Source: Actinomycetospora sp. NBRC 106375 (GTDB taxonomy: Bacteria > Actinomycetota > Actinomycetes > Mycobacteriales > Pseudonocardiaceae). Taken from it: DNA of 64,000 nt. The first letter of the stretch is position 1, and every line of letters begins with the position of its first letter. Both the position numbers and the translations under genes were made by a program. The stretch is taken from contig NZ_BSTS01000015.1 of NCBI RefSeq assembly GCF_030269665.1, positions 1-64,000 of the forward strand. Direction: 5' to 3'. Under the pieces are notes generated by a model. It was not told the DNA's origin. It searched no databases and saw nothing but the letters and a program-made list of their open reading frames with translations. Of the stretch, positions 1-64,000 are shown in pieces.

Positions 1-420
1 CCCTGCGAACCCGCCTCGGGCTGCTCACCGACCGCCAACGCGCCCGCCTCGAGACCGTGTTCGCCTACGACGAGCACGTCGCGGTCGAGGTGACCTGGTG
101 GGCCTACCAGCAGATCATCGCCGCCTAGGAAGACCACGACCGCCACCGCGGCAGAACCCTGCTCGCCGCCGTGATCGACCGGCTCCGATCCGGGCTACCG
201 GCCGGGCTCGAGGAACTGGCCACGCTCGGGCGCACGCTGCACCGCCGCCGCGACGACGTCCTGGCCTACTTCACCCACCGCGCCTCGAACGGGCCGACCG
301 AGGCCGACCGAGGCCATCAACGGCCGGCTTGAAGCCCTCCGACGCAACGCCCTGGGCTTCCGCAACCTGATCAACTACCGCATCCGAGCCCTACTGCACT
401 GCGGCGCACTCGCACTCTAA
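1..420 (+). pseudogene. ISL3-family transposase, 3' remnant, broken
   Basis: The C-terminal part of an ISL3-type transposase can be read from the left edge of the window. The DEHVAVEVTWWAYQ stretch and the terminal INYRIRALLHCGALAL stretch are typical of this family's C-terminus. Two lesions break it. A TAG at 126-128 replaces what is probably a Tyr codon (family reading AAY-ED). A perfect 10-bp tandem duplication (GACCGAGGCC twice, around 300-320) shifts the frame. The original stop TAA is at 418-420. The N-terminus lies outside the window. The family assignment rests on the protein motifs plus the terminal repeat just downstream. Confidence 0.75.
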
Positions 421-433
421 TTCCGGAAGAGCC
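421..433. repeat. Right terminal inverted repeat of the ISL3-type element
   Basis: The bases TTCCGGAAGAGCC follow the transposase stop directly. Read on the minus strand they give GGCTCTTCCGGAA, the usual ISL3-type terminus. The element should end at about 433, and the next 8 bases (GTTTTAGG) would be one copy of the target duplication. The left end is outside the window, so this cannot be verified here. Bases 434-614 show no gene and no clear signal. Confidence 0.6.
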
Positions 434-614
434 GTTTTAGGCCAGGATCGCCGTACTGGACGCTGCAGCGGGAGCGACAAGGGACCCGCGCCCTGCTTGC
501 ACGGCCCCGCGGGCTAACATCAGTTCGGCGGCGACCGAGATGCACTTCGTCCCGTGCGGGTCATAGGAGCGTCCCCGGACGGGAAACACCGAAAGCTCGC
601 CAAGCCCAGTCTTT

Positions 615-1934
615 CTATGCGCGGTGCGCAGAGCCAGCTAGCCGACCGATGAGCGATTCGAGAGCACGCGCGCGATACGACTCACGGAGATCAGGCGTCC
701 CACCGTCGAGCGGCCCTTCCTGGAAGAGGCTGAGAGGTTCAAACGAGGTCACCGGGCGCGTGCTGATCCCGTCGCTCCGAGCGCGTTGAATCAAGAGCGT
801 GAGCTCATTGAGGTGGAGCAGAAACTCGGGGCTCAGCGGCTGCGAACGCCCCTCCTCGATCGCGCACAGCATCTCTGCTACTCCAAGTAGCTTGTCCTGC
901 GCATAAACCTCTCGGATCCGCAACCAGCTCACCAATCGCTGCTTGACCGATGTGCCCGCGTCGCGCTCGGCGCCGACGGCGTGCGACTTCCACTGCTGAA
1001 CCAACGGTATGCGCCGCCCGCCGAGCCCAAATCGGCGGCCAAGCCACGGGTTGACACGCACACTGCGCAACTTTCTCGCACTCAAACTCGCTCGTGAGAA
1101 ACGCTCAAGAAAGACAGGGGACCTGTCATGAAAGACGTTGTCAACGGATACTTGACCTTCCTCTCCTATGATCCTGAACGAGTGATCACGCGGCGCGACC
1201 CAACTGCACGTGACCCGAGCGGAAACACCGTTCGCGAACGTCAGCGTAGCGACCGAGAAGTCTGGCGTGTCGGCCGGCGAGAGGTCTTTCTCAGTCTTCC
1301 GATGCACAAGCCAGTGCGATGCCGCAACCACAGCCTCCGCTGGGCCGAACATCGCGCAGAGCCACACTAGATGATATCCGACGTGCTCTACCGTGCAACC
1401 TTCCTGCAGCTCCTCTTCGTACGGGAACGGCGCGCCCGTGGGGCTCCGCACAGACTCGAGGTGCATCAGGTGTGCGGGGCTGTCGTCGAGCTCCGCGTAC
1501 ACGAGGACTGGCTTGCCAATCGCGCCGTCTGCAACCGCCTTCCAAGCCGTGCGGACAGCGTCTGTGTAGACGTTGCTCGGGGCGCAGGTGAGAACGAGAT
1601 TGCGGCTTGCCGCTAGTCGGAAGAGCTCCTGCGCGTTGCCGAGCTCGAGGGCAAGGGGCTTCTCTGAGTAAACGTGCTTCCCAGCCTCAAGCGCACGTCG
1701 AGTGACCTCGACGTGCGATCGAATACTTGTTAGGTTCACGACGACATCGACTTCAGCGTCGGCAAGAAGTTCAGCGAAGTCACCGTAAACGCGAAAGCCA
1801 TAGTGTCGGCGGACGACTGCCGAGCGCTTGGTGTCGATATCGTAGACACCGGAAATCTCAATCTCTGGATATGCCCAGACCGTCCGCATGTAGATGTCGA
1901 AAACGTAACCACATCCAACGAACGCGATTCTCAA
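615..1934 (-). CDS. Gfo/Idh/MocA family oxidoreductase
   Basis: A 439-residue NAD(P)-dependent sugar oxidoreductase homologue, probably making or modifying a nucleotide sugar for the surrounding polysaccharide cluster. The N-terminal Rossmann fold has a degenerate GxGxxG (GCGYVF, residues 7-12). The family EKP motif is at residues 91-93, its Lys being the usual catalytic residue. A His-containing stretch (TVEHVGYH) near residues 181-188 fits the C-terminal substrate domain. The ATG overlaps the end of the upstream oxidoreductase gene by 4 bases, indicating translational coupling. It is the last gene of the leftward operon. Length is at the upper end for the family (usually 330-400). Substrate unknown. 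Confidence 0.85.
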   Translation of the reverse strand: MRIAFVGCGYVFDIYMRTVWAYPEIEISGVYDIDTKRSAVVRRHYGFRVYGDFAELLADAEVDVVVNLTSIRSHVEVTRRALEAGKHVYSEKPLALELGNAQELFRLAASRNLVLTCAPSNVYTDAVRTAWKAVADGAIGKPVLVYAELDDSPAHLMHLESVRSPTGAPFPYEEELQEGCTVEHVGYHLVWLCAMFGPAEAVVAASHWLVHRKTEKDLSPADTPDFSVATLTFANGVSARVTCSWVAPRDHSFRIIGEEGQVSVDNVFHDRSPVFLERFSRASLSARKLRSVRVNPWLGRRFGLGGRRIPLVQQWKSHAVGAERDAGTSVKQRLVSWLRIREVYAQDKLLGVAEMLCAIEEGRSQPLSPEFLLHLNELTLLIQRARSDGISTRPVTSFEPLSLFQEGPLDGGTPDLRESYRARALESLIGRLAGSAHRA

Positions 1935-3019
1935 CGCACATCCCCCTGGCGATCGTTCCGAGCAACCATTTCGCGAAGCTCTCCGATCGTCGTCGAGACG
2001 GAGATGCTGTCATTGAGTGGGATCACGTCCGACTCGATTGCCCCATCACGTACGCGCGCTGCTACTTCATCTGCCTCGTAATGGTAGCCATTCCCGAGAT
2101 AGCGATGGGGCTCGCGGCTCCCTCGCCCACGCGAAGACCTGTCAAGACGTTGCGCCACCTGATGGACGAGCGCACTCTGACGCAGGCGGTCCTTCCAGCT
2201 AGAGCCCCCCGCGCGAAGTGCCACGGGCTCCTCCCGCGTGATCTCGACGCCGTGCGAACGTACGATCGACCCGCGCACGTTGGCCATCCCGCGATCTCCC
2301 ATCACGCGGAAACCATCTGCTGCCCACGACCGAACGCTGACGTGATATGAACCCAGCACCCCACCCGAGTACTCCACTTGGACAGCGACACTCTCGTCGA
2401 CACCGCTGTCACCCACCGTACCGATGGCATTGGTCTGACGTGGCGCACCAAATAGCCATTGGCCTAGCGACAACGGATATGGCGCAAGATGAGTCAGAGC
2501 ACCTCCACCCAAGTGCGAGCTGAAGATGCTGCTGAGGGGGTCCGGAAGCATGGATTGGCCGAACTCGCCGGACACCACCTGGATCTCACCGAGGGCTCCG
2601 GACTGAATGTGGTTGTGCAGGGCCTGCGCGGCAGGAAGGAATCGCGTCCATAGCCCCTCCATGGCGAACACCCCTCGGGCACGGGCAGTATCAGCAAGCT
2701 TGCGTGCATCAGCACCGGTCGTCGCGAAGGGCTTCTCGATCAGCACGGGGATGTCGCCCTCGAGGCACAGCAACCCGTGGGCGACGTGCTCCGATGGTGG
2801 CGTCGCAATATAGACCGCATCAACGCCACCCGCGGCAGCGGCATCTCTGTACCCCTCAATCGCCCGAGGGGCCCCTACTTCCCTTGCGAGCCTTTGAGCA
2901 CGCCCGAGGTCCCGTGACGCGACGAAAATGACCTCGGCATCCGTACCAGCCCTCAGTCCCGCTACGAACTTGGGAACAACTGATCCGGTACCGAATACAC
3001 CCCATCTGAAACGCGACAT
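1931..3019 (-). CDS. Gfo/Idh/MocA family oxidoreductase
   Basis: A 362-residue second member of the same oxidoreductase family, normal in length. It begins with a Rossmann fold (GVFGTGSVV, residues 7-15) and has EKPF at 95-98 with the catalytic-type Lys. The C-terminal half (GGGALTHLAPYPL) matches the substrate/dimerisation beta-sheet domain. It is closer to the dihydrodiol/glucose-fructose oxidoreductase-like subgroup than its neighbour. It starts 1 base after the upstream glycosyltransferase stop and overlaps the next gene by 4 bases, so all three are probably cotranscribed. The likely role is oxidation or epimerisation of a sugar precursor; the substrate cannot be told. Confidence 0.87.
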   Translation of the reverse strand: MSRFRWGVFGTGSVVPKFVAGLRAGTDAEVIFVASRDLGRAQRLAREVGAPRAIEGYRDAAAAGGVDAVYIATPPSEHVAHGLLCLEGDIPVLIEKPFATTGADARKLADTARARGVFAMEGLWTRFLPAAQALHNHIQSGALGEIQVVSGEFGQSMLPDPLSSIFSSHLGGGALTHLAPYPLSLGQWLFGAPRQTNAIGTVGDSGVDESVAVQVEYSGGVLGSYHVSVRSWAADGFRVMGDRGMANVRGSIVRSHGVEITREEPVALRAGGSSWKDRLRQSALVHQVAQRLDRSSRGRGSREPHRYLGNGYHYEADEVAARVRDGAIESDVIPLNDSISVSTTIGELREMVARNDRQGDVR

Positions 3020-3020
3020 A

Positions 3021-4241
3021 TCACTTCCCTCCCCGAGGCCGGCCCAGTCCTAGTGCCCCACGCCGACTCACACTTCCGCGGGACGACGCGACTGTCCTAA
3101 TTGCCCGACATACCTCGTCGACGAGCGGACTCAGAGCCTCTGCCCAGCTGTACTGCCGCACGGAATCTCGGACGACGTCCGGACAAGTTCGCTGCGCGGC
3201 GAGACGGACGATCTCGTCAGCGAAGACTTTCGGATCGTCTGCAATCACGAAGAACGTGCGATCAACGAGAGCCTCAAGGCCTAGAGCTCCAAGCCGTGTG
3301 GCAACGACAGGAGTGCCTGTCGCAAGTCCCTCAATAATCTTCAATCGGGTACCCCCGGCGGCTAACAAGGGTGCCGTACTAACTCGTGCACGTGCGAGGT
3401 AAGGAAGCACACTTTCCACATCGCCATCGATCAGCACGTCGTGGCTCGCGAGCCCGAGCACCTCGGGCGCAGGGCTACGTCCGACCAGACGCAGAAGTGC
3501 CCCTGGAAGCGCCCCACGCACATGTGGCCACACGGCCGTTACTAACCACTGAGCCCCATCGATGTTCGGACGCCATCCGAGGTGCGCAACAAAGACGATC
3601 TCGGGTGGTTCGCCGACGATCTGTGCCGCAAGCGAGAAAGCATCGCCACTAACGCCATTCGAAGCTACAGCCGGCCGGACGCCGCTTAAGCGCTCGAACA
3701 CGTCGGCGTCATTATCAGACACCGCAGTGACGCCGTCCGCCCAACGGGGAATCTTCGCCTCGAGTCTTCGGAGGAACAACGCGTCGAGCGATGCGGCGAG
3801 CCGGAGCAGCCCCTTCGCGACCTTGGCGTAGTTGCCGATGATGTCAGCTTCGACATTGTGGAGATCGAAGGCGACCGGGCCGCCGAATGCGCGGCGGTAC
3901 GGCGCGAGCTGTGAGAACGAGATGAGGAAAAGGTCAGGCCGGTGCCGTGCCGCCGCCACTACACGATCCACGGCCACGGGGCTGTACCACTTGAGCACAG
4001 AGGGCGACAACGTCGCGAGCGCGCTGATAAGGACACGCAGCCGTGCCCACCATGCAGGGGCCGGACGCGGTAGCGCCGTGTCGCCGCGAACCGCGAACGC
4101 GTCAACCACGAACCCCGCGTCCCGAAGGACATTGACCGCCGCAGCTGCCCTCAGCGTTCCGCCATCGCGTGGTAGGCGAAAGTCAATCTTCGAGACAAAG
4201 AGGATTCGCTCACCGATCCTCGCCTCGGAGTCGGATGACAT
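3021..4241 (-). CDS. Glycosyltransferase family 4
   Basis: A GT-B fold sugar transferase of about 406 residues. It has the N-terminal acceptor domain (ILFVSKIDFRLPRDGGTLR), a central AFDLHNVEADIIG stretch and a C-terminal donor domain with the GT4 signature (GGTRLKIIEGLATGTPVVAT). The reading frame stays open up to 4328. I prefer the ATG at 4241, which leaves the usual short lead before the first beta strand, but the ribosome binding site is weak. The product should add a sugar to the lipid-linked repeat unit on the cytoplasmic side. A roughly 320-base gap separates it from the flippase gene upstream; no convincing gene lies there. Confidence 0.82.
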   Translation of the reverse strand: MSSDSEARIGERILFVSKIDFRLPRDGGTLRAAAAVNVLRDAGFVVDAFAVRGDTALPRPAPAWWARLRVLISALATLSPSVLKWYSPVAVDRVVAAARHRPDLFLISFSQLAPYRRAFGGPVAFDLHNVEADIIGNYAKVAKGLLRLAASLDALFLRRLEAKIPRWADGVTAVSDNDADVFERLSGVRPAVASNGVSGDAFSLAAQIVGEPPEIVFVAHLGWRPNIDGAQWLVTAVWPHVRGALPGALLRLVGRSPAPEVLGLASHDVLIDGDVESVLPYLARARVSTAPLLAAGGTRLKIIEGLATGTPVVATRLGALGLEALVDRTFFVIADDPKVFADEIVRLAAQRTCPDVVRDSVRQYSWAEALSPLVDEVCRAIRTVASSRGSVSRRGALGLGRPRGGK

Positions 4242-4560
4242 TCCGTCCGACCCGCTTGAGTCGACGTGTGCGTACAGGCGAGCCCTGTGCTGGCGTCGCT
4301 GCTTCATCCCGCGCCACCGCAGTCGCATGAAGAGCCAACCCTCCCTAGGTTCCCAGGTACAGATGCCGCCAGCAGAGGCAAGGGAGCAGGCGGTTCAGAC
4401 GGCTCTTGACGAACCCCAAGGCCTAAGCCCGCATGCTTGCGACCGCAGAAGTCAACCACGGAACGAGTGTGTATAGAGGCGAGTATGTCACGGCGAACCG
4501 CCTCATCATCGACAGACACTTCTGCGCCTCGTGAGCCTCGTCTGCACGGTCGCGGCTTCA
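4242..4560. other. Intergenic spacer inside the polysaccharide cluster
   Basis: This stretch lies between the flippase stop and the preferred glycosyltransferase start. An 86-residue leftward frame crosses it but shows no family resemblance and ends inside the glycosyltransferase's possible 5' extension. I see no hairpin or promoter I would defend. It may carry an internal promoter or a decayed gene. Confidence 0.3.
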
Positions 4561-5814
4561 TCACGGTGCGCTCGGAGCCTTCGTTCGACGACCTGTTCTT
4601 GCTGCCTTCAGAAGCAAGAGCCAGGCAGGCAAGACTGAACAGAGTGCTGCGATCGCAAATCCAAACGCCGCGCCGCTGGCTCCTCCCACGTACACGCCAG
4701 CGACCGGCAGAACAAGGACAAGAACGCCGAGAACAACGCTAACAACAAGAGCAAGGTCGGCCCGGTTGAGTCCTCGAACTACGGTCGTCGCGCCAGCCGT
4801 CGCCGCGATTCCGCATAGATAGACACCAAAGCCCGGAAGGCAAGCGCGCGCCTCTACCCAAGTATCACCGAGCAGTGCCACACCCAGCGAATCGGGCAAG
4901 AAGAGCAGCACAACGACCCAGAGTCCGTGCACAATGAGCAGAACTGTCGACATCCAAGCAGCCCATTGAACATACTCCGCACGCGTCAAGCGACGCCGCG
5001 AGACCTCTGGCAGCACAAAAGCTGCCGCAGCAAACGATAATATGTTCAATGGACCCAGCAAAGTCTGCGCGCCTCTCAACGAGCCCACGTCCTGTAGAGA
5101 ACCGATCGCAGCAATCAAGACAAACGAAATCTGGGCCGCACCGAGGGTCGCCATTGCTGAACCAAACGTCGGAAAGCCGACCGATCTCGTTTCTGAGACC
5201 CACGTCTGCAATCCACGAAACGTAGGCAGGACTCGATTCTTTGCACAACACAGCACGCTAGCGACGAGCCCCGACGCTCCCCAAGCCAAGACGAATGGAT
5301 AGGCGGCCTCTACATCCCAGGCGATAAGAAGCACACAGAAGCAGCCCAGTGACAGCAATCCGAGCGAGTCCGCTAGCAGCGCGGTTAAAGGTCGGGCACG
5401 TGCTAGTAGGACCGCTCGCCATGTATCCTGCATCAATAGGAAAGGAAGACTTATTGCTAGGCAGAGCAGCACTGGTCGGAGGTCATCGGGCAGCAAGCTC
5501 GCTGCGAAGCACAAAAGAACGCCAATGAGAAGCCCGAACCCTAGGGCGCTCCCCGTCGACGTTCTCGCCGCATAAGTCGCCCGGGCACCCTCGGCATCAG
5601 CGAAGAGGATCGACACGACTTGTCCGGAGAAGGACGCAGACGCCGAGATTGAAAATACAAACACCGAGAACGCGATCGCGAAAGCGCCGAACTCGGTTGC
5701 CGAGACCTCACGCGCAACAACTAGAGACAGCCCGGCGTTTCCAAGGCTCGATACTCCTTGGTCGAGAGCAGTCCAGATTGCGCGCCGCTGTAGAGAGCCA
5801 CTCCTAAGTTCCAC
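4561..5814 (-). CDS. Wzx-like polysaccharide flippase (MOP superfamily)
   Basis: A 417-residue polytopic membrane protein with about 12 hydrophobic segments spread over its length, as in the polysaccharide transporter branch of the MOP (MATE-like) superfamily. The N-terminal GNAGLSLVVAREVSATEFGAFAIAFSV region resembles the first two helices of Wzx/RfbX proteins. It would carry the lipid-linked repeat unit across the membrane for polymerisation. The context (Wzy-like, Wzz-like, priming transferases, glycosyltransferases) supports this better than the sequence alone, since flippases diverge strongly. The coding sequence is visibly less G/C-rich than most of the window. Confidence 0.75.
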   Translation of the reverse strand: MELRSGSLQRRAIWTALDQGVSSLGNAGLSLVVAREVSATEFGAFAIAFSVFVFSISASASFSGQVVSILFADAEGARATYAARTSTGSALGFGLLIGVLLCFAASLLPDDLRPVLLCLAISLPFLLMQDTWRAVLLARARPLTALLADSLGLLSLGCFCVLLIAWDVEAAYPFVLAWGASGLVASVLCCAKNRVLPTFRGLQTWVSETRSVGFPTFGSAMATLGAAQISFVLIAAIGSLQDVGSLRGAQTLLGPLNILSFAAAAFVLPEVSRRRLTRAEYVQWAAWMSTVLLIVHGLWVVVLLFLPDSLGVALLGDTWVEARACLPGFGVYLCGIAATAGATTVVRGLNRADLALVVSVVLGVLVLVLPVAGVYVGGASGAAFGFAIAALCSVLPAWLLLLKAARTGRRTKAPSAP

Positions 5815-5841
5815 TGATCGCCGCCATACTAATTGAGATCA

Positions 5842-6888
5842 TCACGCTGTTGCAATCTCAAGCTCATTAGAAATACGCCCCACGTAAGATTCAAGGGTGT
5901 ACTCCCGAATGACCTTCTCCCTCGCAGCGGCGCTTCTACTCGACATCAACGCTGTATCTCCAAGTCGCTCCAACGCACAAGTGAGCGATCCTATGTCGCC
6001 CGGGTGAGCTATGCCTGCCAGACACTCGGGGTCTAGGTAGTCAGCCAGTCCACTAGTCCCAGTGACAAAGACCGGCTTCGCCATAGACATCCCCTCGAGC
6101 ATTCCGTTGACACCTGCCGCGTAGTCCGTGTTTGGCTCGATAGCAACTGCGACCGCCAGCGAACGGCGATAGAGTTCTCGGAGTTCCACCCACGGCAACC
6201 TACGCTGAACAACGATAACGTCGCTCCGCTCAGATCCCTGAGCTTCCTCGCCGACCCATTCGCTCGACGGGACGATGACAAGCGGAACTCCTGCCGTCCT
6301 TGCTGCACCGATCAGAGTCTTATAGTCGCGACGCTCTTGACCTACTGCCAACAGAAACTCACTGGGCAGTCCAAGTTCTCGCCCTCTACCAGCTGAACCT
6401 TGGCCAAAACCGCCGTCGCTAGAGTCGATACTTGGATCGAAGAATGCAGAATCGATATAATCTGAAAGCACCACGATCTTCCGTCGTTCTATGCCAACGC
6501 CCAGTAGGGCATCGCGTTGAGCCGTCGCGACAACGAAGATTCGCCTGAGTCGATTCATCCACCCTGTGGATTTGGCCAACGCTCTTCGCTGCCTGCTCAA
6601 ATTGTGAGCGACACAGGAATGTCGGCTATTTGGCATGGCGAGCATAGCAGGAAACGCGAGACGTTCCGCAAAACTCAGCACCGAGCTTGGCCTTAGCCTC
6701 CTGGCAGCTAGAGCGTGCCGGAGCTCAGTCGAGGTAGCCGCCTCTAGAGCGGTTAGCACGACACGCCTATCTGGTTTCGGCACCATCGTGGCCCCGTACC
6801 GCTGCTGTAGAAGATCCAGATCTGTAAGTGGCCGCGACTCCAGAACTCGCCCTGGATTCGTCTGAGCGAGGAGCGCTAGGTCGGTCAT
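5842..6888 (-). CDS. Glycosyltransferase (GT-B, family 4-like)
   Basis: A glycosyltransferase of about 348 residues. The C-terminal half has the donor domain (FLLAVGQERRDYKTLIGAA; then GVNGMLEGMSMAKPVFVTG, the GT4-like E-x7-type region). The N-terminal half holds LSFAERLAFPAMLA and CVAHNLSRQ. The frame is open up to a GTG at 6963. I prefer the ATG at 6888 because a GGAG lies about 10 bases upstream. Either start makes this gene overlap the 3' end of the polymerase gene by more than 120 bases, which is unusual and may mean that one of the two ends is wrong. Role: addition of one sugar of the repeat unit. Confidence 0.75.
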   Translation of the reverse strand: MTDLALLAQTNPGRVLESRPLTDLDLLQQRYGATMVPKPDRRVVLTALEAATSTELRHALAARRLRPSSVLSFAERLAFPAMLAMPNSRHSCVAHNLSRQRRALAKSTGWMNRLRRIFVVATAQRDALLGVGIERRKIVVLSDYIDSAFFDPSIDSSDGGFGQGSAGRGRELGLPSEFLLAVGQERRDYKTLIGAARTAGVPLVIVPSSEWVGEEAQGSERSDVIVVQRRLPWVELRELYRRSLAVAVAIEPNTDYAAGVNGMLEGMSMAKPVFVTGTSGLADYLDPECLAGIAHPGDIGSLTCALERLGDTALMSSRSAAAREKVIREYTLESYVGRISNELEIATA

Positions 6889-8176
6889 TCTGCACGTCTC
6901 CAGTGATCGTACGAGGAATGTTGTGGCAATTTCCCTTGCCCTGGCGACCGACGGGGTTAACACTTGGATTGAGTAGCACCAAGAATAGGATCGTCGTGTA
7001 GGCGAGGGTAGGCTGGAGGAGTCCCGCGTTAATAACGAGGTAGGACACGAGTAGGCCGAGAGAGTACGGACGTCGATAGGCTTTACTAAATACCGCAGCC
7101 AGAAATATTAGAAAGGCTAGCCCGCCGTAGACCCCGTACTCGTATAGCAACTTGGGCAGGACCGGAGAAATTAGCGCTCGCAAGCCAAGATCTTCGATAA
7201 CATTCGACGCACTTCCCGCTCCATGCCCCAGGAAGATGGACTGCATAGACTCGAAGGCTCGCGGAAGGAACACTTCATAAGGCTGTACAAGCCGAAAGTT
7301 GGCACTTGAGTCGTTGCTGTTAATCTCCGTGCTTCGGCTCAAGAATATCTCGCCCAGGGCTGTCGAGAGGAGAATCCCAGTTAGCGCAAGCACTGGGACC
7401 ACCAACTTCAGCAGCACTTTGCGATACTTGCTCGCCGTAATCGTAATGGCCCCCAGGACAACGACTACGACACCATTCCCCGCTAGTGTCGGGGCGATGC
7501 CACCCATGAGAAGCAACAACACCAGCGTGCTCTTGCTCCGATACAGGGCGCAAACTACCCCGAGGCCGAGAAAGAACGAGATGAACGAAGGCTCGAGGAA
7601 AATCAAAGCATTTGATCTAATCAGTGGAGATCCATATACGATCGGGTCCCCGCTGTTGTAACCTCGTAATAGCAGGCTTTCTGGTAGGCCCCTCGCTAGT
7701 GGATCAATCCGACCGGATATACCAAACTGGAGGACGAACTGAGCGATCGATAGAATCGACGCTGCGACCATAATCCGTACGAATCGGTCAAGAAGGTAAT
7801 CGATGTCCCCCCACGTCAGATTCGTTGGACGTAAGACTGCGAGTGAATAGATTGCGAGCAGTAGGACGAGGGATGTTGCCGATATCCCCGTGCCTGTCGA
7901 GACAACTGCGAAGCTTAGGATCCCTAGAATCCACAAAGCGATTGCGAAAACCGTGGCTGATGGCACATCGACTCGCAGAAATCCCAGCATCAGTCCAGCG
8001 ACAGTAACGATAGTGACCACCGGTACAGTAGCTGGTATCTGCGACGAACCAATAGGAACAGCGAGACGTTGACTACCGAGTATTAGGCACAACAAGACGA
8101 AGAGGAAGGTCGACGTTCGACTAGTCGGCACGGCGCTACTCACCAACGCGAGGGGCCCACTCTTGCGCGGATTCAT
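6767..8176 (-). CDS. O-antigen ligase/polymerase-like membrane protein (Wzy type)
   Basis: A hydrophobic protein of about 469 residues with some 10-12 membrane segments. A large loop near residues 300-345 contains ANFRLVQPYEVF and FLGHGAGS, the region that in O-antigen ligase/polymerase (Wzy_C, WaaL) proteins carries the R/H-rich motif. It would polymerise flipped repeat units on the outer face of the membrane. The ATG at 8176 lies 10 bases after the stop of the Wzz-like gene. The last 40 or so residues are hydrophilic, unlike the family, and overlap the next gene out of frame. Confidence 0.77.
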   Translation of the reverse strand: MNPRKSGPLALVSSAVPTSRTSTFLFVLLCLILGSQRLAVPIGSSQIPATVPVVTIVTVAGLMLGFLRVDVPSATVFAIALWILGILSFAVVSTGTGISATSLVLLLAIYSLAVLRPTNLTWGDIDYLLDRFVRIMVAASILSIAQFVLQFGISGRIDPLARGLPESLLLRGYNSGDPIVYGSPLIRSNALIFLEPSFISFFLGLGVVCALYRSKSTLVLLLLMGGIAPTLAGNGVVVVVLGAITITASKYRKVLLKLVVPVLALTGILLSTALGEIFLSRSTEINSNDSSANFRLVQPYEVFLPRAFESMQSIFLGHGAGSASNVIEDLGLRALISPVLPKLLYEYGVYGGLAFLIFLAAVFSKAYRRPYSLGLLVSYLVINAGLLQPTLAYTTILFLVLLNPSVNPVGRQGKGNCHNIPRTITGDVQNDRPSAPRSDESRASSGVAATYRSGSSTAAVRGHDGAETR

Positions 8177-8186
8177 GGCACGAAAT

Positions 8187-9110
8187 CTAATGGCGGTCCC
8201 GATGTCTTTCACCCGTGTCGGCGCCGAAGGCGTTTCGGACAGCGACACGATAGCGAAAGAGAAGCCAAGCGCCAGCCAATAGCAGACCTATGGCACCGCC
8301 GGTCGCTGCGCCGAGCGCTGGCGTCAGCGAACTTGGACGTTCAGGAAAGTCAGCCGCGGCGAGTACTTGCACTTGACCTGGAAATATCTCCGCAGCAGTC
8401 CGGAGCTGTTCTTGCCGCTCGACGAAGTCAGCGAGCTGGTTGTTCAGCGCTGTCCGAGCTCCTTCCTGAGCCGGTGAGACAGTCCCTAGGCGGGCCCTGA
8501 CGCTGTCTATTGGTCTCTGCATTCCATCGGCCTGGTCTTGGAGCGCCCGCTTCTCGCTCTCCCGACTATAGTTTCCGTAGCTCGATGCCACCGTCGAGGT
8601 GAGAGTTCGAGCGTCCTCGGCGGAAGGTCCGTCACCTTCGATGATGAGAATGTCACTGTCCGGGACTGCGGTCACAGAGACGTTCTCGCGGAGATCGGAC
8701 AACGACGAACTAGTCTGCTCGCCTACAGGTCCGAGAACGCCGTCGCCTAAGACCACATCGATCTGGGTGTTCAGCAGGCGTTGTCTTTCGCCATCGGACG
8801 AAGCCACAGTCCGACCGGTTATCGCCGCGTTCGAGTCCACACTAGTGAAAATAATTGAGCTTCGACTTGTATAGGTAGCCGGAAGGACGAACGCAAGGCC
8901 CGCCACCACGGCCGCGCAGACCACCATTGAACATAAGATGATCGCTAGATTGGCAACGGCCGGCGAGCTTCCAAACTTTGCAGTCAGCCGTCGTTCTGCG
9001 CTGCTATCTGCCGCTCTCCTCCTGCCGTCGGGTTCTTCTTGAGCATCCTGCTGACTCGTGGCTCCAAGAGCAGATAGCGGAACAGTCCCGTCAGCAACCC
9101 GGTACCCCAT
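8187..9110 (-). CDS. Wzz-like polysaccharide chain-length protein
   Basis: A protein of about 307 residues with two membrane segments (NLAIILCSMVVCAAVVAG near the N-terminus; GAATGGAIGLLLAGAWLLF near the C-terminus) flanking an extracytoplasmic loop, and a Pro-rich element (FPERPSSLTPALG) before the second segment. This is the Wzz/chain-length topology. There is no Walker A motif, so no fused BY-kinase. It should set the chain length of the polymer made by the adjacent Wzy-like protein. The start is uncertain: the first ATG downstream of a GT2-overlapping open frame is at 9110, giving a 127-base overlap with the GT2 gene. Confidence 0.7.
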   Translation of the reverse strand: MGYRVADGTVPLSALGATSQQDAQEEPDGRRRAADSSAERRLTAKFGSSPAVANLAIILCSMVVCAAVVAGLAFVLPATYTSRSSIIFTSVDSNAAITGRTVASSDGERQRLLNTQIDVVLGDGVLGPVGEQTSSSLSDLRENVSVTAVPDSDILIIEGDGPSAEDARTLTSTVASSYGNYSRESEKRALQDQADGMQRPIDSVRARLGTVSPAQEGARTALNNQLADFVERQEQLRTAAEIFPGQVQVLAAADFPERPSSLTPALGAATGGAIGLLLAGAWLLFRYRVAVRNAFGADTGERHRDRH

Positions 9111-10234
9111 GTGACGTGGACTAGGGCTGGGACGACTGTGCCCTTCAACGGGCTGGCCATCTCTTGACGGGCCGACCTCGCTCCCAGAATTGCGGTCGCT
9201 ATCGCGTAGGCGACTGTCAGCGCTATCAGACGACGGTCCCGTTGGGTTAGCGCTGCGGCGATCAGGAGTACAACCAGGAGCGGCGCTGCCTGCCGCACCC
9301 TGAACGACGTCGGGTGGAGTTTGAGGGTGAGAGCCTTGTAGTGGCCGTACCGGAACATTTGCTTCGCTAGGCCACGAGGGCTCTCTCTGACGTACCATGT
9401 TGACCTCGTTTCTGGGAGTAGCCAAATTTTCCGTCCATTGGCCCCCATGCGGACATCTGCTTCGAAATCCTCGTTTGCCTTGAGCCTCTCGTCCCAACCT
9501 TGTATGGCTTCCAAGGCTTCTCGACGATAGCAGCCGGAGAATACGTGCTGAATAGGACCACCTGCACCGCCGACGCGATGGCGTGCTCCACCGAGTCCCC
9601 ACGGTTTGCTAAGGACTGAGGCTATTGCCCGGCCCCAGTCGCCGACTCCGGCGGACGCCATCATTCCACCGACTCCTGCCACCTCAGGGTTCTCGCGCAG
9701 GAAAGTCGACACTGATTCCAAGTAGTTCGGATCATAATCGGCATGCGTGTCCATGCGGGCGACATATTCGCCACGGCTGTGCCGCAGCGCCAGATTCAGC
9801 GCGGCAGGGACGTGGCGACGGATGTTGTCCACAACCTGCAAATCTATGAATCGTGGCGCTGCAAGTCGGAGAAGCTCCCTTGTTCGATCTTCAGACATTC
9901 CGTCAGCTACGATGATCTCGTCAGGTTGAATCGTTTGCTGTTCAAGATGGTCAAGGAACTTTGGAAGGCGCTTCTCTTCGTTCAGGCAAGGTACAATGAC
10001 TGTTAGTCGTGGCCGCTCGGCGCACACACCGACCTCATCCTTGTCTCCGCGGTAACGACGCTGCTCAGATCTGGAATCATGCAAGTCGGGGCTACTATTG
10101 CCCGCTCCTCCCCCCAAGCCGCGGTCTCCAATCTCGTGCAGTTGGTCCGAAGCCTGAGAATCTGGCATTCTGGAGTCCCTGCGGGCGGTACGAGGTGCAG
10201 GAAGTTCCTCTATGTCGCTCGCGGCAGCCGACAT
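8984..10234 (-). CDS. Glycosyltransferase family 2 (ExoA-like)
   Basis: A 416-residue GT-A glycosyltransferase. After a hydrophilic N-terminal tail of about 75 residues comes the GT2 start (LTVIVPCLNEEKRLPKFLDH), then IIVADGMSEDRTRE and the DXD-type metal site RMDTHADY near residue 162. Later KANEDFEADVRM and GLAKQMFRYGHYK resemble the catalytic ED and Q/RxxRW-like regions. Two or three hydrophobic segments close the protein (about 318-395), as in the succinoglycan ExoA branch. It probably adds the second sugar to the primed carrier lipid. It starts 2 bases after the stop of the priming transferase upstream, so the two are surely cotranscribed. Confidence 0.85.
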   Translation of the reverse strand: MSAAASDIEELPAPRTARRDSRMPDSQASDQLHEIGDRGLGGGAGNSSPDLHDSRSEQRRYRGDKDEVGVCAERPRLTVIVPCLNEEKRLPKFLDHLEQQTIQPDEIIVADGMSEDRTRELLRLAAPRFIDLQVVDNIRRHVPAALNLALRHSRGEYVARMDTHADYDPNYLESVSTFLRENPEVAGVGGMMASAGVGDWGRAIASVLSKPWGLGGARHRVGGAGGPIQHVFSGCYRREALEAIQGWDERLKANEDFEADVRMGANGRKIWLLPETRSTWYVRESPRGLAKQMFRYGHYKALTLKLHPTSFRVRQAAPLLVVLLIAAALTQRDRRLIALTVAYAIATAILGARSARQEMASPLKGTVVPALVHVTWGTGLLTGLFRYLLLEPRVSRMLKKNPTAGGERQIAAQNDG

Positions 10235-10236
10235 AT

Positions 10237-11718
10237 CTACCGTCCCTTGGCGAAGAGAACCTCGCCAACCGTTCTAAGTAGCACTTTGGCGTCGAGCCAC
10301 AGCGACCAATTTTCGATGTAATAGTTGTCGAAACGTGCGCGATCGGAAATCGGCGTGTCTCCTCGGAGTCCGCTCACCTGGGCCAGGCCTGTCAAGCCTG
10401 ACGGAACACGGTGCCGATATGCGTAGCGTGTATACTCCGCCGAAAACTTCTCGACGAAATGCGGCCGCTCGGGCCGCGGACCGACGAGCGTCATGTCACC
10501 GCGTAGGATGTTCCAGAGTTGTGGGAGTTCGTCGAGGGACGTCCGCCGAATGGCCTTCCCCACGGGTCCCACCCGCTTGTCCGTGCCGATGTTCCACTGC
10601 GTCGCCGACTCGGTGGACGTTGCCGGCTTCATCGAGCGGAATTTCAGGCACTCGAAGGTCCGCCCGTCGCGGCCGATCCGCTCTTGGTGAAAGACGATCC
10701 CCGGCCCGCCCTCGAGCCGGACGGCGATCGCGCATGTCAGGAGGACCGGCGACAGCAGTAGTAGTGCACCGGCGCTCAGTACGACGTCGAACGCCCGCTT
10801 GACCTGCCACGCCACACCGGACAGCGACGGGTTCCGGATGCGCATCACCGGGACCGACCCGATGTGGTCGGACTGGCCGGTCTGCGTGTGGAAGGCGTGC
10901 AGGCGCGGCACGACCAGGAGGTCGCACTCCGAGCAGTCGGGTTTGCGGACGTAGTCGAGGAGCTGGAGCTCGTCGAACTGGCCCTCGGTGACCAACAGGA
11001 CCTCGATGTCGTTGGCAGCCACGACCAGCTCGAGGTCCTCGATGGCGCCGAGATGGGATGTCACAAAGGACGCATCGCAGCGGTCGCCGTCGTCCACGAA
11101 ACCGGCCACGGAGAGGCCATAGCGCGGGTATCGCTCGAGCAACGTGGCCATCTCTGCGGCGAGGGCGCCGCCACCGATGAGGACGGTCCGGTGCGCGACG
11201 ACCGCGCGGCGGCGTGCGTTGAGGATGACGGCAGTGGTGACGAACCGCCCGGCGACCAAGAGACCGATGCTCGTGGCGGCGAGGCCGAGGAAGTCGATAG
11301 CGGCGAAGGCGTCATGCCGCAGGACGAAGGCGAGCGCGACGATCGCCGTCGCGGTCAGCCCCCGCGTGACGAGGCCGGGGAGCTCGTCGAGCACGGACAG
11401 GTGGAGCTTCGCTCGGTAGCGGCCGCGGCCGATCAGCAGGCCGATCGAGGCCACCGAGAGCGCCATCAGGGCTGGGAAGGCGTACGGCGCCCACAGCACC
11501 GGCGCTAGCAACGACGCCGCGTCCACGGGGACGACGAGCATCCACGCCTCGAGCCCGCGGGCGGACCGGATGCCGACGAGCGGCTTCGGGCTCCTTGGTG
11601 GCTGCGCTCCGAGGTACTCGGGTTCTCGCACGCTGGACAGGTCGGTGGCAGTCGCCTCGTCCCCCCACCAGCGCTCGGCGAGCGCACCTGATCTGTTCCC
11701 CACGGCAAGACCCCCCAT
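10237..11718 (-). CDS. Priming polyprenyl glycosylphosphotransferase (CpsE/WbaP type), copy 2
   Basis: A 493-residue initiating sugar-phosphate transferase. It has four N-terminal membrane helices, a Rossmann-like CoA-binding-type domain (TVLIGGGALAAEMATLLERYP, about 178-199), a fifth helix (FDVVLSAGALLLLSPVLL) and the C-terminal bacterial sugar transferase domain with QERIGRDGRTFECLKFRSM, DELPQLWNILRGDM and VGPRPE. It transfers a hexose-1-phosphate to undecaprenyl phosphate. The ATG at 11718 (MGGLAVG) is chosen; the frame stays open far upstream only because of base composition. It is strongly similar to the gene upstream throughout and nearly identical near the C-terminus. Its 3' end is noticeably more A/T-rich than its 5' part. 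Confidence 0.9.
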   Translation of the reverse strand: MGGLAVGNRSGALAERWWGDEATATDLSSVREPEYLGAQPPRSPKPLVGIRSARGLEAWMLVVPVDAASLLAPVLWAPYAFPALMALSVASIGLLIGRGRYRAKLHLSVLDELPGLVTRGLTATAIVALAFVLRHDAFAAIDFLGLAATSIGLLVAGRFVTTAVILNARRRAVVAHRTVLIGGGALAAEMATLLERYPRYGLSVAGFVDDGDRCDASFVTSHLGAIEDLELVVAANDIEVLLVTEGQFDELQLLDYVRKPDCSECDLLVVPRLHAFHTQTGQSDHIGSVPVMRIRNPSLSGVAWQVKRAFDVVLSAGALLLLSPVLLTCAIAVRLEGGPGIVFHQERIGRDGRTFECLKFRSMKPATSTESATQWNIGTDKRVGPVGKAIRRTSLDELPQLWNILRGDMTLVGPRPERPHFVEKFSAEYTRYAYRHRVPSGLTGLAQVSGLRGDTPISDRARFDNYYIENWSLWLDAKVLLRTVGEVLFAKGR

Positions 11719-11990
11719 GCCTGCCTGCTGGGCACCCGCGGGGGCGCCCCCATCCCACGTCCTGCGACGGGACCGCTGCTGCGGAGAGCGGTCCGGGCGT
11801 CGAGGCTGCGTCCTGTTACATGCCCCAACGAGCCCGATACCATTCCGTGACACCCATCGGGATGTCGGCCGCGGACGGTAGACCACCCAGCGTAGGCAAC
11901 ACACCACCGACCGCTCGATCGTGCGACAAGAGGGTCCTGTGCGCCATGCGAGCGGTCCTTGCGTGCGGTGGACAGCGGGGTGGGGGGTGA

Positions 11991-13502
<1,512 letters not shown>

Positions 13503-14063
13503 TCCCGATGTCCCCCCTACATCACGGATGGTGAACGACCACCCAGTGGTGTGACGCGCCGACCGGGTCCTCCCGTTGAACCGCATGCCGTCGCTCTTGA
13601 CCCGCTATCGGCTGACGTTGTCCGCGTCGTTACACACCAAGTGGTCCGCTTTCCGGGCGTGTCTGCGCGACACGCCTGAGACTATGACGCTCATTCACTC
13701 GTTCGGAGTCATGTGGTCTACGTCGCTTCGTGACCGACTAACGCTGCGGCTGCGGATCGCAGATCACCTGACAGGGCGAAACATCACTCATCCGAGTACC
13801 AGTGGGTCTTGCCGCCGTCCTCCGCCCTTGGTGCACCGCCAGTCAGATCAGCGACACCACTAGGCCGTTCGGGCCACGGCGGTCGTGTTAGCCGTCCATG
13901 ACCGCGAAAGGTGCGTGAAAGCGGGACCGGTTTAGCTCTGCGTCACGGGCCGCCAGGCCCGGCGGCAGGGGGGAGCGGGCCGATGTCGATCGATCCGCTC
14001 AGCCGCCGGTCCGGGCCCGGGGCCACGGGTGACGCTCTCGCCCGGCCTGGCGAGGGGGGTACG
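13503..14063. other. Upstream region of the polysaccharide operon, no gene
   Basis: About 560 bases between the first gene of the polysaccharide operon and the stop of the BTAD regulator. No open frame here looks coding. The leftward promoter for the polysaccharide genes should be in the first 100-200 bases, but I cannot point to convincing -35/-10 elements. The regulator side contains GC-rich inverted segments (for example around 13948-13975) that could end its transcript. Confidence 0.4.
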
Positions 14064-17000
14064 TCAGGACGGCGGGAGCAGCCCGAGCGGACGGGCGTCC
14101 GGCGGGAGGGGGGGACCTCCCGCCGGACGCCCCTGCGCGCCGCCGGCCCGGACAAGACGAGCGAAGCCGCGAGCGGCCTCGGCCCACGGCGCCCAGCCGA
14201 GACCGTCGGCGAGGGACGCGGCGAGAGCGAAGCGCTTCTTGGCCTCGGCACGATCGCCGACCACGGCCGCCGCGAGGCCCCGGTAGAGCGCTTGCGGACC
14301 GAAGGTGGCCGAGCCGATGCCGACCACGACGACGGCTGTGGGGTCCAGCGGCATGTCGCGGCGCACGACCTCGGCCGTGGCCTCGTCGCCCAGCGCGAAG
14401 GCGGCGCACGCGGCGAGGCAGAGGCCGGGGCGGTCGAAGAGCGCGCCTTCGCGCCCGTCGCGCTTGCGGTGCCAGTCGGCGAGGTGGCCGGCCGCGGTCT
14501 CGAGGTCGCCGGCCATGGCGGCGTCCACCGCGGCAGCGGCCGACCAGGCGGCGACCAGCGGGTAGAGGGAGGCCGCGCCGGCGGGCAGGCCCTGGAGAGA
14601 CGGCAGGGTGCCGGCGAGCAGGTGCCGGACGAGCAGGTGGACCCCGTAGGCGCCGACGGCGTCGGGGAGCCCCAGCTCCTGGCCTCGCTGCATGGCTGCG
14701 AGCGCGGCAGCGTCGGCCTCGTCGGTGTCGCCGCGAGCCAGGGTCAGCCCGGCGTCGAGCAGGGAGACCATCCACATCGTCCGCGGCCTGTGGCGGTCGA
14801 CGGCGAGCGGCTCGAGGTCGCGCCGTGCGGCGAGGGCGTCGTCCTGGCGGCCCGCGGCGAGCAGCGCGGCGATGCGCAGCTCCTCGGCCTCGAACCAGAG
14901 CGCGTCGTCCCCCGCCTCGTCGGCGAGCCGGCTGGCCTGCTCGCAGACGGCGAGCCGCTGGGTGGCGGGCACGGGCGCGTCGACGAGGTGGTTGGCCTCG
15001 AGGACGCGGACGCCGGCGAGCAGGCGGGCGTCCCCGAAACCCTTCGCGGCGAGGGCGAGCAGCTCGGGCAGGGCAGTCGGGTCGCCGACGTCGCCGTGGA
15101 GCTGTTCCTCCTCGAGGATCAGGCTGCGCAGGACCTCGGCGCGCTGCCGGTCGGTCAGGGGCAGGGTGCGGACGCGCCGCAGTCGCCGGGCGCGTCGGGG
15201 GCGTCCGGCGACGTTGATGCCCATCGCGTCGTGGCCGACCGCGGCCACGACCGCGTCGGCGACGACACCGTCGTCGACCTGGCGAGCGTCCGCCGGGGAC
15301 TCGACCTCCTCGACCCCCGCCGTGAGGGCCGCGGCCTGCTCGACGACCTCGTCGAGCACCTCGTCGGCGTCTTCCTGGAGACCCATCGCCTCCAGCACGA
15401 GCCCGCGGTACAGGGCCACCGAGCTGGGCTGCGAGGTGTCGAGCACAGCGTCGAGCTGAGCCCGGGCTTCCTCGAGCGCGCCCTGGCCATACGCCGCGAC
15501 ACCCGCGCCGAGGCGGGCGTCGCCCACCTCCCGGTCGGTGAGCAGCGGACCGGCGCCGACGGCGTGGCGCAGCAGCGTGAACGGCTCGGGGACGGCCTGC
15601 TCGACGAGCACCCGGTAACGGGCGTGGTGCAGCGTCTGCGCGCTCGCCGGGGGCACGGCGTCCAGGACGGCGTCCCGCGTGAGGGCGTGCCGGAAGACGA
15701 ACCCGTCGTCGGTCGGTGCCAGCAGCCCACGGTCGACGGCGCTGCGCAGCAGGTTCGACAGTGGGCGGGGCGCGACGTCGAGCATGGTGCCGAGATCGCC
15801 CAGCGAGAGCGGGGCGAGCACGGCGAGCGACTCGAGGGCCTCCCGGGCGGCCGGGTCGAGGCCGGCGAGCTGGTGGTCGAGCAGCGGCCGCAGGCGGGCC
15901 GGGATGACGGTGGCGAGCTCGTCGACCGCCTTCTCCCCGTCGGGCTGGTCGAGCCCGGCGAGCGACTCGATCACCGCCGAGACGTGCAGGGCGTGGCCGC
16001 GGGTGCGCTCCCAGAGGGCGTCGGCGACGCGTCCGGCGCCGTCGGGGGCGAGGCCGGGCAGCTGCCCGACGACGAGCCGGCGCACGGCGGCGCGGCCGAG
16101 CTCGGGCAGACGCACGTCGCTGACCGCCTCGAACAGCGCGATCTCGGCGTGCGTCGCGCTCCAGCTCGGGTGCGAGACGGCGTCGGGCTCGCGGGCGGCG
16201 ACGAGCACCACCGTCCCGGCCCGCAGACCGGCCCGTCCGATCGCGCGCAGCGCGGCGAGGGTCGCCGAGTCGGCGAGGTGCGCGTCGTCGAGGGTGATGA
16301 GGACGGGCCCGGGCCGCGCGGAGAAGCGCTCCAGCAGCGCACGGCCGGGGGCGGGCTCGCCGGGGTGGACGGGGGCGGCGCCGAGCTCGGCGAGCGCCTC
16401 GGCCCAGGCGGACCAGGGCGGCGCGTCGGCGTCGCAGGTCCCGCCACCGACGCACGCCCCGCGCATCCAGGCCTCGCGACGGGCGGCGCGCAGCACCGCG
16501 GTCTTGCCGATGCCGGCCTCGCCCGTGACGAGTCGGACGGCGCCGGCGTCGGGGGCCTCGAGCAGGACACGGACCGCGGCGAGCTCCTCCTCGCGGCCGA
16601 CGAGCGTCGGGCGCGGGTGGCGGCTCGGGACCGGGGCGGTGAGGCGGAGCTGGAGATCCTCGATCTCGGCGCCGGGGGTGACGCCGAGCTCGTCGCGCAG
16701 GTGCCGTCGGGTGGCGGTGAGGGTCTCGAGGGCCTCGCTCGTGCGCCCCTGGCGGTGGAGCCCGGACGCGGCGATGACGGCGAGGCGCTCGCGGGAGCGG
16801 TCGGCGGCGAGGTCGTCGGCGACGAGGTCGACAGCCTCGGCGGGACGGTCGAGGTCGAGCAGCGCGGCGCCCATGCGCGCGACGAGGCGGACCCGGCGGT
16901 CGATGGCGCGGGTCTTCTCGGCTTCGAGTCGCGGGCCCAGTGGCGTGCCGGCGAAGGGCTCGCCGCGCCACGTCTCGAGGGCCCGTCGGCCGCGCTCCAT

Positions 17001-17384
17001 GACGGTCTCGCGCGTCGCCTCGGGGTCGAGGGCGGCCGCGGCGTCGTCGTGGAAGCGGTGGAGGTCGATGGCGTCGCGCGGGAGGTCGAGCCGGTAGGTC
17101 TCGCCGATCGGCGGGATCGGCAGCCGCGTGTCCTCGTCGGGCGCCTCCCGGCGCAGTCGGCTGACCAGCACCTGCAGCGCCCCGTCGGGCCGCTCCGGGA
17201 GGACCTCGCCCCAGATCTCGTCGATGAGCGACGGCACCGCCACCGTGCCGCGGCACGCCGCCGCGAGCAGTGCCAGCAGCGTTCGCAGGCGCCGCCCCGG
17301 CCACCCGACGGCGCCTGACGCGCCTTCGATGCAGACCTCACCCAGCACACGAATACGAACATCGGGGGATGACGACGATGACAC
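14064..17384 (-). CDS. BTAD/SARP-type transcriptional regulator with AAA/ATPase domain (large ATP-binding regulator)
   Basis: A protein of about 1106 residues, the typical size of large SARP-STAND regulators. In order: a winged-helix DNA-binding domain (RIRVLGEV...PGRRLRTLLALL, ending in a DGALQVLVSRLRR recognition region), the all-helical BTAD domain (to about residue 255), a P-loop ATPase (VGREEELAAVR, Walker A GEAGIGKT, Walker B-like VLITLDDAHLAD), then a long helical TPR-like tail. Such proteins switch on secondary-metabolism or stress genes. The frame opens at a GTG at 17402; the GTG at 17384 is equally likely. Either start overlaps or abuts the divergent gene's start. The target is unknown; the polysaccharide operon and the amidase gene are the nearest candidates. 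Confidence 0.88.
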   Translation of the reverse strand: MSSSSSPDVRIRVLGEVCIEGASGAVGWPGRRLRTLLALLAAACRGTVAVPSLIDEIWGEVLPERPDGALQVLVSRLRREAPDEDTRLPIPPIGETYRLDLPRDAIDLHRFHDDAAAALDPEATRETVMERGRRALETWRGEPFAGTPLGPRLEAEKTRAIDRRVRLVARMGAALLDLDRPAEAVDLVADDLAADRSRERLAVIAASGLHRQGRTSEALETLTATRRHLRDELGVTPGAEIEDLQLRLTAPVPSRHPRPTLVGREEELAAVRVLLEAPDAGAVRLVTGEAGIGKTAVLRAARREAWMRGACVGGGTCDADAPPWSAWAEALAELGAAPVHPGEPAPGRALLERFSARPGPVLITLDDAHLADSATLAALRAIGRAGLRAGTVVLVAAREPDAVSHPSWSATHAEIALFEAVSDVRLPELGRAAVRRLVVGQLPGLAPDGAGRVADALWERTRGHALHVSAVIESLAGLDQPDGEKAVDELATVIPARLRPLLDHQLAGLDPAAREALESLAVLAPLSLGDLGTMLDVAPRPLSNLLRSAVDRGLLAPTDDGFVFRHALTRDAVLDAVPPASAQTLHHARYRVLVEQAVPEPFTLLRHAVGAGPLLTDREVGDARLGAGVAAYGQGALEEARAQLDAVLDTSQPSSVALYRGLVLEAMGLQEDADEVLDEVVEQAAALTAGVEEVESPADARQVDDGVVADAVVAAVGHDAMGINVAGRPRRARRLRRVRTLPLTDRQRAEVLRSLILEEEQLHGDVGDPTALPELLALAAKGFGDARLLAGVRVLEANHLVDAPVPATQRLAVCEQASRLADEAGDDALWFEAEELRIAALLAAGRQDDALAARRDLEPLAVDRHRPRTMWMVSLLDAGLTLARGDTDEADAAALAAMQRGQELGLPDAVGAYGVHLLVRHLLAGTLPSLQGLPAGAASLYPLVAAWSAAAAVDAAMAGDLETAAGHLADWHRKRDGREGALFDRPGLCLAACAAFALGDEATAEVVRRDMPLDPTAVVVVGIGSATFGPQALYRGLAAAVVGDRAEAKKRFALAASLADGLGWAPWAEAARGFARLVRAGGAQGRPAGGPPLPPDARPLGLLPPS

Positions 17385-18421
17385 CTGACCCCCAGGAAAC
17401 ACTCAGCGTGACGGCGAACGGTGACTCTACGTCCTTCCGGAGCATCGATCCAGGCGAGGTTCGGCCCGGCGACCTACTCTTGGTGACACAGATTCCCGGC
17501 GAGCCGCTCGGCCGGCTCATGGAGCGTCTGGACGGCACGCGCTTCTCGCACTCCGGTATCGCGGTGCGTGGACGCGATGTGACTGAGGGCCCCGCCACCC
17601 ACATCGCCAGCGCCCTCGCCGAGAACCTGCGCCTCGACTTCGGCGGCATCCGCCGCGACCCGTTCTCGGACTTCTGGCCGAGCCGGGACTTCTACATCGT
17701 CGCGATGCCGGACGAGCTGCGCTCCCGGGCGCTGAAGTACCTGGAGGGCTACCCGGACGCACCGGGCGACGAGGGGACGTTCTCCTTCGTCAAGCTCGTC
17801 AACATCGCAGCCGGGCTGCGGTCGTTCGAGCTCTACGACCGCGACGCCGCGCTGGCGGAACGCCTCTACGGTGCGGCCCGGGACGTGGCGGAGTCGTGGG
17901 CGGCATCGAAGGATCACCCGAGCTGGTACTGCGCCGAGCTGGTCGCCAACGCGTACGGGCGGTCGTTCACCCGCGCGGACCTGACGCCGCCGCCATCCCT
18001 CGGAGCCCGCGAGGACATCCCGGAGCCGGACGAGCTGCCGTGGGTGGTCGACAAGCTGTTCGACCGCATCGAGCGTCTGGACGGTCGCAACGGCACGGCG
18101 GCGCGGCTGCTGACACTCCTGGCCGACGAGGACCGGCCCTTCCTCGTCGATGCCGTCACCGCGATCGCGCAGTCCGGCGGGAAGCTCTTCGGGGAAGTGC
18201 TCGACGACCTCGTCGATCGAGTCCTGGACTGGCTGCGCGGCGACGAGGAGCCCGACCCGGAGGAGGAGCCGCGGACACCGGACCCGCTGCTCGACCCGCG
18301 GCCGATGCCCGGCCTGCCGGACCCGGACGCGCCGCTGCCCTACGGCCTCGTCACGCCGCGGATGCTGTGGCAGGTGTTCGGGCGGGACTCGCTGTGTCGC
18401 GTGCGACAGAGCTCGTCCTAG
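17378..18421 (+). CDS. Permuted papain-like (YiiX/NlpC-P60 superfamily) amidase-type protein
   Basis: A 347-residue cytoplasmic-looking protein. PGEVRPGDLLLV, then RFSHSGIAV with a probable catalytic His, and later SWYCAELVANAYG with a probable catalytic Cys, give the His-before-Cys order of circularly permuted NlpC/P60 (YaeF/YiiX) enzymes. Members cleave amide or thioester bonds in peptidoglycan or lipids. The C-terminal 130 residues are acidic and Pro-rich (DEEPDPEEEPRTPDP) with no recognised domain. The ATG at 17378 follows GGGGG at good spacing; another ATG lies at 17369. It is divergent from the BTAD regulator, and their 5' ends touch or overlap. Confidence 0.7.
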   Translation: MTPDPQETLSVTANGDSTSFRSIDPGEVRPGDLLLVTQIPGEPLGRLMERLDGTRFSHSGIAVRGRDVTEGPATHIASALAENLRLDFGGIRRDPFSDFWPSRDFYIVAMPDELRSRALKYLEGYPDAPGDEGTFSFVKLVNIAAGLRSFELYDRDAALAERLYGAARDVAESWAASKDHPSWYCAELVANAYGRSFTRADLTPPPSLGAREDIPEPDELPWVVDKLFDRIERLDGRNGTAARLLTLLADEDRPFLVDAVTAIAQSGGKLFGEVLDDLVDRVLDWLRGDEEPDPEEEPRTPDPLLDPRPMPGLPDPDAPLPYGLVTPRMLWQVFGRDSLCRVRQSSS

Positions 18422-18451
18422 GTTTCCCCGAAGCGGCCGTGGCTGTCGGGG

Positions 18452-20575
18452 GTGCTCGCTAGACTCGAACATGTGTTCGACGGCGCGGGGTTCCAGCCGC
18501 TGCCCGTCGGCATCGACGAGATGCCGGCCGGGGCAGCGCTGGGGGCTGCGCTGGCGTCGGTCGATCCGGCGCGCGTCTCGCCGTACGACACGATGCGGCT
18601 GGTCAGCGCCGAACGACGGCAGCTGTCCCACCAGGAGGCGCGGTTCCACACCGCGGCGCGTGAGGCGGCGCTGGCCGACCCCACCTGCCCCGGCGGCCGG
18701 GCCGATCGCGACCTGTCCGAGGCCGGCGACGAGCTCCGGGCCCGGCTCTCGCTGTCGCGGACGGCCATCGCCACGATGCTGACGCTGGCCGACGCCACGG
18801 TGTTGCATCCGGAGCTGGGCCGGCGGTGGGCCCAGGGTCGGCTCGACCAGAAGCGGATCGAGCACATCCAGCGGGAGACCCGCGATCTGTCCCGGGAGCA
18901 CGCCGCGAAGGTGATCGCCCGGGTGCTCCCGGTGGCGGCCGGCATGCCCTATGGCGCGTTGATCGACCGGCTGCACGAGCTCGCGAAGGCGTTCGATCCG
19001 GAGTGGGCCGTGCGCCGCGAGGAGAACGCGCGCCGCCAGCGGCGGGTGCGGGCCACGGTGACGGCCGAGGGCACGGTCAACGTCTGCGGGCTCGACCTAC
19101 CGATCCAGGCGGGCACGCGGATGACCCGCCAGATCAACCGGCTGGCCGCGCGGGTCAAGGCGCTCGGGCATCCCGGGAAGATCGACACTATCCGCGGGGA
19201 CGTCTTCACCACCCGCTGGGACCCTGCCCTCTCCGGTGCCACCGACGACGAGATCGTGGCGGCCGTCCTCGCCATGGCCGACGAGGACGACCCGCCCGAT
19301 CGCGAGACCCACGACCCCGCCGACGCGCCGCCGGAGCGGCCGGGTGACGACGCGGCACGGATGCCGACCGGGCCGGAGGGCAGCGGGCGTGGCGACGAGG
19401 ACGACGCGGCCGGCGGCACGTCGGGTGCGGAGCCGACCGGTGGCGATCCTGCGAGCGGTGCTTTCCTCGACGGCGACAGGGCCGGCGGCGATGCTCCGGC
19501 CGACCCGGCCGACGACAGGGACGACCAGCTCGACCTGCTGCCTGTACCCGGTGATGGCGACGGGCCGCCGCCCGACGAGCCCGACGAGCCCGACGAGCCC
19601 GAGGAGGCGCCGGTCGTGCGGCGACGCGGGCCCCGACAGTCGCGGTTCGAGGTCCGGGTGCGGCTCTCGACCCTGCTCGGGCGTGACGAGAAGCCCGCGC
19701 GGCTGCCGGGATGGGGCACCATTCACGCCGGTCAGGCCCGGGAGCTGGTCGCCGCCCACGCCGACGCCGAGTGGCGGGTGGCGGTCACCGACGAGACCGG
19801 CGCACCGGTCGCCGTGCTGATCACCCGCCGCCGGCCCACGACCTGCACCACCACGCCGCAGGAGGTCCGTGCGCCCGGCCTACCGCGCGCCGTCGTCGAG
19901 ATGCACGTCAGTGGGGCAGAGCTCGACCGGTTCCAGCCCGGCGACGATCCGGGGTGGGCCGCGGTGATCACCGATCTTCGGCACCAGCACGCCCTCTGGC
20001 GTGCGGCGCGTGCGCCCGTTCCCGACCCGCGTGCCGACACCGACGCGGCAGCCGACACAGCGGAGACGGCAGCGGCGGCGCGGCGACAGCGCGAGGCGAT
20101 GGCGCGGTTCCCGCACGCGGCGCTCCGACGCTGGCTCGAGACGCGGGACGAGACGTGCGTCTTCCCGTCGTGCCGGTGCTCGGCCGTGAACGCCGAGATC
20201 GACCACACCCGGCGCCACGCCGCCCGCGGGCTCACCATCGAGATCAACCTGGGAGCGGTCTGCTTCCACGATCACCTGCTCAAGGAGCAGCCGGGGTGGC
20301 ACCTCGAGCAGCCCCGACCCGGGTACTTCGAGTGGACCAGTCCCACCGGCCACACGTACGAGCGGGATCCGCAGCCGCTGTTCGACGGACTCCCCGATCC
20401 CGATCCACCCGACCCGCCCTCCAGCGACGAGCCGCGGTGGTACGCGACGAACGACCCGATCTGGGACGGCGATCCGTACCCGCGGAAGCCACCGCCGCGC
20501 GCCGGTCCGGATCCGGGAGCGAGGCCACCCGCCGCCGACCGCGACGTCACCGACGACGACCCGCCGCCGTTCTGA
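18452..20575 (+). CDS. DUF222/13E12-type HNH endonuclease-like protein
   Basis: A 707-residue protein of the DUF222 family common in actinobacteria. The N-terminal two thirds are DUF222 (ALADAT-type helices: LSRTAIATMLTLADATVLHPELG). An acidic, Pro/Asp-rich linker at about 270-390 interrupts it. The C-terminal HNH nuclease-like module is CVFPSC...AEIDHTRRHAARG...N.GAVCFHDHLLK, with both Cys pairs and the D-H of the HNH core preserved. It starts at GTG 18452, 31 bases after the amidase-type gene. Its function is not established for the family; it occurs in many copies per genome and is often linked with repeats or mobile DNA. Confidence 0.88.
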   Translation: MLARLEHVFDGAGFQPLPVGIDEMPAGAALGAALASVDPARVSPYDTMRLVSAERRQLSHQEARFHTAAREAALADPTCPGGRADRDLSEAGDELRARLSLSRTAIATMLTLADATVLHPELGRRWAQGRLDQKRIEHIQRETRDLSREHAAKVIARVLPVAAGMPYGALIDRLHELAKAFDPEWAVRREENARRQRRVRATVTAEGTVNVCGLDLPIQAGTRMTRQINRLAARVKALGHPGKIDTIRGDVFTTRWDPALSGATDDEIVAAVLAMADEDDPPDRETHDPADAPPERPGDDAARMPTGPEGSGRGDEDDAAGGTSGAEPTGGDPASGAFLDGDRAGGDAPADPADDRDDQLDLLPVPGDGDGPPPDEPDEPDEPEEAPVVRRRGPRQSRFEVRVRLSTLLGRDEKPARLPGWGTIHAGQARELVAAHADAEWRVAVTDETGAPVAVLITRRRPTTCTTTPQEVRAPGLPRAVVEMHVSGAELDRFQPGDDPGWAAVITDLRHQHALWRAARAPVPDPRADTDAAADTAETAAAARRQREAMARFPHAALRRWLETRDETCVFPSCRCSAVNAEIDHTRRHAARGLTIEINLGAVCFHDHLLKEQPGWHLEQPRPGYFEWTSPTGHTYERDPQPLFDGLPDPDPPDPPSSDEPRWYATNDPIWDGDPYPRKPPPRAGPDPGARPPAADRDVTDDDPPPF

Positions 20576-20678
20576 GACGCGGCAGGGGGCACTCTCCCGC
20601 ACGCTCGGCTCTTCCCGAGCAGACACCGGGCGCACACGTCGAGCACGTCAGCACGTCAGCACGTCAGCACTGAGCCCC

Positions 20679-20714
20679 GTGCCCGGCGCCGAGGCCCGAG
20701 GCCGGGCCGGGCAC
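20679..20714. terminator. Probable terminator after the DUF222-HNH gene
   Basis: GTGCCCGGC at 20679-20687 pairs with GCCGGGCAC at 20706-20714 over 9 G/C-rich pairs, with an 18-base loop that itself contains self-complementary GGCC runs. It lies about 100 bases past the DUF222 stop. No U-tract follows, as is usual in actinobacteria. Just upstream (20641-20670) the octamer GCACGTCA is repeated in tandem about 3.5 times. Confidence 0.45.
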
Positions 20715-20791
20715 CAGCCCGCTGGACGAGGGGTCACTCACCGGATGCATCACGCCAGATCTCGTGGTTCTGACATGCCACACTCAGCGCC

Positions 20792-21178
20792 GTGACCGGC
20801 AGCGTGCCTGCTGACCTGCAGCAGGAGATCACGGCCGGCTTGAGGGCGGCCGGAGCACGGTTCGCGCTCCTGCACGGCAGCCGCGCTGCGGGGACCCACC
20901 GTCCCGACTCGGACGTCGACGTCGCCGCCTACTGGGGTGGATCGGCGCCGGCGTCGTTCGAGGTGCTCCTGCCGCCCGACGTCGATCTCCTCGTCCTCGA
21001 CACCGCGCCCCTGGAGATCGCCGGCCGGATCGCCGTCCACGGCGCACTGCTGTTCGACGACGACCCGCCGGTCAGGGTGCGGTGGACCGCCACGACCCGC
21101 AAGATCTACTTCGACGAACTCCCGCGCCTCGAGCGCAGCCGCCGCGAGTTCCTGGAGTCGGTGCGTCGTGGTCGATGA
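20792..21178 (+). CDS. mntA: MntA-type minimal nucleotidyltransferase (antitoxin)
   Basis: A 128-residue nucleotidyltransferase with the exact GS-x10-D-x-D active-site motif (G29-S30 ... D41-V-D43). This is the signature of MNT-domain antitoxins that oligo-AMPylate HEPN toxins (type VII toxin-antitoxin). The next gene overlaps it by 11 bases and encodes a HEPN protein with the matching target motif, which makes the assignment firm at family level. It starts at GTG 20792. The gene order is antitoxin first. It probably belongs to one transcript with the HEPN gene and the DUF2235 lipase. Confidence 0.82.
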   Translation: MTGSVPADLQQEITAGLRAAGARFALLHGSRAAGTHRPDSDVDVAAYWGGSAPASFEVLLPPDVDLLVLDTAPLEIAGRIAVHGALLFDDDPPVRVRWTATTRKIYFDELPRLERSRREFLESVRRGR

Positions 21179-21584
21179 GGTCCGCGTCGAGCGGTTGCTC
21201 CGAGCCGTCGCGGACGACCTCGCCTTCCTCCGGATCGAGGCGGGTGCCGACCGAGACCGTCGCGACGACCCGGCCTGGTTACGGGCGATCAAGTACGCCT
21301 TCGTGACCGCGATCGAGGCGTGCGTCGATGTCGCCCAGCACCTCTGTGCCTCCGAGGGGTGGGGTCCGCCGGCGACCAACGCGGACGCGATGCTCGTGCT
21401 CGGCCGACACGGCGTCCTCGAGTCCGACCTCGCCCGACAGCTCGGGCGAGCGGTGGGCTTCCGCAACGTGCTGGTGCACGCGTACGTCACCGTCGATGGC
21501 GCTCTCGTCGTGCGGCGTCTCGAGGATCTCAGCGATCTGGACGGATTCGCGTCTGCTGTCGCGCACTGGATGACCGAGGTCTGA
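21168..21584 (+). CDS. hepT: HepT-type HEPN ribonuclease toxin
   Basis: A 138-residue helical HEPN/DUF86 protein. The R-x4-H-x-Y motif is complete: R99-N-V-L-V-H104-A-Y106. In HepT toxins the Arg and His form the RNase site, and the Tyr is the residue AMPylated by the MNT partner. The start is inferred to be GTG 21168, inside the antitoxin's last codons. Six bases separate its stop from the DUF2235 start, which suggests that the lipase gene shares the transcript. With all catalytic residues present, it should be an active RNA-cleaving toxin when not modified. Confidence 0.82.
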   Translation: MVDEVRVERLLRAVADDLAFLRIEAGADRDRRDDPAWLRAIKYAFVTAIEACVDVAQHLCASEGWGPPATNADAMLVLGRHGVLESDLARQLGRAVGFRNVLVHAYVTVDGALVVRRLEDLSDLDGFASAVAHWMTEV

Positions 21585-21590
21585 CGGACG

Positions 21591-22637
21591 GTGAAGCGCC
21601 TGGTCGTCTGTTGTGACGGGACGTGGAACACGCCCGACGAGGTCGACGAGAACGGCGCCCCCTGCCCCTCGAACATCTCCCGCATCGCCCAGGCCGTCGC
21701 GGAGAAGGCCCCGGACGGCACCGCGCAGCGCCTCTTCTACGACAAGGGCGTCGGGACGAACGGACGTCTCGACCGCGTGATCGGCGGGGTGTTCGGGCGC
21801 GGCGTCGCCAAGAACGTCCGGGACGCCTACCACTTCCTGGTCGACGTCTACGAGCCCGGCGACGAGATCTTCTTCTTCGGCTTCAGCCGCGGCGCCTTCA
21901 CGGCGCGCAGCGCCGCGGGATTCGTGCGCAACTGCGGCATCCTGCGCCGCGAGCACGCCTACCGCCTCGACGACGCGTTCGCGCTGTACCGGGCGCGCGA
22001 CCCGCAGCACCACCCCACCGAGGTCGAGGCCGCGCTGTTCCGGCGGTCGTTCTCCCACGTGACGCGCATCCGCTTCATCGGGGTGTTCGACACCGTCGGC
22101 TCCCTCGGGGTCCCCCTGACCGGCCTGCCGCTCACCGATCTCGCCAACCGCCGCTACCGCTTCCACGACACGGCGCTGAGCGGCCAGGTCGACGGTGCGT
22201 TCCAGGCGCTCGCGATGCACGAGCGGCGGGGCTCGTTCGTGCCGGCGTTGTGGACCGGCGGTGCGGAGGGCCAGGAGGTCGAGCAGGTCTGGTTCACGGG
22301 CGTGCACTCCGACGTCGGCGGCGGCTACAGCGACCACCGGCTCGCCGACATCACACTCGCGTGGATGGCGGCGCGGGCCCGCCGCTACGGCCTGGCCCTG
22401 CACCTCCCCGACGACCTCGACCCCGACGCCCTCGGCCGCCGCCACGTCGCGATGGACGGCGTCTACCGGTGGCTGCCGCGCCGGCCGCGGTCACCGGTCG
22501 ACGGCACGAGCGTCGCGTCGAGCGTCGTCGACCGGCAGCGGCGCTTCCGGGATGCACCACGACCGTTCCGCACGATGCTCGGCGACCCGGCGAGGAGGAC
22601 GACCGTGGAGCACGTCGGGGGGACGCCGGAAGCCTGA
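21591..22637 (+). CDS. DUF2235 alpha/beta-hydrolase (T6SS Tle1-like phospholipase domain)
   Basis: A 348-residue DUF2235 protein. It opens with RLVVCCDGTWNT, characteristic of the family, has the nucleophile elbow GFSRG (97-101) with Ser99, then GVFDTVGSLG (Asp) and HSDVGGGY (His) for the rest of the triad. Tle1-type phospholipase effectors use this domain, but stand-alone actinobacterial copies are uncharacterised. It lacks a signal peptide and membrane helices. It follows the HepT gene by 6 bases and faces the TIR gene convergently. A second DUF2235 gene lies at 61968-63461. Confidence 0.85.
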   Translation: MKRLVVCCDGTWNTPDEVDENGAPCPSNISRIAQAVAEKAPDGTAQRLFYDKGVGTNGRLDRVIGGVFGRGVAKNVRDAYHFLVDVYEPGDEIFFFGFSRGAFTARSAAGFVRNCGILRREHAYRLDDAFALYRARDPQHHPTEVEAALFRRSFSHVTRIRFIGVFDTVGSLGVPLTGLPLTDLANRRYRFHDTALSGQVDGAFQALAMHERRGSFVPALWTGGAEGQEVEQVWFTGVHSDVGGGYSDHRLADITLAWMAARARRYGLALHLPDDLDPDALGRRHVAMDGVYRWLPRRPRSPVDGTSVASSVVDRQRRFRDAPRPFRTMLGDPARRTTVEHVGGTPEA

Positions 22638-22664
22638 CCAGGGTCCATCCGTATCTGCGCTCCG

Positions 22665-22689
22665 GTCGATGCGTCGGCCGTCGACGCAC
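22665..22689. terminator. Weak hairpin between convergent lipase and TIR genes
   Basis: In the 69-base gap between the convergent DUF2235 and TIR genes, TGCGTCG pairs with CGACGCA across a five-base loop. It could end transcription from both sides. The stem is short, so support is modest. Confidence 0.3.
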
Positions 22690-22706
22690 CTCGCGACCTC
22701 GGCACT

Positions 22707-23525
22707 TCAGCGTTCCCCGAGCATGCCCCGGAGCACGCGGACGAGTGCTTCGGTGCCGGCGGGATCGGTCCTCAGGTCGTACGCCTCCCGCTCGCACAGC
22801 GGGCGGAGCACCGGCGGGAGCTGACGTTCGCGCGGCATCGCCGCGCCGTCCACGAGGACGGGGACGACGTCGAGCTCGGCGTCGAGGGCCGACACCAGCT
22901 CGCGGCGCACCCAGTCGTCCTCGTCCTCCAGTCGTCGGCGGCCGTCGGCGGTCACGACCTCGAGCCACGACGGGCCGATCACCGCGAGGACGACGGCGGA
23001 CTCCGCGAGCTCGCGTTCGAGACGACGGGACCAGAGATCCCCGGGGCGCAGGCTCGTGTGGTCGTGGAAGACGCGGTCCGGGAAGGCGACACGGAGGGTC
23101 GAGGCCAGCCGGTCGACCGCGGGCCCCGTGTCGCCTCGCCGGTAGCTGACGAACACCGAACCCCGGCGAGGGGCGCGTGGCGGCGGCGCCGGGGCGGGCG
23201 GCGGCGGATCGGCCGACACGACCAGCGTGCCGGACGTGCGCGTCACCCTGCCGCCCGCCGCGACGTAGACGAGGCGGTGGACGGCCAGGGTGTGCGGTCC
23301 CGGCGTGTCGGCGTACACGGTCACGGAGTGGTCGTGCGTCCGGCCGGGGTCCAGTCGCCGCACCTCGATCGTTCGCGAGCCGCGCACCAACGACACCCCG
23401 CGGAGGGGACGGAGATCCAGGCGGATGTCCGAGCACGCAGCCGGGCCGGCGTTGACGAGCCGCACGGTCAGCGCCGAGGGGAGGCCGGCGACGACGCGGT
23501 CCGGCTCCACCGAGAACTCGATCAC
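22707..23525 (-). CDS. TIR-domain effector with N-terminal Ig-like domain
   Basis: A 272-residue protein. Residues 1-105 are beta-rich and resemble a CARDB/Ig-like sandwich (VRLVNAGPAACSDIRLDL). A Pro-rich linker (107-121) leads to a TIR domain (123-270) that begins SVFVSYRRGDTG, continues with VVLAVIGPSWLEV and holds DDWVRREL, in which E209 is where NAD-cleaving TIRs keep their catalytic Glu. The domain closes with VVPVLVDGAAMP. The start GTG at 23525 overlaps the zinc-ribbon stop by 4 bases (GTGA), so the two are translationally coupled. It is the last gene of the leftward operon. The likely role is an NAD-consuming or signalling effector; this is inferred from the fold only. Confidence 0.82.
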   Translation of the reverse strand: MIEFSVEPDRVVAGLPSALTVRLVNAGPAACSDIRLDLRPLRGVSLVRGSRTIEVRRLDPGRTHDHSVTVYADTPGPHTLAVHRLVYVAAGGRVTRTSGTLVVSADPPPPAPAPPPRAPRRGSVFVSYRRGDTGPAVDRLASTLRVAFPDRVFHDHTSLRPGDLWSRRLERELAESAVVLAVIGPSWLEVVTADGRRRLEDEDDWVRRELVSALDAELDVVPVLVDGAAMPRERQLPPVLRPLCEREAYDLRTDPAGTEALVRVLRGMLGER

Positions 23526-23755
23526 CGAGCGAACCTGCTCAGCCCCGGCAGGGCGAAGCGGTGGTGCTCGCGGCGGCACGACGAGCAGTGCACCGCCCAG
23601 CGGCCGCGCGTGGCGTGGCCGAGCACATCCGTGTCCCACAGCACGTACTGGTCGTCCCGGCACATCACCGCCCCGCAGTGGTGGCAGACGGCGTCGACGA
23701 CCACCTTGCCGTCGGGCCGTTCCTCCCGACCGCAGAAGGTGCACTCCCAGCTCAT
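23522..23755 (-). CDS. Small zinc-ribbon protein
   Basis: A 77-residue protein with three metal-binding clusters: C5-x2-C8, C24-x2-C27 followed by C32, and C57-x2-C60 followed by H64/H65. The spacing fits two zinc-binding treble-clef or ribbon units. There is no membrane segment. Its ATG overlaps the stop of the gene upstream by 4 bases (ATGA), and its stop overlaps the TIR gene start (GTGA). It may act as an adaptor between the large zinc-finger protein and the TIR effector. I do not recognise a named family. Confidence 0.78.
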   Translation of the reverse strand: MSWECTFCGREERPDGKVVVDAVCHHCGAVMCRDDQYVLWDTDVLGHATRGRWAVHCSSCRREHHRFALPGLSRFAR

Positions 23756-26083
23756 GATCCACTCCGTCGGAAGGCCGCGTCGACGTGCTCGACCAGCTCG
23801 TGCTCGGAGGCCGTCGAGATCTTGCCCTGCCGCGTCGCCCGTTCCAGCAGCGCACGCACCTGGGACACGATGGATCCGGCGTTCTCGGGGTCACCGTCGC
23901 CGGGCGGCGACGACGCGGGCTTCTCGAGCACGCCGCGGATGCGACCCCAGAGGTTGCGGTGCTCGTCGAGCACCCTGTCGCGCATCTCGGGCGTGGCGTG
24001 GGCGCCACGGACATGCAGCTTCACCCGGGTCACCCCACGGCCCGCGCCCGGCACGGCCGGCTCCTCACCCGTGAGCTGGATGTCGAAGTCGACCGGGTAG
24101 ACACCGAAGTAGTAACGGCCACCGATGTCCCACGAGCGGGTCAGGCTCGAGGACGTGCCCCCCACCTGCGGCCGGTTCTCCACCGTGCGCTTGACGTAGT
24201 AGCCGCCCTCGCTGAGCGCGTCCACGAGGAGCGCCACGGTGTCGTGGTCGGGAACCGTGCCGGGGAACTCGGTGGTGTCCTGGTCGCTCTCGCCCTCCGC
24301 CCTGTCCGGGACGGTGCGCATCGTCTGGTAGCGCGCCCCCTCCAGGTTCAGGTCGAGGTCGAGCAGGACGCGTGTGGTCGGCGCGGCGTTGCGGTGCCCG
24401 TGCGCGTTCCAGGGGTCCGGTCGCGTCGCGGGGCCCCTGGGCGAGGGGCGGTTCGGCGGGGCCGATCGTCGCCGCCTTGCGGCCCTCGGGGCGCTGCCCG
24501 CCGCCGGCGTAGTGCACCGCGGCGCCGGTGAGCCCGGACACCGCGCCGGTGAACCGGGCCTCGACCCGTGCGGTGAGCTCCGCGTCGTGCGGGATCGGGC
24601 CGGCCATGCGCAGGGCGAGCGGGATCGTCCCGTACGTCCTGCCCGCGGTGAACTCGTCGACCAGCCTCTTGTCCTGCTCCTGCCCGCGGCGGCGGAACCG
24701 GACGTCGACGCCCCGCAGGTTCTCCGGCTCGACCCGGACGTTCCTCCACTCGACCACGCGCGTGCCGGCGTCGTCGCGCCCGATCGTCGCGATCTCGGGA
24801 TGGGAGGGCTGCTCGATCCGCCCCCAGCTCTCGGGAATCTCGACGCGGACGAGGTCGAGCTTCCTGAGCGCCAGACCGGTCTCGTAGCGCTCCTCGCCGC
24901 GCGTACGCCAACCGACATCGAGCTCGAGCGTGCGGCGGACCGAGTCCGGGCCGATCGTCGGCGTCACCCACACGTCCACGGCCCGCGCCGCCCTCTCCGG
25001 ATCGGGGAGGTACGCCACGGTCACCGGCCACGGGCCGGTGGGCAGGGCCGCCGAGGGCAGCCCCTGGGCCGGGTCCGCGCGGGACGGCACGAGGCTCACC
25101 ACCCGGTCGCCCGTCACGATCTGCCCCGGCGTCAGGTCGAGCCGCAGCGCCCCGGGCCCCTGGAGCACGACATGACCGACCGCGACGACGTCGGCATCGG
25201 CGCCGGCGGCCTTCGCCAGGGCCGCGCCCCCGCCGGATCGGGTCCACGACGCGTCGATCCACACCTCGCCCCGGACGGTCGTCTCCGCGGTCTCGTAGCG
25301 CTGGTCGGGATGCAACCGGGCGCGCGTCTCGACCGTCTCCGTCATCCGGACCTTCCGCACATGCGGGTCGGCGGCGACGAACGCCGGGAGACGGCGCCGG
25401 CAGCGGCCGGTCGTCCGCGCTCGCGTCAGCCGCGCCCCGACGCGCCCCACGGCGACCGCGCCGAGCACCGCCGCGGGGATGAGGAACGACGAGGCGAAGG
25501 CGCCGACCGCCAGCACCCCGGTCGACCCGGCCGCGAGCAGCTCCGCGTCCCACCGGCGATCGAGGGGAAGGCACGTCGGGCAGAGATGGCGATCCTCCGC
25601 GCGGGCCTGACGGTCGGCGGCCTCCCAGCCCGGCGCAGGTGACGGCGGTGGCGTGGCCCCGAGCGCGGCGAATGCCGTCGTGGTCGCCCCGGCCACCGGC
25701 CCGGTCGTGGGCTTCGGGCGGTCCGACCGCGCGGCGCCGCCGGCGTTCCCGCCGCCCGACGAGCCCGGCGACGACGGGCGCTCATCGTCCTGCTCGTCGT
25801 CATCGTCGGCGTCGTCGGCGGGCCGGGCGCCCGGCGGCCTCACCGCATCGGGACGCGAGGCCCCGGACGCGTCCGGGCCGGCCGACGCCGCCCACGCGGT
25901 ACGCCGGATCCGCGCGGCACGACCGAAGGGGAGCCCACCGACGGGGTCGAGGATCGCGTCGTGCGCGCGGCACAGCCGCGCGCGGCATCCGCTGCAGACG
26001 GCCTCGACGGGGCCCGCGAGGCAGACATCGCACCGCGCTTCCCCGGACCGGAGCCGAACCTCGGGGTCCGGTGCGGCGGTCAT
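23752..26083 (-). CDS. Large zinc-finger/membrane beta-rich protein, apparently frameshifted
   Basis: An unrecognised protein that reads well only across a +1 shift near 24427-24445. The upstream frame gives a B-box-like finger (C18-x2-C21-x8-C30-x2-C33-x4-C38-x2-H41), an acidic/Gly-rich stretch, a second Cys pair (CPTC), a hydrophobic segment (VLAVGAFASSFLIPAAVLGAV) and beta-rich repeats with VVEWRNVRV. After a GGGGCCCC run the coding signal moves to the next frame (TRPDPWNAHGHRN, VLLDLDLNLEG, VDALSEGGYYVKRTVEN). Both parts align with successive parts of the neighbouring gene's product (26080-27609), so one full-length protein of about 777 residues was intended. The ATG at 26083 overlaps the upstream stop by 4 bases. 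Function unknown; possibly a membrane-bound sensor. Confidence 0.65.
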
Positions 26084-27609
26084 CGTCGCGACCTCAGCGG
26101 GCGGAAGCGCTCGCGGAGGGCGCGGTGGAGCTCGTTCATGCGCCGCATGAGCTGGGCGACGTCGCCGGTGGCCCACCCCCAGACGAACAGCGTGAGGTCC
26201 CCGCTGTCGAGCCGGCTCGAGTACTGGTGCTCCGTCCCCTGCTGGGAGCGCCGATGGGTCGCTGCTCGGCGGCCTCGAACGATGACCACGACACCGCTGC
26301 TCGTCGCGCCTTCACCGCGGACGCCGCGCAGGGCGGACAGGAGCTCGCCCGGACCGGGCGGGTCGTAGTTCTGCTCCGGCTCGACCTCGAACCCGAGCAT
26401 CTCGAGCACGGACTTGACGTCCCCGACGCGTCGCTGCTCGGGAACGAGCTCGTCGAAGAAGATGCTCTGGAACGGGGAGAACCGTCGGTGCGCGAACGCG
26501 TCGTCGAGGACCACCGTGCAGGTCGAGTGGACGACCGTGCGGCAGACGGGTCGCCGGGGTGGGGCGACCGGTGAGCCGGCCGCGTCGAAGAGTTTCACCT
26601 GCGTCCCGGACAGCAGGTAGCCGGGCAGTTCGACCTCGACGTGCACCGCGAGCTCGCGACGGTCGAACAGCTCACCCGGTTGCCCGAGCGCCAGGCGCAT
26701 GCGTGTCGAGCGGAAACGGTGGCGGCGCGCGTCGTTCCCGCGGTCGTCCTCGTGCTCCTCCTCGACGGCCGTCGGGATGTCGCGCCACTCGACCGAGCGC
26801 GTCGGGGCGTGGTGCTGGAACGTCACCCGTCGGCGGGAGAACCGCAGCTCCAGGGAGTCCGGGTCCGCCGAAGTGAGATGGGGGAGCTCGACCGATACCC
26901 GTCGGACGACCGGCGGCTCCACCGCTCGCCGGCGCGGCGCGTCCACCGTCACGCAGACCTCGACGGCGAGCTCGAGCTCGCCGCGGAAGGTCGCGTGCTC
27001 CATCAGCTTGTGGGCCGCGTCCATGTCGACCTGGCGGAGCTCGTCGAGGTCCAGCACCCTGCGCGCCTCGTCGTCGGTCGTGTCCGGGTCGTCGATCCCG
27101 ATCTCGCAGGAGACGGGGAAGACGTCCAGGTCCGGCTCGTCGGCCGCGCCCCACGGGCGGTAGTCAACGCGGCCCCGGGCCTCGTGCCGGCCGGTGGCGA
27201 GGTCCTCGCCGTGCGGGAACGCCGCCGGGTGGGTGGGCAGGGTGAGAGCCACGGTGTCGTGGTTCTCGCCGAGGGGTGCGGCGGCGGCGAGGTCGGTGTC
27301 CTCGTGGTCGGTGACGGCCAGCCGCCCCACGACGACCGCGTCCCGGAAGCGCAACAGCCGGCGTGTGGCCGCGGTCGACCGTGCGACGTGGCGCAGCCGC
27401 GGACCGTCGTAGGGCACCTGCCACTCGATGCTCCCCCGCGGCTGCTTCTCGCCCCATACGGTCGAGCGGTGCTCGGAGATCTCTTGGTCGAGGTGGTACT
27501 CCTCCTCGACGACCACGCGCCGCGGCTCCGCGTCGACGAAGATCTCGCGTGTGGCCACGGGCTCGGGGTCCGTCCGGCCCCTCGCGGCGGCCGGTCGTTT
27601 TCGCAGCAT
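26080..27609 (-). CDS. Beta-rich protein of unknown function, paralogue of the next gene
   Basis: A 509-residue soluble-looking protein with no recognised domain. It contains repeated beta-sandwich-like segments (VSVELPHLTSADPDSLELRF; ELAVHVEVELPGYLLSGTQV) and the motif SVEWRDI, which matches VVEWRNV in the downstream gene. A C-terminal region (VVLDDAFAHRRFSPFQSIFF, then VLEMLGFEVEPEQNYD) matches the downstream protein's C-terminus. The two are therefore divergent paralogues. No signal peptide or membrane segment is visible. It begins the chain of ATGA-coupled genes that ends in the TIR effector, so it is probably part of the same complex or pathway. Confidence 0.7.
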   Translation of the reverse strand: MLRKRPAAARGRTDPEPVATREIFVDAEPRRVVVEEEYHLDQEISEHRSTVWGEKQPRGSIEWQVPYDGPRLRHVARSTAATRRLLRFRDAVVVGRLAVTDHEDTDLAAAAPLGENHDTVALTLPTHPAAFPHGEDLATGRHEARGRVDYRPWGAADEPDLDVFPVSCEIGIDDPDTTDDEARRVLDLDELRQVDMDAAHKLMEHATFRGELELAVEVCVTVDAPRRRAVEPPVVRRVSVELPHLTSADPDSLELRFSRRRVTFQHHAPTRSVEWRDIPTAVEEEHEDDRGNDARRHRFRSTRMRLALGQPGELFDRRELAVHVEVELPGYLLSGTQVKLFDAAGSPVAPPRRPVCRTVVHSTCTVVLDDAFAHRRFSPFQSIFFDELVPEQRRVGDVKSVLEMLGFEVEPEQNYDPPGPGELLSALRGVRGEGATSSGVVVIVRGRRAATHRRSQQGTEHQYSSRLDSGDLTLFVWGWATGDVAQLMRRMNELHRALRERFRPLRSRR

Positions 27610-27732
27610 GCTGCGCCCCCCGAGGTGATGACCGGATCCCGAGTCCGAAACTCTCTGTCATCGTCGAGAGCTTCTCCGGGTCCGTCAACGCCGCCATCGG
27701 GATGAACGGTCGTCTGATGGCGACGAGCGGTA

Positions 27733-30700
27733 CTACGGCATGACGTTCCGTTGCGCTCCGGCGCGCATCAGCTCCTCCTCACCGTCCTGCGCGTCGACCT
27801 GGTCGTTCTCGGCCCAGCAGACCGACGCCAGCGACACGAGCTCCAGCCACGCCAGCGCCACGAGGCCGATCGCGACGGGCGCGCGGGCGACCATCCCGGT
27901 CCCCGCGCCGACCAGCACCGACGAGATCAGGACGATCTCCCACCGCGCCCAGCCGCCGGCAAGGGTCGCGGTGGCGCCGGCCGCGAGCAGCCCGACCGCC
28001 AGGGCGACGCCGAGACCCGGCGGGATGAACGGCGTGGTGTCGACGAGCCCGACCAGCGCCAGGACCACCGCCAGCGCGATCCCGACATAGCGGAACCGCC
28101 GGTCGCGCTCGCTCCACCCGACCGTGCGCTCGGCCGGGCCCGTCGTCGCCGCGCGGTAGGCCGTCACGCACCACACCAGGGCGAGCAGGGCGATGACGCC
28201 GCCCGCGGCCGGACGGGTCGCGCCGGGGAAGGCGGGCACGGCGACCAGCGGGACGAGCACGGTCGCGACGCCGCCGAGCGTCATCCAGGTCGCGCGCGAC
28301 AGCGCCCGCTCGCGGAAGAACCCGTACGCGTCCTGCCACGCCTCCCGCTCGGCGGCATCGCCGAGGTCGAACAGCCCCCACCGCGCGTCCTGTTTCGCGC
28401 GCAGGTGCCGCAGGAGTCCGGCGACGACGGCCAGCCCGGCCAGCCCGATCACCGCGCTCGTCCAGAAGAACGGCCGGCCCTCCCCCGGCGCGCCGAGGCC
28501 GCCCAGCAGGCCCGCCGTCGCGAACACGGCCGCGGCGACGACCATCGCGCGCACCGCGTTGACGGCCAGCGGCGCGAGGACGACGAGCGGGCGCCCGACC
28601 GCGAGCGCCGTCCGCGCCGCGCCGCGTCCCCAGCGGCTCGGCACGGCCCGCACGCCGTTCATCAGCGCCTGCCAGCTCAGGTCGGCGGCGCGGGTGGCGA
28701 GGCCGGTGAGGTAGACGGGCCGGAGGTTGCGGAAGCGCTCGGCGCCCTCGGTGGCGGGCAGGCCGCCGTCCGGCCCGGCCGCGAGCTCGCGGTCGACGGA
28801 GTCGGCGACGGCCCGTCGCAGACGGTCCAGGGCGCGGTCGTGGTCATCCGTGTCGAGCCCGTCGGACTCCGGGGCCGCGACCAGCTCGGCGGTCACCGCG
28901 TCCAGCTGCGCGGAGGTCGGCGGCGTGGCAGCCGCGCCGACGAGCACGTCCACCAGCGTCACCGCGGCGTCGCGGCGCCCCCACCACCAGTCGTTACGGC
29001 GCCACCGCGCTGCGAGGAAGCCGCTGAAGTTGGCCGCGCTGTTGCCCGCGAGCTTCGTCGAGGCGGTGAGCAGCTCGGCCGCCGATGGTGCCAGGCGCTC
29101 GTCGGCGCGCGGCCCGTCGCCGCGCAGCGTCTCCTCGATCCAGTCGCGGCGGGCGGCGGCCACGAGGTGCGGGAACCGCGTCGGGTCGGGGACCGCGGCG
29201 TTGCCGCCGACGACGTGGACGTCGACGAGCGCGCTGGTGGCGGGGACGGCGTCGGCGGCGGTGAACGCGGAGACGATCGTCGGGAGGTCGGTGCCCTCCC
29301 CGTCCACCGCGAGGACGGCGTAGCCGTGGAGGCGCCCGGCGACGAGGTCCGGGTCGTCGCGCATGTCCGGGGTGAGGTCGGCGAGCTCCTGGCGCCGACG
29401 CTCGAGCGACTCCCAGAGGAGGGCCGTCGCGCGCGGGTCGACGGCGTCGCCCGACGCGACGTAGCGCCCGACCTCGACGAGCACGTCCTCCTCGTTCATC
29501 ACCCCGTTCTGGACGATCGCGGCGGCCGCGGTCGCCCGGTCGCTCGGGGCGCCGCCGAGCGTCGCGACCGCGGCGCGCAGCCGCGTCGTGGCGAGGTCGG
29601 CGGCGGGCGTGCCGTCGGGGAACGACCAGTAGCACGCGAGGAACCCGCGCTCCTGACGCTGCCGGAACACGCGGCACAGCAGCCGCACGCGGTAGAGGTG
29701 GCGCTTGATCGCGGCGAGGCGGTCGCCGTCCTTCGGGCGGGCGCGGTCCTGCAGGCGCCGGGTCCAGTCGATGAGCAGGGCGGTCGCGTCGGCGAGCGCG
29801 ACGACGTCGTGGCAGCGGCTCCCCCGCGCCGCCCCGTCCGCGAACGCCGCGGCCACCCGCGTCTCGTCGAGGTCGACGGCGAGCGCCGGCACGGCCAGCG
29901 CGTCGTAGGGCGACCGGAGCTGCGCCTGGGCCGGGGCCCGCAGCAGCTCCAGCGCCCAGCGCGCGTCGGCGCGGTCGCGGATGCGGGCGTACTCCTCGGG
30001 GCCCGGCACCTCGAGCTGCGCGGCCGACGCCAGCACGGCAAAGCGGCCGTCGATCGCGCCCTCACGCTCGTTGTGGGTGCGGATCGCGTCGAGCTCGTCG
30101 GAGAGCTGCTCGCCGCGGCCCCGGATCGTCGTCACCCGCCGCACGACGGCGACCGCGCCGCCGAAGGCGTTCGGCGGGGTCGTCGGCGAGGCCGGGTCGG
30201 GGTCGAGGAACAGCAGCGTGCGGTGGGTGGGGCCGCCCGCGGGCATCGCCTGGATGGCCCGCAGCGCGCGGTCCACGGGGATGTTGTCGAGCACGCCGCC
30301 GTCGACGACGTGGTACGGCGGCACCTCACTCTCCCCCGCCCCGGCCGGCCGGTGCGCGCCGAACCACCGCGACATCTCCACCGGCGCGAGATCCCCGCTG
30401 CCGGTGGCCGTCGTCGCGTACGGCGGGCTCGTGCTGCGGACCCGGGCCGGCTCGAAGGCGTAGGGGAACGACGACGTCGTGCGGCCCGCGTAGGCGAAGG
30501 TCTCGAGCGTCCGGTCGGCGGGCTGCGGGTCGCGCAGGGCGGCGAGGTCGGGCAGGTCGGTCATCGGGTTCTCGGTCGCCGGCCCGAGGGCCGGCGCCGG
30601 ACGCCGGTCGAGGTGGATGTGCCCGCGGCCGTCGCGCGCGTTCGCCTCCTCGCCCGGGCCGGCGTCGAGCACGGTCGCCGACAGATCGACGCTGACGTTC

Positions 30701-31224
30701 GTCGCGACGAGCTCCGCGGCGTGCTCGCGGTGCGCGAGCGAGCGCAGGGCCCGGTGCAGCTCGGGCGCGAAGTACCCGTCGCCGGCGAGCAGGGACGACA
30801 CCTCGCGGTCGAGGAACCGGTGCCCGCGCAGGATCCGCCACAGCCCGCCGATGCCGACCCAGACGCGGTCGAGGTGGTCGATCGTCGTCCCGCGGGTGAG
30901 CGCGGTGGCGTAGAGGACGGAGTTCAGCCCACCCGCGCTGGCACCGGCGAGGACGTCGACCTCGACGGCGCCGTAGCCGCACAGCTCGAGCAGCTGCTGA
31001 TAGGCGTGCCCGCGCTGCCGGGAGATCGCGTCCTGCTCCGCGGGCCGTGCGCCGTCGGCGGGGCGAGGCGGCTCCACGCCCCGGCGGCGCAGCACGTCGA
31101 TCTCCGCGACGGCGCCGCCGATCCACACCGCGAGGCTGACGCCGCCGCGCATCGCGAGGGCGAGACGCAGCGTGCGCCGCTGCTTCTCGGCCCCCGTACC
31201 CTCCATGAGAGGAAGGTAGGCCAC
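27733..31224 (-). CDS. DUF3376-type patatin-like phospholipase with C-terminal membrane region
   Basis: A 1163-residue protein. The N-terminal patatin domain has an oxyanion-type RGGVSLAVW (26-34), the nucleophile GASAGG (94-99, Ser96) and the catalytic DGG (308-310), so the Ser-Asp dyad is intact. A long central part and a C-terminal run of about 8-10 hydrophobic segments match the actinobacterial patatin-related DUF3376 layout. It would hydrolyse membrane lipids in place. The start is GTG 31224 or ATG 31206; neither has a strong ribosome site. It is read in the same direction as the beta-rich/TIR genes, 123 bases upstream of them, so it may share their transcript. Confidence 0.85.
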   Translation of the reverse strand: MAYLPLMEGTGAEKQRRTLRLALAMRGGVSLAVWIGGAVAEIDVLRRRGVEPPRPADGARPAEQDAISRQRGHAYQQLLELCGYGAVEVDVLAGASAGGLNSVLYATALTRGTTIDHLDRVWVGIGGLWRILRGHRFLDREVSSLLAGDGYFAPELHRALRSLAHREHAAELVATNVSVDLSATVLDAGPGEEANARDGRGHIHLDRRPAPALGPATENPMTDLPDLAALRDPQPADRTLETFAYAGRTTSSFPYAFEPARVRSTSPPYATTATGSGDLAPVEMSRWFGAHRPAGAGESEVPPYHVVDGGVLDNIPVDRALRAIQAMPAGGPTHRTLLFLDPDPASPTTPPNAFGGAVAVVRRVTTIRGRGEQLSDELDAIRTHNEREGAIDGRFAVLASAAQLEVPGPEEYARIRDRADARWALELLRAPAQAQLRSPYDALAVPALAVDLDETRVAAAFADGAARGSRCHDVVALADATALLIDWTRRLQDRARPKDGDRLAAIKRHLYRVRLLCRVFRQRQERGFLACYWSFPDGTPAADLATTRLRAAVATLGGAPSDRATAAAAIVQNGVMNEEDVLVEVGRYVASGDAVDPRATALLWESLERRRQELADLTPDMRDDPDLVAGRLHGYAVLAVDGEGTDLPTIVSAFTAADAVPATSALVDVHVVGGNAAVPDPTRFPHLVAAARRDWIEETLRGDGPRADERLAPSAAELLTASTKLAGNSAANFSGFLAARWRRNDWWWGRRDAAVTLVDVLVGAAATPPTSAQLDAVTAELVAAPESDGLDTDDHDRALDRLRRAVADSVDRELAAGPDGGLPATEGAERFRNLRPVYLTGLATRAADLSWQALMNGVRAVPSRWGRGAARTALAVGRPLVVLAPLAVNAVRAMVVAAAVFATAGLLGGLGAPGEGRPFFWTSAVIGLAGLAVVAGLLRHLRAKQDARWGLFDLGDAAEREAWQDAYGFFRERALSRATWMTLGGVATVLVPLVAVPAFPGATRPAAGGVIALLALVWCVTAYRAATTGPAERTVGWSERDRRFRYVGIALAVVLALVGLVDTTPFIPPGLGVALAVGLLAAGATATLAGGWARWEIVLISSVLVGAGTGMVARAPVAIGLVALAWLELVSLASVCWAENDQVDAQDGEEELMRAGAQRNVMP

Positions 31225-31783
31225 GGAGCGCTGCTGTGAATCACTTCACAACGGTATTGTTTCCCGCATTCGAGTGAAGGACGAGGCCGTCGAGGTGGGA
31301 CGCCGACCTCGTTGGGTAGTGGATCGCTCACGGCTCGACTCGTCGAGGTCGGAACACGCGTGTCGCCCGCACAATGTCTCGGACATCACGCACAGCGAAC
31401 AGGAACGTCGTTCGGAGAACTGTCGCCGGGGCATCCGCGTCGTTCGACGGGCTGATTGCGTGATGTGGGACTTATCCATTCGGCGCACGCGATGACCTGC
31501 AGCGACCAGTTGTGCACGGTGCTGTCGTCACGTGTACAGGAATGCACGGAGAACTGCGCCGTTCGGACTCGTGAGACATCGCGTGGCGTCACTAGCATGG
31601 ACCCCACGAGTCGCGGGCGAGGCAGCCACTTCCGTCGTCCGGCGGCCGCGGGGGCAGGGGGTTCGGGGTGGCCTTCATCAGCGCAGTGCCCGCCGAAGGT
31701 GTCGGGCACGGGGTCGTCGCAGCGCAGTGCCCGCCGAAGGTGTCGGGCACGGGGTCGTCGCTCCGCGTGACGGGGGTGACCCC
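31225..31783. other. Divergent intergenic region between patatin and response regulator genes
   Basis: About 560 bases holding the starts of two divergent units. The half nearest the patatin gene is less G/C-rich (AACGGTATTGTTT around 31250) and is the likely promoter zone for it. The half nearest the regulator contains the tandem 41-bp repeat and the start-codon hairpin described separately. No open frame here looks coding. Confidence 0.5.
31679..31760. repeat. Perfect 41-bp tandem direct repeat, two copies
   Basis: Copies at 31679-31719 and 31720-31760 are identical and directly abut. Each contains TGTCGGGCACGGGGT, which is complementary to the start region of the response regulator gene just downstream. 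There is no spacer between the copies, so this is not a CRISPR. It looks like a recent slippage or unequal-exchange duplication of a regulatory element. Confidence 0.85.
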
Positions 31784-31793
31784 GTGCCCGACA
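31741..31793 (+). promoter_or_regulatory. Hairpin covering the start codon of the response regulator gene
   Basis: TGTCGGGCACGGGGT (31741-31755) is an exact 15-base inverted match to ACCCCGTGCCCGACA (31779-31793). The inferred start codon GTG at 31784-31786 and the G-rich sequence before it lie in or next to the second arm. In RNA the hairpin would hide the ribosome site. The same arm occurs once more, 41 bases upstream in the first copy of the tandem repeat, giving an alternative pairing partner. Confidence 0.55.
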
Positions 31794-32458
31794 TCGTCCT
31801 CGGCGAGGACCACACCGCGGTCGCCGACGCCCTCGCCACCGTCCTGGCCGACGACGAAGGGTGCGTCGTCGCCGTCGCGGGCACCGTCGCGGGCGTCCGG
31901 CAGGTCGTCGTCGACCGGCAGCCCGATCTGTTGCTGCTCGACCGGTGGTTCCCCGACGGCGACGGGTTCGCACTGTTGACCGAGCTGGCCGAGGCGGCGC
32001 CGGACACGCGGATCCTCGTGATCACCGCCGATGCCGATCCCGGTCTCGCGCATGTGGCGCTCGCGCTCGGGGCGCACGGGTTCGTGCACACGACCCGTGG
32101 CGCCTCCGCCCTGCTCGGCGCCATCGGCCGGGCGCTCGCCGGGGAGAAGGTCGTCGAGCTGCCGCCGCGCTGGACCAGCGTGCCGCAACCGCGCGGTCGT
32201 CCGGCCCCGACCATCCACCTGACCACCCGCGAGCAGCAGTGCCTCACCCTGCTGGTCCAGGACGTCGGCACGGCGCAGATGGCCGAGGCGCTCGCGGTGA
32301 GTGTCACGACGGTCCGCACCCACGTGCAGGCGGTGATGACGAAGCTCGGGGTGCACACGCGGCGGGAGGCCGTGGCCTACGCGGCCCGCCACGGCCTGGT
32401 GCCGGACACCGGTGCCGCGCACGACCCTCTCGACCCGACGACGGAGCGGTATGCCTGA
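31784..32458 (+). CDS. LuxR/NarL-family response regulator, orphan
   Basis: A 224-residue two-domain regulator. The receiver domain (1-120) has the phospho-accepting Asp at D53 (LLLLDRW) and an acidic GED near the N-terminus. The usual invariant Lys near residue 102 is Thr (GFVHTT), so the phosphorylation response may be altered. A LuxR-type helix-turn-helix follows (LTTREQQCLTLL...AQMAEALAVSVTTVRTHVQAVMTKLG). No histidine kinase gene is adjacent. The GTG at 31784 fits the start of the receiver domain; the frame is open further upstream through the repeat. Start and expression may be controlled by the hairpin that covers the GTG. Confidence 0.83.
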   Translation: MPDIVLGEDHTAVADALATVLADDEGCVVAVAGTVAGVRQVVVDRQPDLLLLDRWFPDGDGFALLTELAEAAPDTRILVITADADPGLAHVALALGAHGFVHTTRGASALLGAIGRALAGEKVVELPPRWTSVPQPRGRPAPTIHLTTREQQCLTLLVQDVGTAQMAEALAVSVTTVRTHVQAVMTKLGVHTRREAVAYAARHGLVPDTGAAHDPLDPTTERYA

Positions 32459-32503
32459 GGCCACGGGCCGGCCGTGTCGTCCAGGCCGACCTGCGGCGGA
32501 AGG

Positions 32504-33514
32504 ATGATGAGGACGCCGACGCCGGCGCGAGCCGACCACGGCCCGACGACCGCCCCGCGGCGTCCGTACGTGGTGGCGTCCCTGCCGCCCGACGCGCTCG
32601 CCGGGGCGACGCGGCTGGTCACCGAGCACACCGACGTCGTGGACAGCGTCACGCCGTGCCTCTACCGGATCGGGCCACACGACGACACCGTCGAGCTCCT
32701 GGCCGGGGCGCCGGCGGCCGCCGCAGCGGTGGCCACGCTGCGCGCCGCATCGTGCTCCGTCCTGCCCGGGATCACCGACCGGTTCGGCGACGACCGGTCC
32801 GACGTCGTCCCGCGGATGCTGCGCGACCCCCTCCGGACCGCCCGTCACGTCACCGCCGTCGTCGACCTCGTGCGACGCCACGGCTACGCCGGGGTCGAGA
32901 TCGAGTTCGTCACGGTCCGTCCCGAGGACCGGGACGCCTTCAGCGCCTACGCCGCGGACCTCGCCCAGGCCCTCCACGACACCGGCGCGCGGCTGGCCGT
33001 CACCGTCGGCGCCAAGACCCACGACCGCGACGGCGACGAGCACGACGCCGCCCACGACTACGGCGCGCTCGGAGCCGTCGTCGACGAGCTGCGGCTGCGC
33101 ACCCTCGACTGCCACTGGGCGACCACTCCGCCCGGGCCGGTCGCGCCGGTCGACTGGATCCGTGCCGTCCTGACCTACGCGACCGCCCTCGTCCCGGCCG
33201 ACAAGATCGTCATGGGTGTCGCGACCACGGGCTACCGGTGGACGGGCGACAGCGGGGCCCCGATCGGCCACCGCGACGCCCTCGCGCTCGCCGACCGTCT
33301 CGCGGGGGGCGAGGTGCGCTGGGACCCGCTGAGCGCCGCGCCGTGGTTCGGGCGCCGCGAACCCGGCGGCACGGCGCACGAGGTGTGGTTCGAAGATGCC
33401 CGCAGCCTGGCCGCCAAACGGTACGTGGCGGCCGAGGCCGGGGTGCACGGGTTGCTGCTGTGGCTCACCGCGCCACCCGATCCGCGGGTCTGGGGTGAGC
33501 TGGCCGGTTCGTGA
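32504..33514 (+). CDS. GH18-like (YaaH/chitinase fold) protein lacking the catalytic Glu
   Basis: A protein of about 336 residues with the glycoside hydrolase 18 barrel pattern: PYVVASLPP at the start, VDLVRRHGYAGVEIEFV where active enzymes have a DGxxIDxE-type motif, then KIVMGVATTGYRW and a final VHGLLLWLT strand. The catalytic Glu position reads Val (EIEFV against IDFE), so hydrolysis is unlikely unless another residue serves. There is no signal peptide, which is unusual for a wall-acting GH18. The start ATG at 32504 or 32507 follows GGAAGG closely. It may be a carbohydrate-binding or dead-enzyme paralogue cotranscribed with the response regulator, 45 bases downstream of it. Confidence 0.6.
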   Translation: MMRTPTPARADHGPTTAPRRPYVVASLPPDALAGATRLVTEHTDVVDSVTPCLYRIGPHDDTVELLAGAPAAAAAVATLRAASCSVLPGITDRFGDDRSDVVPRMLRDPLRTARHVTAVVDLVRRHGYAGVEIEFVTVRPEDRDAFSAYAADLAQALHDTGARLAVTVGAKTHDRDGDEHDAAHDYGALGAVVDELRLRTLDCHWATTPPGPVAPVDWIRAVLTYATALVPADKIVMGVATTGYRWTGDSGAPIGHRDALALADRLAGGEVRWDPLSAAPWFGRREPGGTAHEVWFEDARSLAAKRYVAAEAGVHGLLLWLTAPPDPRVWGELAGS

Positions 33515-33515
33515 G

Positions 33516-33756
33516 TCAGGGGGCCGGCTCGGCGATCAGCTCGGTCAGGTGCCGGTCGATGTGCGGCCTGTCGTCGGGGTTCACGGCGAAGAGCCCGAGG
33601 TGCCCGAGGACCTCGTTGACCACCCGCAGCTCCGAGCCCTCGATCTGGGCCTGCTCCGCGGCGCGACGCCGCAGAAGCGTCGAACCCGGGGCGGTGTGCG
33701 CGTCGATCCGGGTCAGCCGCAGGATCTCACTCGACGTCGCACAGCCACGGTCGTGA
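33516..33756 (-). pseudogene. Possible 3' fragment of an unidentified leftward gene
   Basis: On the minus strand a coherent-looking peptide (EILRLTRIDAHTAPGSTLLR, ending in ELIAEPAP) runs to a stop at 33516, but no ATG, GTG or TTG start lies in a sensible place. The fucose synthase remnant begins right upstream on the other strand. It could be the truncated C-terminus of a gene cut by the same rearrangement, or a small gene with a non-canonical start. Low certainty. Confidence 0.3.
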
Positions 33757-33801
33757 ACCAGCGCTGGGGCTCTGCCGACATCCGTCACTCTGGGGGAACG
33801 C

Positions 33802-34696
33802 ATGAAGGATCCGCTCGCCGGCCGGGAGCCCGGCCGGGCCCTGCCGCGCGACGCCCGCGTCTTCGTCGCGGGCTCGTCGGGGCTCGTCGGTTCCGCGGTG
33901 GTGCGCCACCTGCGGGGCGCCGGCTTCACCGACGTCGTCGGGGTGCGCTCGGCGTAGGTCGACCTGCGCGATCTCGGGGCCACCGTCGGGTTCCTGGAGG
34001 ACACGCGCCCGGCCGTGGTCGTCGACGCCGCCGCGCGGGTCGGCGGGATCGCGGCCAACGCGGCCGAGCCCGTCGAGTTCCTGCACGACAACCTGCGCAT
34101 CCAGGCCAACCTGCTCGACGCGTCCCACCGCGTCGGGGTCACCCGGCTGCTGCTGCTCGGCTCGTCGTGCATCTACCCGAAGTTCGCCGAGCAGCCGATC
34201 CGCGAGGACTCGCTGCTCACCGGCGCGCTCGAGCCCACCAACGACGCCTACGCGATCGCGAAGATCGCCGGGATCCTGGGCGTGCAGTCCTACCGCCGCG
34301 AGTACGGGCGGTCGTGGATCTCGGCGATGCCGACGAACCTCTACGGGCCGGGCGACAACTTCGACCTCGAGAAATCCCACGTGCTGCCGGCGCTGATGCG
34401 CAAGTTCCACGAGGCGCGTGTCTCCGGTGCGCCGACGGTGACGGTGTGGGGCACCGGGACGCCGCGCCGCGAGTTCCTCCACGTCGACGACCTCGCCTCG
34501 GCGTGCCTGCACCTGCTGGAGACCTACGACGACCCGGCGCCGATCAACATCGGCGTCGGCGAGGACGTCCCGATCGCCGAGCTCGCCGCGCTCGTCGCCC
34601 ACACGGTCGGGCGACCTGGGGTGGAAAGCCCAGACCACGCCCGAACAACTCGCCCACCTCATGACCGACGCCGACCTGGCCGCCCTTCGGTCGTGA
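33802..34696 (+). pseudogene. fcl: GDP-L-fucose synthase, disrupted
   Basis: The translated product is clearly a GDP-4-keto-6-deoxymannose epimerase/reductase: FVAGSSGLVGSAVVRHL (NADP-binding), AARVGGIAAN, LGSSCIYPK, and NDAYAIAKIAG with the catalytic Tyr-Lys pair, then SWISAMPTNLYGPGDNFD. Two lesions inactivate it. A TAG stands at about 33956, where family members have Glu in a SAELDLRDL-type stretch. Near 34608 an internal deletion with a frame change joins HTVG directly to DLGWKAQT, removing roughly 30-40 residues (the LLDVSRL region). The original stop TGA is at 34694-34696. The start ATG follows GGGGGAACGC. No intact copy is in the window. Confidence 0.85.
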
Positions 34697-34842
34697 GCTG
34701 TCGCGACGCGGTCGGCGCGCCGGCGCGAGGTCCGAACCGGTGACCCTCAACCCCCCGTCCGGCCGGTAACGCAGGAGCCGCCCCGGTGCGACAGTGCGCG
34801 TAGAGGTACTCAGACGTTCAACGAGCCCGGGGGTTGCCTGCG

Positions 34843-34968
34843 ATGAGCATTCTCTTGACGGCGGTGGCCGGCGCGACGGCGGGCGCCGCGGCGTGGCTGG
34901 CGGCCCCCTTCGTGAGCATGGCCGCGCACGGCACCGTCGACCAGCGGCAGTGGACCACCCGGCACTGA
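34843..34968 (+). CDS. Small hydrophobic peptide, unknown
   Basis: A 41-residue frame starting ATG with GGGGG about 8 bases upstream. It is one Ala-rich hydrophobic stretch (ILLTAVAGATAGAAAWLAAPF) followed by a polar tail ending in QRQWTTRH. This looks like a single-pass membrane microprotein. The G-rich leader is like that of genes at 35109, 52520 and 57313. No family recognised; coding status is plausible, not certain. Confidence 0.4.
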   Translation: MSILLTAVAGATAGAAAWLAAPFVSMAAHGTVDQRQWTTRH

Positions 34969-35108
34969 GCGCTTCCGGCAACCGGTCGTCACTCGAACGA
35001 GGGAACGTTCTGGTGGGTTGCCGTGATCGGAGTAACGATCCGTGCTCGATCCACGAGAACGGATCATCCGCCGGCGCCGACGCCGGCTCGCAGCTCCGGG
35101 GGGTTCAC

Positions 35109-35273
35109 ATGGCCAAGCACGCGGCTCCGCAGACCGCCGGCTCGATCGGCGTCACCGCCGGCACCGGGATCATCCGCCCGGTCGCGCTGAGCGCCGAGGC
35201 CTACCTCGGGCGGCTCCGCGCCGCGGCCACGACGATCGTGCCGGTCGCCGCGGGACGGCACTCCCGCGCCTGA
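35109..35273 (+). CDS. Small basic protein, unknown
   Basis: A 54-residue frame with GGGGGG 4-5 bases before the ATG. It is rich in Ala, Gly and Arg, with the central segment IGVTAGTGIIRPVALSAEAY and a basic end (AGRHSRA). It ends exactly where the convergent His phosphatase gene ends (stops at 35273 and 35274). No membrane segment and no family recognised. The strong ribosome site and the tidy abutment argue that it is real. Confidence 0.5.
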   Translation: MAKHAAPQTAGSIGVTAGTGIIRPVALSAEAYLGRLRAAATTIVPVAAGRHSRA

Positions 35274-35894
35274 TCACGCCGGGAGGATCGTCCCCGCGGG
35301 CTCGATCCCCTGGTGCAGCGGCCCCTCGTCGTTGACGGCGAGCAGCACCGGCACCGAGCCGCTCGTGTCGATCCGGCACACCGCGGCGTCGACGAGGAAC
35401 ATCCGCCAGGCGATGTCGATCCCGACACCGAGCGCCCAGCTGATCGCCGCCTTGATCGGCGAGACGTGGCTGACCACGACCACCTCGCCGGTCGCCGCGT
35501 CGGCCGCCAGGTCCGTGCAGGCCGCCGCGACGCGCGCCCGGACCGCGGCGAGCGACTCCCCGCCGGCGGGCACGTGCTCCGGGTCCGACCGCCACGCGCG
35601 CCAGGCGTCGCCGTCCAGCGCCGTCATCGGCTGGCCGTCGAGCTCGCCGTAGTCCATCTCCGTCCACCGCGCGTCGACCTCGACGTCGACGTCCGCCCCG
35701 AAGAGCGACGCGGTCTCGCGCGCGCGGGCGAGCGGGCTGGAGACGAGCCGGGTGGGCCGCGGCAGACCGGCGGCGAGCGCGCCGGCCTGCCGGCGCCCCG
35801 TCTCGGTGAGCGGCGGGTCGGACCGACCGCACATCACCCCGCGGGCGTTGGCCTCACTCTGACCGTGGCGGACGAGGGTGAGCACGTACGCCAC
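35274..35894 (-). CDS. Histidine phosphatase family protein (phosphoglycerate mutase-like)
   Basis: A 206-residue phosphatase. The RHG motif with catalytic His is in LTLVRHGQSEANARG near the N-terminus. A second conserved His is in VVVSHVSPIKAAISW, with Arg and Glu residues in SSPLARARETA and WTEMDYGELDG, as in the acid phosphatase/cobalamin-phosphatase subgroup. The start GTG at 35894 fits the fold; it lies within the last codons of the membrane-protein gene upstream, a 61-base overlap. The substrate is unknown. The position after a lipid-related membrane protein, methyltransferase and glycosyltransferase suggests a sugar- or lipid-phosphate intermediate. Confidence 0.85.
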   Translation of the reverse strand: MAYVLTLVRHGQSEANARGVMCGRSDPPLTETGRRQAGALAAGLPRPTRLVSSPLARARETASLFGADVDVEVDARWTEMDYGELDGQPMTALDGDAWRAWRSDPEHVPAGGESLAAVRARVAAACTDLAADAATGEVVVVSHVSPIKAAISWALGVGIDIAWRMFLVDAAVCRIDTSGSVPVLLAVNDEGPLHQGIEPAGTILPA

Positions 35895-36958
35895 GGTAAC
35901 GGCGCCAGCGAGACCCACCCGCGCGCATTCGGGCGACCCACGGCGTCCACGAGCAGGACGAGGGCGCCCGGCAAGCACGAGATCAGGGCCAGCACGCCGT
36001 AGACGACCGAGGTCGCGAGGCCCTGCCCCGGGTCGAGCCCCACGGCGGCGAACGCCACCGCGGCCGCGGCCTCCCGCGGGCCCCAGCCACCGACGGTCAG
36101 CGGCACCGACATCGCGAGCAGCGACACCGTGACCAGCGGCAACAGCTGCCCCAGCGGCGCCTCGACGCCGGCGACGCGGGCCGCGAGGACGAACAGCGCG
36201 AGCAGCCCGCCGAGCGCGATGAGCGAGAACAGCAGCACGGCGGGCGCGGTGCGCAGCCGCCCGAGACCCTCGCGCACGTCGCCGAGCGCGGCGACCACGG
36301 CGGTCCGCACGCGCGCCGCGCGGCGGGCTGTGGCGATCCACACGCCGGCGGCCACGAGCGCCAGGGCGACACCGCCGGCGACGAACCCGAGGCCCGGGCC
36401 GACCAGCGAGTGCAGCAGCGCCGGGCGGGCGAACAGCACCGCGAGGCCGACCGCGACCACGACGACCTGCCCGGCCACCCGCTCGATCACCACGGCGCGG
36501 GCGCCGCGGGCGTCGCCGGGGCGGTGGTGGCGCACGGCGCGGTGGACGTCGCCGAGGACGCCGGCGGGCAGCAGCGAGTTCAGCAGCGTCGCGCGGTAGG
36601 CGTCGGCCGTCGCGGCGCGCAGCGGGAGCGGGAGCCCGACACCGGCGGCGACGACGCACCAGCGGGCGGCGCCGGCGATGGTCGTGACGGCGCCGAGGGC
36701 GAGCGCCGCGGCGACGGTCAGCGGGGTGATGCCGCACAGGGCGTCGAGGACCCCGCCCGCGCCGAGGCGCGCGACGAGCAGGGCCGGCAGGCCCAGACCG
36801 ACGACGAGACGGACCACACCGCCGAGGGTGACGCGTCGGCGGGCGTCGTGGGAGGGCTTTGCGGAAGAGACCGGGTCGTTCTCGGGGCTGGTCCGGGGCC
36901 CGGGGACGGCGGGTGCGGTGGTCGGGGGCACGGGGAGCTCGGTCGCGGGGAGCGGCAA
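35834..36958 (-). CDS. Lysylphosphatidylglycerol synthase-type transmembrane protein (UPF0104/AglD-like)
   Basis: A 374-residue polytopic protein with about 8 membrane helices and the family motifs NSLLPAGVLGDVHRAVRHH, AVVIERVAGQVVVVAVG and the later VPLTVGGWGPREAAA. This family includes the flippase half of MprF and glycosyl/isoprenoid-related membrane proteins such as AglD; the exact role differs between members. The frame opens at TTG 36958 with a Pro-rich cytoplasmic tail; the true start could be closer to the first helix. It overlaps the phosphatase gene. It probably handles a lipid-linked intermediate with its neighbours. Confidence 0.82.
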   Translation of the reverse strand: MPLPATELPVPPTTAPAVPGPRTSPENDPVSSAKPSHDARRRVTLGGVVRLVVGLGLPALLVARLGAGGVLDALCGITPLTVAAALALGAVTTIAGAARWCVVAAGVGLPLPLRAATADAYRATLLNSLLPAGVLGDVHRAVRHHRPGDARGARAVVIERVAGQVVVVAVGLAVLFARPALLHSLVGPGLGFVAGGVALALVAAGVWIATARRAARVRTAVVAALGDVREGLGRLRTAPAVLLFSLIALGGLLALFVLAARVAGVEAPLGQLLPLVTVSLLAMSVPLTVGGWGPREAAAAVAFAAVGLDPGQGLATSVVYGVLALISCLPGALVLLVDAVGRPNARGWVSLAPLPWRTCSPSSATVRVRPTPAG

Positions 36959-37034
36959 GGGAGATCCAGACGGGGAGCGGGGAGCGTGCGGGGAGCGTGC
37001 TCGGGGAGGTCTGCGGGGTCAGGGGGTCAGGGGG

Positions 37035-37973
37035 TCAGGGCATCGCGAGGAGGTCGAGGTGGCCGACGGTGACGCGCAGCCGGCCTTCCTCGGCGGCCTC
37101 CAGGCGGCGGGCGAGGTAGGCGTCGGCGTGCCGCGCGAGGTCGGGGTCCTGCGCGGCGGCCGCCGCCACCCAGCCGTGGAGCCAGGCGACGACGAGGTCG
37201 ACGTCGTCGAGCCCGAGGTGCCAGGGGCTCGACCGGGAGCGGACGTGGGCGCCGTGGCGGGCGAAGGCGTCCTCCGCGGCCGTCGCGGCGTCCGGGCCGA
37301 GCAGGCGGCGCCCGCCGACCACCCGCTGCTGGTGGGCGTCGAACGCGGCCGCGACGGGGAGATCGCGGGGCTCGGCCGGCTCGATCCGGACCTGCCCGAC
37401 CACCGTGAGCGTCAGCAGCGCGGCGCAGCCGGCTCCGACGCACGCGGCGGCGAGCCCGTCGACCTCCTCGGCGGTGAGGACGTCGAGCAGCGCGGAGGCG
37501 GTCACGAGGTCGTGGCCGGCGAGGTCCTCGGCGCGCAGCGTGGTGATGTCGACCCGGCGGACCTCGCCGGTGACCGGGGAGCCGTCGCGGGCCGCCGTCG
37601 GGAGCCGGTCGTGGGCCTCGGCGAGCAGCGCGGGGTCGCGGTCGGTGAGCACCCAGTGCTGGGGGCCCGGCATCCGCGGCGCCAGCCAGCGCGCCATCGA
37701 GCCCGTGCCGGCACCCAGGTCGAGGATGCGGCCCGGGGCGGGGTGCCCGGCCCGGAGGTCCTCGACGAGGTCGATCGCCCGGGCCTCGGCGTCGGCCTTC
37801 TCGCGCAGGGCGAGCCAGTCACTCGCCGCCGGGGCCCCGGGGAGGGCGTGCTCCGGCGTGCGGGGGCGGGGTGCGGTGGGCTCGCTGCTCAGCCCGGGGT
37901 CGGCGGGGTGTGCAGGTCCGCCAGCACCTGCTGCACCCGTCGCGACGTCTGCGTCCACGCGGCAAGCGTGCAT
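37035..37973 (-). CDS. SAM-dependent methyltransferase (class I)
   Basis: A protein of about 280-312 residues. Motif I is RILDLGAGTGSMARWLA; motif II-like WVLTDRDP and the later HDLVTASALLDVLT follow, typical of class I Rossmann methyltransferases. A His-rich acceptor segment (RSRSSPWHLGLDD) is near the C-terminus. The only ATG is at 37973, which would overlap the glycosyltransferase gene by 85 bases. The true start may be an unusual codon near 37892, right after that gene's stop. Short tandem GGTCAGGG repeats follow its stop (37012-37040). The substrate is probably a glycolipid or sugar intermediate, by context. Confidence 0.8.
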   Translation of the reverse strand: MHACRVDADVATGAAGAGGPAHPADPGLSSEPTAPRPRTPEHALPGAPAASDWLALREKADAEARAIDLVEDLRAGHPAPGRILDLGAGTGSMARWLAPRMPGPQHWVLTDRDPALLAEAHDRLPTAARDGSPVTGEVRRVDITTLRAEDLAGHDLVTASALLDVLTAEEVDGLAAACVGAGCAALLTLTVVGQVRIEPAEPRDLPVAAAFDAHQQRVVGGRRLLGPDAATAAEDAFARHGAHVRSRSSPWHLGLDDVDLVVAWLHGWVAAAAAQDPDLARHADAYLARRLEAAEEGRLRVTVGHLDLLAMP

Positions 37974-38923
37974 CGTGTGGATCTCGCTGAGAGACGCTGC
38001 CCAAAACGGTGCAGGGGTTCGTCGAACCAGCGGCGCAGTGTTACGACGAGCGCGGGAACGTTCTCAGCGGGGACTAAGGTCCCGCCCGCACCGAGGGTCT
38101 CCGGAAGACCACCGACCGCACTCGCCACGACGGGGATGCCCCGCGCGCGGGCCTCGGCCACCACCATGCCGTACGTCTCCACCCGCGAGGGCGCGACGAG
38201 CAGGTCGGCGTGTCGCCAGGTCTCGTCGAGGTCGACGCCCGCGCGGGGGCCGGGGATACGGAGGCGATCGCCGAGATCGTGGCGGGCGATCGTCGCGCGC
38301 AGGTCGGCGACGAAGTCCGGGGCGCGGCCGACGGGGCCGACGAGGTCGCAGGTCCAGGGGTGGTCGCGCAGCTCGGCGAGGGCGGCGACGAGGAGGTCCT
38401 GGCCCTTGGTCGGCGTCACGGCGCCGAGGCAGAGCAGCCGGTGCGCGCCGTCGGTGCCGGGAGCGAGCGGGGCGGGGTCGACGCCGGGGGTGGCGACGGC
38501 GACGTCGGCGAGGCCGTGGCGCTCCCGCAGGCGGCGGGCGGCCCAGGGGCTGGTGGCGACCACGGCGCCGGCGGCGCGCAGGACGTCCCCCTCCCCGGCG
38601 TCGAGGTCGGGCGACTCCTCCCCCAGCGGCAGGTGCACGAGCACGGCGAGGGGGCGCCGGGCGGCGTGGGGGATGACGACGTCCGGCACCCCGCACGCCA
38701 CGAGCCCGTCGAGGAGCACGGGCCCGTCGCCGTCGGGCAGGACGTCGTCCAGGGCCCGTCGTGCCGTGGCGCCGGGCCGCGGCCACGTCCCCTCGACCTG
38801 GGCATCGTGGACCGCCCGGCCGTCCTCCCGCAGCCCGGCGATCACCCGCGCGTCGTAGACGTCGCCGCCGCTGACCAGCGCCGGGTCGGCGACCGGCCTC
38901 ACGAACGTCAGCGCGCGCACCAC
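37889..38923 (-). CDS. Glycosyltransferase family 4
   Basis: A 344-residue GT-B enzyme. The acceptor domain holds SGGDVYDARVIAGL. The donor domain starts at about residue 165 with LLCLGAVTPTKGQDLLVAAL and has the GT4 signature SRVETYGMVVAEARARGIPVVAS with its two Glu residues. It starts with an ATG/GTG near 38923, 24 bases from the divergent DinB gene. With the methyltransferase, membrane protein and phosphatase genes downstream it forms a leftward operon, presumably building a modified glycolipid. Confidence 0.87.
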   Translation of the reverse strand: MVRALTFVRPVADPALVSGGDVYDARVIAGLREDGRAVHDAQVEGTWPRPGATARRALDDVLPDGDGPVLLDGLVACGVPDVVIPHAARRPLAVLVHLPLGEESPDLDAGEGDVLRAAGAVVATSPWAARRLRERHGLADVAVATPGVDPAPLAPGTDGAHRLLCLGAVTPTKGQDLLVAALAELRDHPWTCDLVGPVGRAPDFVADLRATIARHDLGDRLRIPGPRAGVDLDETWRHADLLVAPSRVETYGMVVAEARARGIPVVASAVGGLPETLGAGGTLVPAENVPALVVTLRRWFDEPLHRFGQRLSARSTRCTLAAWTQTSRRVQQVLADLHTPPTPG

Positions 38924-38946
38924 CCCAGGATGCCTACGGTGCTGGC

Positions 38947-39462
38947 GTGAGCCTGCCGCCCCTCACCACCGAGGACCACGTCTGCGAGCCCTGCGGGATG
39001 CGCTTCGCGGACCTGTCGATCGAGGGGGCTGCCGAGCTGGTCGCGGCGACGCCGGCGCGGACCCGGGAGGCCGTCGAGGCGCTCGACCCGGCGCGGTGGC
39101 ACGGGCGCCCGGCGCCGGACGTGTGGTCGGTCGCGGAGTACGTCTGCCACCTGCGCGACGTCGCGATGACCTTCACGATCCGGCTGCACCGCGTCCGCAC
39201 CGAGGACCGCCCGGCGCTCGAGCCGATGTTCAACGACCTGCGGGCGCGCCGTTTCCGCTACGACGACCACGACGTCGCCGAGGTCCTCGACGAGCTGGAC
39301 ACCGTCACGCCGGGGCTGCTGCGCGAGGTCGCGCGCTACGGCGACGCCGACTGGGACCGCGTGTGCACCCGTCTCCCGCACGAGCAGCGCACCGCCCGCT
39401 GGCTCCTGCGCCAGGCCGCCCACGAGGGCGTGCACCACGTCGCGGACATCGCCCCCATGTGA
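38947..39462 (+). CDS. DinB/YfiT-like putative metal-dependent hydrolase
   Basis: A 171-residue four-helix-bundle protein of the DinB superfamily. VWSVAEYVCHLRDV contains the first His ligand and AAHEGVHHVADI the C-terminal His pair, which together form the metal site used by mycothiol- or bacillithiol-S-transferase relatives. An atypical N-terminal CEPCGM stretch could be a redox or metal site. It is divergent from the GT4 gene. Its TGA stop lies inside the first arm of the palindrome at 39459-39498. Confidence 0.82.
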   Translation: MSLPPLTTEDHVCEPCGMRFADLSIEGAAELVAATPARTREAVEALDPARWHGRPAPDVWSVAEYVCHLRDVAMTFTIRLHRVRTEDRPALEPMFNDLRARRFRYDDHDVAEVLDELDTVTPGLLREVARYGDADWDRVCTRLPHEQRTARWLLRQAAHEGVHHVADIAPM

Positions 39463-39498
39463 GCAGTTGGCGCCCCTCCCGGGGCGCCAACTGCTCAC
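39459..39498. terminator. Palindromic element 1, bidirectional terminator over two stop codons
   Basis: An 18-base arm (39459-39476) pairs perfectly with 39481-39498 around the loop TCCC. The outer ends are GTGAGCAGTT and AACTGCTCAC. The TGA of the DinB gene is in the left arm and the TGA of the convergent acetyltransferase gene is in the right arm. It is the most perfect member of a family of five related elements in this window. Confidence 0.85.
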
Positions 39499-40040
39499 GT
39501 ATCGAGGCGGGTCCGGTCGACCTCGAAGTGCACCGTCGACCAGGGGTCGGGGCGGGCGTCGTGCACCTCGACGACCTCGTCGAGGCTGCGCCAGAACGCG
39601 AGCGCGCCGGGCACCGAGGCGTTGGTGTGCAGGCAGATGGGGTCGTAGCCCTCGACCACCGCCTGCTCGATCGCGGCGAGGGCCAGCGCCCGCCCGAACC
39701 CACCACGCCGGTGCTCCGGGTCCACCCACACGCGGCAGACCTGGCCGGTGACACCCGCGGCGTACCGCGCCGCCAGCCAGTCGGGCAGGTTCTCGGGGGC
39801 CGCCCCGCCCGCCTGGACCGAGGCCGTCCCGGCGAGCTCCCCCGCGGCGTCGACGGCCACGAGCAGGGCCCAGCCGGGGCGGTCGAGGTAGGTCGCGGCG
39901 AGGTCGTCGACGTCCGCGTGCAGCGCCGGGTCGTAGCCCCCGAGCTCGCGCTCGAGCATCCCGCGCATGTGCCGCTCGATGGCCGGGAGCTGATCGGGAC
40001 GGGCGAGCGTGACGGTGCACGCAGGGACGGCAACGGCCAT
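39495..40040 (-). CDS. GNAT-family N-acetyltransferase
   Basis: About 181 residues with the GNAT fold: a beta4-alpha3 region (VCRVWVDPEHRRGGFGRALALAAIE) holding the acetyl-CoA-binding R-x-x-G-x-G/A-type loop (RRGGFGRA), and a C-terminal NASVPGALAFWRSL typical of beta5-alpha4. The start is taken at ATG 40040 (MAVAVPACTV); an in-frame start at 40058 is also possible. The substrate is unknown. Its stop codon is inside the shared palindrome, so transcripts of this and the DinB gene probably end at the same hairpin. Confidence 0.85.
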   Translation of the reverse strand: MAVAVPACTVTLARPDQLPAIERHMRGMLERELGGYDPALHADVDDLAATYLDRPGWALLVAVDAAGELAGTASVQAGGAAPENLPDWLAARYAAGVTGQVCRVWVDPEHRRGGFGRALALAAIEQAVVEGYDPICLHTNASVPGALAFWRSLDEVVEVHDARPDPWSTVHFEVDRTRLDT

Positions 40041-40084
40041 GGCCGCAGTGTTGCACAATACTGGCGGTAGGCGATCAATCGATC

Positions 40085-41344
40085 ATGATCGCCCGGTCGG
40101 CGGGCGAGCGTCCCGCCCGTCCGTGGGTAGCGTCGCCGGACGTGACCGCGTCGGGGCCGCCACGTCTGCTCGTGGCGTCCCGGGTCGTGCCGGGCCCGCA
40201 CGAGCCCGCGCTGGCCCCGGGCGCGGTGGTGGTCGATGCCGACGTGATCACCGCGGTCGGCCCGCCGGAGGTCCTCGCTCACCGGTACCCGCATGCCGAG
40301 CGCGTCGACCTCCTCGGCGCCACCCTCGTGCCCGGCCTGGTGAACGCGCACGTCCACCTGGCCTTCGAGCCCGAGCGCGACCCCGTCGCCCCGCCCGCCG
40401 ACCGGCCCACCGCCGACCTCGCCGCGGCCGTCGCCCGCAACGCGCGCCGCCTGCTCGACGAGGGCGTCACCACGGCCCGCGACCTCGGCGACCGGGACGG
40501 GGTCGTGGCGGCGTGGCGGACGTCGGGGGCGCTCGGCCCGCGGGTGCTGACCGCCGGCGCGCCGATCACCACCCCGGGCGGGCACTGCTGGTTCCTGGGC
40601 GGGGAGGTGTACGGCCCGGGCGACCTGCGGCAGGCGGTGGCCGAGCGCGCCGCCGCGGGCGTCGACTGGATCAAGGTCATGGCCGGCGGCGGGATGCTCA
40701 CCCCGACCTCGCCGCGGCCGTGGGAGACCCAGTTCTCCGACGACGCCCTCGCCGTGGTGGTCGACGCCGCCCGGGAGGCGGGGCTGCCCGTCGCCGCCCA
40801 CGCCCACGGCACCGCGACGATGGCGGCCTGCGCCCGCGCCGGCGTCGACACCATCGAGCACGGCGGCTGGCTCAGCGGCCCCGGTGCCTCGCCCGGCGCG
40901 GCGCCCGCCACCGATCCCCGGCCGGAGGTGGCGGACGCGATCGCCGCCGCCGGCGCGGTGCTGGTGCCGACGCGGGCGCGAGGCTGGCGGAGCTGGCCGC
41001 CCGAGGGCGACCTCGACGGGCTGCTCGCCCGGCTGGCGTGGAACGCCTCCCGCGGCATCCGGATGGTCGTCGGCACCGACGCGGGCGCCGGACCGGGAGT
41101 CTTCGACGACGTCGTCGACACCCTGACGCTCTACCGCGCGGCGGGGTGGTCGGACGCCGCGGTGCTGGCGATGGCGACCACCGAGGCGGCGGCGGTGCTC
41201 GGGCTCGGCGACCGCGTGGGGCGCCTGGCGCCCGGCTACGCGGCCGACCTGCTCGCCGTCGACGGCGACCCCACCCGCGACGTCGAGGCCCTGCGCCGCC
41301 TGCGCCTCGTCGTCGCCGCCGGCCGCGACCACGTCCCTACGTGA
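40085..41344 (+). CDS. Amidohydrolase-superfamily metal-dependent hydrolase (imidazolonepropionase/prolidase-like)
   Basis: A 419-residue TIM-barrel hydrolase. Metal-ligand motifs are in order: HVH in VPGLVNAHVHLAF, a Lys suited to carbamylation in VDWIKVMAGGGM, HAH in LPVAAHAHG, HGG in DTIEHGGW and the catalytic Asp in VVGTDAGAG. This is the binuclear pattern of the Xaa-Pro/organophosphate subgroup. A composite beta-sandwich from both ends (LLVASRVVPG; GYAADLLAVDGDP) is normal for the family. The start could also be GTG 40142. Its stop is at the left edge of palindrome 2. The substrate is not identifiable. Confidence 0.87.
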   Translation: MIARSAGERPARPWVASPDVTASGPPRLLVASRVVPGPHEPALAPGAVVVDADVITAVGPPEVLAHRYPHAERVDLLGATLVPGLVNAHVHLAFEPERDPVAPPADRPTADLAAAVARNARRLLDEGVTTARDLGDRDGVVAAWRTSGALGPRVLTAGAPITTPGGHCWFLGGEVYGPGDLRQAVAERAAAGVDWIKVMAGGGMLTPTSPRPWETQFSDDALAVVVDAAREAGLPVAAHAHGTATMAACARAGVDTIEHGGWLSGPGASPGAAPATDPRPEVADAIAAAGAVLVPTRARGWRSWPPEGDLDGLLARLAWNASRGIRMVVGTDAGAGPGVFDDVVDTLTLYRAAGWSDAAVLAMATTEAAAVLGLGDRVGRLAPGYAADLLAVDGDPTRDVEALRRLRLVVAAGRDHVPT

Positions 41345-41382
41345 GCGAACTTCGGGGCTATGGCCCCGACGTTCGCTCACAT
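41339..41382. terminator. Palindromic element 2, terminator after the amidohydrolase gene
   Basis: ACGTGAGCGAAC and GTTCGCTCACAT form the outer arms. Inside, CGGGGC pairs with GGCCCCG around a TAT loop. The TGA of the amidohydrolase gene is within the left arm. The convergent PBP gene stops 6 bases beyond the right arm. It shares its outer arm with the elements at 39459, 44885, 46730 and 58006, while the inner bases differ. Confidence 0.8.
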
Positions 41383-41387
41383 AGGGC

Positions 41388-43649
41388 TCAGCCGGGGGGA
41401 CCGGGCGGCGGGGTGAGGCGGCCGGACGAGGTCGTCACGGTGACGGTCTGACCCTCGACGCCCCCGCCCAGTGGGTTCTCGCCGATCACCGTGCCCGCGG
41501 GCGCGCGGCTGTCGACCGAGTTCGTGGCCACGACGAACCCCGCCTGCTGCAGCTCCTGGCTCGCCTGGGCGCCCGGATCGCCGATCACCGCGGGGATGTC
41601 GGTCAGCCGCCCGCCGGTGACGAACCGCTGGTCGGGCGTGGGCAGGGGCTGGACGGGGCTCGCCCCGAGGATCGGCGTCATCGCCCGGTACCAGGTCTGC
41701 GCCGGGGTCGTGCCGCCGAACAGGTTGCCCGTCCCGCACGTCGTCGGCGGGCTGCCGGTGCAGATCGGGCGCGGTGACGACGAGTCGTCGAAGGTGATCG
41801 CCGCCGCAGACAGGGCCGGCGTCGTGGCGACGAACGCGCCCGACTCCGAGGTCTGCGTGGTGCCGGTCTTGGCGGCGGTCGGGCGGTTCCAGCCGGCGGT
41901 GGTCGCGGCGGCGGCCGAGGTGCCGCCGGGCTGGTCGTCCTTGGACAGGCCGGTCATCTCGGTGTCGGCGAGCGGGCCCGGCACCGCCTGCTCGCACACG
42001 GCCTCGTTCACCGGCACCGGAGCCCCGGCCGCGTCGGTCACCGAGGAGACGGGGCTGGGCGGGCACCAGACGCCGTGGCTCGCGAGCGTCGCCCCGACGT
42101 TGGCGAGCTCCAGCGAGCTCGTCGGCGCGACGCCGAGCGTGAACGACGCCTGGTTCTGCGCCTTCACCGTGTCGGCGATCGACGGCTGGCCCGGGCCGGG
42201 TGACTCGGCCAGCGAGCGCATCCCCAGCCGCACCGCCATGTCGACGACGGGCGCGATGCCGGTCGTCTCCTCGAGCTTGACGAACGCCGTGTTCGGCGAC
42301 TGCGCGAGCGCGTCCTGCAGCGAGAGCTGCGGCGGGTAGTCGCCGTCGTTCGACACCACGAAGCCCGGCGTCAGCGGCGAGGCGTAGCCGTTGGCGGGCA
42401 CCGGGATGATGTTCGAGATGCCGCCGCCCTGCGCAAGGTACGCGGACGACGTGAAGATCTTGTAGACCGACCCGGCGCCGAGGTTCTCCGGCGTGCCGGG
42501 CAGGTCGTAGGTGGTCTGGAGCTGCGAGGCGTCGAGCCCGTAGCCCCGGTTGGCGGCCATCGCCGTGACGTGGTGGGAGCTCGCTCCCGGCGACACGATC
42601 GACAGGACGTCCGCGACGTGCGGCTGGGTGGGGGGCACCTCGCCGTCGACCGCGGCCTTCGCCTGGTCCATCGCGGCGCGGTTCATCGTGGTGTGCACCG
42701 TGTAGCCGCCGCGGCGCAGCTCGTCGGTGGAGATCCCGCTGCGGGCGAGGTAGTCGAGCACGTAGGAGCAGAAGAACCCGGCGTCGCCGGCGCCGATGCA
42801 GCCCTCGGTGAGCCCGTGCAGGGCCGGGTCGACGCCGAGCGGCGCGGCGGTGGCCTGCGCGGCCTGGGCCGGGGTGATGTCGCCCTGCTCGGCCATCTGC
42901 TGGATCACGACGTTGCGCCGGCCCGTCGCGGCGGCGGGGTGGCGCACCGGGTCGTACTGCGCGGGGCTCTGCACCATCCCGGCCAACATCGCCGCCTGCG
43001 GGACGGTCAGCTTGTCGGCGGTGGTGTCGAAGTACGTGCGGGCCGCGGCCTGGACACCGAACGCCTGGTTCCCGAACGAGACGACGTTGAGGTACCAGGT
43101 GAGGATCTGGTCCTTCGAGACGCTGTGGTCGAGCTGCTCGGCGACCTCGGCCTCGCGGAACTTCCGCCCGAGGTTCGGGGCGGTCGCGCGCAGCTGCTCC
43201 GCCGGCGTCTGCGCGGCGACGTACTCGTCGTAGTTCTTGACGTACTGCTCGGTGAGGGTCGACGCGCCCTGGGTCGACCCGCCGCTCGAGTTGTTCACCA
43301 GCGCCCGCAGCACCCCGCGCGCGTCGAGCCCGGACTCGCCGAAGAACCGCCGGTCCTCGATCGCGACGATGGCCGCCTTCATGGCGAGCGAGATCTGGTT
43401 CGACGCCACGGACTGGCGGTTCTGGTCGTAGAGGTACGCGATCGGCGCGCCGGCGTCGTCGGTGATCGTCGTGACCGACGGCATGTCGCCGGTCAGCACC
43501 CCGGGCTGTGTCGTCTCCACCCCGCCCACGGCCGACGCGGCGAGCTGCCCGGCGCCCCCGACGAGGGGATAGACCAGACCGGCGACCAGCAGGCCGCCGA
43601 TCACCGCGATCGCGAGCATGCGCGCCCCGAGCGTCACCGATCTCCGCAC
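41388..43649 (-). CDS. ponA: Bifunctional class A penicillin-binding protein (PBP1) with PASTA domain
   Basis: About 753 residues. A membrane anchor (8-30) is followed by the GT51 glycosyltransferase domain with catalytic Glu in VAIEDRRFFGESGLD and the TLTEQYVKN stretch. The transpeptidase domain has the SxxK nucleophile motif as SVYK, SxN as SPN (DALAQSPNTAF) and KTG as KTGTT. A C-terminal PASTA-like domain (TDIPAVIGDPGAQASQELQQ) and a Gly/Pro tail follow. It makes and cross-links peptidoglycan at the outer face of the membrane. The start is taken as GTG 43649; a longer frame to 44030 has no membrane-protein character. It is divergent from the L,D-transpeptidase gene. Confidence 0.92.
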   Translation of the reverse strand: MRRSVTLGARMLAIAVIGGLLVAGLVYPLVGGAGQLAASAVGGVETTQPGVLTGDMPSVTTITDDAGAPIAYLYDQNRQSVASNQISLAMKAAIVAIEDRRFFGESGLDARGVLRALVNNSSGGSTQGASTLTEQYVKNYDEYVAAQTPAEQLRATAPNLGRKFREAEVAEQLDHSVSKDQILTWYLNVVSFGNQAFGVQAAARTYFDTTADKLTVPQAAMLAGMVQSPAQYDPVRHPAAATGRRNVVIQQMAEQGDITPAQAAQATAAPLGVDPALHGLTEGCIGAGDAGFFCSYVLDYLARSGISTDELRRGGYTVHTTMNRAAMDQAKAAVDGEVPPTQPHVADVLSIVSPGASSHHVTAMAANRGYGLDASQLQTTYDLPGTPENLGAGSVYKIFTSSAYLAQGGGISNIIPVPANGYASPLTPGFVVSNDGDYPPQLSLQDALAQSPNTAFVKLEETTGIAPVVDMAVRLGMRSLAESPGPGQPSIADTVKAQNQASFTLGVAPTSSLELANVGATLASHGVWCPPSPVSSVTDAAGAPVPVNEAVCEQAVPGPLADTEMTGLSKDDQPGGTSAAAATTAGWNRPTAAKTGTTQTSESGAFVATTPALSAAAITFDDSSSPRPICTGSPPTTCGTGNLFGGTTPAQTWYRAMTPILGASPVQPLPTPDQRFVTGGRLTDIPAVIGDPGAQASQELQQAGFVVATNSVDSRAPAGTVIGENPLGGGVEGQTVTVTTSSGRLTPPPGPPG

Positions 43650-43912
43650 GGACGCCGATGATGCGCCTGTCCGGATCGGTCCGCCGTGAGCGGGTGACCT
43701 GCAAAAACGCGCAGATCGGACGTCATGGGCGCAGTCCGTCGCAAATCCCCTGCGAGATCCTCGTGACAGCAACCCCGGCGCCTCCCGCGTCCCCGCCGGG
43801 CAGCGCCCGCCCAGCGCCCGCCCCCCGTCCCGGCGACGGCGGGGTTGCGTGCGACCGTGCCGGGGAACGCGTTTGCACACCGCGTCGACCCCGACCGACG
43901 AGGAGGCACGCC

Positions 43913-44461
43913 ATGGTGGGACGTCACCGTCGCTCCCCTGACACCCGGACGTTCCGTCGCACCACGCTCGCCCCGCTCGGCATGGCCTCCGTGGCCGTGC
44001 TGAGCGCCGCGCCGTTCGCGAACGCCGCACCCGCCCCGCAGCAGGCCCAGCCCGCCCAGCCGTCAGCGCATCAGGCCCAGCCCGGCGGTGTCCTCAGCCC
44101 CGACGATCCGCCGTGCTCGGACCGCGCCGACATCTGCGTCGACCTCAGCGAGCACCACGCCTGGCTCATGAACGACGGCGAGGCCACGGGCGACCCGATG
44201 TCGATCACGTCGGGCACCCCGGACGACCCCACGCCGACGGGCGACTTCACGGTGAACCGCAAGGAGCGCCACCACGTCAGCAAGGAGAGCGGCCGGGACG
44301 TCCCGATGCCCTACTCGCTCTTCTTCGACCAGGAGGGCCGGGCGTTCCACACGGGTGACACGGCCCGGAACTCCAACGGCTGCATCCACCTCGACCAGGA
44401 CGACGCCCGCACGGTGTTCAACGCCCTGCAGGAGGGCAGCCGGGTCGAGATCCGGCGTTAG
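43913..44461 (+). CDS. Secreted L,D-transpeptidase (YkuD family)
   Basis: A 182-residue exported enzyme. A Sec-type signal peptide ([15 protein letters not shown], cleavage near residue 39) is followed by a Gln/Pro/Ala-rich spacer and the YkuD domain with H146-x7-S154-N-G-C157-I-H (catalytic Cys157; the usual SHGC reads SNGC). It should form 3-3 peptidoglycan cross-links or act as a wall hydrolase. A perfect AGGAGG at 43901-43906 precedes the ATG. It is divergent from the PBP1 gene across a 263-base region that must hold both promoters. It overlaps the PTPS-like gene's 3' end by 4 bases. Confidence 0.88.
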
Positions 44462-44868
44462 GCGAGCGTCAGCTCGTAGGACGCCGACGCCACGTGCGAC
44501 TCGTGCAGCGTCACCGTGATGCCGGCGAGCCCGCCTGCGTGCGGGCCGAGCCGTCCGTCGCGGACCCGCTCGGCCAGGCGGCGCGCGATCACCTGGGCGA
44601 GGAACTCCGTCGTGGTGTTCACGCCGGCGAACTCGGGGTGCTCGTCGAGGTTCGTGTAGGTCAGGTCGGCCAGGGCGTCGTGGAGCTGCTCGGTGGCGAG
44701 CCCGATGTCGACGACGATGTTGTCGGCGTCGAGCTCGCCACGCCGGAACGTCGCGTCGACGACGAACGTGGCGCCGTGCAGCGCCCGCGCCGGTCCGAAG
44801 ACCTCGCCACGGAAGCTGTGGGCGATCATGATGTGGTCGCGGACGGTGACGGCGAACATGCCCGCCAC
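44458..44868 (-). CDS. 6-pyruvoyltetrahydropterin/6-carboxytetrahydropterin synthase homologue with degenerate active site
   Basis: A 136-residue T-fold protein of the PTPS/QueD superfamily ([50 protein letters not shown]). The key residues are changed. The HGH zinc motif reads HGA, the catalytic Cys four to five residues before it is missing, and the LDH catalytic His region reads LTY. It probably does not make queuosine or pterin precursors and may act on another substrate. Similar degenerate forms occur near sugar-transfer and dehydrogenase genes in actinobacteria, as here (MDR dehydrogenase at 46788, GT4 at 37889). It starts 14 bases from element 3. Confidence 0.75.
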
Positions 44869-44884
44869 TGTGCCCTACGGGCAT

Positions 44885-44924
44885 GTGAGCAGTTCAGAGT
44901 GCCCGAGCACGCCGAAGTGCTCAC
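44885..44924. terminator. Palindromic element 3 over the TetR stop codon
   Basis: GTGAGCAGTTC and GAAGTGCTCAC form an 11-base imperfect stem (one mismatch) with a G/C-rich interior. The stop codon of the TetR gene (44921-44923) is in the right arm. It separates the TetR gene from the PTPS-like gene, which runs in the same direction. Confidence 0.7.
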
Positions 44925-45484
44925 GGGCGCGGAGCGCACGCCGCCGCCACGAGGTCGAGCAGGCGGCCGAGGCGGACGCGGTCCGTCGAGCCCTGGGTCG
45001 CCACGAAGATGCCGACGAGCATCGTGACCACGTCGTCGGCGTCGACGTCGCCGCGCAGGTCGCCCGTGCGCGCCCCCGCCGCCAGCAACCGGCCGACCGC
45101 GCCGTCGATCGCCTCGCGCGTCTGCGGGGCCGCAACCGTCCCGTCGGCGACCATCGCCCGGAAGGTGTCGGCCATCCCGCGCTTGGTGGTGACGAACTCG
45201 GCGTAGCGGTCCATCCAGGCGCGCAGCGCCTCCGCCGGCGCGAGCGTCGCGAGCAGGTCGTCGACGCTCTCGCCGACCGCCGTCAGCTCGGCGCGGTAGA
45301 CGGCCTCGACCAGCGCCTCGCGGGTCGGGAAGTGGCGGTAGAGCGTGCCGATCCCGACGCCCGCGTCGCGCGCGATCTTCTCCAGCGTCGGGTCGTCACC
45401 GGCGGCGAACCCCGCGGCGGCGGCGTGCAGCAGGTTGTCGCGGTTGCGGCGGGCGTCGGCGCGCAGCCGCGGCTCCTCGGCCAT
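44921..45484 (-). CDS. TetR-family transcriptional repressor
   Basis: A 187-residue repressor. The N-terminal TetR helix-turn-helix is LEKIARDAGVGIGTLYRHFPTREALVEAVY, preceded by the usual first helix (RDNLLHAAAAGFA). The remaining helices form the ligand/dimer domain, with AGARTGDLRGDVDADDVVTML matching the actinobacterial TetR_C subgroup. It is divergent from the aldo-keto reductase gene, and two copies of CGGAGG-N2-CCTCCG lie between them, the first 2 bases from its own start codon. Autoregulation and repression of the reductase are therefore likely. The ligand is unknown. Confidence 0.9.
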   Translation of the reverse strand: MAEEPRLRADARRNRDNLLHAAAAGFAAGDDPTLEKIARDAGVGIGTLYRHFPTREALVEAVYRAELTAVGESVDDLLATLAPAEALRAWMDRYAEFVTTKRGMADTFRAMVADGTVAAPQTREAIDGAVGRLLAAGARTGDLRGDVDADDVVTMLVGIFVATQGSTDRVRLGRLLDLVAAACAPRP

Positions 45485-45486
45485 CG

Positions 45487-45506
45487 AAACGGAGGCACCT
45501 CCGTTT
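45487..45506. promoter_or_regulatory. TetR operator palindrome 1
   Basis: AAACGGAGG-CA-CCTCCGTTT is a perfect 20-base palindrome adjoining the TetR start codon. Its core CGGAGG-N2-CCTCCG recurs at 45529. The two centres are about 41 bases apart (four helical turns), which fits two repressor dimers on the same face of the DNA. Confidence 0.8.
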
Positions 45507-45528
45507 CCGTGCTAGCGTCGACTCCGTG

Positions 45529-45546
45529 AGCGGAGGGTCCTCCGCT
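45529..45546. promoter_or_regulatory. TetR operator palindrome 2
   Basis: AGCGGAGG-GT-CCTCCGCT is a perfect 18-base palindrome in the region before the aldo-keto reductase start. It shares the core CGGAGG-N2-CCTCCG with operator 1. It probably overlaps or adjoins the reductase promoter. Confidence 0.78.
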
Positions 45547-45584
45547 TTCGACGACCAGTGTGCCACCGCCGAACGGGAGCCGTC

Positions 45585-46466
45585 ATGACCACCACCGACA
45601 CACGCCCGCACCCCGGTGGGTTCGCGACCCTCGCCGGCCGGTCCGTCGCCCGCGTCGGCTTCGGCGCCATGCAGCTGCGCTGGGCCGACGCCGACGACGA
45701 GCCGGTCGCCGTGCTGCGCCGCGCCGTCGAGCTCGGCGTCGACCACCTCGACACCGCCGAGTTCTACGGCGACGGCACCGTCAACCGCCGGATCCGCGCC
45801 GCCCTCGCGCCCTACCCCGAGCACCTGGTGCTGGTCACCAAGGTCGGGGCGACGGCGAACCCGGGCGGCGAGATCGAGCTGCGCCTCGCCCAGCGGCCCG
45901 AGGAGCTGCGCGCCGAGGTCGAGGCGAACCTGACGACGCTCGGGGTCGACCGCCTCGACGTCGTCAACCTCCGCCGCGCCGACATGCCGCCCGGCCTCAT
46001 CGCCGAGGGCGACCAGGTCGTGGACCTCGACGACCAGCTCGCCGTGCTCATGGGGATGCGCGACGAGGGCACGATCGGCGCGATCGGGCTGTCGAACGTC
46101 TCGGCCGACCAGCTGCGCCGGGCGCTGCCGGCCGGGATCGTCTGCGTGCAGAACGCCTACTCGCTCGTCGACCGCACCACCGAGCCGGTGCTCGACCTCT
46201 GCCGCGAGCACGGGATCGCCCGGGTGCCCTACTTCCCGCTGGGCTCGAGCTGGCCGGGGACGCCGAAGGTCACCGACCTGCCCGCGGTGATCTCCGTGGC
46301 CGAGCGGCTCGGGGCGACACCCTCGCAGGTCGGGCTCGCCTGGCTGCTGGCGCATGCCCCGGAGACGCTGCTCATCCCCGGCACGCGCAGCGTCGCCCAC
46401 CTCGAGGAGAACGTCGCCGCGGGCGGTCTCCTGCTCGACGCGGAGGCGATGGCGGAGCTGTCCTAG
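45585..46466 (+). CDS. Aldo/keto reductase
   Basis: A 293-residue NADPH-dependent oxidoreductase. The barrel motifs are VARVGFGAMQL, GVDHLDTAEFYG (catalytic Asp and Tyr), LVTKVG (Lys) and the later IGLSNVSADQL, VQNAYSLVDR and IPGTRSVAHLEEN for cofactor binding. The usual catalytic His reads Asn (DVVNLRR), as in several bacterial AKR subgroups. The ATG at 45585 follows GGGAG; a start at 45558 is possible. It is divergent from, and probably repressed by, the TetR protein. It could detoxify an aldehyde or ketone. It overlaps the convergent zinc-ribbon gene by 4 bases. Confidence 0.88.
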   Translation: MTTTDTRPHPGGFATLAGRSVARVGFGAMQLRWADADDEPVAVLRRAVELGVDHLDTAEFYGDGTVNRRIRAALAPYPEHLVLVTKVGATANPGGEIELRLAQRPEELRAEVEANLTTLGVDRLDVVNLRRADMPPGLIAEGDQVVDLDDQLAVLMGMRDEGTIGAIGLSNVSADQLRRALPAGIVCVQNAYSLVDRTTEPVLDLCREHGIARVPYFPLGSSWPGTPKVTDLPAVISVAERLGATPSQVGLAWLLAHAPETLLIPGTRSVAHLEENVAAGGLLLDAEAMAELS

Positions 46467-46699
46467 CCTCCGCCGCAGCACCCGCCGCCGCAGCAGCCCC
46501 CGCCCGCAGCCGGGGCCATGGCGGGGCGTGCGGGCGGCGACGCGGTCCGCGCCATGCCGCCGAGCCCGACCGTCGTCAGCAGCTTGACGGTGTCGTCATG
46601 ACCGGCCGGGCAGTCGGCGGGGTCGCCCGAGGCCTGCATCGGCCGCTCGACCTCGAACGTCGAGGCGCAGGTCCGGCAGCGGAACTCGTAGCGCGGCAT
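46463..46699 (-). CDS. FmdB-family zinc-ribbon protein with Cys-Cys-Gly tail
   Basis: A 78-residue protein. The N-terminal MPRYEFRCRTCASTFEVERP is the FmdB/CxxC_CXXC_SSSS regulatory zinc ribbon, with the first CxxC at residues 8-11. The second pair is degenerate (CPAGHDD, a single Cys before the His). After an Ala/Pro linker the protein ends in CCGGGCCGGG, two Cys-Cys pairs in a Gly tail, which suggests metal or selenium/arsenic-type binding. The role is unknown for the family. It ends 4 bases inside the convergent aldo-keto reductase gene. Its start lies about 30 bases from palindrome 4. Confidence 0.8.
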   Translation of the reverse strand: MPRYEFRCRTCASTFEVERPMQASGDPADCPAGHDDTVKLLTTVGLGGMARTASPPARPAMAPAAGGGCCGGGCCGGG

Positions 46700-46729
46700 G
46701 GTCCGCAGCCTAGGCCGGTGCACGGCGTG

Positions 46730-46784
46730 CACGTGAGCACTTCGGACCGCTTTAGCGATCGAACTGCTCACGTGCGCGGAGCGC
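46730..46784. terminator. Palindromic element 4, upstream of the FmdB-like gene and after the dehydrogenase gene
   Basis: CACGTGAGCACTTCG pairs with CGAACTGCTCACGTG with one mismatch, and the interior has CGC...GCG pairing. It ends 3 bases before the stop of the leftward MDR dehydrogenase gene and would terminate that transcript. The outer arm is the same as in elements 1-3. Confidence 0.75.
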
Positions 46785-46787
46785 ACC

Positions 46788-47753
46788 TCAGTAGTCCACG
46801 CGTACCCCGAGGCCCGGGCGCTCGCCGGACGCGAGGGCGGGCAGCACGGCCGGGAGGTCGGCGAAGGCGCAGCTGTCGCTGATCAGGGCGTCGAAGCGCG
46901 GGTCGGCGAGCAGGCGCAGGGCCAGGCGCAGGCGGTCGGTCGTGCTCCACCGGGCGCGGCGGGCCGGGGCGACGCGGCCGACCTGGGTGGCGCGCAGGGT
47001 CAGGCGCCGGGAGTGGAAGGCCTCGCCGAGCGGCACGCGCGGCGCCCGGTCGCCGAACCACGACATCTCGACGACCTCGCCCTCGTCGCCGAGCAGCTCC
47101 AGCGACCGGGCGAGCCCGGCCTCGGTCGTCGAGGCGTGCAGCACGAGGTCGCACTCGCCGGTCGCCGCGTCGGGGGTGGCGAACCCGACGCCGAGCGCCT
47201 CGGCCACCGCGGCGCGCGACGGGTCGACGTCGACCAGCTCCACGCGCACACCCGGCATCGTCGCGAGCACCGCGGCCACCGAGGCGCCGACCATCCCCGC
47301 GCCGACGACCGCGATCCGGTCGCCGACGCGCGGCGCGGCGTCCCAGAGGGCGTTGACCGCGGTCTCGACCGTGCCGGCCAGCACCGCGCGCGCCGCCGGG
47401 ACGTCGACCGGGACGTCGACGGCCATGGACGACGGGACCACGAACCGGTCCTGGTGCGGGTGCAGGCTGAACACCGTCCGCCCGGCTCCGGGGCCGGACT
47501 CGACCTCCCCGACCGCGAGGTACCCGTAGATCACGGGACCGGGGAAGTCGCCGACCTGGAACGGCGCGCGCATGAGGTCGTACTGGCTCGGCGGGACCTC
47601 GCCCCGGAACACCAACGTCTCGGTGCCCCGGCTCACCAGGGAGTGCGACGTGCGCACGACGACGTCGTCGGGACCCGGCTCCGGGAGCGGGACGTCGACG
47701 ATTCCTGCCCGACCGGGTGATTCGACCCGGAACGCCTGGGCCGTCTCGGTCAC
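46788..47753 (-). CDS. Zinc-free MDR-superfamily dehydrogenase
   Basis: A 321-residue medium-chain dehydrogenase/reductase. The N-terminal GroES-like domain (VVVRTSHSLVSRGTE, FPGPVIYGYLAVGEV) lacks the Cys and His ligands of zinc alcohol dehydrogenases. The Rossmann motif is IAVVGAGMVGASVAAVL, followed by VELVDVDPSRAAVAEALGVGFA. Its subgroup resembles the dehydrogenases associated with PTPS-like genes in actinobacteria (from memory). The start GTG at 47753 has GGAGGGTGGG just upstream. It is divergent from the CDP-alcohol phosphotransferase/sulfatase gene, 40 bases away, so they probably share a control region. The substrate may be a sugar or polyol derivative. Confidence 0.82.
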   Translation of the reverse strand: MTETAQAFRVESPGRAGIVDVPLPEPGPDDVVVRTSHSLVSRGTETLVFRGEVPPSQYDLMRAPFQVGDFPGPVIYGYLAVGEVESGPGAGRTVFSLHPHQDRFVVPSSMAVDVPVDVPAARAVLAGTVETAVNALWDAAPRVGDRIAVVGAGMVGASVAAVLATMPGVRVELVDVDPSRAAVAEALGVGFATPDAATGECDLVLHASTTEAGLARSLELLGDEGEVVEMSWFGDRAPRVPLGEAFHSRRLTLRATQVGRVAPARRARWSTTDRLRLALRLLADPRFDALISDSCAFADLPAVLPALASGERPGLGVRVDY

Positions 47754-47793
47754 GGACCCACCCTCCTCACTCGGCGACGATCAGCGGGCGGCC

Positions 47794-50121
47794 ATGCTGG
47801 CAGGTGTGCGACGCCCCGCCCCGATCCTGACCGCCGAGCTCGCCGGCGGCGCGGTGGCGAGCGCGGGGCTGCTCGGCGTGCTCGTCGAGGGCGCCGGGCT
47901 CGGGCCGTTCGGTCTGGTGGTGGGCGCCGCGGCCGCCGCGACGCTGGTCGTGGTCCTCCTCGGGGCGGGGGTCGACGCGCTGGGTCCCGCGGGGCGCGTG
48001 ACGCTGCTGCGCGCCGTGCTCGTCGTCGGGGTCACCGCACTGGTCGCCGACCCCGTCTCGACCCCCGCGCTGGTGGCGCTGGCGGCGGTCGCGCTCGCGC
48101 TCGACGGGGTCGACGGCGCGGTCGCCCGGCGCCGGAACGTCGCCTCGGCGTTCGGGGCGCGCTTCGACATGGAGCTCGACGCGTTCCTGCTCCTGGTGCT
48201 GTCGCTGCACGTCGCGGGGCAGCTCGGGTCGTGGGTGCTGCTCATCGGGCTCGCGCGCTACCTCTTCGTCGCCGCGGGCGTCGTGCTGCCGTGGCTGCAG
48301 GGCGAGCTGACGCCGCTGCGCTCGGGCAAGGTCGTCGCCGCGGCGCAGGGTGTCGTCCTCGTGGTCGCGGCGTCGCAGCTGCTGCCGGTCGTGGTCGCGA
48401 CCGTGCTCGTGGCGGCGGCCCTCGCCGCGCTGGCCTGGTCGTTCGGCCGCGACGTCGTCCGGTTGTGGCGCACGGCCGACACGCACCCCGTGCGCATCCG
48501 GCGCGGGCTGGCCGGCGTGCTCACGCTGCTCGCGGGCGCGCTGGTGCTCCTGGGCCTGCTCATGCCCGGCGACATCGCGCGCCTCGTGCCGCCGTCGGCG
48601 CTGCGCGTGCCGTTCGAGGTGCTGGTCGCGCTCGTGGTCGCGGCGCTGGTGCCCGTGTGGCCCCGGCGGGTGCTCGCGTGGGCGGCCGGGCTCGTGCTCG
48701 GCACCCTGCTGGTGCTGACGCTGTTCGACCTCGGCTTCTCGGTCGCCATCGCGCGCCCGTTCGACCCCGCGCGCGACGCGGCCCTGCTCGGCAACGCCTA
48801 CGACTTCGTCGCCGAGACCTCCGGCCCGGCGGTCGGGACCGTCGTGGCGGTGGTCGTCGCCCTGCTCGGGGTCGGGCTCGTCGTGGGGACGGGCGCCGCG
48901 GTGGCCCGCCTCGCGCGCGTCGCCGCCGCCCACCGGTCCGGGGCGCTTCGACTGGCCGCCGTGCTGGCCGTCGCGTGGTTCGTGGCGTGGACGCTGTCGG
49001 TGCAGCTGGTGCCGGGCGTTCCCGTCGCCTCCCGCGACACCTCGATCCGGGCCGTCGACCGCGCCGTCGAGATCGACGCCGGCGTGCGCGACCAGCAGGC
49101 CTTCGAGCGGGAGGCGTCCGTCGACGCCTACCGCGGCGTCCCGCCGGACCGGCTGCTCACCGCGCTGCGCGGCCGCGACGTGGTCATCGCCGTCGTCGAG
49201 AGCTACGGCGTGGCCGCGCTCGACGACCCCGGCCTGTCCGGACCCGTCCGCTCCGCGATGGCGCAGGGCCAGCAACGGCTCGACGCCGCGGGCTACGGCG
49301 CGCGCACCGGCCTGCTGACCTCGCCCGTCGCCGGCGGCGGCAGCTGGCTCGCGCACGCGACGATGTTCTCCGGGCTGTGGATCGACGGCGAGCAGCGGCA
49401 CACCGACCTCGTCTCCTCGGACCGCCTCACGCTGACCCGCGCGTTCCAGGAGGGCGGCTGGCGCACCGTCACCGTCCAGCCCGGGACGACGGGGCCCTGG
49501 CCGGAGGCGGCGTTCTTCGGCCTCGACCGCTCCTACACCCACGACGACCTGGGCTACCGCGGCCCGCGGTTCAGCTGGTCGCCGATGCCCGACCAGTACG
49601 CGCTGTCGGCGTTCGACCGCCTCGAGCCCCGCGGCCCCGGCACCCCGCCGACCATGGCCGAGCTCGTCCTGACCTCGAGCCACGGACCGTGGGCCCCGCT
49701 GCCCCGGACCGTCCCGTGGGACCAGGTCGGCGACGGCAGCGTGTTCGGCCCCGAGGAGCCGCAGCACTCGTTCCAGTCGATCTTCACGACGCCCGCGCCA
49801 CAGGTCCGCGACGACTACCGCCGCAGCATCGAGTACACGCTCTCGACGCTCTACGACTGGGTCGGGCGCCAGGCGGCCGAGGACCCGGCCCGCGCGCCCG
49901 TGCTCGTCGTCTTCGGCGACCACCAGGCCTCGCCCGCGGTCACCGGGCCGACGACCGACCGCAACATCCCGGTCTCGGTGGTCAGCCGCGACCCCGCCGT
50001 GCTCGACCGGATCGCCTCGTGGGGCTGGTCGCCGGGGCTCGTCCCGGCGCCGAACGCGCCCGTGTGGCCGATGAGCGCCTTCCGCGACCGGTTCCTCGAC
50101 GCCTACGGGCCGCAGCCGTAA
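47794..50121 (+). CDS. Fusion of CDP-alcohol phosphatidyltransferase and LtaS-like sulfatase domains
   Basis: A 775-residue membrane protein. The first part has several helices and the complete CDP-alcohol phosphotransferase signature D-G-x2-A-R-x8-G-x3-D-x3-D (D107-G108...A111-R112...G121...D125...D129). A central run of about six more helices leads to a C-terminal extracytoplasmic alkaline-phosphatase-type domain: VVIAVVESYGV (first metal Asp/Glu region), GGGSWLAHATMFSGLW (nucleophile region), VLVVFGDHQ (metal ligands). One chain thus seems able to make a phospholipid and to transfer or cleave a phosphoester outside the membrane. The start is ATG 47794 or GTG 47806. The product is unknown; phosphoglycerol- or polyol-phosphate-decorated lipid is a reasonable guess. 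Confidence 0.83.
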   Translation: MLAGVRRPAPILTAELAGGAVASAGLLGVLVEGAGLGPFGLVVGAAAAATLVVVLLGAGVDALGPAGRVTLLRAVLVVGVTALVADPVSTPALVALAAVALALDGVDGAVARRRNVASAFGARFDMELDAFLLLVLSLHVAGQLGSWVLLIGLARYLFVAAGVVLPWLQGELTPLRSGKVVAAAQGVVLVVAASQLLPVVVATVLVAAALAALAWSFGRDVVRLWRTADTHPVRIRRGLAGVLTLLAGALVLLGLLMPGDIARLVPPSALRVPFEVLVALVVAALVPVWPRRVLAWAAGLVLGTLLVLTLFDLGFSVAIARPFDPARDAALLGNAYDFVAETSGPAVGTVVAVVVALLGVGLVVGTGAAVARLARVAAAHRSGALRLAAVLAVAWFVAWTLSVQLVPGVPVASRDTSIRAVDRAVEIDAGVRDQQAFEREASVDAYRGVPPDRLLTALRGRDVVIAVVESYGVAALDDPGLSGPVRSAMAQGQQRLDAAGYGARTGLLTSPVAGGGSWLAHATMFSGLWIDGEQRHTDLVSSDRLTLTRAFQEGGWRTVTVQPGTTGPWPEAAFFGLDRSYTHDDLGYRGPRFSWSPMPDQYALSAFDRLEPRGPGTPPTMAELVLTSSHGPWAPLPRTVPWDQVGDGSVFGPEEPQHSFQSIFTTPAPQVRDDYRRSIEYTLSTLYDWVGRQAAEDPARAPVLVVFGDHQASPAVTGPTTDRNIPVSVVSRDPAVLDRIASWGWSPGLVPAPNAPVWPMSAFRDRFLDAYGPQP

Positions 50122-50122
50122 C

Positions 50123-50401
50123 TCAGTCGTCGATCTCCTCGGTCGCGAACCGCCCGGACGCGTAGCTGATGATCGTGCCCTTCTCGGCCGTCGAGAGGAG
50201 CCGGGCGAGGGCGTCGCGGCGCTCCGACGCGTCGTCCTCGTGGTCGACGCGGCCGGTGACGTCGATGTTGTCGTGGCGGTGGGTCTCGACCGTGACCATG
50301 AACCCGCCGTCGGGGTTGTGCGGCAGGGTCTTGACCGCGACCACCTCCGAGGCGCGGTACCAGTCACCGTCGGCGGCGCGGATCCAGCTGGGCTTGGCCA
50401 T
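50123..50401 (-). CDS. Small protein of unknown function
   Basis: A 92-residue protein with a compact beta-rich start (WIRAADGDWYRASEVVAVKT, GGFMVTVETHRHDNIDVTG) and an acidic, helical end (SERRDALARLLSTAEKG). It resembles the 75-residue protein at 52933 in layout (a short strand pair around a V/A-rich segment, an R/D-rich helix). No membrane segment. It is convergent with the fusion gene, with their stops 1 base apart. Coding status is supported by base bias and position; function unknown. Confidence 0.65.
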   Translation of the reverse strand: MAKPSWIRAADGDWYRASEVVAVKTLPHNPDGGFMVTVETHRHDNIDVTGRVDHEDDASERRDALARLLSTAEKGTIISYASGRFATEEIDD

Positions 50402-50434
50402 GCGCCGGATTCTGTCCGCCGTGACGGCCCGGCG

Positions 50435-51010
50435 TCACGCGCCGGTGACGGGACGCCGCCAGGCCGAGGAGAGCAGGCCGCTCGGGTCCCGCGGCGACAG
50501 GCGCGGTGTGCGGGGCGGACGCCCCGACAACACGGCTCCCACCGCGGCGAGCTCGCCCGGCTCGACCCCGAGGGCGGCGAGCATCTCCGCCGCCTGACCC
50601 CACGGCCGGGCGAGCAGGGCGGTGAGCAGGCCCGATGAGGTCACGGTGCCGTCGACCGCGGCGCCCGCGAGGACCTCCGCGACGGCCGGGCCGGCGACCG
50701 GCCCGCCCCCGTCGTGCGCCACCGGCTCCGACACCGACGACGACGCCACGAGCGACATCGCCGCGCCCGCGGTGGCGGCGGTGACACCCACGACCTCGAG
50801 CAGCCCCGCCTCCGGGCCCTCGGCGCGCACCAGCCCGAGCAGCAGGTGCCCGGTGCCGAAGGACCCGTGCCCGCGCTCCTCGGCCTCCCGCCACGCGAGC
50901 GCCACGATCCGCTCGGCGTCGTCGGTCACCGTGCGCGGCCGCGGGCGTGGGGCGGGTGCGACGCCGGGGAGCCCGGCGAGCGTGTCGTGGATGGGTGTCG
51001 TCATCCCCAT
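50435..51010 (-). CDS. Clp N-terminal-domain protein (ClpC-like adaptor/sequestered N-domain)
   Basis: A 191-residue protein. Residues about 28-90 match one Clp_N repeat (AERIVALAWREAEERGHGSFGTGHLLLGLV, then EAGLLEVVGV), and a second weaker repeat follows around 110-150 (PAVAEVLAGAAVDGTVTSSGLLTALL...AAEMLAALGV). There is no AAA+ module, so it is a stand-alone N-domain protein like those that modulate or mimic ClpC substrate binding. The start is ATG 51010 or 51004. A repeat-rich spacer lies upstream. No partner gene is adjacent. Confidence 0.8.
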   Translation of the reverse strand: MGMTTPIHDTLAGLPGVAPAPRPRPRTVTDDAERIVALAWREAEERGHGSFGTGHLLLGLVRAEGPEAGLLEVVGVTAATAGAAMSLVASSSVSEPVAHDGGGPVAGPAVAEVLAGAAVDGTVTSSGLLTALLARPWGQAAEMLAALGVEPGELAAVGAVLSGRPPRTPRLSPRDPSGLLSSAWRRPVTGA

Positions 51011-51718
51011 GGCCGTTCTGTAGTGCGTCGCGCGGCGCGGGGCGAACAGGCGCGCGGGCACCCGGGCACGTCCGGGTCCGCGACGACACCGCCGGTCATC
51101 GCGGGTGACCACGCCCGGGGCCCGCTCGCTCGGGATGTGACGACCGTGGGGGACGGGGTTCGACGTCGCGTGACCCGGGGCTGCGGGGCCGGCGATGCAG
51201 CCGCCTGTCCGGCGGATTCGGCACCGACACGCCGGTCGGCGCAAGGATCGCTTCGCTGCGCGGACAGCTCGGATCGGCGGGGCGGGGATCGGGGTGCGGG
51301 GAGGCGGGGAGGCGGGGAGGCGGGGACCGAGGGACGCCCTGGGTGCGTGGCAGGCAGCGAAGGCGTCCCTCGCGCCGCGGGTGTGTGGTGGTGGGCGGAG
51401 ACCGAGGGGTGCCCTGGGGTGTGGCGCCGGGGACCGAGGGACGCCCTGGGTGCGTGGCAGGCAGCGAAGGCGCCCCTCGCGCCATGGGGGTCGCAGCGAG
51501 GGCGTCCTTCGCTCCGTCTCGGCGCGCCGACTCTGCGGCCGATGCTTCGGCTTTCGAAGCGTCCGCGGCACCTCAGCACCCCCGCCCCGCCCCCGGACAC
51601 CATCTCCGGCCGATGCTTCGGTATTCGAAGCGTCTCCCGGACCTCAGCGGCCTCCCCCGCACCGCCGGGCGCCCGCACCGACACCCCGCGGCCGACGCGT
51701 CGATGTCCGCGACGCCCC
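51011..51718. other. Repeat-rich intergenic region
   Basis: About 700 bases without a believable gene. They hold three tandem GAGGCGGG units (51301-51324), a 56-bp direct repeat (51321-51376 and 51428-51483) and two or three copies of a hairpin-forming repeat (51535, 51606, and a diverged one at about 51688 that reaches into the next gene's stop). Frames crossing it encode only Arg/Pro-rich composition. Confidence 0.6.
51321..51483. repeat. 56-bp direct repeat, two near-identical copies
   Basis: 51321-51376 and 51428-51483 differ at one base. Each contains GGGACGCC and GGCGTCCC (the second copy GGCGCCCC), so each can form a hairpin. A degenerate partial third copy lies between them (ACCGAGGGGTGCCCTGGGG). 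The period is 107 bases. Origin unknown. Confidence 0.75.
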
Positions 51719-51725
51719 TCAGGAC
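51535..51725. repeat. Hairpin-forming repeat B, three diverging copies
   Basis: Copies start near 51535, 51606 and 51688. The first two share GGCCGATGCTTCGG, then TTCGAAGCGTC and a trailing CCTCAGC. The inner GCTTCG and CGAAGC pair into a short stem. The third copy is diverged (GCCGACGCGTCGATG) and its CCTCAGGA end contains the stop codon of the next gene. Spacing is about 71 and 82 bases. Confidence 0.65.
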
Positions 51726-52372
51726 TCGACGGGCTCCCCGACCGCGTGGTCGTAGTACCGCAGCACCCCGCGAGCTCCGTGCACCGCGAACCCCGCGCCC
51801 GGGTCGACGGGCTCGGCGGGGGCGGCCGCGACCACGGCGCGCAGGTGCCGGTCCACGAGCGCGTCGAACGCCTCCCAGCGCGCGACGGCGGCGTCGAGGT
51901 CCCGGGGGTCGACGTCCGCGTCCGGCGCGAAGTCGCGCTCGGCCACGGCGAGGGCGTCGGCGAGAGCCGCGCGGGCCTGCGGGTCGATGCCCTCGAGGTC
52001 GGCGTCGAGGACCAGCCGCACCGCCCAGAAGACGTCGTCGACGTGGTACCCGAGCCAGTGCCGGCGCCGGTGGATCGCACCCAGGTCCGGCCAGCGCTTG
52101 CGTGCCGCCTGCCGCGAATGCCCGGTGACCCCGCCCAGGTCGGCGAGGCTCGCCCCGAGCCACACGGCCACCTCGGCCCGCCGGGCGGCCGCCGCGAGGC
52201 TCGCGGCGCGGACGTCGGCCTCGACCGCCAGCGCCGACCCGAGGCCGGCGAGGGCGCGGTGCCGCGCCGCGCGCTCGCCGCCCCGGTCGTCCGGCTTCGG
52301 GCCCGGGTCGGCGACGTCGACCCGATCGGCGCCCTCGTCCACGGCACGGTCGATCGACAACTTCAGGTTCAC
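51719..52372 (-). CDS. Protein of unknown function with HTH-like central segment
   Basis: A 217-residue protein. The N-terminal half is Ala/Arg-rich and helical. LGASLADLGGVTGHSRQAARKRWPDLG looks like a helix-turn-helix with a basic recognition helix, so DNA binding is possible. The C-terminal half (DDVFWAVRLVLDADLEGID; LRAVVAAAPAEPVDPGAGF) is not recognised. The start GTG at 52372 is about 20 bases from a near-perfect palindrome (52394-52412). It is divergent from the 136-residue gene at 52520. A local regulator controlling the pair is a fair guess. Confidence 0.6.
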   Translation of the reverse strand: MNLKLSIDRAVDEGADRVDVADPGPKPDDRGGERAARHRALAGLGSALAVEADVRAASLAAAARRAEVAVWLGASLADLGGVTGHSRQAARKRWPDLGAIHRRRHWLGYHVDDVFWAVRLVLDADLEGIDPQARAALADALAVAERDFAPDADVDPRDLDAAVARWEAFDALVDRHLRAVVAAAPAEPVDPGAGFAVHGARGVLRYYDHAVGEPVES

Positions 52373-52393
52373 ACCCCGCAGCGTCGCACATCG

Positions 52394-52412
52394 TGTCAAC
52401 CGACGGTTCACA
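52394..52412. promoter_or_regulatory. Candidate operator palindrome between divergent genes
   Basis: TGTCAACC-GAC-GGTTCACA is a palindrome with one mismatch per arm. GGTTCACAC also occurs as a direct copy at 52366, over the start of the leftward gene. On the minus strand the left arm reads TTGACA, a -35-like hexamer. The HTH-like product of the adjacent gene is the obvious candidate ligand. Confidence 0.45.
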
Positions 52413-52519
52413 CAAGACAGAACGTCACCGTTCCCGGCCGACGGAGGAGGCGATACGCTGAGCGGGTGAGATGAGGCACCGCCGATCTCACGCAGCGCGA
52501 TCAGCCTGGGGGGTTGAGC

Positions 52520-52930
52520 ATGACGAGCACGATCACCGGCGTCACCGCACCGGCCGCACTGGCCGCCCTGGCCGCCCTGGCAGCACTGCCGTCGCGGCGT
52601 GGGATGACACCGGCCGAGGCCCGCGCGGCCCAGGTGCTCGGGATGGCCTGGGAGCCGGCCGAGATCGTCGAGCTCGCGATCGAGTGGGTCGGAGCCGGCC
52701 GCGACGCCGCCTCCCTCGTCGACCTCGCCGGGCGCGGCTGGGACGACCCGGCCGTGCCGCTGCTCTGGGACCTCGCGCTCGACGACCTCGGGGCGGCGCA
52801 CTCGACGCCGCGCACCGCCGATCGTCTCGTATCGGCCTACCTCGCCCGCCGGACCGAGCGCGCCGCCCGCGTCCCCGCCCCGCGCTGCACGTATTGCGGC
52901 ACCGTCGGAACGGTGGTCACGCCGGCCTGA
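52520..52930 (+). CDS. Protein of unknown function with C-terminal CxxC
   Basis: A 136-residue mostly helical protein. An Ala/Leu-rich N-terminus (APAALAALAALAALPS) precedes a basic turn and EARAAQVLGMAWEPAEIVELAIEWV, and the tail contains a single CTYC pair. GGGGGG lies 6-7 bases before the ATG; a TTG two codons earlier is also possible. The G-rich leader resembles those at 34843 and 57313. It is divergent from the HTH-like gene. No family recognised. Confidence 0.6.
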   Translation: MTSTITGVTAPAALAALAALAALPSRRGMTPAEARAAQVLGMAWEPAEIVELAIEWVGAGRDAASLVDLAGRGWDDPAVPLLWDLALDDLGAAHSTPRTADRLVSAYLARRTERAARVPAPRCTYCGTVGTVVTPA

Positions 52931-52932
52931 CC

Positions 52933-53160
52933 TCAGGTCCCCACGAACCCGGTGCGCGGGCCCTCGTCGTGCACGCGCGCGAGCACGACGGCATCGGTGC
53001 GCACGGTGGTGCCGTCGCCGAGATCGAGCGTCGGGTGCGACTCGCGTGCCTCCAGGTGGGCCACGATCCGCGCGCGGAGGGACGCGGCCGCGTCGTCGTC
53101 GAGGTTGGTGACGGTGTGCTCGTGACCGCTGCGCAGGGCCACGTACAGGCTGGAGCTCAT
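52933..53160 (-). CDS. Small protein of unknown function
   Basis: A 75-residue protein with a beta-alpha-beta feel: SSLYVALRSGHEHTVTNLD, the helix AAASLRARIVAHLEARES, and the strands HPTLDLGDGTTVRTDAVVLARV. It is convergent with the 136-residue gene (stops 2 bases apart). It is similar in size and pattern to the 92-residue protein at 50123. No cysteines and no membrane segment. Function unknown. Confidence 0.6.
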   Translation of the reverse strand: MSSSLYVALRSGHEHTVTNLDDDAAASLRARIVAHLEARESHPTLDLGDGTTVRTDAVVLARVHDEGPRTGFVGT

Positions 53161-53292
53161 GGGTCCAGCGTGATCCCTCCGGCGGAGGGACGGGGCCGTG
53201 TTCGCCGAGGGCAGGACACCGTCCCGGAACCCGGGACCGATCGTCCCGAGTAGTGCGCCGAACGGACCAATGACCCACTAGGGTGATCGTTC

Positions 53293-54552
53293 GTGGCGAG
53301 CGGGGGCTGGACGGGTGCGCCCACGCCACGCCACGCCCGCTGGTGGGTGACGGGCGCCCTCGGCGTCGTCGTGCTGGTCGGGGTGCTCGTCCTCGTCCTG
53401 CGCTCGCCGACGTTCCGGGCCACCGCGACGGCCGTGGCGACGCCCGCCGACGTCGCCGGCACGGTCGTCGGCCTCGCCGCGACCGTCCCCGTCCGGTCCG
53501 CGGCGGCGCGTGACGCCGGCGTGGACACCGACCGGGCCCCCGACGTCGACGTCACCGCGTCCACCGCCGGGATCGTCACCGTCGCCGCGCCCGGCGACTC
53601 CCCCGAACAGGCGCGCGATCTCGCCCGCGCGACCGTCGTCGCGCTCGCCGACACGCAGGGCCGCCTCGACACCGCGCGGCTCCGCGCGGACCTCGCGCCC
53701 CTCGACGGGCAGATGCTGGAGCTGACGACGGCGCTGCGCGCGACGCCCCTCGGCGATCCCGCCCGGGGCCCGCTGGAACAGCGCTACGCCGCGCTCGCGA
53801 CCGCCGTCGCCGAGCGCACCGCCGCCCCCGTGCCCCGGCTGCTGCCCGACGGCGACCCGGTGGTCACGACCGAACGACCGCCGTGGGTCGAGGTGCTGCT
53901 GACCGTCCTGGCGGTGGCGGCGCTCGTCGGGGTCGGCCTCCTGGTGGCGCGGGCCCTCCGCGGCGAGCGGGCCGCGCGAGCCCGCCGGGAGCGGACCCTC
54001 GCGCTCGCGCGCGTCGACGGTCCGCACGCCGTCGTGCACCCCGGCGACGACGTCCCGGCGGTGCTCACCCGCCTCTACGCCGACGTGGTGCGCGGCCGCG
54101 GACCGGTCCTGGTGTTCCAGCTCGCCGATCCGCGGGCGCGCGACGTCGGCCGCGACCTCGTCGAGGCCGCCCGCATCACCGGCGACGTGCTCCCGCGGCG
54201 CGACCTGACGGCCGACGGGCGGCACCCCGTGCCCGACGACCGGGACGAGCCGGCGGTCTACACGCTGCGTCGACCCCGCCCCGACGACGACGCGCTGGGC
54301 CGGGTGCTGGCGGTGGGCGTGCGGTCCGCGCTCGTCGCCGTCGACACCCGCCGGGCGCTGCCCGCGCGCCTGGCGGACACCGTCTCGGCGCTCGAGGGCG
54401 CCGCGGTCGGCGTCCGGGGCGTCGTGGTCTGGCGTGGCCGCTTCCCGCGGGCGCAGACTCCCCCGACCACCCGCGACGCGGCGACCGTCGCCGGTGGCGC
54501 TCCCCCACCCGGCTCGCCCGGTTCCGGCGGCGACACCGCCGCCGGCCCCTGA
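53293..54552 (+). CDS. Wzz-like chain-length determinant family protein
   Basis: A 419-residue membrane protein. Two hydrophobic segments (WVTGALGVVVLVGVLVLVL near residue 25; WVEVLLTVLAVAALVGVGLL near 200) bracket an external domain of about 160 residues containing PGDSPEQARDLARATVVALAD, as in Wzz/capsular Lpp-CpsC proteins. The cytoplasmic C-terminal 190 residues resemble a BY-kinase position-wise but lack Walker A (GDDVPAVLTRL), so no kinase activity is expected. It starts with GTG at 53293. It is followed closely by the sortase gene and probably cotranscribed with it. It may serve a second surface polymer. Confidence 0.7.
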   Translation: MASGGWTGAPTPRHARWWVTGALGVVVLVGVLVLVLRSPTFRATATAVATPADVAGTVVGLAATVPVRSAAARDAGVDTDRAPDVDVTASTAGIVTVAAPGDSPEQARDLARATVVALADTQGRLDTARLRADLAPLDGQMLELTTALRATPLGDPARGPLEQRYAALATAVAERTAAPVPRLLPDGDPVVTTERPPWVEVLLTVLAVAALVGVGLLVARALRGERAARARRERTLALARVDGPHAVVHPGDDVPAVLTRLYADVVRGRGPVLVFQLADPRARDVGRDLVEAARITGDVLPRRDLTADGRHPVPDDRDEPAVYTLRRPRPDDDALGRVLAVGVRSALVAVDTRRALPARLADTVSALEGAAVGVRGVVVWRGRFPRAQTPPTTRDAATVAGGAPPPGSPGSGGDTAAGP

Positions 54553-54631
54553 CACGGCGCTCCCCCCGCTCCCCCGCACCACCCCCGCAGCCCCCCGTGG
54601 CCCTCCGGCCGCCTCCCGACGAGGAGCTCCC

Positions 54632-56152
54632 GTGTCCGACCAGGACCCGTCCCAGGACCCACCCCACGACCCACTCCACGACCCGGCACCGGGACCCGCC
54701 ACGCCCCCGGTCGAGGACGGCGCGGTCCTGCGGTCCTGGCACCGCCGCCCGGTGGTGTGGGTGGCTGCGGCGCTGGTCGTGCTCGCGGTCGTGGGGGTGA
54801 CCGTGACGGTCGGGGTCCGGCAGGCCACGGCCGACACCTCGACGGGCATGCTCCGCATCGCGCACCTGTCCCCGGTGACCCCGTCGGTGGACATGTACGT
54901 CACCGGCCCGGACCTCCCGGAGACCCTCGTCGCGCCGGGCGTCGCCTACCGCGGCACGTCGCCGTACCTCACCGAGCCCGCCGGCACGTACACGCTGACC
55001 GCGCGCCCGGCGGGCGCGCCGGCGGCCAGCCCGCCCGCGGTCCGGGTGTCGGTGGAGGTGCCGGCCGGCACCGCGCAGACCGCGGCGTTCGTCGACTCCA
55101 CCGTCTCGGGTGCCCCGGAGCTGCAGGTGCTCGACGACCAGACCGCACCCGCGCCGGCGGGCTCCGCGCAGGTACGCGTCGTGCAGGGCGCCAACGGGGT
55201 CGGGGCGCTCGACGTCGACCTCGACGGCGGACCGCCCCTGGCCCGCGACCTGTTCTACGGCTCGACGACGCCGTACGTCACCGTTCCCGCGCGGGCGTGG
55301 GAGGTGCGGCTCCGGTCCCGTCTCGGGTCGACCAACCAGACCACGGTGCCGCTGTCGGACACCGGGGTGACGACGCTGTTCGTCGGCCGCGAGCCCGACG
55401 GTCAGCTCATCGTGGCGGCCGTCCCGGACGCCGCGACCGTGGCCGGGGTGCCCGCGCCGGGGACGGAGCCGACGACGCTCCCGGCGACCCCGACCCCGCG
55501 CCCGACGCCGGACCCGGAGACTCCCCTGCCGACGCCGCCGCGCGTGCCGCCGGTGCCGCGCGGGGGCACCGAGGCGGGCCTCGGCGGGCTGGCGCAGCCG
55601 ACCCTGCCCTCGGCGATCGGCAACTGGTTCTCGGGCTTCTTCTCCGACGACGACGAGGTGCCGCCCGCACCGCGGATGCCGCTGGCGGCGGCACTGGCCG
55701 CGCCCGACGGCCTGCGCCCGACGGCCATGCATATCCCGTCGATCGGGCTCGCCGCGCTCAAGCTCGCCGACCTGCGCATCGATTACCGGGGAGCGCTGCA
55801 GGTGCCGACCGACTTCGGGCAGGTCGGCTGGTACACGTCGAGCGCGGTGCCCGGCGACCCCGGACCCGCGGTGTTCGCCGGGCACGTCGACACGCGGCGC
55901 GGGCCGGCGGTGTTCGCCCAGCTCGACCGGCTGCGCCCCGGCGACCTCGTCGAGGTCCCCCGCTCGGACGGGGGGACGGCGCGGTTCTCGGTCGACAGCG
56001 TCGAGTACTTCCCGAAGGACACGATGCCGAACGACCGCATCTACGGTCCCTCGACGGTGCCGCAGCTCCGTCTCCTGACGTGCGGCGGCCCCTTCGACGA
56101 GGGCACGCTGTCGTACCGGGACAACGTCGTCGTCTTCGCGACGCAACGCTGA
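54632..56152 (+). CDS. DUF4397 domain plus class F sortase
   Basis: A 506-residue membrane-anchored protein. An acidic/Pro-rich cytoplasmic tail leads to a membrane helix (41-61) and a DUF4397 domain (LRIAHLSPVTPSVDMYVTGP; VRVVQGANGVGALDVDLDGG). A Pro-rich linker follows, then a sortase domain with catalytic His in VFAGHVDTRRG, Cys484 in LLTCGG and Arg496 in SYRDNV. This is the class F pattern of actinobacteria. DUF4397 is common in surface proteins; its fusion to a sortase is notable. The start GTG at 54632 follows GAGGAG. No LPXTG-type substrate gene is next to it. Confidence 0.87.
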   Translation: MSDQDPSQDPPHDPLHDPAPGPATPPVEDGAVLRSWHRRPVVWVAAALVVLAVVGVTVTVGVRQATADTSTGMLRIAHLSPVTPSVDMYVTGPDLPETLVAPGVAYRGTSPYLTEPAGTYTLTARPAGAPAASPPAVRVSVEVPAGTAQTAAFVDSTVSGAPELQVLDDQTAPAPAGSAQVRVVQGANGVGALDVDLDGGPPLARDLFYGSTTPYVTVPARAWEVRLRSRLGSTNQTTVPLSDTGVTTLFVGREPDGQLIVAAVPDAATVAGVPAPGTEPTTLPATPTPRPTPDPETPLPTPPRVPPVPRGGTEAGLGGLAQPTLPSAIGNWFSGFFSDDDEVPPAPRMPLAAALAAPDGLRPTAMHIPSIGLAALKLADLRIDYRGALQVPTDFGQVGWYTSSAVPGDPGPAVFAGHVDTRRGPAVFAQLDRLRPGDLVEVPRSDGGTARFSVDSVEYFPKDTMPNDRIYGPSTVPQLRLLTCGGPFDEGTLSYRDNVVVFATQR

Positions 56153-56182
56153 GCGGAGCGGCGGGATCGAGGAGGGTCACGC

Positions 56183-56695
56183 GTGGACGCCATCGACGTG
56201 CTGGTCGACGCCTTCGCACGGGCGCAGGGAGATCTGACCCGGGCGGTCGACGGGCTGAGCCCCGACGAGCTGGCCTGGCGGCCGGACGGCGAGGCCAACC
56301 CGATCGCCTGGCTCGTGTGGCACCTGACCCGCGTGCAGGACGACCACGTCGCCGACCTCGCCGGCACCGAGCAGGTGTGGACCGCCGACGGCTGGGCGCG
56401 GCGGTTCGACCTCCCGCTCGACGACGCCTCGATCGGCTACGGGCACACCAGCGAGCAGGTCGCGGCGGTCCGCGTCGACGACCCGTCGCTGCTCACCGGG
56501 TACCACGACGCCGTCCACGAGCGCACGGTCGCCTACCTGCGGACCCTGGAGGGCGAGGACCTCGACGAGGTCATCGACGACCGCTGGGACCCGCCGGTGA
56601 CCCGCGGGGTGCGGCTGGTCAGCGTGGTGGACGACGACATCCAGCACGCCGGCCAGGCCGCCTACCTCGCCGGCCTGGTCCGGCGCCGCCGCTGA
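56183..56695 (+). CDS. DinB-superfamily (DUF664-like) protein
   Basis: A 170-residue four-helix protein: LSPDELAWRPDGEANPIAWLVWHLTRV with the first His ligand, DDDIQHAGQAAYLAGL with the C-terminal ligand region, and a VHERTVAYLRTL helix between. This matches the DUF664/mycothiol-dependent DinB group. It starts with GTG 56183, 30 bases after the sortase stop. Probable activity: thiol S-transferase or related; not provable from the sequence. It is a distant relative of the gene at 38947. Confidence 0.82.
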   Translation: MDAIDVLVDAFARAQGDLTRAVDGLSPDELAWRPDGEANPIAWLVWHLTRVQDDHVADLAGTEQVWTADGWARRFDLPLDDASIGYGHTSEQVAAVRVDDPSLLTGYHDAVHERTVAYLRTLEGEDLDEVIDDRWDPPVTRGVRLVSVVDDDIQHAGQAAYLAGLVRRRR

Positions 56696-56698
56696 GCT

Positions 56699-57070
56699 TC
56701 ACCCCGTCGGGCACAGGCAGAACGGGTGGCCGACCGGGTCGATGAGCACGCGCCACCGCTCGCCGGGCTGGTGGTCGGGCACCGTCGCGCCCAGCTCGCG
56801 GGCCCGGGCGATCGCGGCGTCGAGGTCGTCGACACCGAGGTCGAGGTGGTAGCGCTTGGTGCCCTCCGGGTCCGGCCAGGGCGGCGGCGTCCAGCCCGGC
56901 ACGCGACCGAACCCGATCGGCGCGCCCTCGCCGGAGATCATCGCGTACTCGTCCTCGGCGTGGACCGTCGTCCAGCCCAGCAGCGCGCCGTAGAAGGCGG
57001 CCTGGGCGCGGGGGTCGGGACCGTCCAGATTGATCATGGCCAGATTGATCGTGTCGAGCGTGGTGGGCAT
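56699..57070 (-). CDS. VOC-superfamily (glyoxalase-fold) protein
   Basis: A 123-residue protein with two beta-alpha-beta-beta-beta repeats: INLAMINLDGPDPRAQAAFYGALLGW for the first and YHLDLGVDDLDAAIARARELGA for the second, ending in DPVGHPFCLCPTG. The PFCLCPTG ending is typical of actinobacterial VOC proteins. The metal ligands look partly degenerate (N/M at the first position). It is convergent with the DinB gene, with their ends 3 bases apart. The ATG at 57070 is clear. Function unknown; possibly a resistance or dioxygenase-like role. Confidence 0.85.
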   Translation of the reverse strand: MPTTLDTINLAMINLDGPDPRAQAAFYGALLGWTTVHAEDEYAMISGEGAPIGFGRVPGWTPPPWPDPEGTKRYHLDLGVDDLDAAIARARELGATVPDHQPGERWRVLIDPVGHPFCLCPTG

Positions 57071-57312
57071 CGCGGCCTCCTGGCCTCGTGCGGGAGCGGA
57101 CACCGACGACGCTAGGACCTGTTCCTGACAGGTCGCGTCAGGTAGCCGGCGACTTTTCCCGGCCCGCGTCCGACCGGGTCGTCCCCGGTCACCCGACGTG
57201 GTGAACCCGGACGTCACGGGCTTCAGGACGGTAACGACCACGAGTCTCCCTGCGACATCGCTCACACAGCGTCCGCATGGCCGCTGGTCGCTAGGCCATT
57301 CGGGGGTTGATC

Positions 57313-57999
57313 ATGGGGCACCACCACCGGCGCGACGACGGTCCGGTGACGGTCGTGGCCGCGCCGACGGTGCCGCCCGTGCCGACCGTGCCCCGGCACG
57401 CCGCCCGCCCGGTCGCCCTCGACGCCCCGCCCGCGGGGCTCGGCTACCCGGCGCCGACGGCCTACCGCCCGCACCCCGTCACCGGGGTGCCGACGCCGCC
57501 CGCGATCCCCGCGCCGGCACGCACGCCCGCCGCACCCCGCCGGTCCGCCCGCCGCTCCGCCGGCACCCGCGCCCCGCTGACCATCGCGGTCGCCGGCGCG
57601 GCCATGGCGCTCGTCGGCGTCGGCTCGCAGCTGCCCGACCTCGTCCACGCCGTCGCGACCACGGCCGCGAGCTCGCCGGCTCCCGCCGCGGTGCCGAGCG
57701 CCCCCGTCGCCCCGGTGCACGCGCCGGCCGTCGCCCGCCAGTGCGCCGCGGTCGTCGCCGACGCCCTCGACGACACCGTCGCCACCCTCGGCCGCACCCC
57801 GAGCGCGCAGTGGACCGGCGTCCTCGACGCGCGCGGCGACGCGCTGGCCGCGACCTACGGCGAGACCTCGCCCGAGCACCGCGCCTTCGAGCGCGGCGCC
57901 GACGACATCCTCGCCTGGATGCGCGCCGACACCTCGGAGGACTACGGCGCCGTCACCATGCGCGTCGCCCGCTCCGTCGCCGCGACCTGCGGCGCCTGA
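57313..57999 (+). CDS. Pro/Ala-rich membrane or secreted protein, unknown
   Basis: A 228-residue protein. The first 80 residues are Pro-rich and basic (HHHRRDDG at the start), then comes one membrane segment (LTIAVAGAAMALVGVGSQL) and an external C-terminal part with two Cys residues (ARQCAAVVADALDDTV and VAATCGA, possibly a disulfide) between which lies an acidic helical stretch. GGGGG precedes the ATG by 6-7 bases. No family recognised. The layout fits a type II single-pass membrane protein with an exported helical domain. It ends next to palindrome 5. Confidence 0.6.
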   Translation: MGHHHRRDDGPVTVVAAPTVPPVPTVPRHAARPVALDAPPAGLGYPAPTAYRPHPVTGVPTPPAIPAPARTPAAPRRSARRSAGTRAPLTIAVAGAAMALVGVGSQLPDLVHAVATTAASSPAPAAVPSAPVAPVHAPAVARQCAAVVADALDDTVATLGRTPSAQWTGVLDARGDALAATYGETSPEHRAFERGADDILAWMRADTSEDYGAVTMRVARSVAATCGA

Positions 58000-58005
58000 C
58001 CCCAT

Positions 58006-58045
58006 GTGAGCGGAATTCCCGGCTATAGCCGGGAATTTCGCTCAC
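58006..58045. terminator. Palindromic element 5, terminator over the C39 gene stop
   Basis: Two 20-base arms (58006-58025 and 58026-58045) pair with one mismatch and meet at a self-complementary CTATAG centre. The outer ends GTGAGCG and CGCTCAC match the other elements. The stop and last codons of the leftward C39 gene are inside the palindrome, and the rightward gene stops 6 bases before it. Confidence 0.8.
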
Positions 58046-59132
58046 GTACGGGGCGGCGCGGGCGGACGATGCCCACCGCGGCCAGGAGGGCGGAGACGCC
58101 GCCGGTGGCGACGGCGACGTGCTGCAGCACGATCGGCAGGAACACCACACCCGTCGAGCCCTCGGAGATCAGGGCGCACCGCATCTCGCGGATGCCCGGC
58201 TTGCCGGCCGCCGCGTCGGCGGGCGGCGTGCCGCCGGCCGCGGAGGGGTCGGTGCCCTCCGCCGGCACCGGGTGGGTCGGCGCGTTGTCGGCGGGCGCCG
58301 TGTGCGGCGGGGCCGTGTCGGTCACGAGCATCTCGTGGTCCGAGTCGCTCCACGCGTCCTCGAAGGTCGCGCGCGGCACGACGGACACCGCGCCGCTGGG
58401 GTCGCCGGGGTCGGCGAGGTAGACGTTCTCGTCGTCGATGCCGGTCACGACCACCGCGTGGTTGGCGTCGGTGCCGCCGTCGGCGGCGTCGTCGTCCTGG
58501 TGGTACCAGATCTCGTCGGCGTCGACGTAGGCGATGATGTCGCGGTCCTGGTCGAGCAGGAGCTCGAGGTCCTTGAGGCTCCCGTGCGTCGTCGTCGCGG
58601 GGATGCCGTAGCTCTCCAGCAGCGCCTCGCCCTCGGACGAGGTCATCCCCGACGCGTCGTCGGGGCGCCCGTCGCCGTCGGCGTCGGTGGTGGTCAGCCA
58701 GCCGTGCGCGACGGCGCGGTCCACGACCTCCTGCTCGCCGACGTTGTGGCCCTGCCACTCGCCCACGACCTGGGCCACCGACGCCGGGACGCAGTAGCCG
58801 TTGGTCGACTGCGCGTACCAGTACGACGACGCCTGCGCCGGGTCGCCGTGCATCCCGTCGTCGCGGGCGGCGGAGGCGTCGGCCGGGAGGGCGCCGTCGC
58901 GGAAGTTGTCCTCGTGGCGGTACCAGTCGGTCGACCAGCCGCCGGTGATCGGGTGCACCTCGTCGTCGGTGACGAGCCCGTCGCCGTTCGCGTCGGTCCA
59001 GCCGAGGTCGAGCACGCCGTCACCGTCGGTGTCAACCGCGGTGACGTCGACGCGCCCGTCGCCGTCGAGATCGGTGAACAGGTCCATGGGCTCGGGGGCG
59101 TCCTCGGCGACCATCTCGGTGACGTCGTCCAC
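58023..59132 (-). CDS. C39-like (papain-fold) peptidase with calcium-binding loops
   Basis: A 369-residue protein. The N-terminus has EF-hand-like loops (DLDGDGRVD, DTDGDGVLD, DANGDGLVTDDE) and another occurs near 150 (DADGDGRPDD). The papain-like domain has Cys114 in TNGYCVPAS and a His in DANHAVVVTG with ADPGDP following, the peptidase C39-like triad order. A membrane segment (VAVATGGVSALLAAVG) lies near the C-terminus. No N-terminal signal peptide is seen. Its last codons are made by palindrome 5. It may be an exported, Ca-activated peptidase tethered by its C-terminus, or an intracellular one. Confidence 0.75.
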   Translation of the reverse strand: MDDVTEMVAEDAPEPMDLFTDLDGDGRVDVTAVDTDGDGVLDLGWTDANGDGLVTDDEVHPITGGWSTDWYRHEDNFRDGALPADASAARDDGMHGDPAQASSYWYAQSTNGYCVPASVAQVVGEWQGHNVGEQEVVDRAVAHGWLTTTDADGDGRPDDASGMTSSEGEALLESYGIPATTTHGSLKDLELLLDQDRDIIAYVDADEIWYHQDDDAADGGTDANHAVVVTGIDDENVYLADPGDPSGAVSVVPRATFEDAWSDSDHEMLVTDTAPPHTAPADNAPTHPVPAEGTDPSAAGGTPPADAAAGKPGIREMRCALISEGSTGVVFLPIVLQHVAVATGGVSALLAAVGIVRPRRPVRERNSRL

Positions 59133-59218
59133 GGCGCTCTCCCTCGTCGGCGACGCCGCGCCCCTCCGGCACCGGCGTCGGGCCTTCGACGCCGGGGCGG
59201 ACCGGGATTGTTCCCGGC

Positions 59219-59383
59219 TCAGGCCTGCGAGATCAGGGCCTCGGTGCGCACGGCGTTGAGGTGCCGCTCACGCGCGGTGCGACGGGCCCGGTCGGCGGCC
59301 TGGTTCTGGGCGACGGTGACGCCCAGCAGCGCCCCACCCAGGAAGATCACACCGACGACGACCACGGCCACGATCACGAACAT
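59219..59383 (-). CDS. Small single-pass membrane protein
   Basis: A 54-residue protein: an N-terminal membrane helix (MFVIVAVVVVGVIFLGGALLG) and a basic cytoplasmic helix (ADRARRTARERHLNAVRTEA). GGAGAG precedes the ATG at 59383 by about 7 bases. It lies between the C39 gene (86 bases downstream) and a 224-base region with no gene. Function unknown. Confidence 0.6.
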   Translation of the reverse strand: MFVIVAVVVVGVIFLGGALLGVTVAQNQAADRARRTARERHLNAVRTEALISQA

Positions 59384-59607
59384 CCGACTCTCTCCTTCGT
59401 CCCCCGAGCGCCGGGAACGCCCCGCACTCACGGATCCAGACGGGTGTCGGGCCTTCCGGTTGGCGGTCACGCTGCGTCGGCAACGTCACGACCGCCGACC
59501 TGACCGGTGGACGCAACCTCACCGCCGTGACGCGCCCGTGACCGGACACCGGCCCGTAACACCCGCGAGCGCATCCCCACCGGCCGGCCGGGGTAGGCAG
59601 TGCCGTG

Positions 59608-59793
59608 ATGGACAGCGAGCCCCGCACGCCTGCCGAGAGGGACCTCGACGCCGAGGAGGGCATGGACCGCCCCGAGCCCACCGACGACACGGCACCCGAC
59701 GCCGACCCCGACGAGGTCGAGCCGGCGTTCGACATCGACCTGGAGCCCGACGAGCAGGGCACCGCCGAGGCCGGCGAGGAGCCGACCGGCTAG
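59608..59793 (+). CDS. Short acidic protein, unknown
   Basis: A 61-residue, almost fully acidic and probably disordered peptide (DDTAPDADPDEVEPAFDIDL, ending in GEEPTG). The start is ATG 59608 or GTG 59605. Its stop is 13 bases from the convergent acyltransferase stop. Low complexity makes the coding call only moderate, but the base bias and clean boundaries favour it. Confidence 0.5.
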   Translation: MDSEPRTPAERDLDAEEGMDRPEPTDDTAPDADPDEVEPAFDIDLEPDEQGTAEAGEEPTG

Positions 59794-59806
59794 CTCACGA
59801 GCACAC

Positions 59807-61849
59807 TCACCAACCCAGCAGCGCCGGGATCCGCTCGCCGACGACCGGCCCCATGGTCCGGCTGTACGTCGCCGAGACGTGGTTGTCGTCGAGGTAGACG
59901 AGCACGTTGCCGATCTCGGGCGGGCAGCTCACCGGGCCGCACAGCTCGTTCGAGAGGTCCAGGAACGCCACGTTGCCCGGCACGCCCGGCGTCGACGTCC
60001 AGGGCGGATCGTCGGCCAGGAGCTCCGCGCGCGGGATCGCACACTCGTCGGCGCCCCGCCCGTAGGACTCCAGGCACTCCGCGGGCTCGTGGTCGAAGCG
60101 CGGGTTGTCGCGCACGGCGAGCACCGGGACGCCGGCCTCGTCGAGGCGCTGCCACCCGGCGACGAACCCGTCGGGGGTCTGCTCGGTCAGCCCGGCCCGG
60201 ACGTCGCGGGTGGCGCTGACGACCACGGCGTCCGGCGCGTCGGCCGCGAGGTGCTCGATCGCCGCCGCGTTCCAGTCGACGCACGTCGCGTCGGCCGGGT
60301 CGGTCTCCGACGTCGTCGCGAACGGGCACCGGGCGCGGACGAGGGTAGTGACCTCCCAGTTCTGCTCGCGGGCGACGGGCTCGAGCGCGGGCAGGAACTG
60401 CTGCATGTGGGAGTCGCCCACGACCGTGATCCGCCGCGCCGGCTCCCCCTCGGCACGCACGGGGACGCACTGCTCGAGGACGGGGTGGTCGGGCACCGGG
60501 GCGCAGCCGTCGCGGTACTGCGCCCAGTCGTCCTGGACGCGGGCCACCGACGGCTGCACCGGCACGCTCTCCTCGGTGTCAGCGACGTAGTCCGGGCCGA
60601 GCGCGACGGCCCCGGGGTGGCGCTGGTCGCCCACCTCCGGGTCCGGACCGGCCGCGACGACCGCCGACCACACACCCAGGGCGGCCAGCGCCGGCGCCAG
60701 GCACGCCGCCACGACGAGCGGCGCCCGGACCGGGCCGCCGAGACGCTCGCGGGGCAGGCGGCGCAGCGGCTCCTCGAGGACGTGGTGGGTGCCGACCGCG
60801 AGCGCCACCGAGATCGCGACGACCACCAGGCCGCCGGTCACCCCCGCCGTCGCGCTGCCGGTGAGCACGAGCAGGGTGACGAGCACCGGCCAGTGCCAGA
60901 GATAGAGCGGGTAGCTGATCCGGCCGAGGTACTGGGCGGTCGCGCCGGTCAGCAGCCGGTCGGCGACGCCCGCGCGCCCGGCCACGATGACCGCGACCGC
61001 CGAGAGCACCGGCCACAGCGCGAGGTAGCCGGGGAACGCAGCGCCGACGTCGAGCACCGCGCCGCACGTCACGAGCCCGGCGACACCGAGCACGCCGAGC
61101 ACCGCGCGCGTCGCCCGGCCGAGCCGGATGCGGTCGGCGACGAGAGCGAGGACGCCGCCGAGCGCGAACTCCCACACGCGGGTGCGGGCGTCGAAGTAGG
61201 CGACGGCCTGGTCGGACGCCGTCGCGGCCACGGAGTACGCGAACGACGCGAGGCCGGCGCCGGTGAGGACGACGAGCAAGGCGGCGCGCACGTCGAACCC
61301 CCGCCAGCGCGCCCACCGCGCGACGAGCAGCACGAGGACCGGCGCCAGCAGGTAGAACTGCGCCTGGATCGACAGCGACCAGAAGTGCTGGGCGACGCTC
61401 GCCGAGCCGTGGTTCGCGTAGTAGTCGACGGCGTCGGCCGCCAGGCGCCAGTTCTCGACGAAGAACGCCGACGCCAGCAGCTCGTGGAGGTTCCGCGTCC
61501 ACGTCGAGGCCGGCAGGAGCACGGCCGCGACGACCGCGCTCACCGCCAGGACCAGGCCGGCGGTCGGAACGAGGCGCCAGAACAGGCGCGTCCACGTCGC
61601 GGCGACCTCGACGCGCCGGCCCCGGATCGCCGTGCGGGAGAGCATCCCGAGCACGAAGAAGCCCGAGAGCAGGAAGAACACGTCGACGCCGCCGGAGACC
61701 CGCCCGACCCACACGTGGTAGACGACGACCAGGACGGCCGCGAGTCCCCGCAGACCCTCGATCTCTCCGCGGCGCTCGGTCCGCGAGGTCGCGCCGGAGG
61801 TGCCGGACGTGCCGGCCGTGCCGTGGTCGGCGGTCGCGAGCCGGCTCAC
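59807..61849 (-). CDS. OatA-like acyltransferase-3/SGNH protein
   Basis: A 680-residue protein. An acyltransferase-3 domain with about 10-11 helices opens with EIEGLRGLAAVLVVVYHVW (catalytic-type His) and GGVDVFFLLSGFFV. A C-terminal extracytoplasmic SGNH domain follows: VVGDSHMQQFL (Ser nucleophile), a VVSATRDVR strand, and DDNHVSATYS with the Asp/His pair. This architecture O-acetylates peptidoglycan or surface glycans (OatA, LPS acetylases). It starts with ATG/GTG at 61849. It stands alone, convergent with the short acidic gene. The substrate might be the exopolysaccharide or wall polymer encoded elsewhere. Confidence 0.9.
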   Translation of the reverse strand: MSRLATADHGTAGTSGTSGATSRTERRGEIEGLRGLAAVLVVVYHVWVGRVSGGVDVFFLLSGFFVLGMLSRTAIRGRRVEVAATWTRLFWRLVPTAGLVLAVSAVVAAVLLPASTWTRNLHELLASAFFVENWRLAADAVDYYANHGSASVAQHFWSLSIQAQFYLLAPVLVLLVARWARWRGFDVRAALLVVLTGAGLASFAYSVAATASDQAVAYFDARTRVWEFALGGVLALVADRIRLGRATRAVLGVLGVAGLVTCGAVLDVGAAFPGYLALWPVLSAVAVIVAGRAGVADRLLTGATAQYLGRISYPLYLWHWPVLVTLLVLTGSATAGVTGGLVVVAISVALAVGTHHVLEEPLRRLPRERLGGPVRAPLVVAACLAPALAALGVWSAVVAAGPDPEVGDQRHPGAVALGPDYVADTEESVPVQPSVARVQDDWAQYRDGCAPVPDHPVLEQCVPVRAEGEPARRITVVGDSHMQQFLPALEPVAREQNWEVTTLVRARCPFATTSETDPADATCVDWNAAAIEHLAADAPDAVVVSATRDVRAGLTEQTPDGFVAGWQRLDEAGVPVLAVRDNPRFDHEPAECLESYGRGADECAIPRAELLADDPPWTSTPGVPGNVAFLDLSNELCGPVSCPPEIGNVLVYLDDNHVSATYSRTMGPVVGERIPALLGW

Positions 61850-61967
61850 GTCCCCTGGTCCTCCTCACGATCACGGATCTCCGCGGCCCCCAGCCTCCCC
61901 GACGGCCCCGAGCGGGCCGACGGCGGGCAGGTCGCCGGAGAGATCATCCAACCGGGACACTGGTCGG

Positions 61968-63461
61968 GTGAGCGTGACGCGGCGCCTCGTCGTCTGCTGC
62001 GACGGGACCTGGAACACGGCCACCGACCGCACCAACGTCCGGCGGCTCCACGACCGGCTCGCCGCGACCGACGACCAGGTGCCCCGGTACTTCCCCGGCG
62101 TCGGCACCGACGGCGGACCCGTCCGGCGGGTGCTCGACGGCGCGCTGGGCCTCGGCCTCGCCGCCCACATCGCCGAGGCCTACCGCTGGCTCGCCGAGAC
62201 CTTCCGGCCCGGCGACGAGCTGGTGCTGCTCGGGTTCAGCCGCGGCGCGTTCACCGTGCGCAGCCTCGTCGGGATGCTCGCACGCTGCGGGCTCGTCGCC
62301 TTCACCGCCGACCAGGACGACGCGGCGCGGGACGCGCTCGTGGCGCGGATCTACGCCGAGGGCTACCGCGCGCGGCACGACCTCGACGGGCTCACCTTCC
62401 ACCCGGGCTTCGGTCCCGACGACCGCGCGCCCGTCGCGTTCCTCGGCGTGTGGGACACGGTGGGCGCGCTCGGCGTCCCGAAGACCTTCGGGCTGGTGTC
62501 GTCGGTGGTCGGCGGCGAGCGCGTCCAGTTCCACGACCTCGAGCTCACCCCCGACGTCCGGCACGCCCGGCAGGCGCTGGCCCTCGAGGAGATGCGCGGA
62601 CCGTACGTGCCGTCGGTGTGGCGGACGCCGCCCGAGGGCCGGCACGACTCGTTCGCCCAGGTCTGGTTCCCGGGCGGCCACGGTGACGTCGGCGGCGGCA
62701 AGCCCGACACCGACCTCTCCGACGGCGCGCTGCGCTGGATGATCGACGAGCTGGACGCGACGGTCGCGCCGCGCTGGGCACCGGACGCCCCGGCCCGCCC
62801 GGAGGGCCGTCCGTGCGGCGCGCTGGACGACGGCGTCGGCGGTGTCTGGCGGTTCCTGAGCCCACGACCCCGGTCGGCACCGCACGTCGTCGACGGCGCC
62901 GACGACGTCAGCGCCTCCGCCGCCGCCCGCCGCCGCTGCGACCTGACGCCGCCCTACCGCCCCGGGCGTGTGCCGTCCGACGACGGCGAGACCGTCGTGG
63001 TCGACGCCGTCGAGCCCTGGGTCGAGACCGGGCTCTACCTGCCGCCCGGCCGCTACGCGCTCGCGGCGTCGGGGTCGTGGCGCGACCACGGCGCCGCCTC
63101 GCCGGCGACCGGCGCCTCGCCCTGGCCGGTCACGTCGTGGCCGTCCTACGCGGTCGGGACGGTGCTCGACGGGGTGCGCGCGCTCGTCGAGCGGGTCACG
63201 GGCAACCCGCGCGCCGACGTCGTCGGCAGCCGCCGGGTGCCGGAGGCCCGGTGGCTCGAGCTGGTCGCCGCCGTGGCGAACGACGTCGTCGACCTCGACG
63301 GCACCGTGCACGAGGGCACGACCGTGCCCATCGGGGCCCGCGGCGAGCGCGGGCTGGCCCTCACCCGCGGCGGCTATCTCTACGCCTTCGCCAACGACGC
63401 CTGGACCGGCTACGGCTCCCATCGCGGCGCGGTGACGCTACGGGTCACGCGGCGCGGCTGA
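61968..63461 (+). CDS. DUF2235 alpha/beta-hydrolase with C-terminal beta domain
   Basis: A 497-residue second DUF2235 protein. RLVVCCDGTWNTATDRTN is near the start, GFSRGAF (Ser91) is the nucleophile elbow, GVWDTVGALGVP and GGHGDVGGG complete the triad. Beyond the family domain, about 120 residues form a beta-rich C-terminal module (VEPWVETGLYLPPGRYALAA; ...GGYLYAFANDAWTGYGS), resembling a PA14/lectin-like sandwich. The paralogue at 21591 lacks this module. The start is GTG 61968 or 61974. There is no signal peptide. Lipid hydrolysis is expected from the fold; the target is unknown. Confidence 0.85.
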   Translation: MSVTRRLVVCCDGTWNTATDRTNVRRLHDRLAATDDQVPRYFPGVGTDGGPVRRVLDGALGLGLAAHIAEAYRWLAETFRPGDELVLLGFSRGAFTVRSLVGMLARCGLVAFTADQDDAARDALVARIYAEGYRARHDLDGLTFHPGFGPDDRAPVAFLGVWDTVGALGVPKTFGLVSSVVGGERVQFHDLELTPDVRHARQALALEEMRGPYVPSVWRTPPEGRHDSFAQVWFPGGHGDVGGGKPDTDLSDGALRWMIDELDATVAPRWAPDAPARPEGRPCGALDDGVGGVWRFLSPRPRSAPHVVDGADDVSASAAARRRCDLTPPYRPGRVPSDDGETVVVDAVEPWVETGLYLPPGRYALAASGSWRDHGAASPATGASPWPVTSWPSYAVGTVLDGVRALVERVTGNPRADVVGSRRVPEARWLELVAAVANDVVDLDGTVHEGTTVPIGARGERGLALTRGGYLYAFANDAWTGYGSHRGAVTLRVTRRG

Positions 63462-63679
63462 CCCACCCCGTCCACCCGGTCGGCTCAGCCCCTGCTCCAG
63501 CGCACGTCACGGCGAGGTTGTCCCTCGGTCGTGTGAGTTCCGAGATCGGGCCGTTATCGAGTCGTGACATCACTCGTTGGTCGACTCAAGGGAACGCCGC
63601 GTCACGTTCCCGGACGTACAGGGTCTGCGACCCCGTGCGTCGACCACGCTTCCCACCCTGACGCGAGAGGTTCCCGAAC

Positions 63680-64000
63680 ATGGGCACGCACTCCGCCCGC
63701 CGCTCCGGCGGCGCCATGACCACCGTCGCGAGCCGTGGGCTCTTCACCGCCACTGCCGCGTTCGCGCTGGTCGGCGGCAGCGCCGGAATGGCGTTCGCCG
63801 GTGAGGCCCCGTCGCACGGGCACGAGAGCTCGAGCGACAGCGACCACGGCAGCGAGCACAAGAGCAGCGAGAACTGCGAGATCCGGATCGTCGACAAGGG
63901 CGGCGAGACGGTCGGCCACGTGGCCAACACCGCCACGGGCAACGCGACCGCCTCCACGCTCGAGACCGTCAACGCCGCGAGCAAGCCGGTGCACGACGCC
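63680..64000 (+). CDS. Exported Ser/His-rich protein, 5' part
   Basis: The frame starts at ATG 63680 and runs off the window after about 107 residues. A signal peptide (SRGLFTATAAFALVGGSAGMAFA, cleaved near residue 40) is followed by a Ser/Asp/His-rich stretch (GHESSSDSDHGSEHKSSE) that may bind metal. A Cys-containing segment (NCEIRIVDKGGETVG) and repeated Ala/Thr/Asn (NTATGNATAS) come next. It is a secreted or surface protein of unknown family. The 218 bases before it show no clear promoter. Confidence 0.6.
   Translation, partial: MGTHSARRSGGAMTTVASRGLFTATAAFALVGGSAGMAFAGEAPSHGHESSSDSDHGSEHKSSENCEIRIVDKGGETVGHVANTATGNATASTLETVNAASKPVHDA

Follow-up and report, generated by a model that had tools for sequence, protein, structure and literature searches.

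The window, that is, the whole stretch of 64,000 nucleotides analysed here, contains a gene for a membrane protein with two catalytic halves. The N-terminal half is a CDP-alcohol phosphotransferase (CDP-AP) and the C-terminal half is LtaS-like. The gene and its parts are as follows, with the basis for each in brackets.

47794..50121, + strand: bifunctional CDP-AP/LtaS-like membrane protein, 775 aa (ORF, PF01066, genus copies, locus comparison, AlphaFold)
47821..47961, + strand: two extra N-terminal transmembrane helices, residues 10-56 (AlphaFold and hydropathy)
47983..48474, + strand: six-helix CDP-AP domain, residues 64-227 (PF01066; PgsA fold of the half modelled alone)
48103..48180, + strand: CDP-AP signature, residues 104-129 (invariant, 34/34)
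48490..48993, + strand: LtaS/EptA-type membrane anchor of about five helices, residues 233-400 (AlphaFold, hydropathy, MCR-1/EptA alignment)
48994..50118, + strand: extracytoplasmic alkaline-phosphatase-fold domain, residues 401-775 (profile, Pfam of relatives, fold matches)

The reading frame runs from the ATG at 47794 to the TAA ending at 50121. An alternative in-frame ATG at 47572 would run into the divergent gene, and the position of the start at 47794 is matched in the alignment by the ATG of the relative L021 (MLA...). A long antisense frame (47767-50367) is taken to be a putative high-GC frame rather than a gene. Sixteen of the 18 genomes searched of the window's genus, its own genome included, have a full-length fused copy. 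In G015 of this genus the halves adjoin as separate genes, and in G004, which is 83% complete, the CDP-AP half alone was found. The fusion also recurs at 30 of 80 loci, which are the best 80 of at least 566 relatives, so that fractions in this set lean to near relatives. Chance or an artefact is ruled out by this recurrence, and the original prediction was right that a single chain, encoded by a real ORF, carries both domains. Each domain is of a known kind; no description of their union was found in the literature searched.

The CDP-AP half matches PF01066 over residues 69-211 (E 5.2e-11; 43.6 bits, with the cut-off at 22). Its signature, D104xxD107G108xxA111R112-x8-G121xxxD125xxxD129, is invariant in 34/34 aligned sequences, and the DGxxAR...G...D...D motif claimed earlier is thus present in full. 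Modelled alone (pLDDT 94.0), this half adopts the six-helix membrane fold of the CDP-AP superfamily. In fold searches against the PDB its nearest solved structure was PgsA 7drj (Z 15.2, rmsd 2.8 over 163 residues), with PIP synthase trailing at Z 11.9; Foldseek by itself returned nothing below E 0.001 for this half.

Which alcohol does this half accept? Its likeness to PgsA has limits, as the window protein has the two extra N-terminal helices and scores 16.6 bits against a cut-off of 109.1 on the pgsA equivalog model TIGR00560, which names the genome's own PgsA with a score above that cut-off. Failure on this NCBIfam model led to the rejection of a classical PgsA identity. A sequence-profile ranking placed cholinephosphotransferase and PssA ahead of PgsA. 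R155, K179 and Q185 (present in 34/34, 33/34 and 32/34 aligned sequences) align with the genome's own PgsA, and a polyol phosphate is therefore a likelier acceptor than a neutral amine; the CDP-AP acceptor is probably of this type. We assume that the Arg, Lys and Gln at these positions serve the PgsA pocket; no paper on these pocket residues was found in the literature searched. R155 and K179 do not single out PgsA because the genome's ClsA-type enzyme has both. AF2299 and IPCT-DIPPS (4o6m and 4mnd among the fold matches) likewise consist of a CDP-AP fused to a second domain. Their partners are presumably cytosolic domains of the nucleotidyltransferase type, unlike the extracytoplasmic phosphotransferase domain here.

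The AlphaFold model of the whole protein (pLDDT 93) resolves the CDP-AP domain, the anchor and the outer domain. Together with hydropathy it predicts a cytosolic N-terminus, about 13 helices and a C-terminal domain outside. The idea of synthesis inside and headgroup transfer outside by one protein is borne out as far as the architecture goes: there are two complete catalytic domains, predicted on opposite sides of the membrane. Over residues 433-775 the best fold matches of the outer domain in the PDB were LtaP 4uop (Z 22.4) and LtaS 2w5q (Z 22.1), which amounts to a tie, and the phosphoglycerol transferase GacH was also matched (Z 21.4). The alignment with the full-length MCR-1 and EptA chains starts at residues 237 and 239, respectively, and runs to 775, so that the EptA/MCR fold is found at full length with its anchor (9nww, Z 20.1; 5fgn, Z 19.8). 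LtaS also has, we presume, an anchor of five helices. The window protein differs from EptA/MCR in its Ser nucleophile, its gene neighbours and its lack of cysteines (0 among 775 residues). It therefore has neither EptA/MCR-type disulfides nor a Cys-type sulfatase signature; we take a disulfide-bonded outer domain to be an EptA/MCR trait.

The outer domain could be a hydrolase that strips the phospho-headgroup, or a sulfate, from the lipid made inside. PF00884 (Sulfatase) is indeed the family match, found in 25 of the 38 aligned relatives (best E 4.2e-11), and the fold is shared by sulfatases and phosphonate monoester hydrolases. These stand lower in the match lists, however, and the nearest folds and the anchor belong to phospho-alcohol transferases, which makes a hydrolase improbable. 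The lack of cysteines also counts against it, as far as sulfatases of the Cys type are concerned. In the window protein itself, no Pfam or NCBIfam model matches the C-terminal half; PF00884 too is absent at E 0.01. Entries titled PbgA/YejM share the fold as well (Z 18.6-19.0), and a non-catalytic sensor or scaffold of that kind is a further reading, but a very improbable one, as the metal and nucleophile positions are all invariant (38/38). The main active-site positions are the following.

49198..49200, + strand: metal ligand E469 (VVESYG) (38/38)
49342..49344, + strand: proposed nucleophile S517 (GGGSWLAH) (38/38; conservation and spacing)
49681..49683, + strand: H630 (SSHGPW), equivalent of His-422 of Listeria LtaS (38/38)
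49918..49923, + strand: metal ligands D709-H710 (GDHQ) (38/38)

E469, S517, W569, H630, D709 and H710 are each invariant in the 38 aligned sequences. At the sequence level the metal site is complete, as judged by conservation, alignment, spacing and fold, and the alkaline-phosphatase-fold domain with GDH metal ligands named in the original prediction holds, with an LtaP/LtaS fold and E469, D709 and H710 as ligands. The nucleophile position carries Ser517 in 38/38 sequences, as against the catalytic Thr of LtaS. The LtaS-like profile aligned to LtaP weakly (E 0.76), and the LtaP Thr falls on column 512, which is variable (Thr in 28, Val in 5, Ile in 4 and Met in 1 of 38 sequences) and holds Val in the window protein. 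This column was dropped as the nucleophile, and the invariant S517 was chosen for its conservation and for its spacing to the MCR/LtaS motifs, a spacing that we assume.

The outer half thus shares with LtaS/LtaP its extracytoplasmic alkaline-phosphatase fold, a Glu-Asp-His metal site, the Trp and His phosphate contacts and its best fold matches. It differs from them in having Ser for Thr and in its fusion to a CDP-AP. Two of the four LtaS phosphate-contact residues, at the positions of His-353 and Arg-362, are also replaced, so the headgroup may differ from that of LtaS. In PMC4192460, the second GroP site of Listeria LtaS is given as Ser-486, Asn-488 and His-489, a Ser-x-Asn-His stretch after GDH. 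This site is missing from the outer half, as neither its Asn (0/38) nor its His (0/38) occurs in the aligned sequences, and a single transfer therefore fits. An LtaS-type LTA polymerase was rejected in view of the missing second site and the Ser nucleophile.

The relatives show how the two halves are arranged elsewhere. Besides the 30 fused loci, the best 80 comprise 33 with the halves split on the same strand, 7 with the halves on opposite strands and 10 with the LtaS-like half only. In other words, 40 of the 50 non-fused loci hold both halves as separate genes within the fetched stretch, and the CDP-AP half lies elsewhere in the genome for 10/10 of the outer-half-only loci. Contig ends truncate some loci (at L025 and L030 the ADH is only partly present), and at L072 the CDP-AP frame overlaps on the opposite strand. 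On a quick tree with SH-aLRT support only, the fused state changed 6 times, with at least 5 changes forced by starred branches; the number would be lower if the overlapping frames of L067, L069 and L071, counted as split, hide frameshifts. That the same two partners have joined and parted repeatedly is good evidence for a single lipid that would be made inside and spent outside.

Separate halves in unrelated contexts, an arrangement at odds with the original prediction, were found in part. The outer half stands by itself at 10 of the 50 non-fused loci. Among the 27 family genomes with both halves, 7 have them more than 10 kb apart, and in another family (f18) they lie far apart or on different contigs in 6/6 genomes with both, at most three candidates having been scored per genome. 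Against this stand the 40 loci holding both halves and the 20 family genomes in which the halves are fused (5) or within 10 kb (15). Among the 30 family genomes with CDP-AP and PTPS, three (G339, G351, G366) gave no match to the LtaS-like half at E 1e-15, and in G048 this half was not listed among the three of eight candidates scored. The LtaS-like half is dispensable, and it is often unlinked to the CDP-AP.

The fusion gene belongs to a recurrent cassette, whose other members, listed here, all lie on the opposite strand.

46788..47753, - strand: MDR/ADH-like oxidoreductase, divergent neighbour (domain match; its family at 53/53 PTPS loci)
44458..44868, - strand: PTPS-fold protein, homologue of SCO6650, PDB 3d7j (PF01242, 4.2e-21; 3d7j, E 1.3e-58)
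37889..38923, - strand: cassette GT4 glycosyltransferase (cassette cluster comparison)
37035..37973, - strand: cassette SAM methyltransferase (cassette cluster comparison)
35834..36958, - strand: cassette LPG_synthase_TM (LPG_TM; flippase-like) membrane protein (cassette cluster comparison)

The cassette consists of these five proteins, often with RibD_C and GTP cyclohydrolase II (GCH II), and all seven are absent from the original prediction. The set includes enzymes that look like those of vitamin and pterin synthesis. Because the cassette adds these enzymes, a larger envelope product is conceivable, of which the lipid may form just one component. Among the best 80 loci, the PTPS occurs at 53, accompanied by the ADH at all 53 and by the GT4 at 52. 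The cassette ADH lacks a zinc motif. QueD/PTPS enzymes presumably have three zinc histidines, the third in HGH; the 34 clustered members from the 53 PTPS loci depart from this, with HGAT in 34/34.

Of 60 family genomes, the 30 that have the PTPS are also the 30 that have the CDP-AP, and 27 of them have the LtaS-like half as well. At thresholds set after viewing the lists, the PTPS and the CDP-AP likewise share one set of 9 among 296 genomes. These are raw genome counts that ignore kinship. Next below the set of nine come G053 (PTPS 8.4e-25, no P0001 match) and G260 (P0001 1.9e-8, no PTPS). Such co-occurrence would suit a CDP-AP that attaches to the lipid a product of the PTPS pathway (a ribityl-pyrimidine or pterin phosphate), with the outer domain moving the unit to the envelope. 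The chemistry of GCH II and RibD_C, established for riboflavin synthesis, would give a ribityl polyol phosphate. We nevertheless regard this link as unlikely. Four Kribbella genomes with the fused gene and Devosia crocina with both halves have no match to PTPS or ADH, and the PTPS/ADH branch is dispensable. Nor was a cassette-type RibD_C found in the window or among the best 4 of the genome's 17 RibD_C matches, where the best reached 176.7 bits against a cassette member minimum of 259.1. The genome's two GCH II proteins score 290.7 and 280.2 bits against a minimum of 295.9; clear dedicated cassette copies of GCH II and RibD_C were not found in the window's genome.

The neighbours also bear on a reading of the protein as a variant LTA primase, in which ordinary phosphatidylglycerol(phosphate) would come from the CDP-AP, and the outer domain would attach glycerol phosphate to a glycolipid anchor made by the GT4. 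The PgsA-like fold, the place of LtaP among the best matches and the GT4 and LPG_TM neighbours agree with it. So does the report of LTA in actinomycetes, whose genomes, as far as sequenced by 2011, were without clear LtaS orthologues (PMC3196553). However, the genome already encodes PgsA, half of the LtaS phosphate-pocket residues are replaced, and the tight PTPS/ADH link is left unexplained. The system is also present in many Alphaproteobacteria among the relatives listed, a group that to our knowledge is not known for LTA. An LTA primase is therefore hardly probable.

The reading we prefer, with close to an even chance of being correct, is that the chain makes a phospholipid inside and spends it, transferring the phospho-headgroup once to an envelope acceptor in a cassette-linked pathway. 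To judge by its intact motif and its likeness to the PgsA fold, the CDP-AP site would join a phospho-alcohol to CDP-diacylglycerol on the cytosolic side, and the lipid would then reach the outer leaflet. There, at a site of the LtaS/LtaP/EptA type, Ser517 would attack the lipid phosphate, free diacylglycerol and hold the phospho-alcohol covalently before passing it once to the acceptor. A polyol phosphate is the first guess for the headgroup. A glycolipid or glycoside, which the GT4 and methyltransferase would assemble and LPG_TM would move, is the likely acceptor. In most genomes seen, the PTPS/ADH branch, often with GCH II and RibD_C, may contribute a moiety of the product that resembles a pyrimidine or pterin. 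A broader proposal, tentative and rather doubtful, is a widespread, so far undescribed envelope pathway of Actinomycetota and Alphaproteobacteria that places a GTP-derived pyrimidine or pterin unit on the phospholipid headgroup or on its acceptor, with one chain making the lipid inside and transferring the headgroup outside.

The SCO6650-SCO6655 region of Streptomyces coelicolor reportedly encodes a PTPS homologue and a GTP cyclohydrolase IIB, described by the Bandarian group. No paper in the literature searched ties this region to the CDP-AP/LtaS-like fusion. With the fusion, the orphan SCO6650-type PTPS cassette gains a membrane end point: what it makes probably connects to a lipid or to the envelope. 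An orphan enzyme set thereby becomes a lipid pathway open to testing, both in soil actinomycetes and in rhizobia. We take a Met switch to be the mark of GTP cyclohydrolase IIB. At that position the cassette GCH II sequences have Met in 1 of 26, Tyr in 23 and His in 2, three RibD_C-cluster proteins without EGRG having been dropped from the alignment and the genome's own L103 and L104 standing outside the count. A GCH IIB identity was therefore dropped for most cassette enzymes, which look like the ordinary enzyme. The likeness to the SCO6650-SCO6655 region consists in the window's PTPS, a close homologue of SCO6650, and in the one Met-type GCH II, which belongs to the Streptomyces cassette L046.

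The original prediction described a single gene in the window as joining a CDP-alcohol phosphotransferase (CDP-AP) to an outer, LtaS-like domain:

47794-50121, + strand: fused gene, 775 residues

Pfam matched residues 69-211 to PF01066 (E 5.2e-11). Neither Pfam nor NCBIfam gave a match for the C-terminal half itself, but PF00884 (Sulfatase) matched 25 of 38 aligned relatives. The domain layout was borne out by structure prediction: an AlphaFold model from 57 aligned sequences (mean pLDDT 93.1, pTM 0.78) predicts two extra N-terminal helices, six CDP-AP helices and about five LtaS-type spans. Judged by charges and hydropathy, residues 401-775 should lie outside, and the CDP-AP signature, like the 218-234 linker, inside. 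The signature was complete, as predicted, in the same chain as the outer domain, and invariant in 34/34 sequences. Among the papers listed in literature searches, none appeared to describe such a fusion or the gene cassette around it.

What kind of CDP-AP is it? R155 and Y156 are likewise invariant in that alignment, and K179 and Q185 are kept in 33/34 and 32/34. Folded alone (pLDDT 94.0), the half was closest in VIA-align to PgsA 7drj (Z 15.2, rmsd 2.8, 163 residues), followed by PIP synthase 5d92 (Z 11.9) and others at 10.3 or below. Foldseek gave no match below E 0.001 (top matches PSS, 0.072, and PgsA, 0.094), and cholinephosphotransferase and PssA outranked PgsA in sequence-profile comparison. 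The genome's own PgsA, named by TIGR00560 with a score above the cut-off, aligns its Arg, Lys and Gln with R155, K179 and Q185; the Arg and Lys are also common to the genome's ClsA-type enzyme. The fused protein falls short of the TIGR00560 model. Because of the mixed rankings, the Arg and Lys common to ClsA and the TIGR00560 failure, the half is, judging by its modelled fold, best called PgsA-like rather than PgsA.

The outer half most resembled LtaP 4uop (Z 22.4, rmsd 4.0, 278 residues) and LtaS 2w5q (22.1), a tie, and then GacH 5u9z (21.4). Full-length MCR-1 and EptA aligned from the anchor on (Z 20.1 and 19.8). E469, S517, H521, W569, H630, W633, D709 and H710 are invariant in 38/38 outer halves; these include the putative GDH metal ligands anticipated earlier (D709 and H710) and also E469. 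An excerpt on Listeria LtaS (PMC4192460) names the metal ligands Glu-263, Asp-481 and His-482, and also Trp-360 and His-422; all appear to be common to the outer half, by equivalences resting on a weak alignment (E 0.76) and spacing rather than coordinate superposition. By the same equivalences other LtaS residues differ: His-353 is replaced (Met in 25/38), as is Arg-362 (Glu in 32/38), and the second GroP site (Ser-486, Asn-488, His-489) keeps its Ser in 6/38 and its Asn and His in 0/38. The same excerpt ties LtaP's failure to make polymer to missing residues of this site. Because the site is missing, single transfer is more likely than polymerisation for the outer half. An excerpt on Streptomyces LTA (PMC3196553) describes clear LtaS orthologues as absent from actinobacterial genomes sequenced at the time.

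Do relatives encode the halves separately in unrelated contexts, as the original prediction had considered? This was found in part. Among the best 80 of at least 566 related loci (scan of genome contigs), 10 have the outer half only, 30 encode one chain and 40 keep both halves together but unfused (33 on the same strand, 7 on opposite strands). All 10 genomes of the outer-half-only loci have a CDP-AP half elsewhere; in the six also searched for PTPS, a PTPS-fold cassette protein (G394, G401-G405), PTPS and CDP-AP lie ~1.0-1.4 kb apart on one contig. Across 27 Pseudonocardiaceae genomes with both halves, these are fused in 5, at most 10 kb apart in 15 and further apart in 7, and in six genomes of another family they are far apart or on separate contigs. 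A quick tree built from 81 rows of the outer half requires six changes of the fused state, at least five forced by starred branches, and one 27-row clade, nearly all Pseudomonadota, is split throughout. The two genes share 4 bases on a Paracoccus plasmid. Joining or parting of the same two partners happened several times; the distances between halves in the 27 and the six genomes above weigh on the other side. Four genomes of the window's genus (G005, G006, G008, G009) carry a second, separate CDP-AP half, ~55% identical, besides the fused gene.

The cassette was defined from neighbour clustering and Pfam scans of single members. At the same best 80 loci it includes the PTPS-fold protein (53), ADH (53), GT4 (54), LPG_synthase_TM (49), RibD_C (45), a methyltransferase (35), GTP cyclohydrolase II (GCH II; 33) and an FkbM methyltransferase (20), with rarer cytochrome b561-like (11) and creatininase (10) genes. 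ADH accompanies PTPS at 53/53 loci and GT4 at 52/53. In the window, PTPS, ADH, GT4, the methyltransferase and LPG_TM all lie inside 15 kb, interspersed with cell-wall genes. Further genes stand there:

40085-41344, + strand: amidohydrolase-family gene (PF01979, 1.3e-41), between GT4 and a penicillin-binding protein
41388-44461: a class A penicillin-binding protein with PASTA domain, and a YkuD L,D-transpeptidase, both between GT4 and PTPS

No cassette-type GCH II or RibD_C was found in the 64-kb window, and no clear cassette-type copy among both GCH II and the best 4 of 17 RibD_C matches in its genome. The window PTPS is a SCO6650 homologue (PDB 3d7j, E 1.3e-58). At the position of the third zinc histidine, 34/34 clustered PTPS members carry Ala; window-type PTPS is therefore not a standard QueD/PTPS. 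The GHE motif is missing in 36/37 clustered ADHs.

Co-occurrence was also counted, without correction for relatedness among genomes. Of 60 Pseudonocardiaceae genomes, 30 have PTPS and the identical 30 have relatives of the fused protein. The CDP-AP half is present in every one of these; in three (G339, G351, G366) no outer half was found, so CDP-AP and PTPS can exist without the outer half. Across 296 phylum genomes, strong matches (fused protein E <= 2.2e-21, PTPS E <= 1.6e-36, thresholds chosen after viewing the match lists) fell in an identical nine genomes, and in eight of these the outer half is listed as well. PTPS was present in 16/22 genomes or records checked; the six with no match were Devosia crocina, four Kribbella and a Paracoccus record that covers a plasmid rather than a whole genome. 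ADH was present in 15/20 genomes, with no match in the same four Kribbella and Devosia crocina. The loci of these genomes (L027, L032, L033, L089; L094) hold CDP-AP, the LtaS-like half and LPG_TM; CDP-AP and the outer domain can therefore exist without the PTPS branch.

The simplest fitting model is a dedicated lipid with a single headgroup transfer. The CDP-AP half would produce the phospholipid on the inner side, the lipid would cross the membrane, and its phospho-headgroup would be moved once, through a Ser-linked intermediate, onto an acceptor supplied by the cassette GT4, methyltransferase and LPG_TM protein. Either the headgroup or the acceptor would in addition receive a pyrimidine- or pterin-like group from the PTPS branch, and fusion would tie lipid supply to lipid use. 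Architecture and linkage are what was observed; substrates and product are what we infer.

Of 40 split loci (L062-L100, L101), 11 have a cytochrome b561-like gene close to the pair (PF01292 in the one member checked), and in several an ABC transporter lies 3' of the outer half; the two may serve in electron transfer or uptake. The cassette GCH II of Streptomyces lavendofoliae (L046:19786) has Met where others have Tyr (His in 2), the residue reported for the FAPy-making SCO6655, a GTP cyclohydrolase IIB. A creatininase gene adjoins it. A creatininase-type formamidase is described, in an excerpt, as acting in riboflavin synthesis (PMC9478397).
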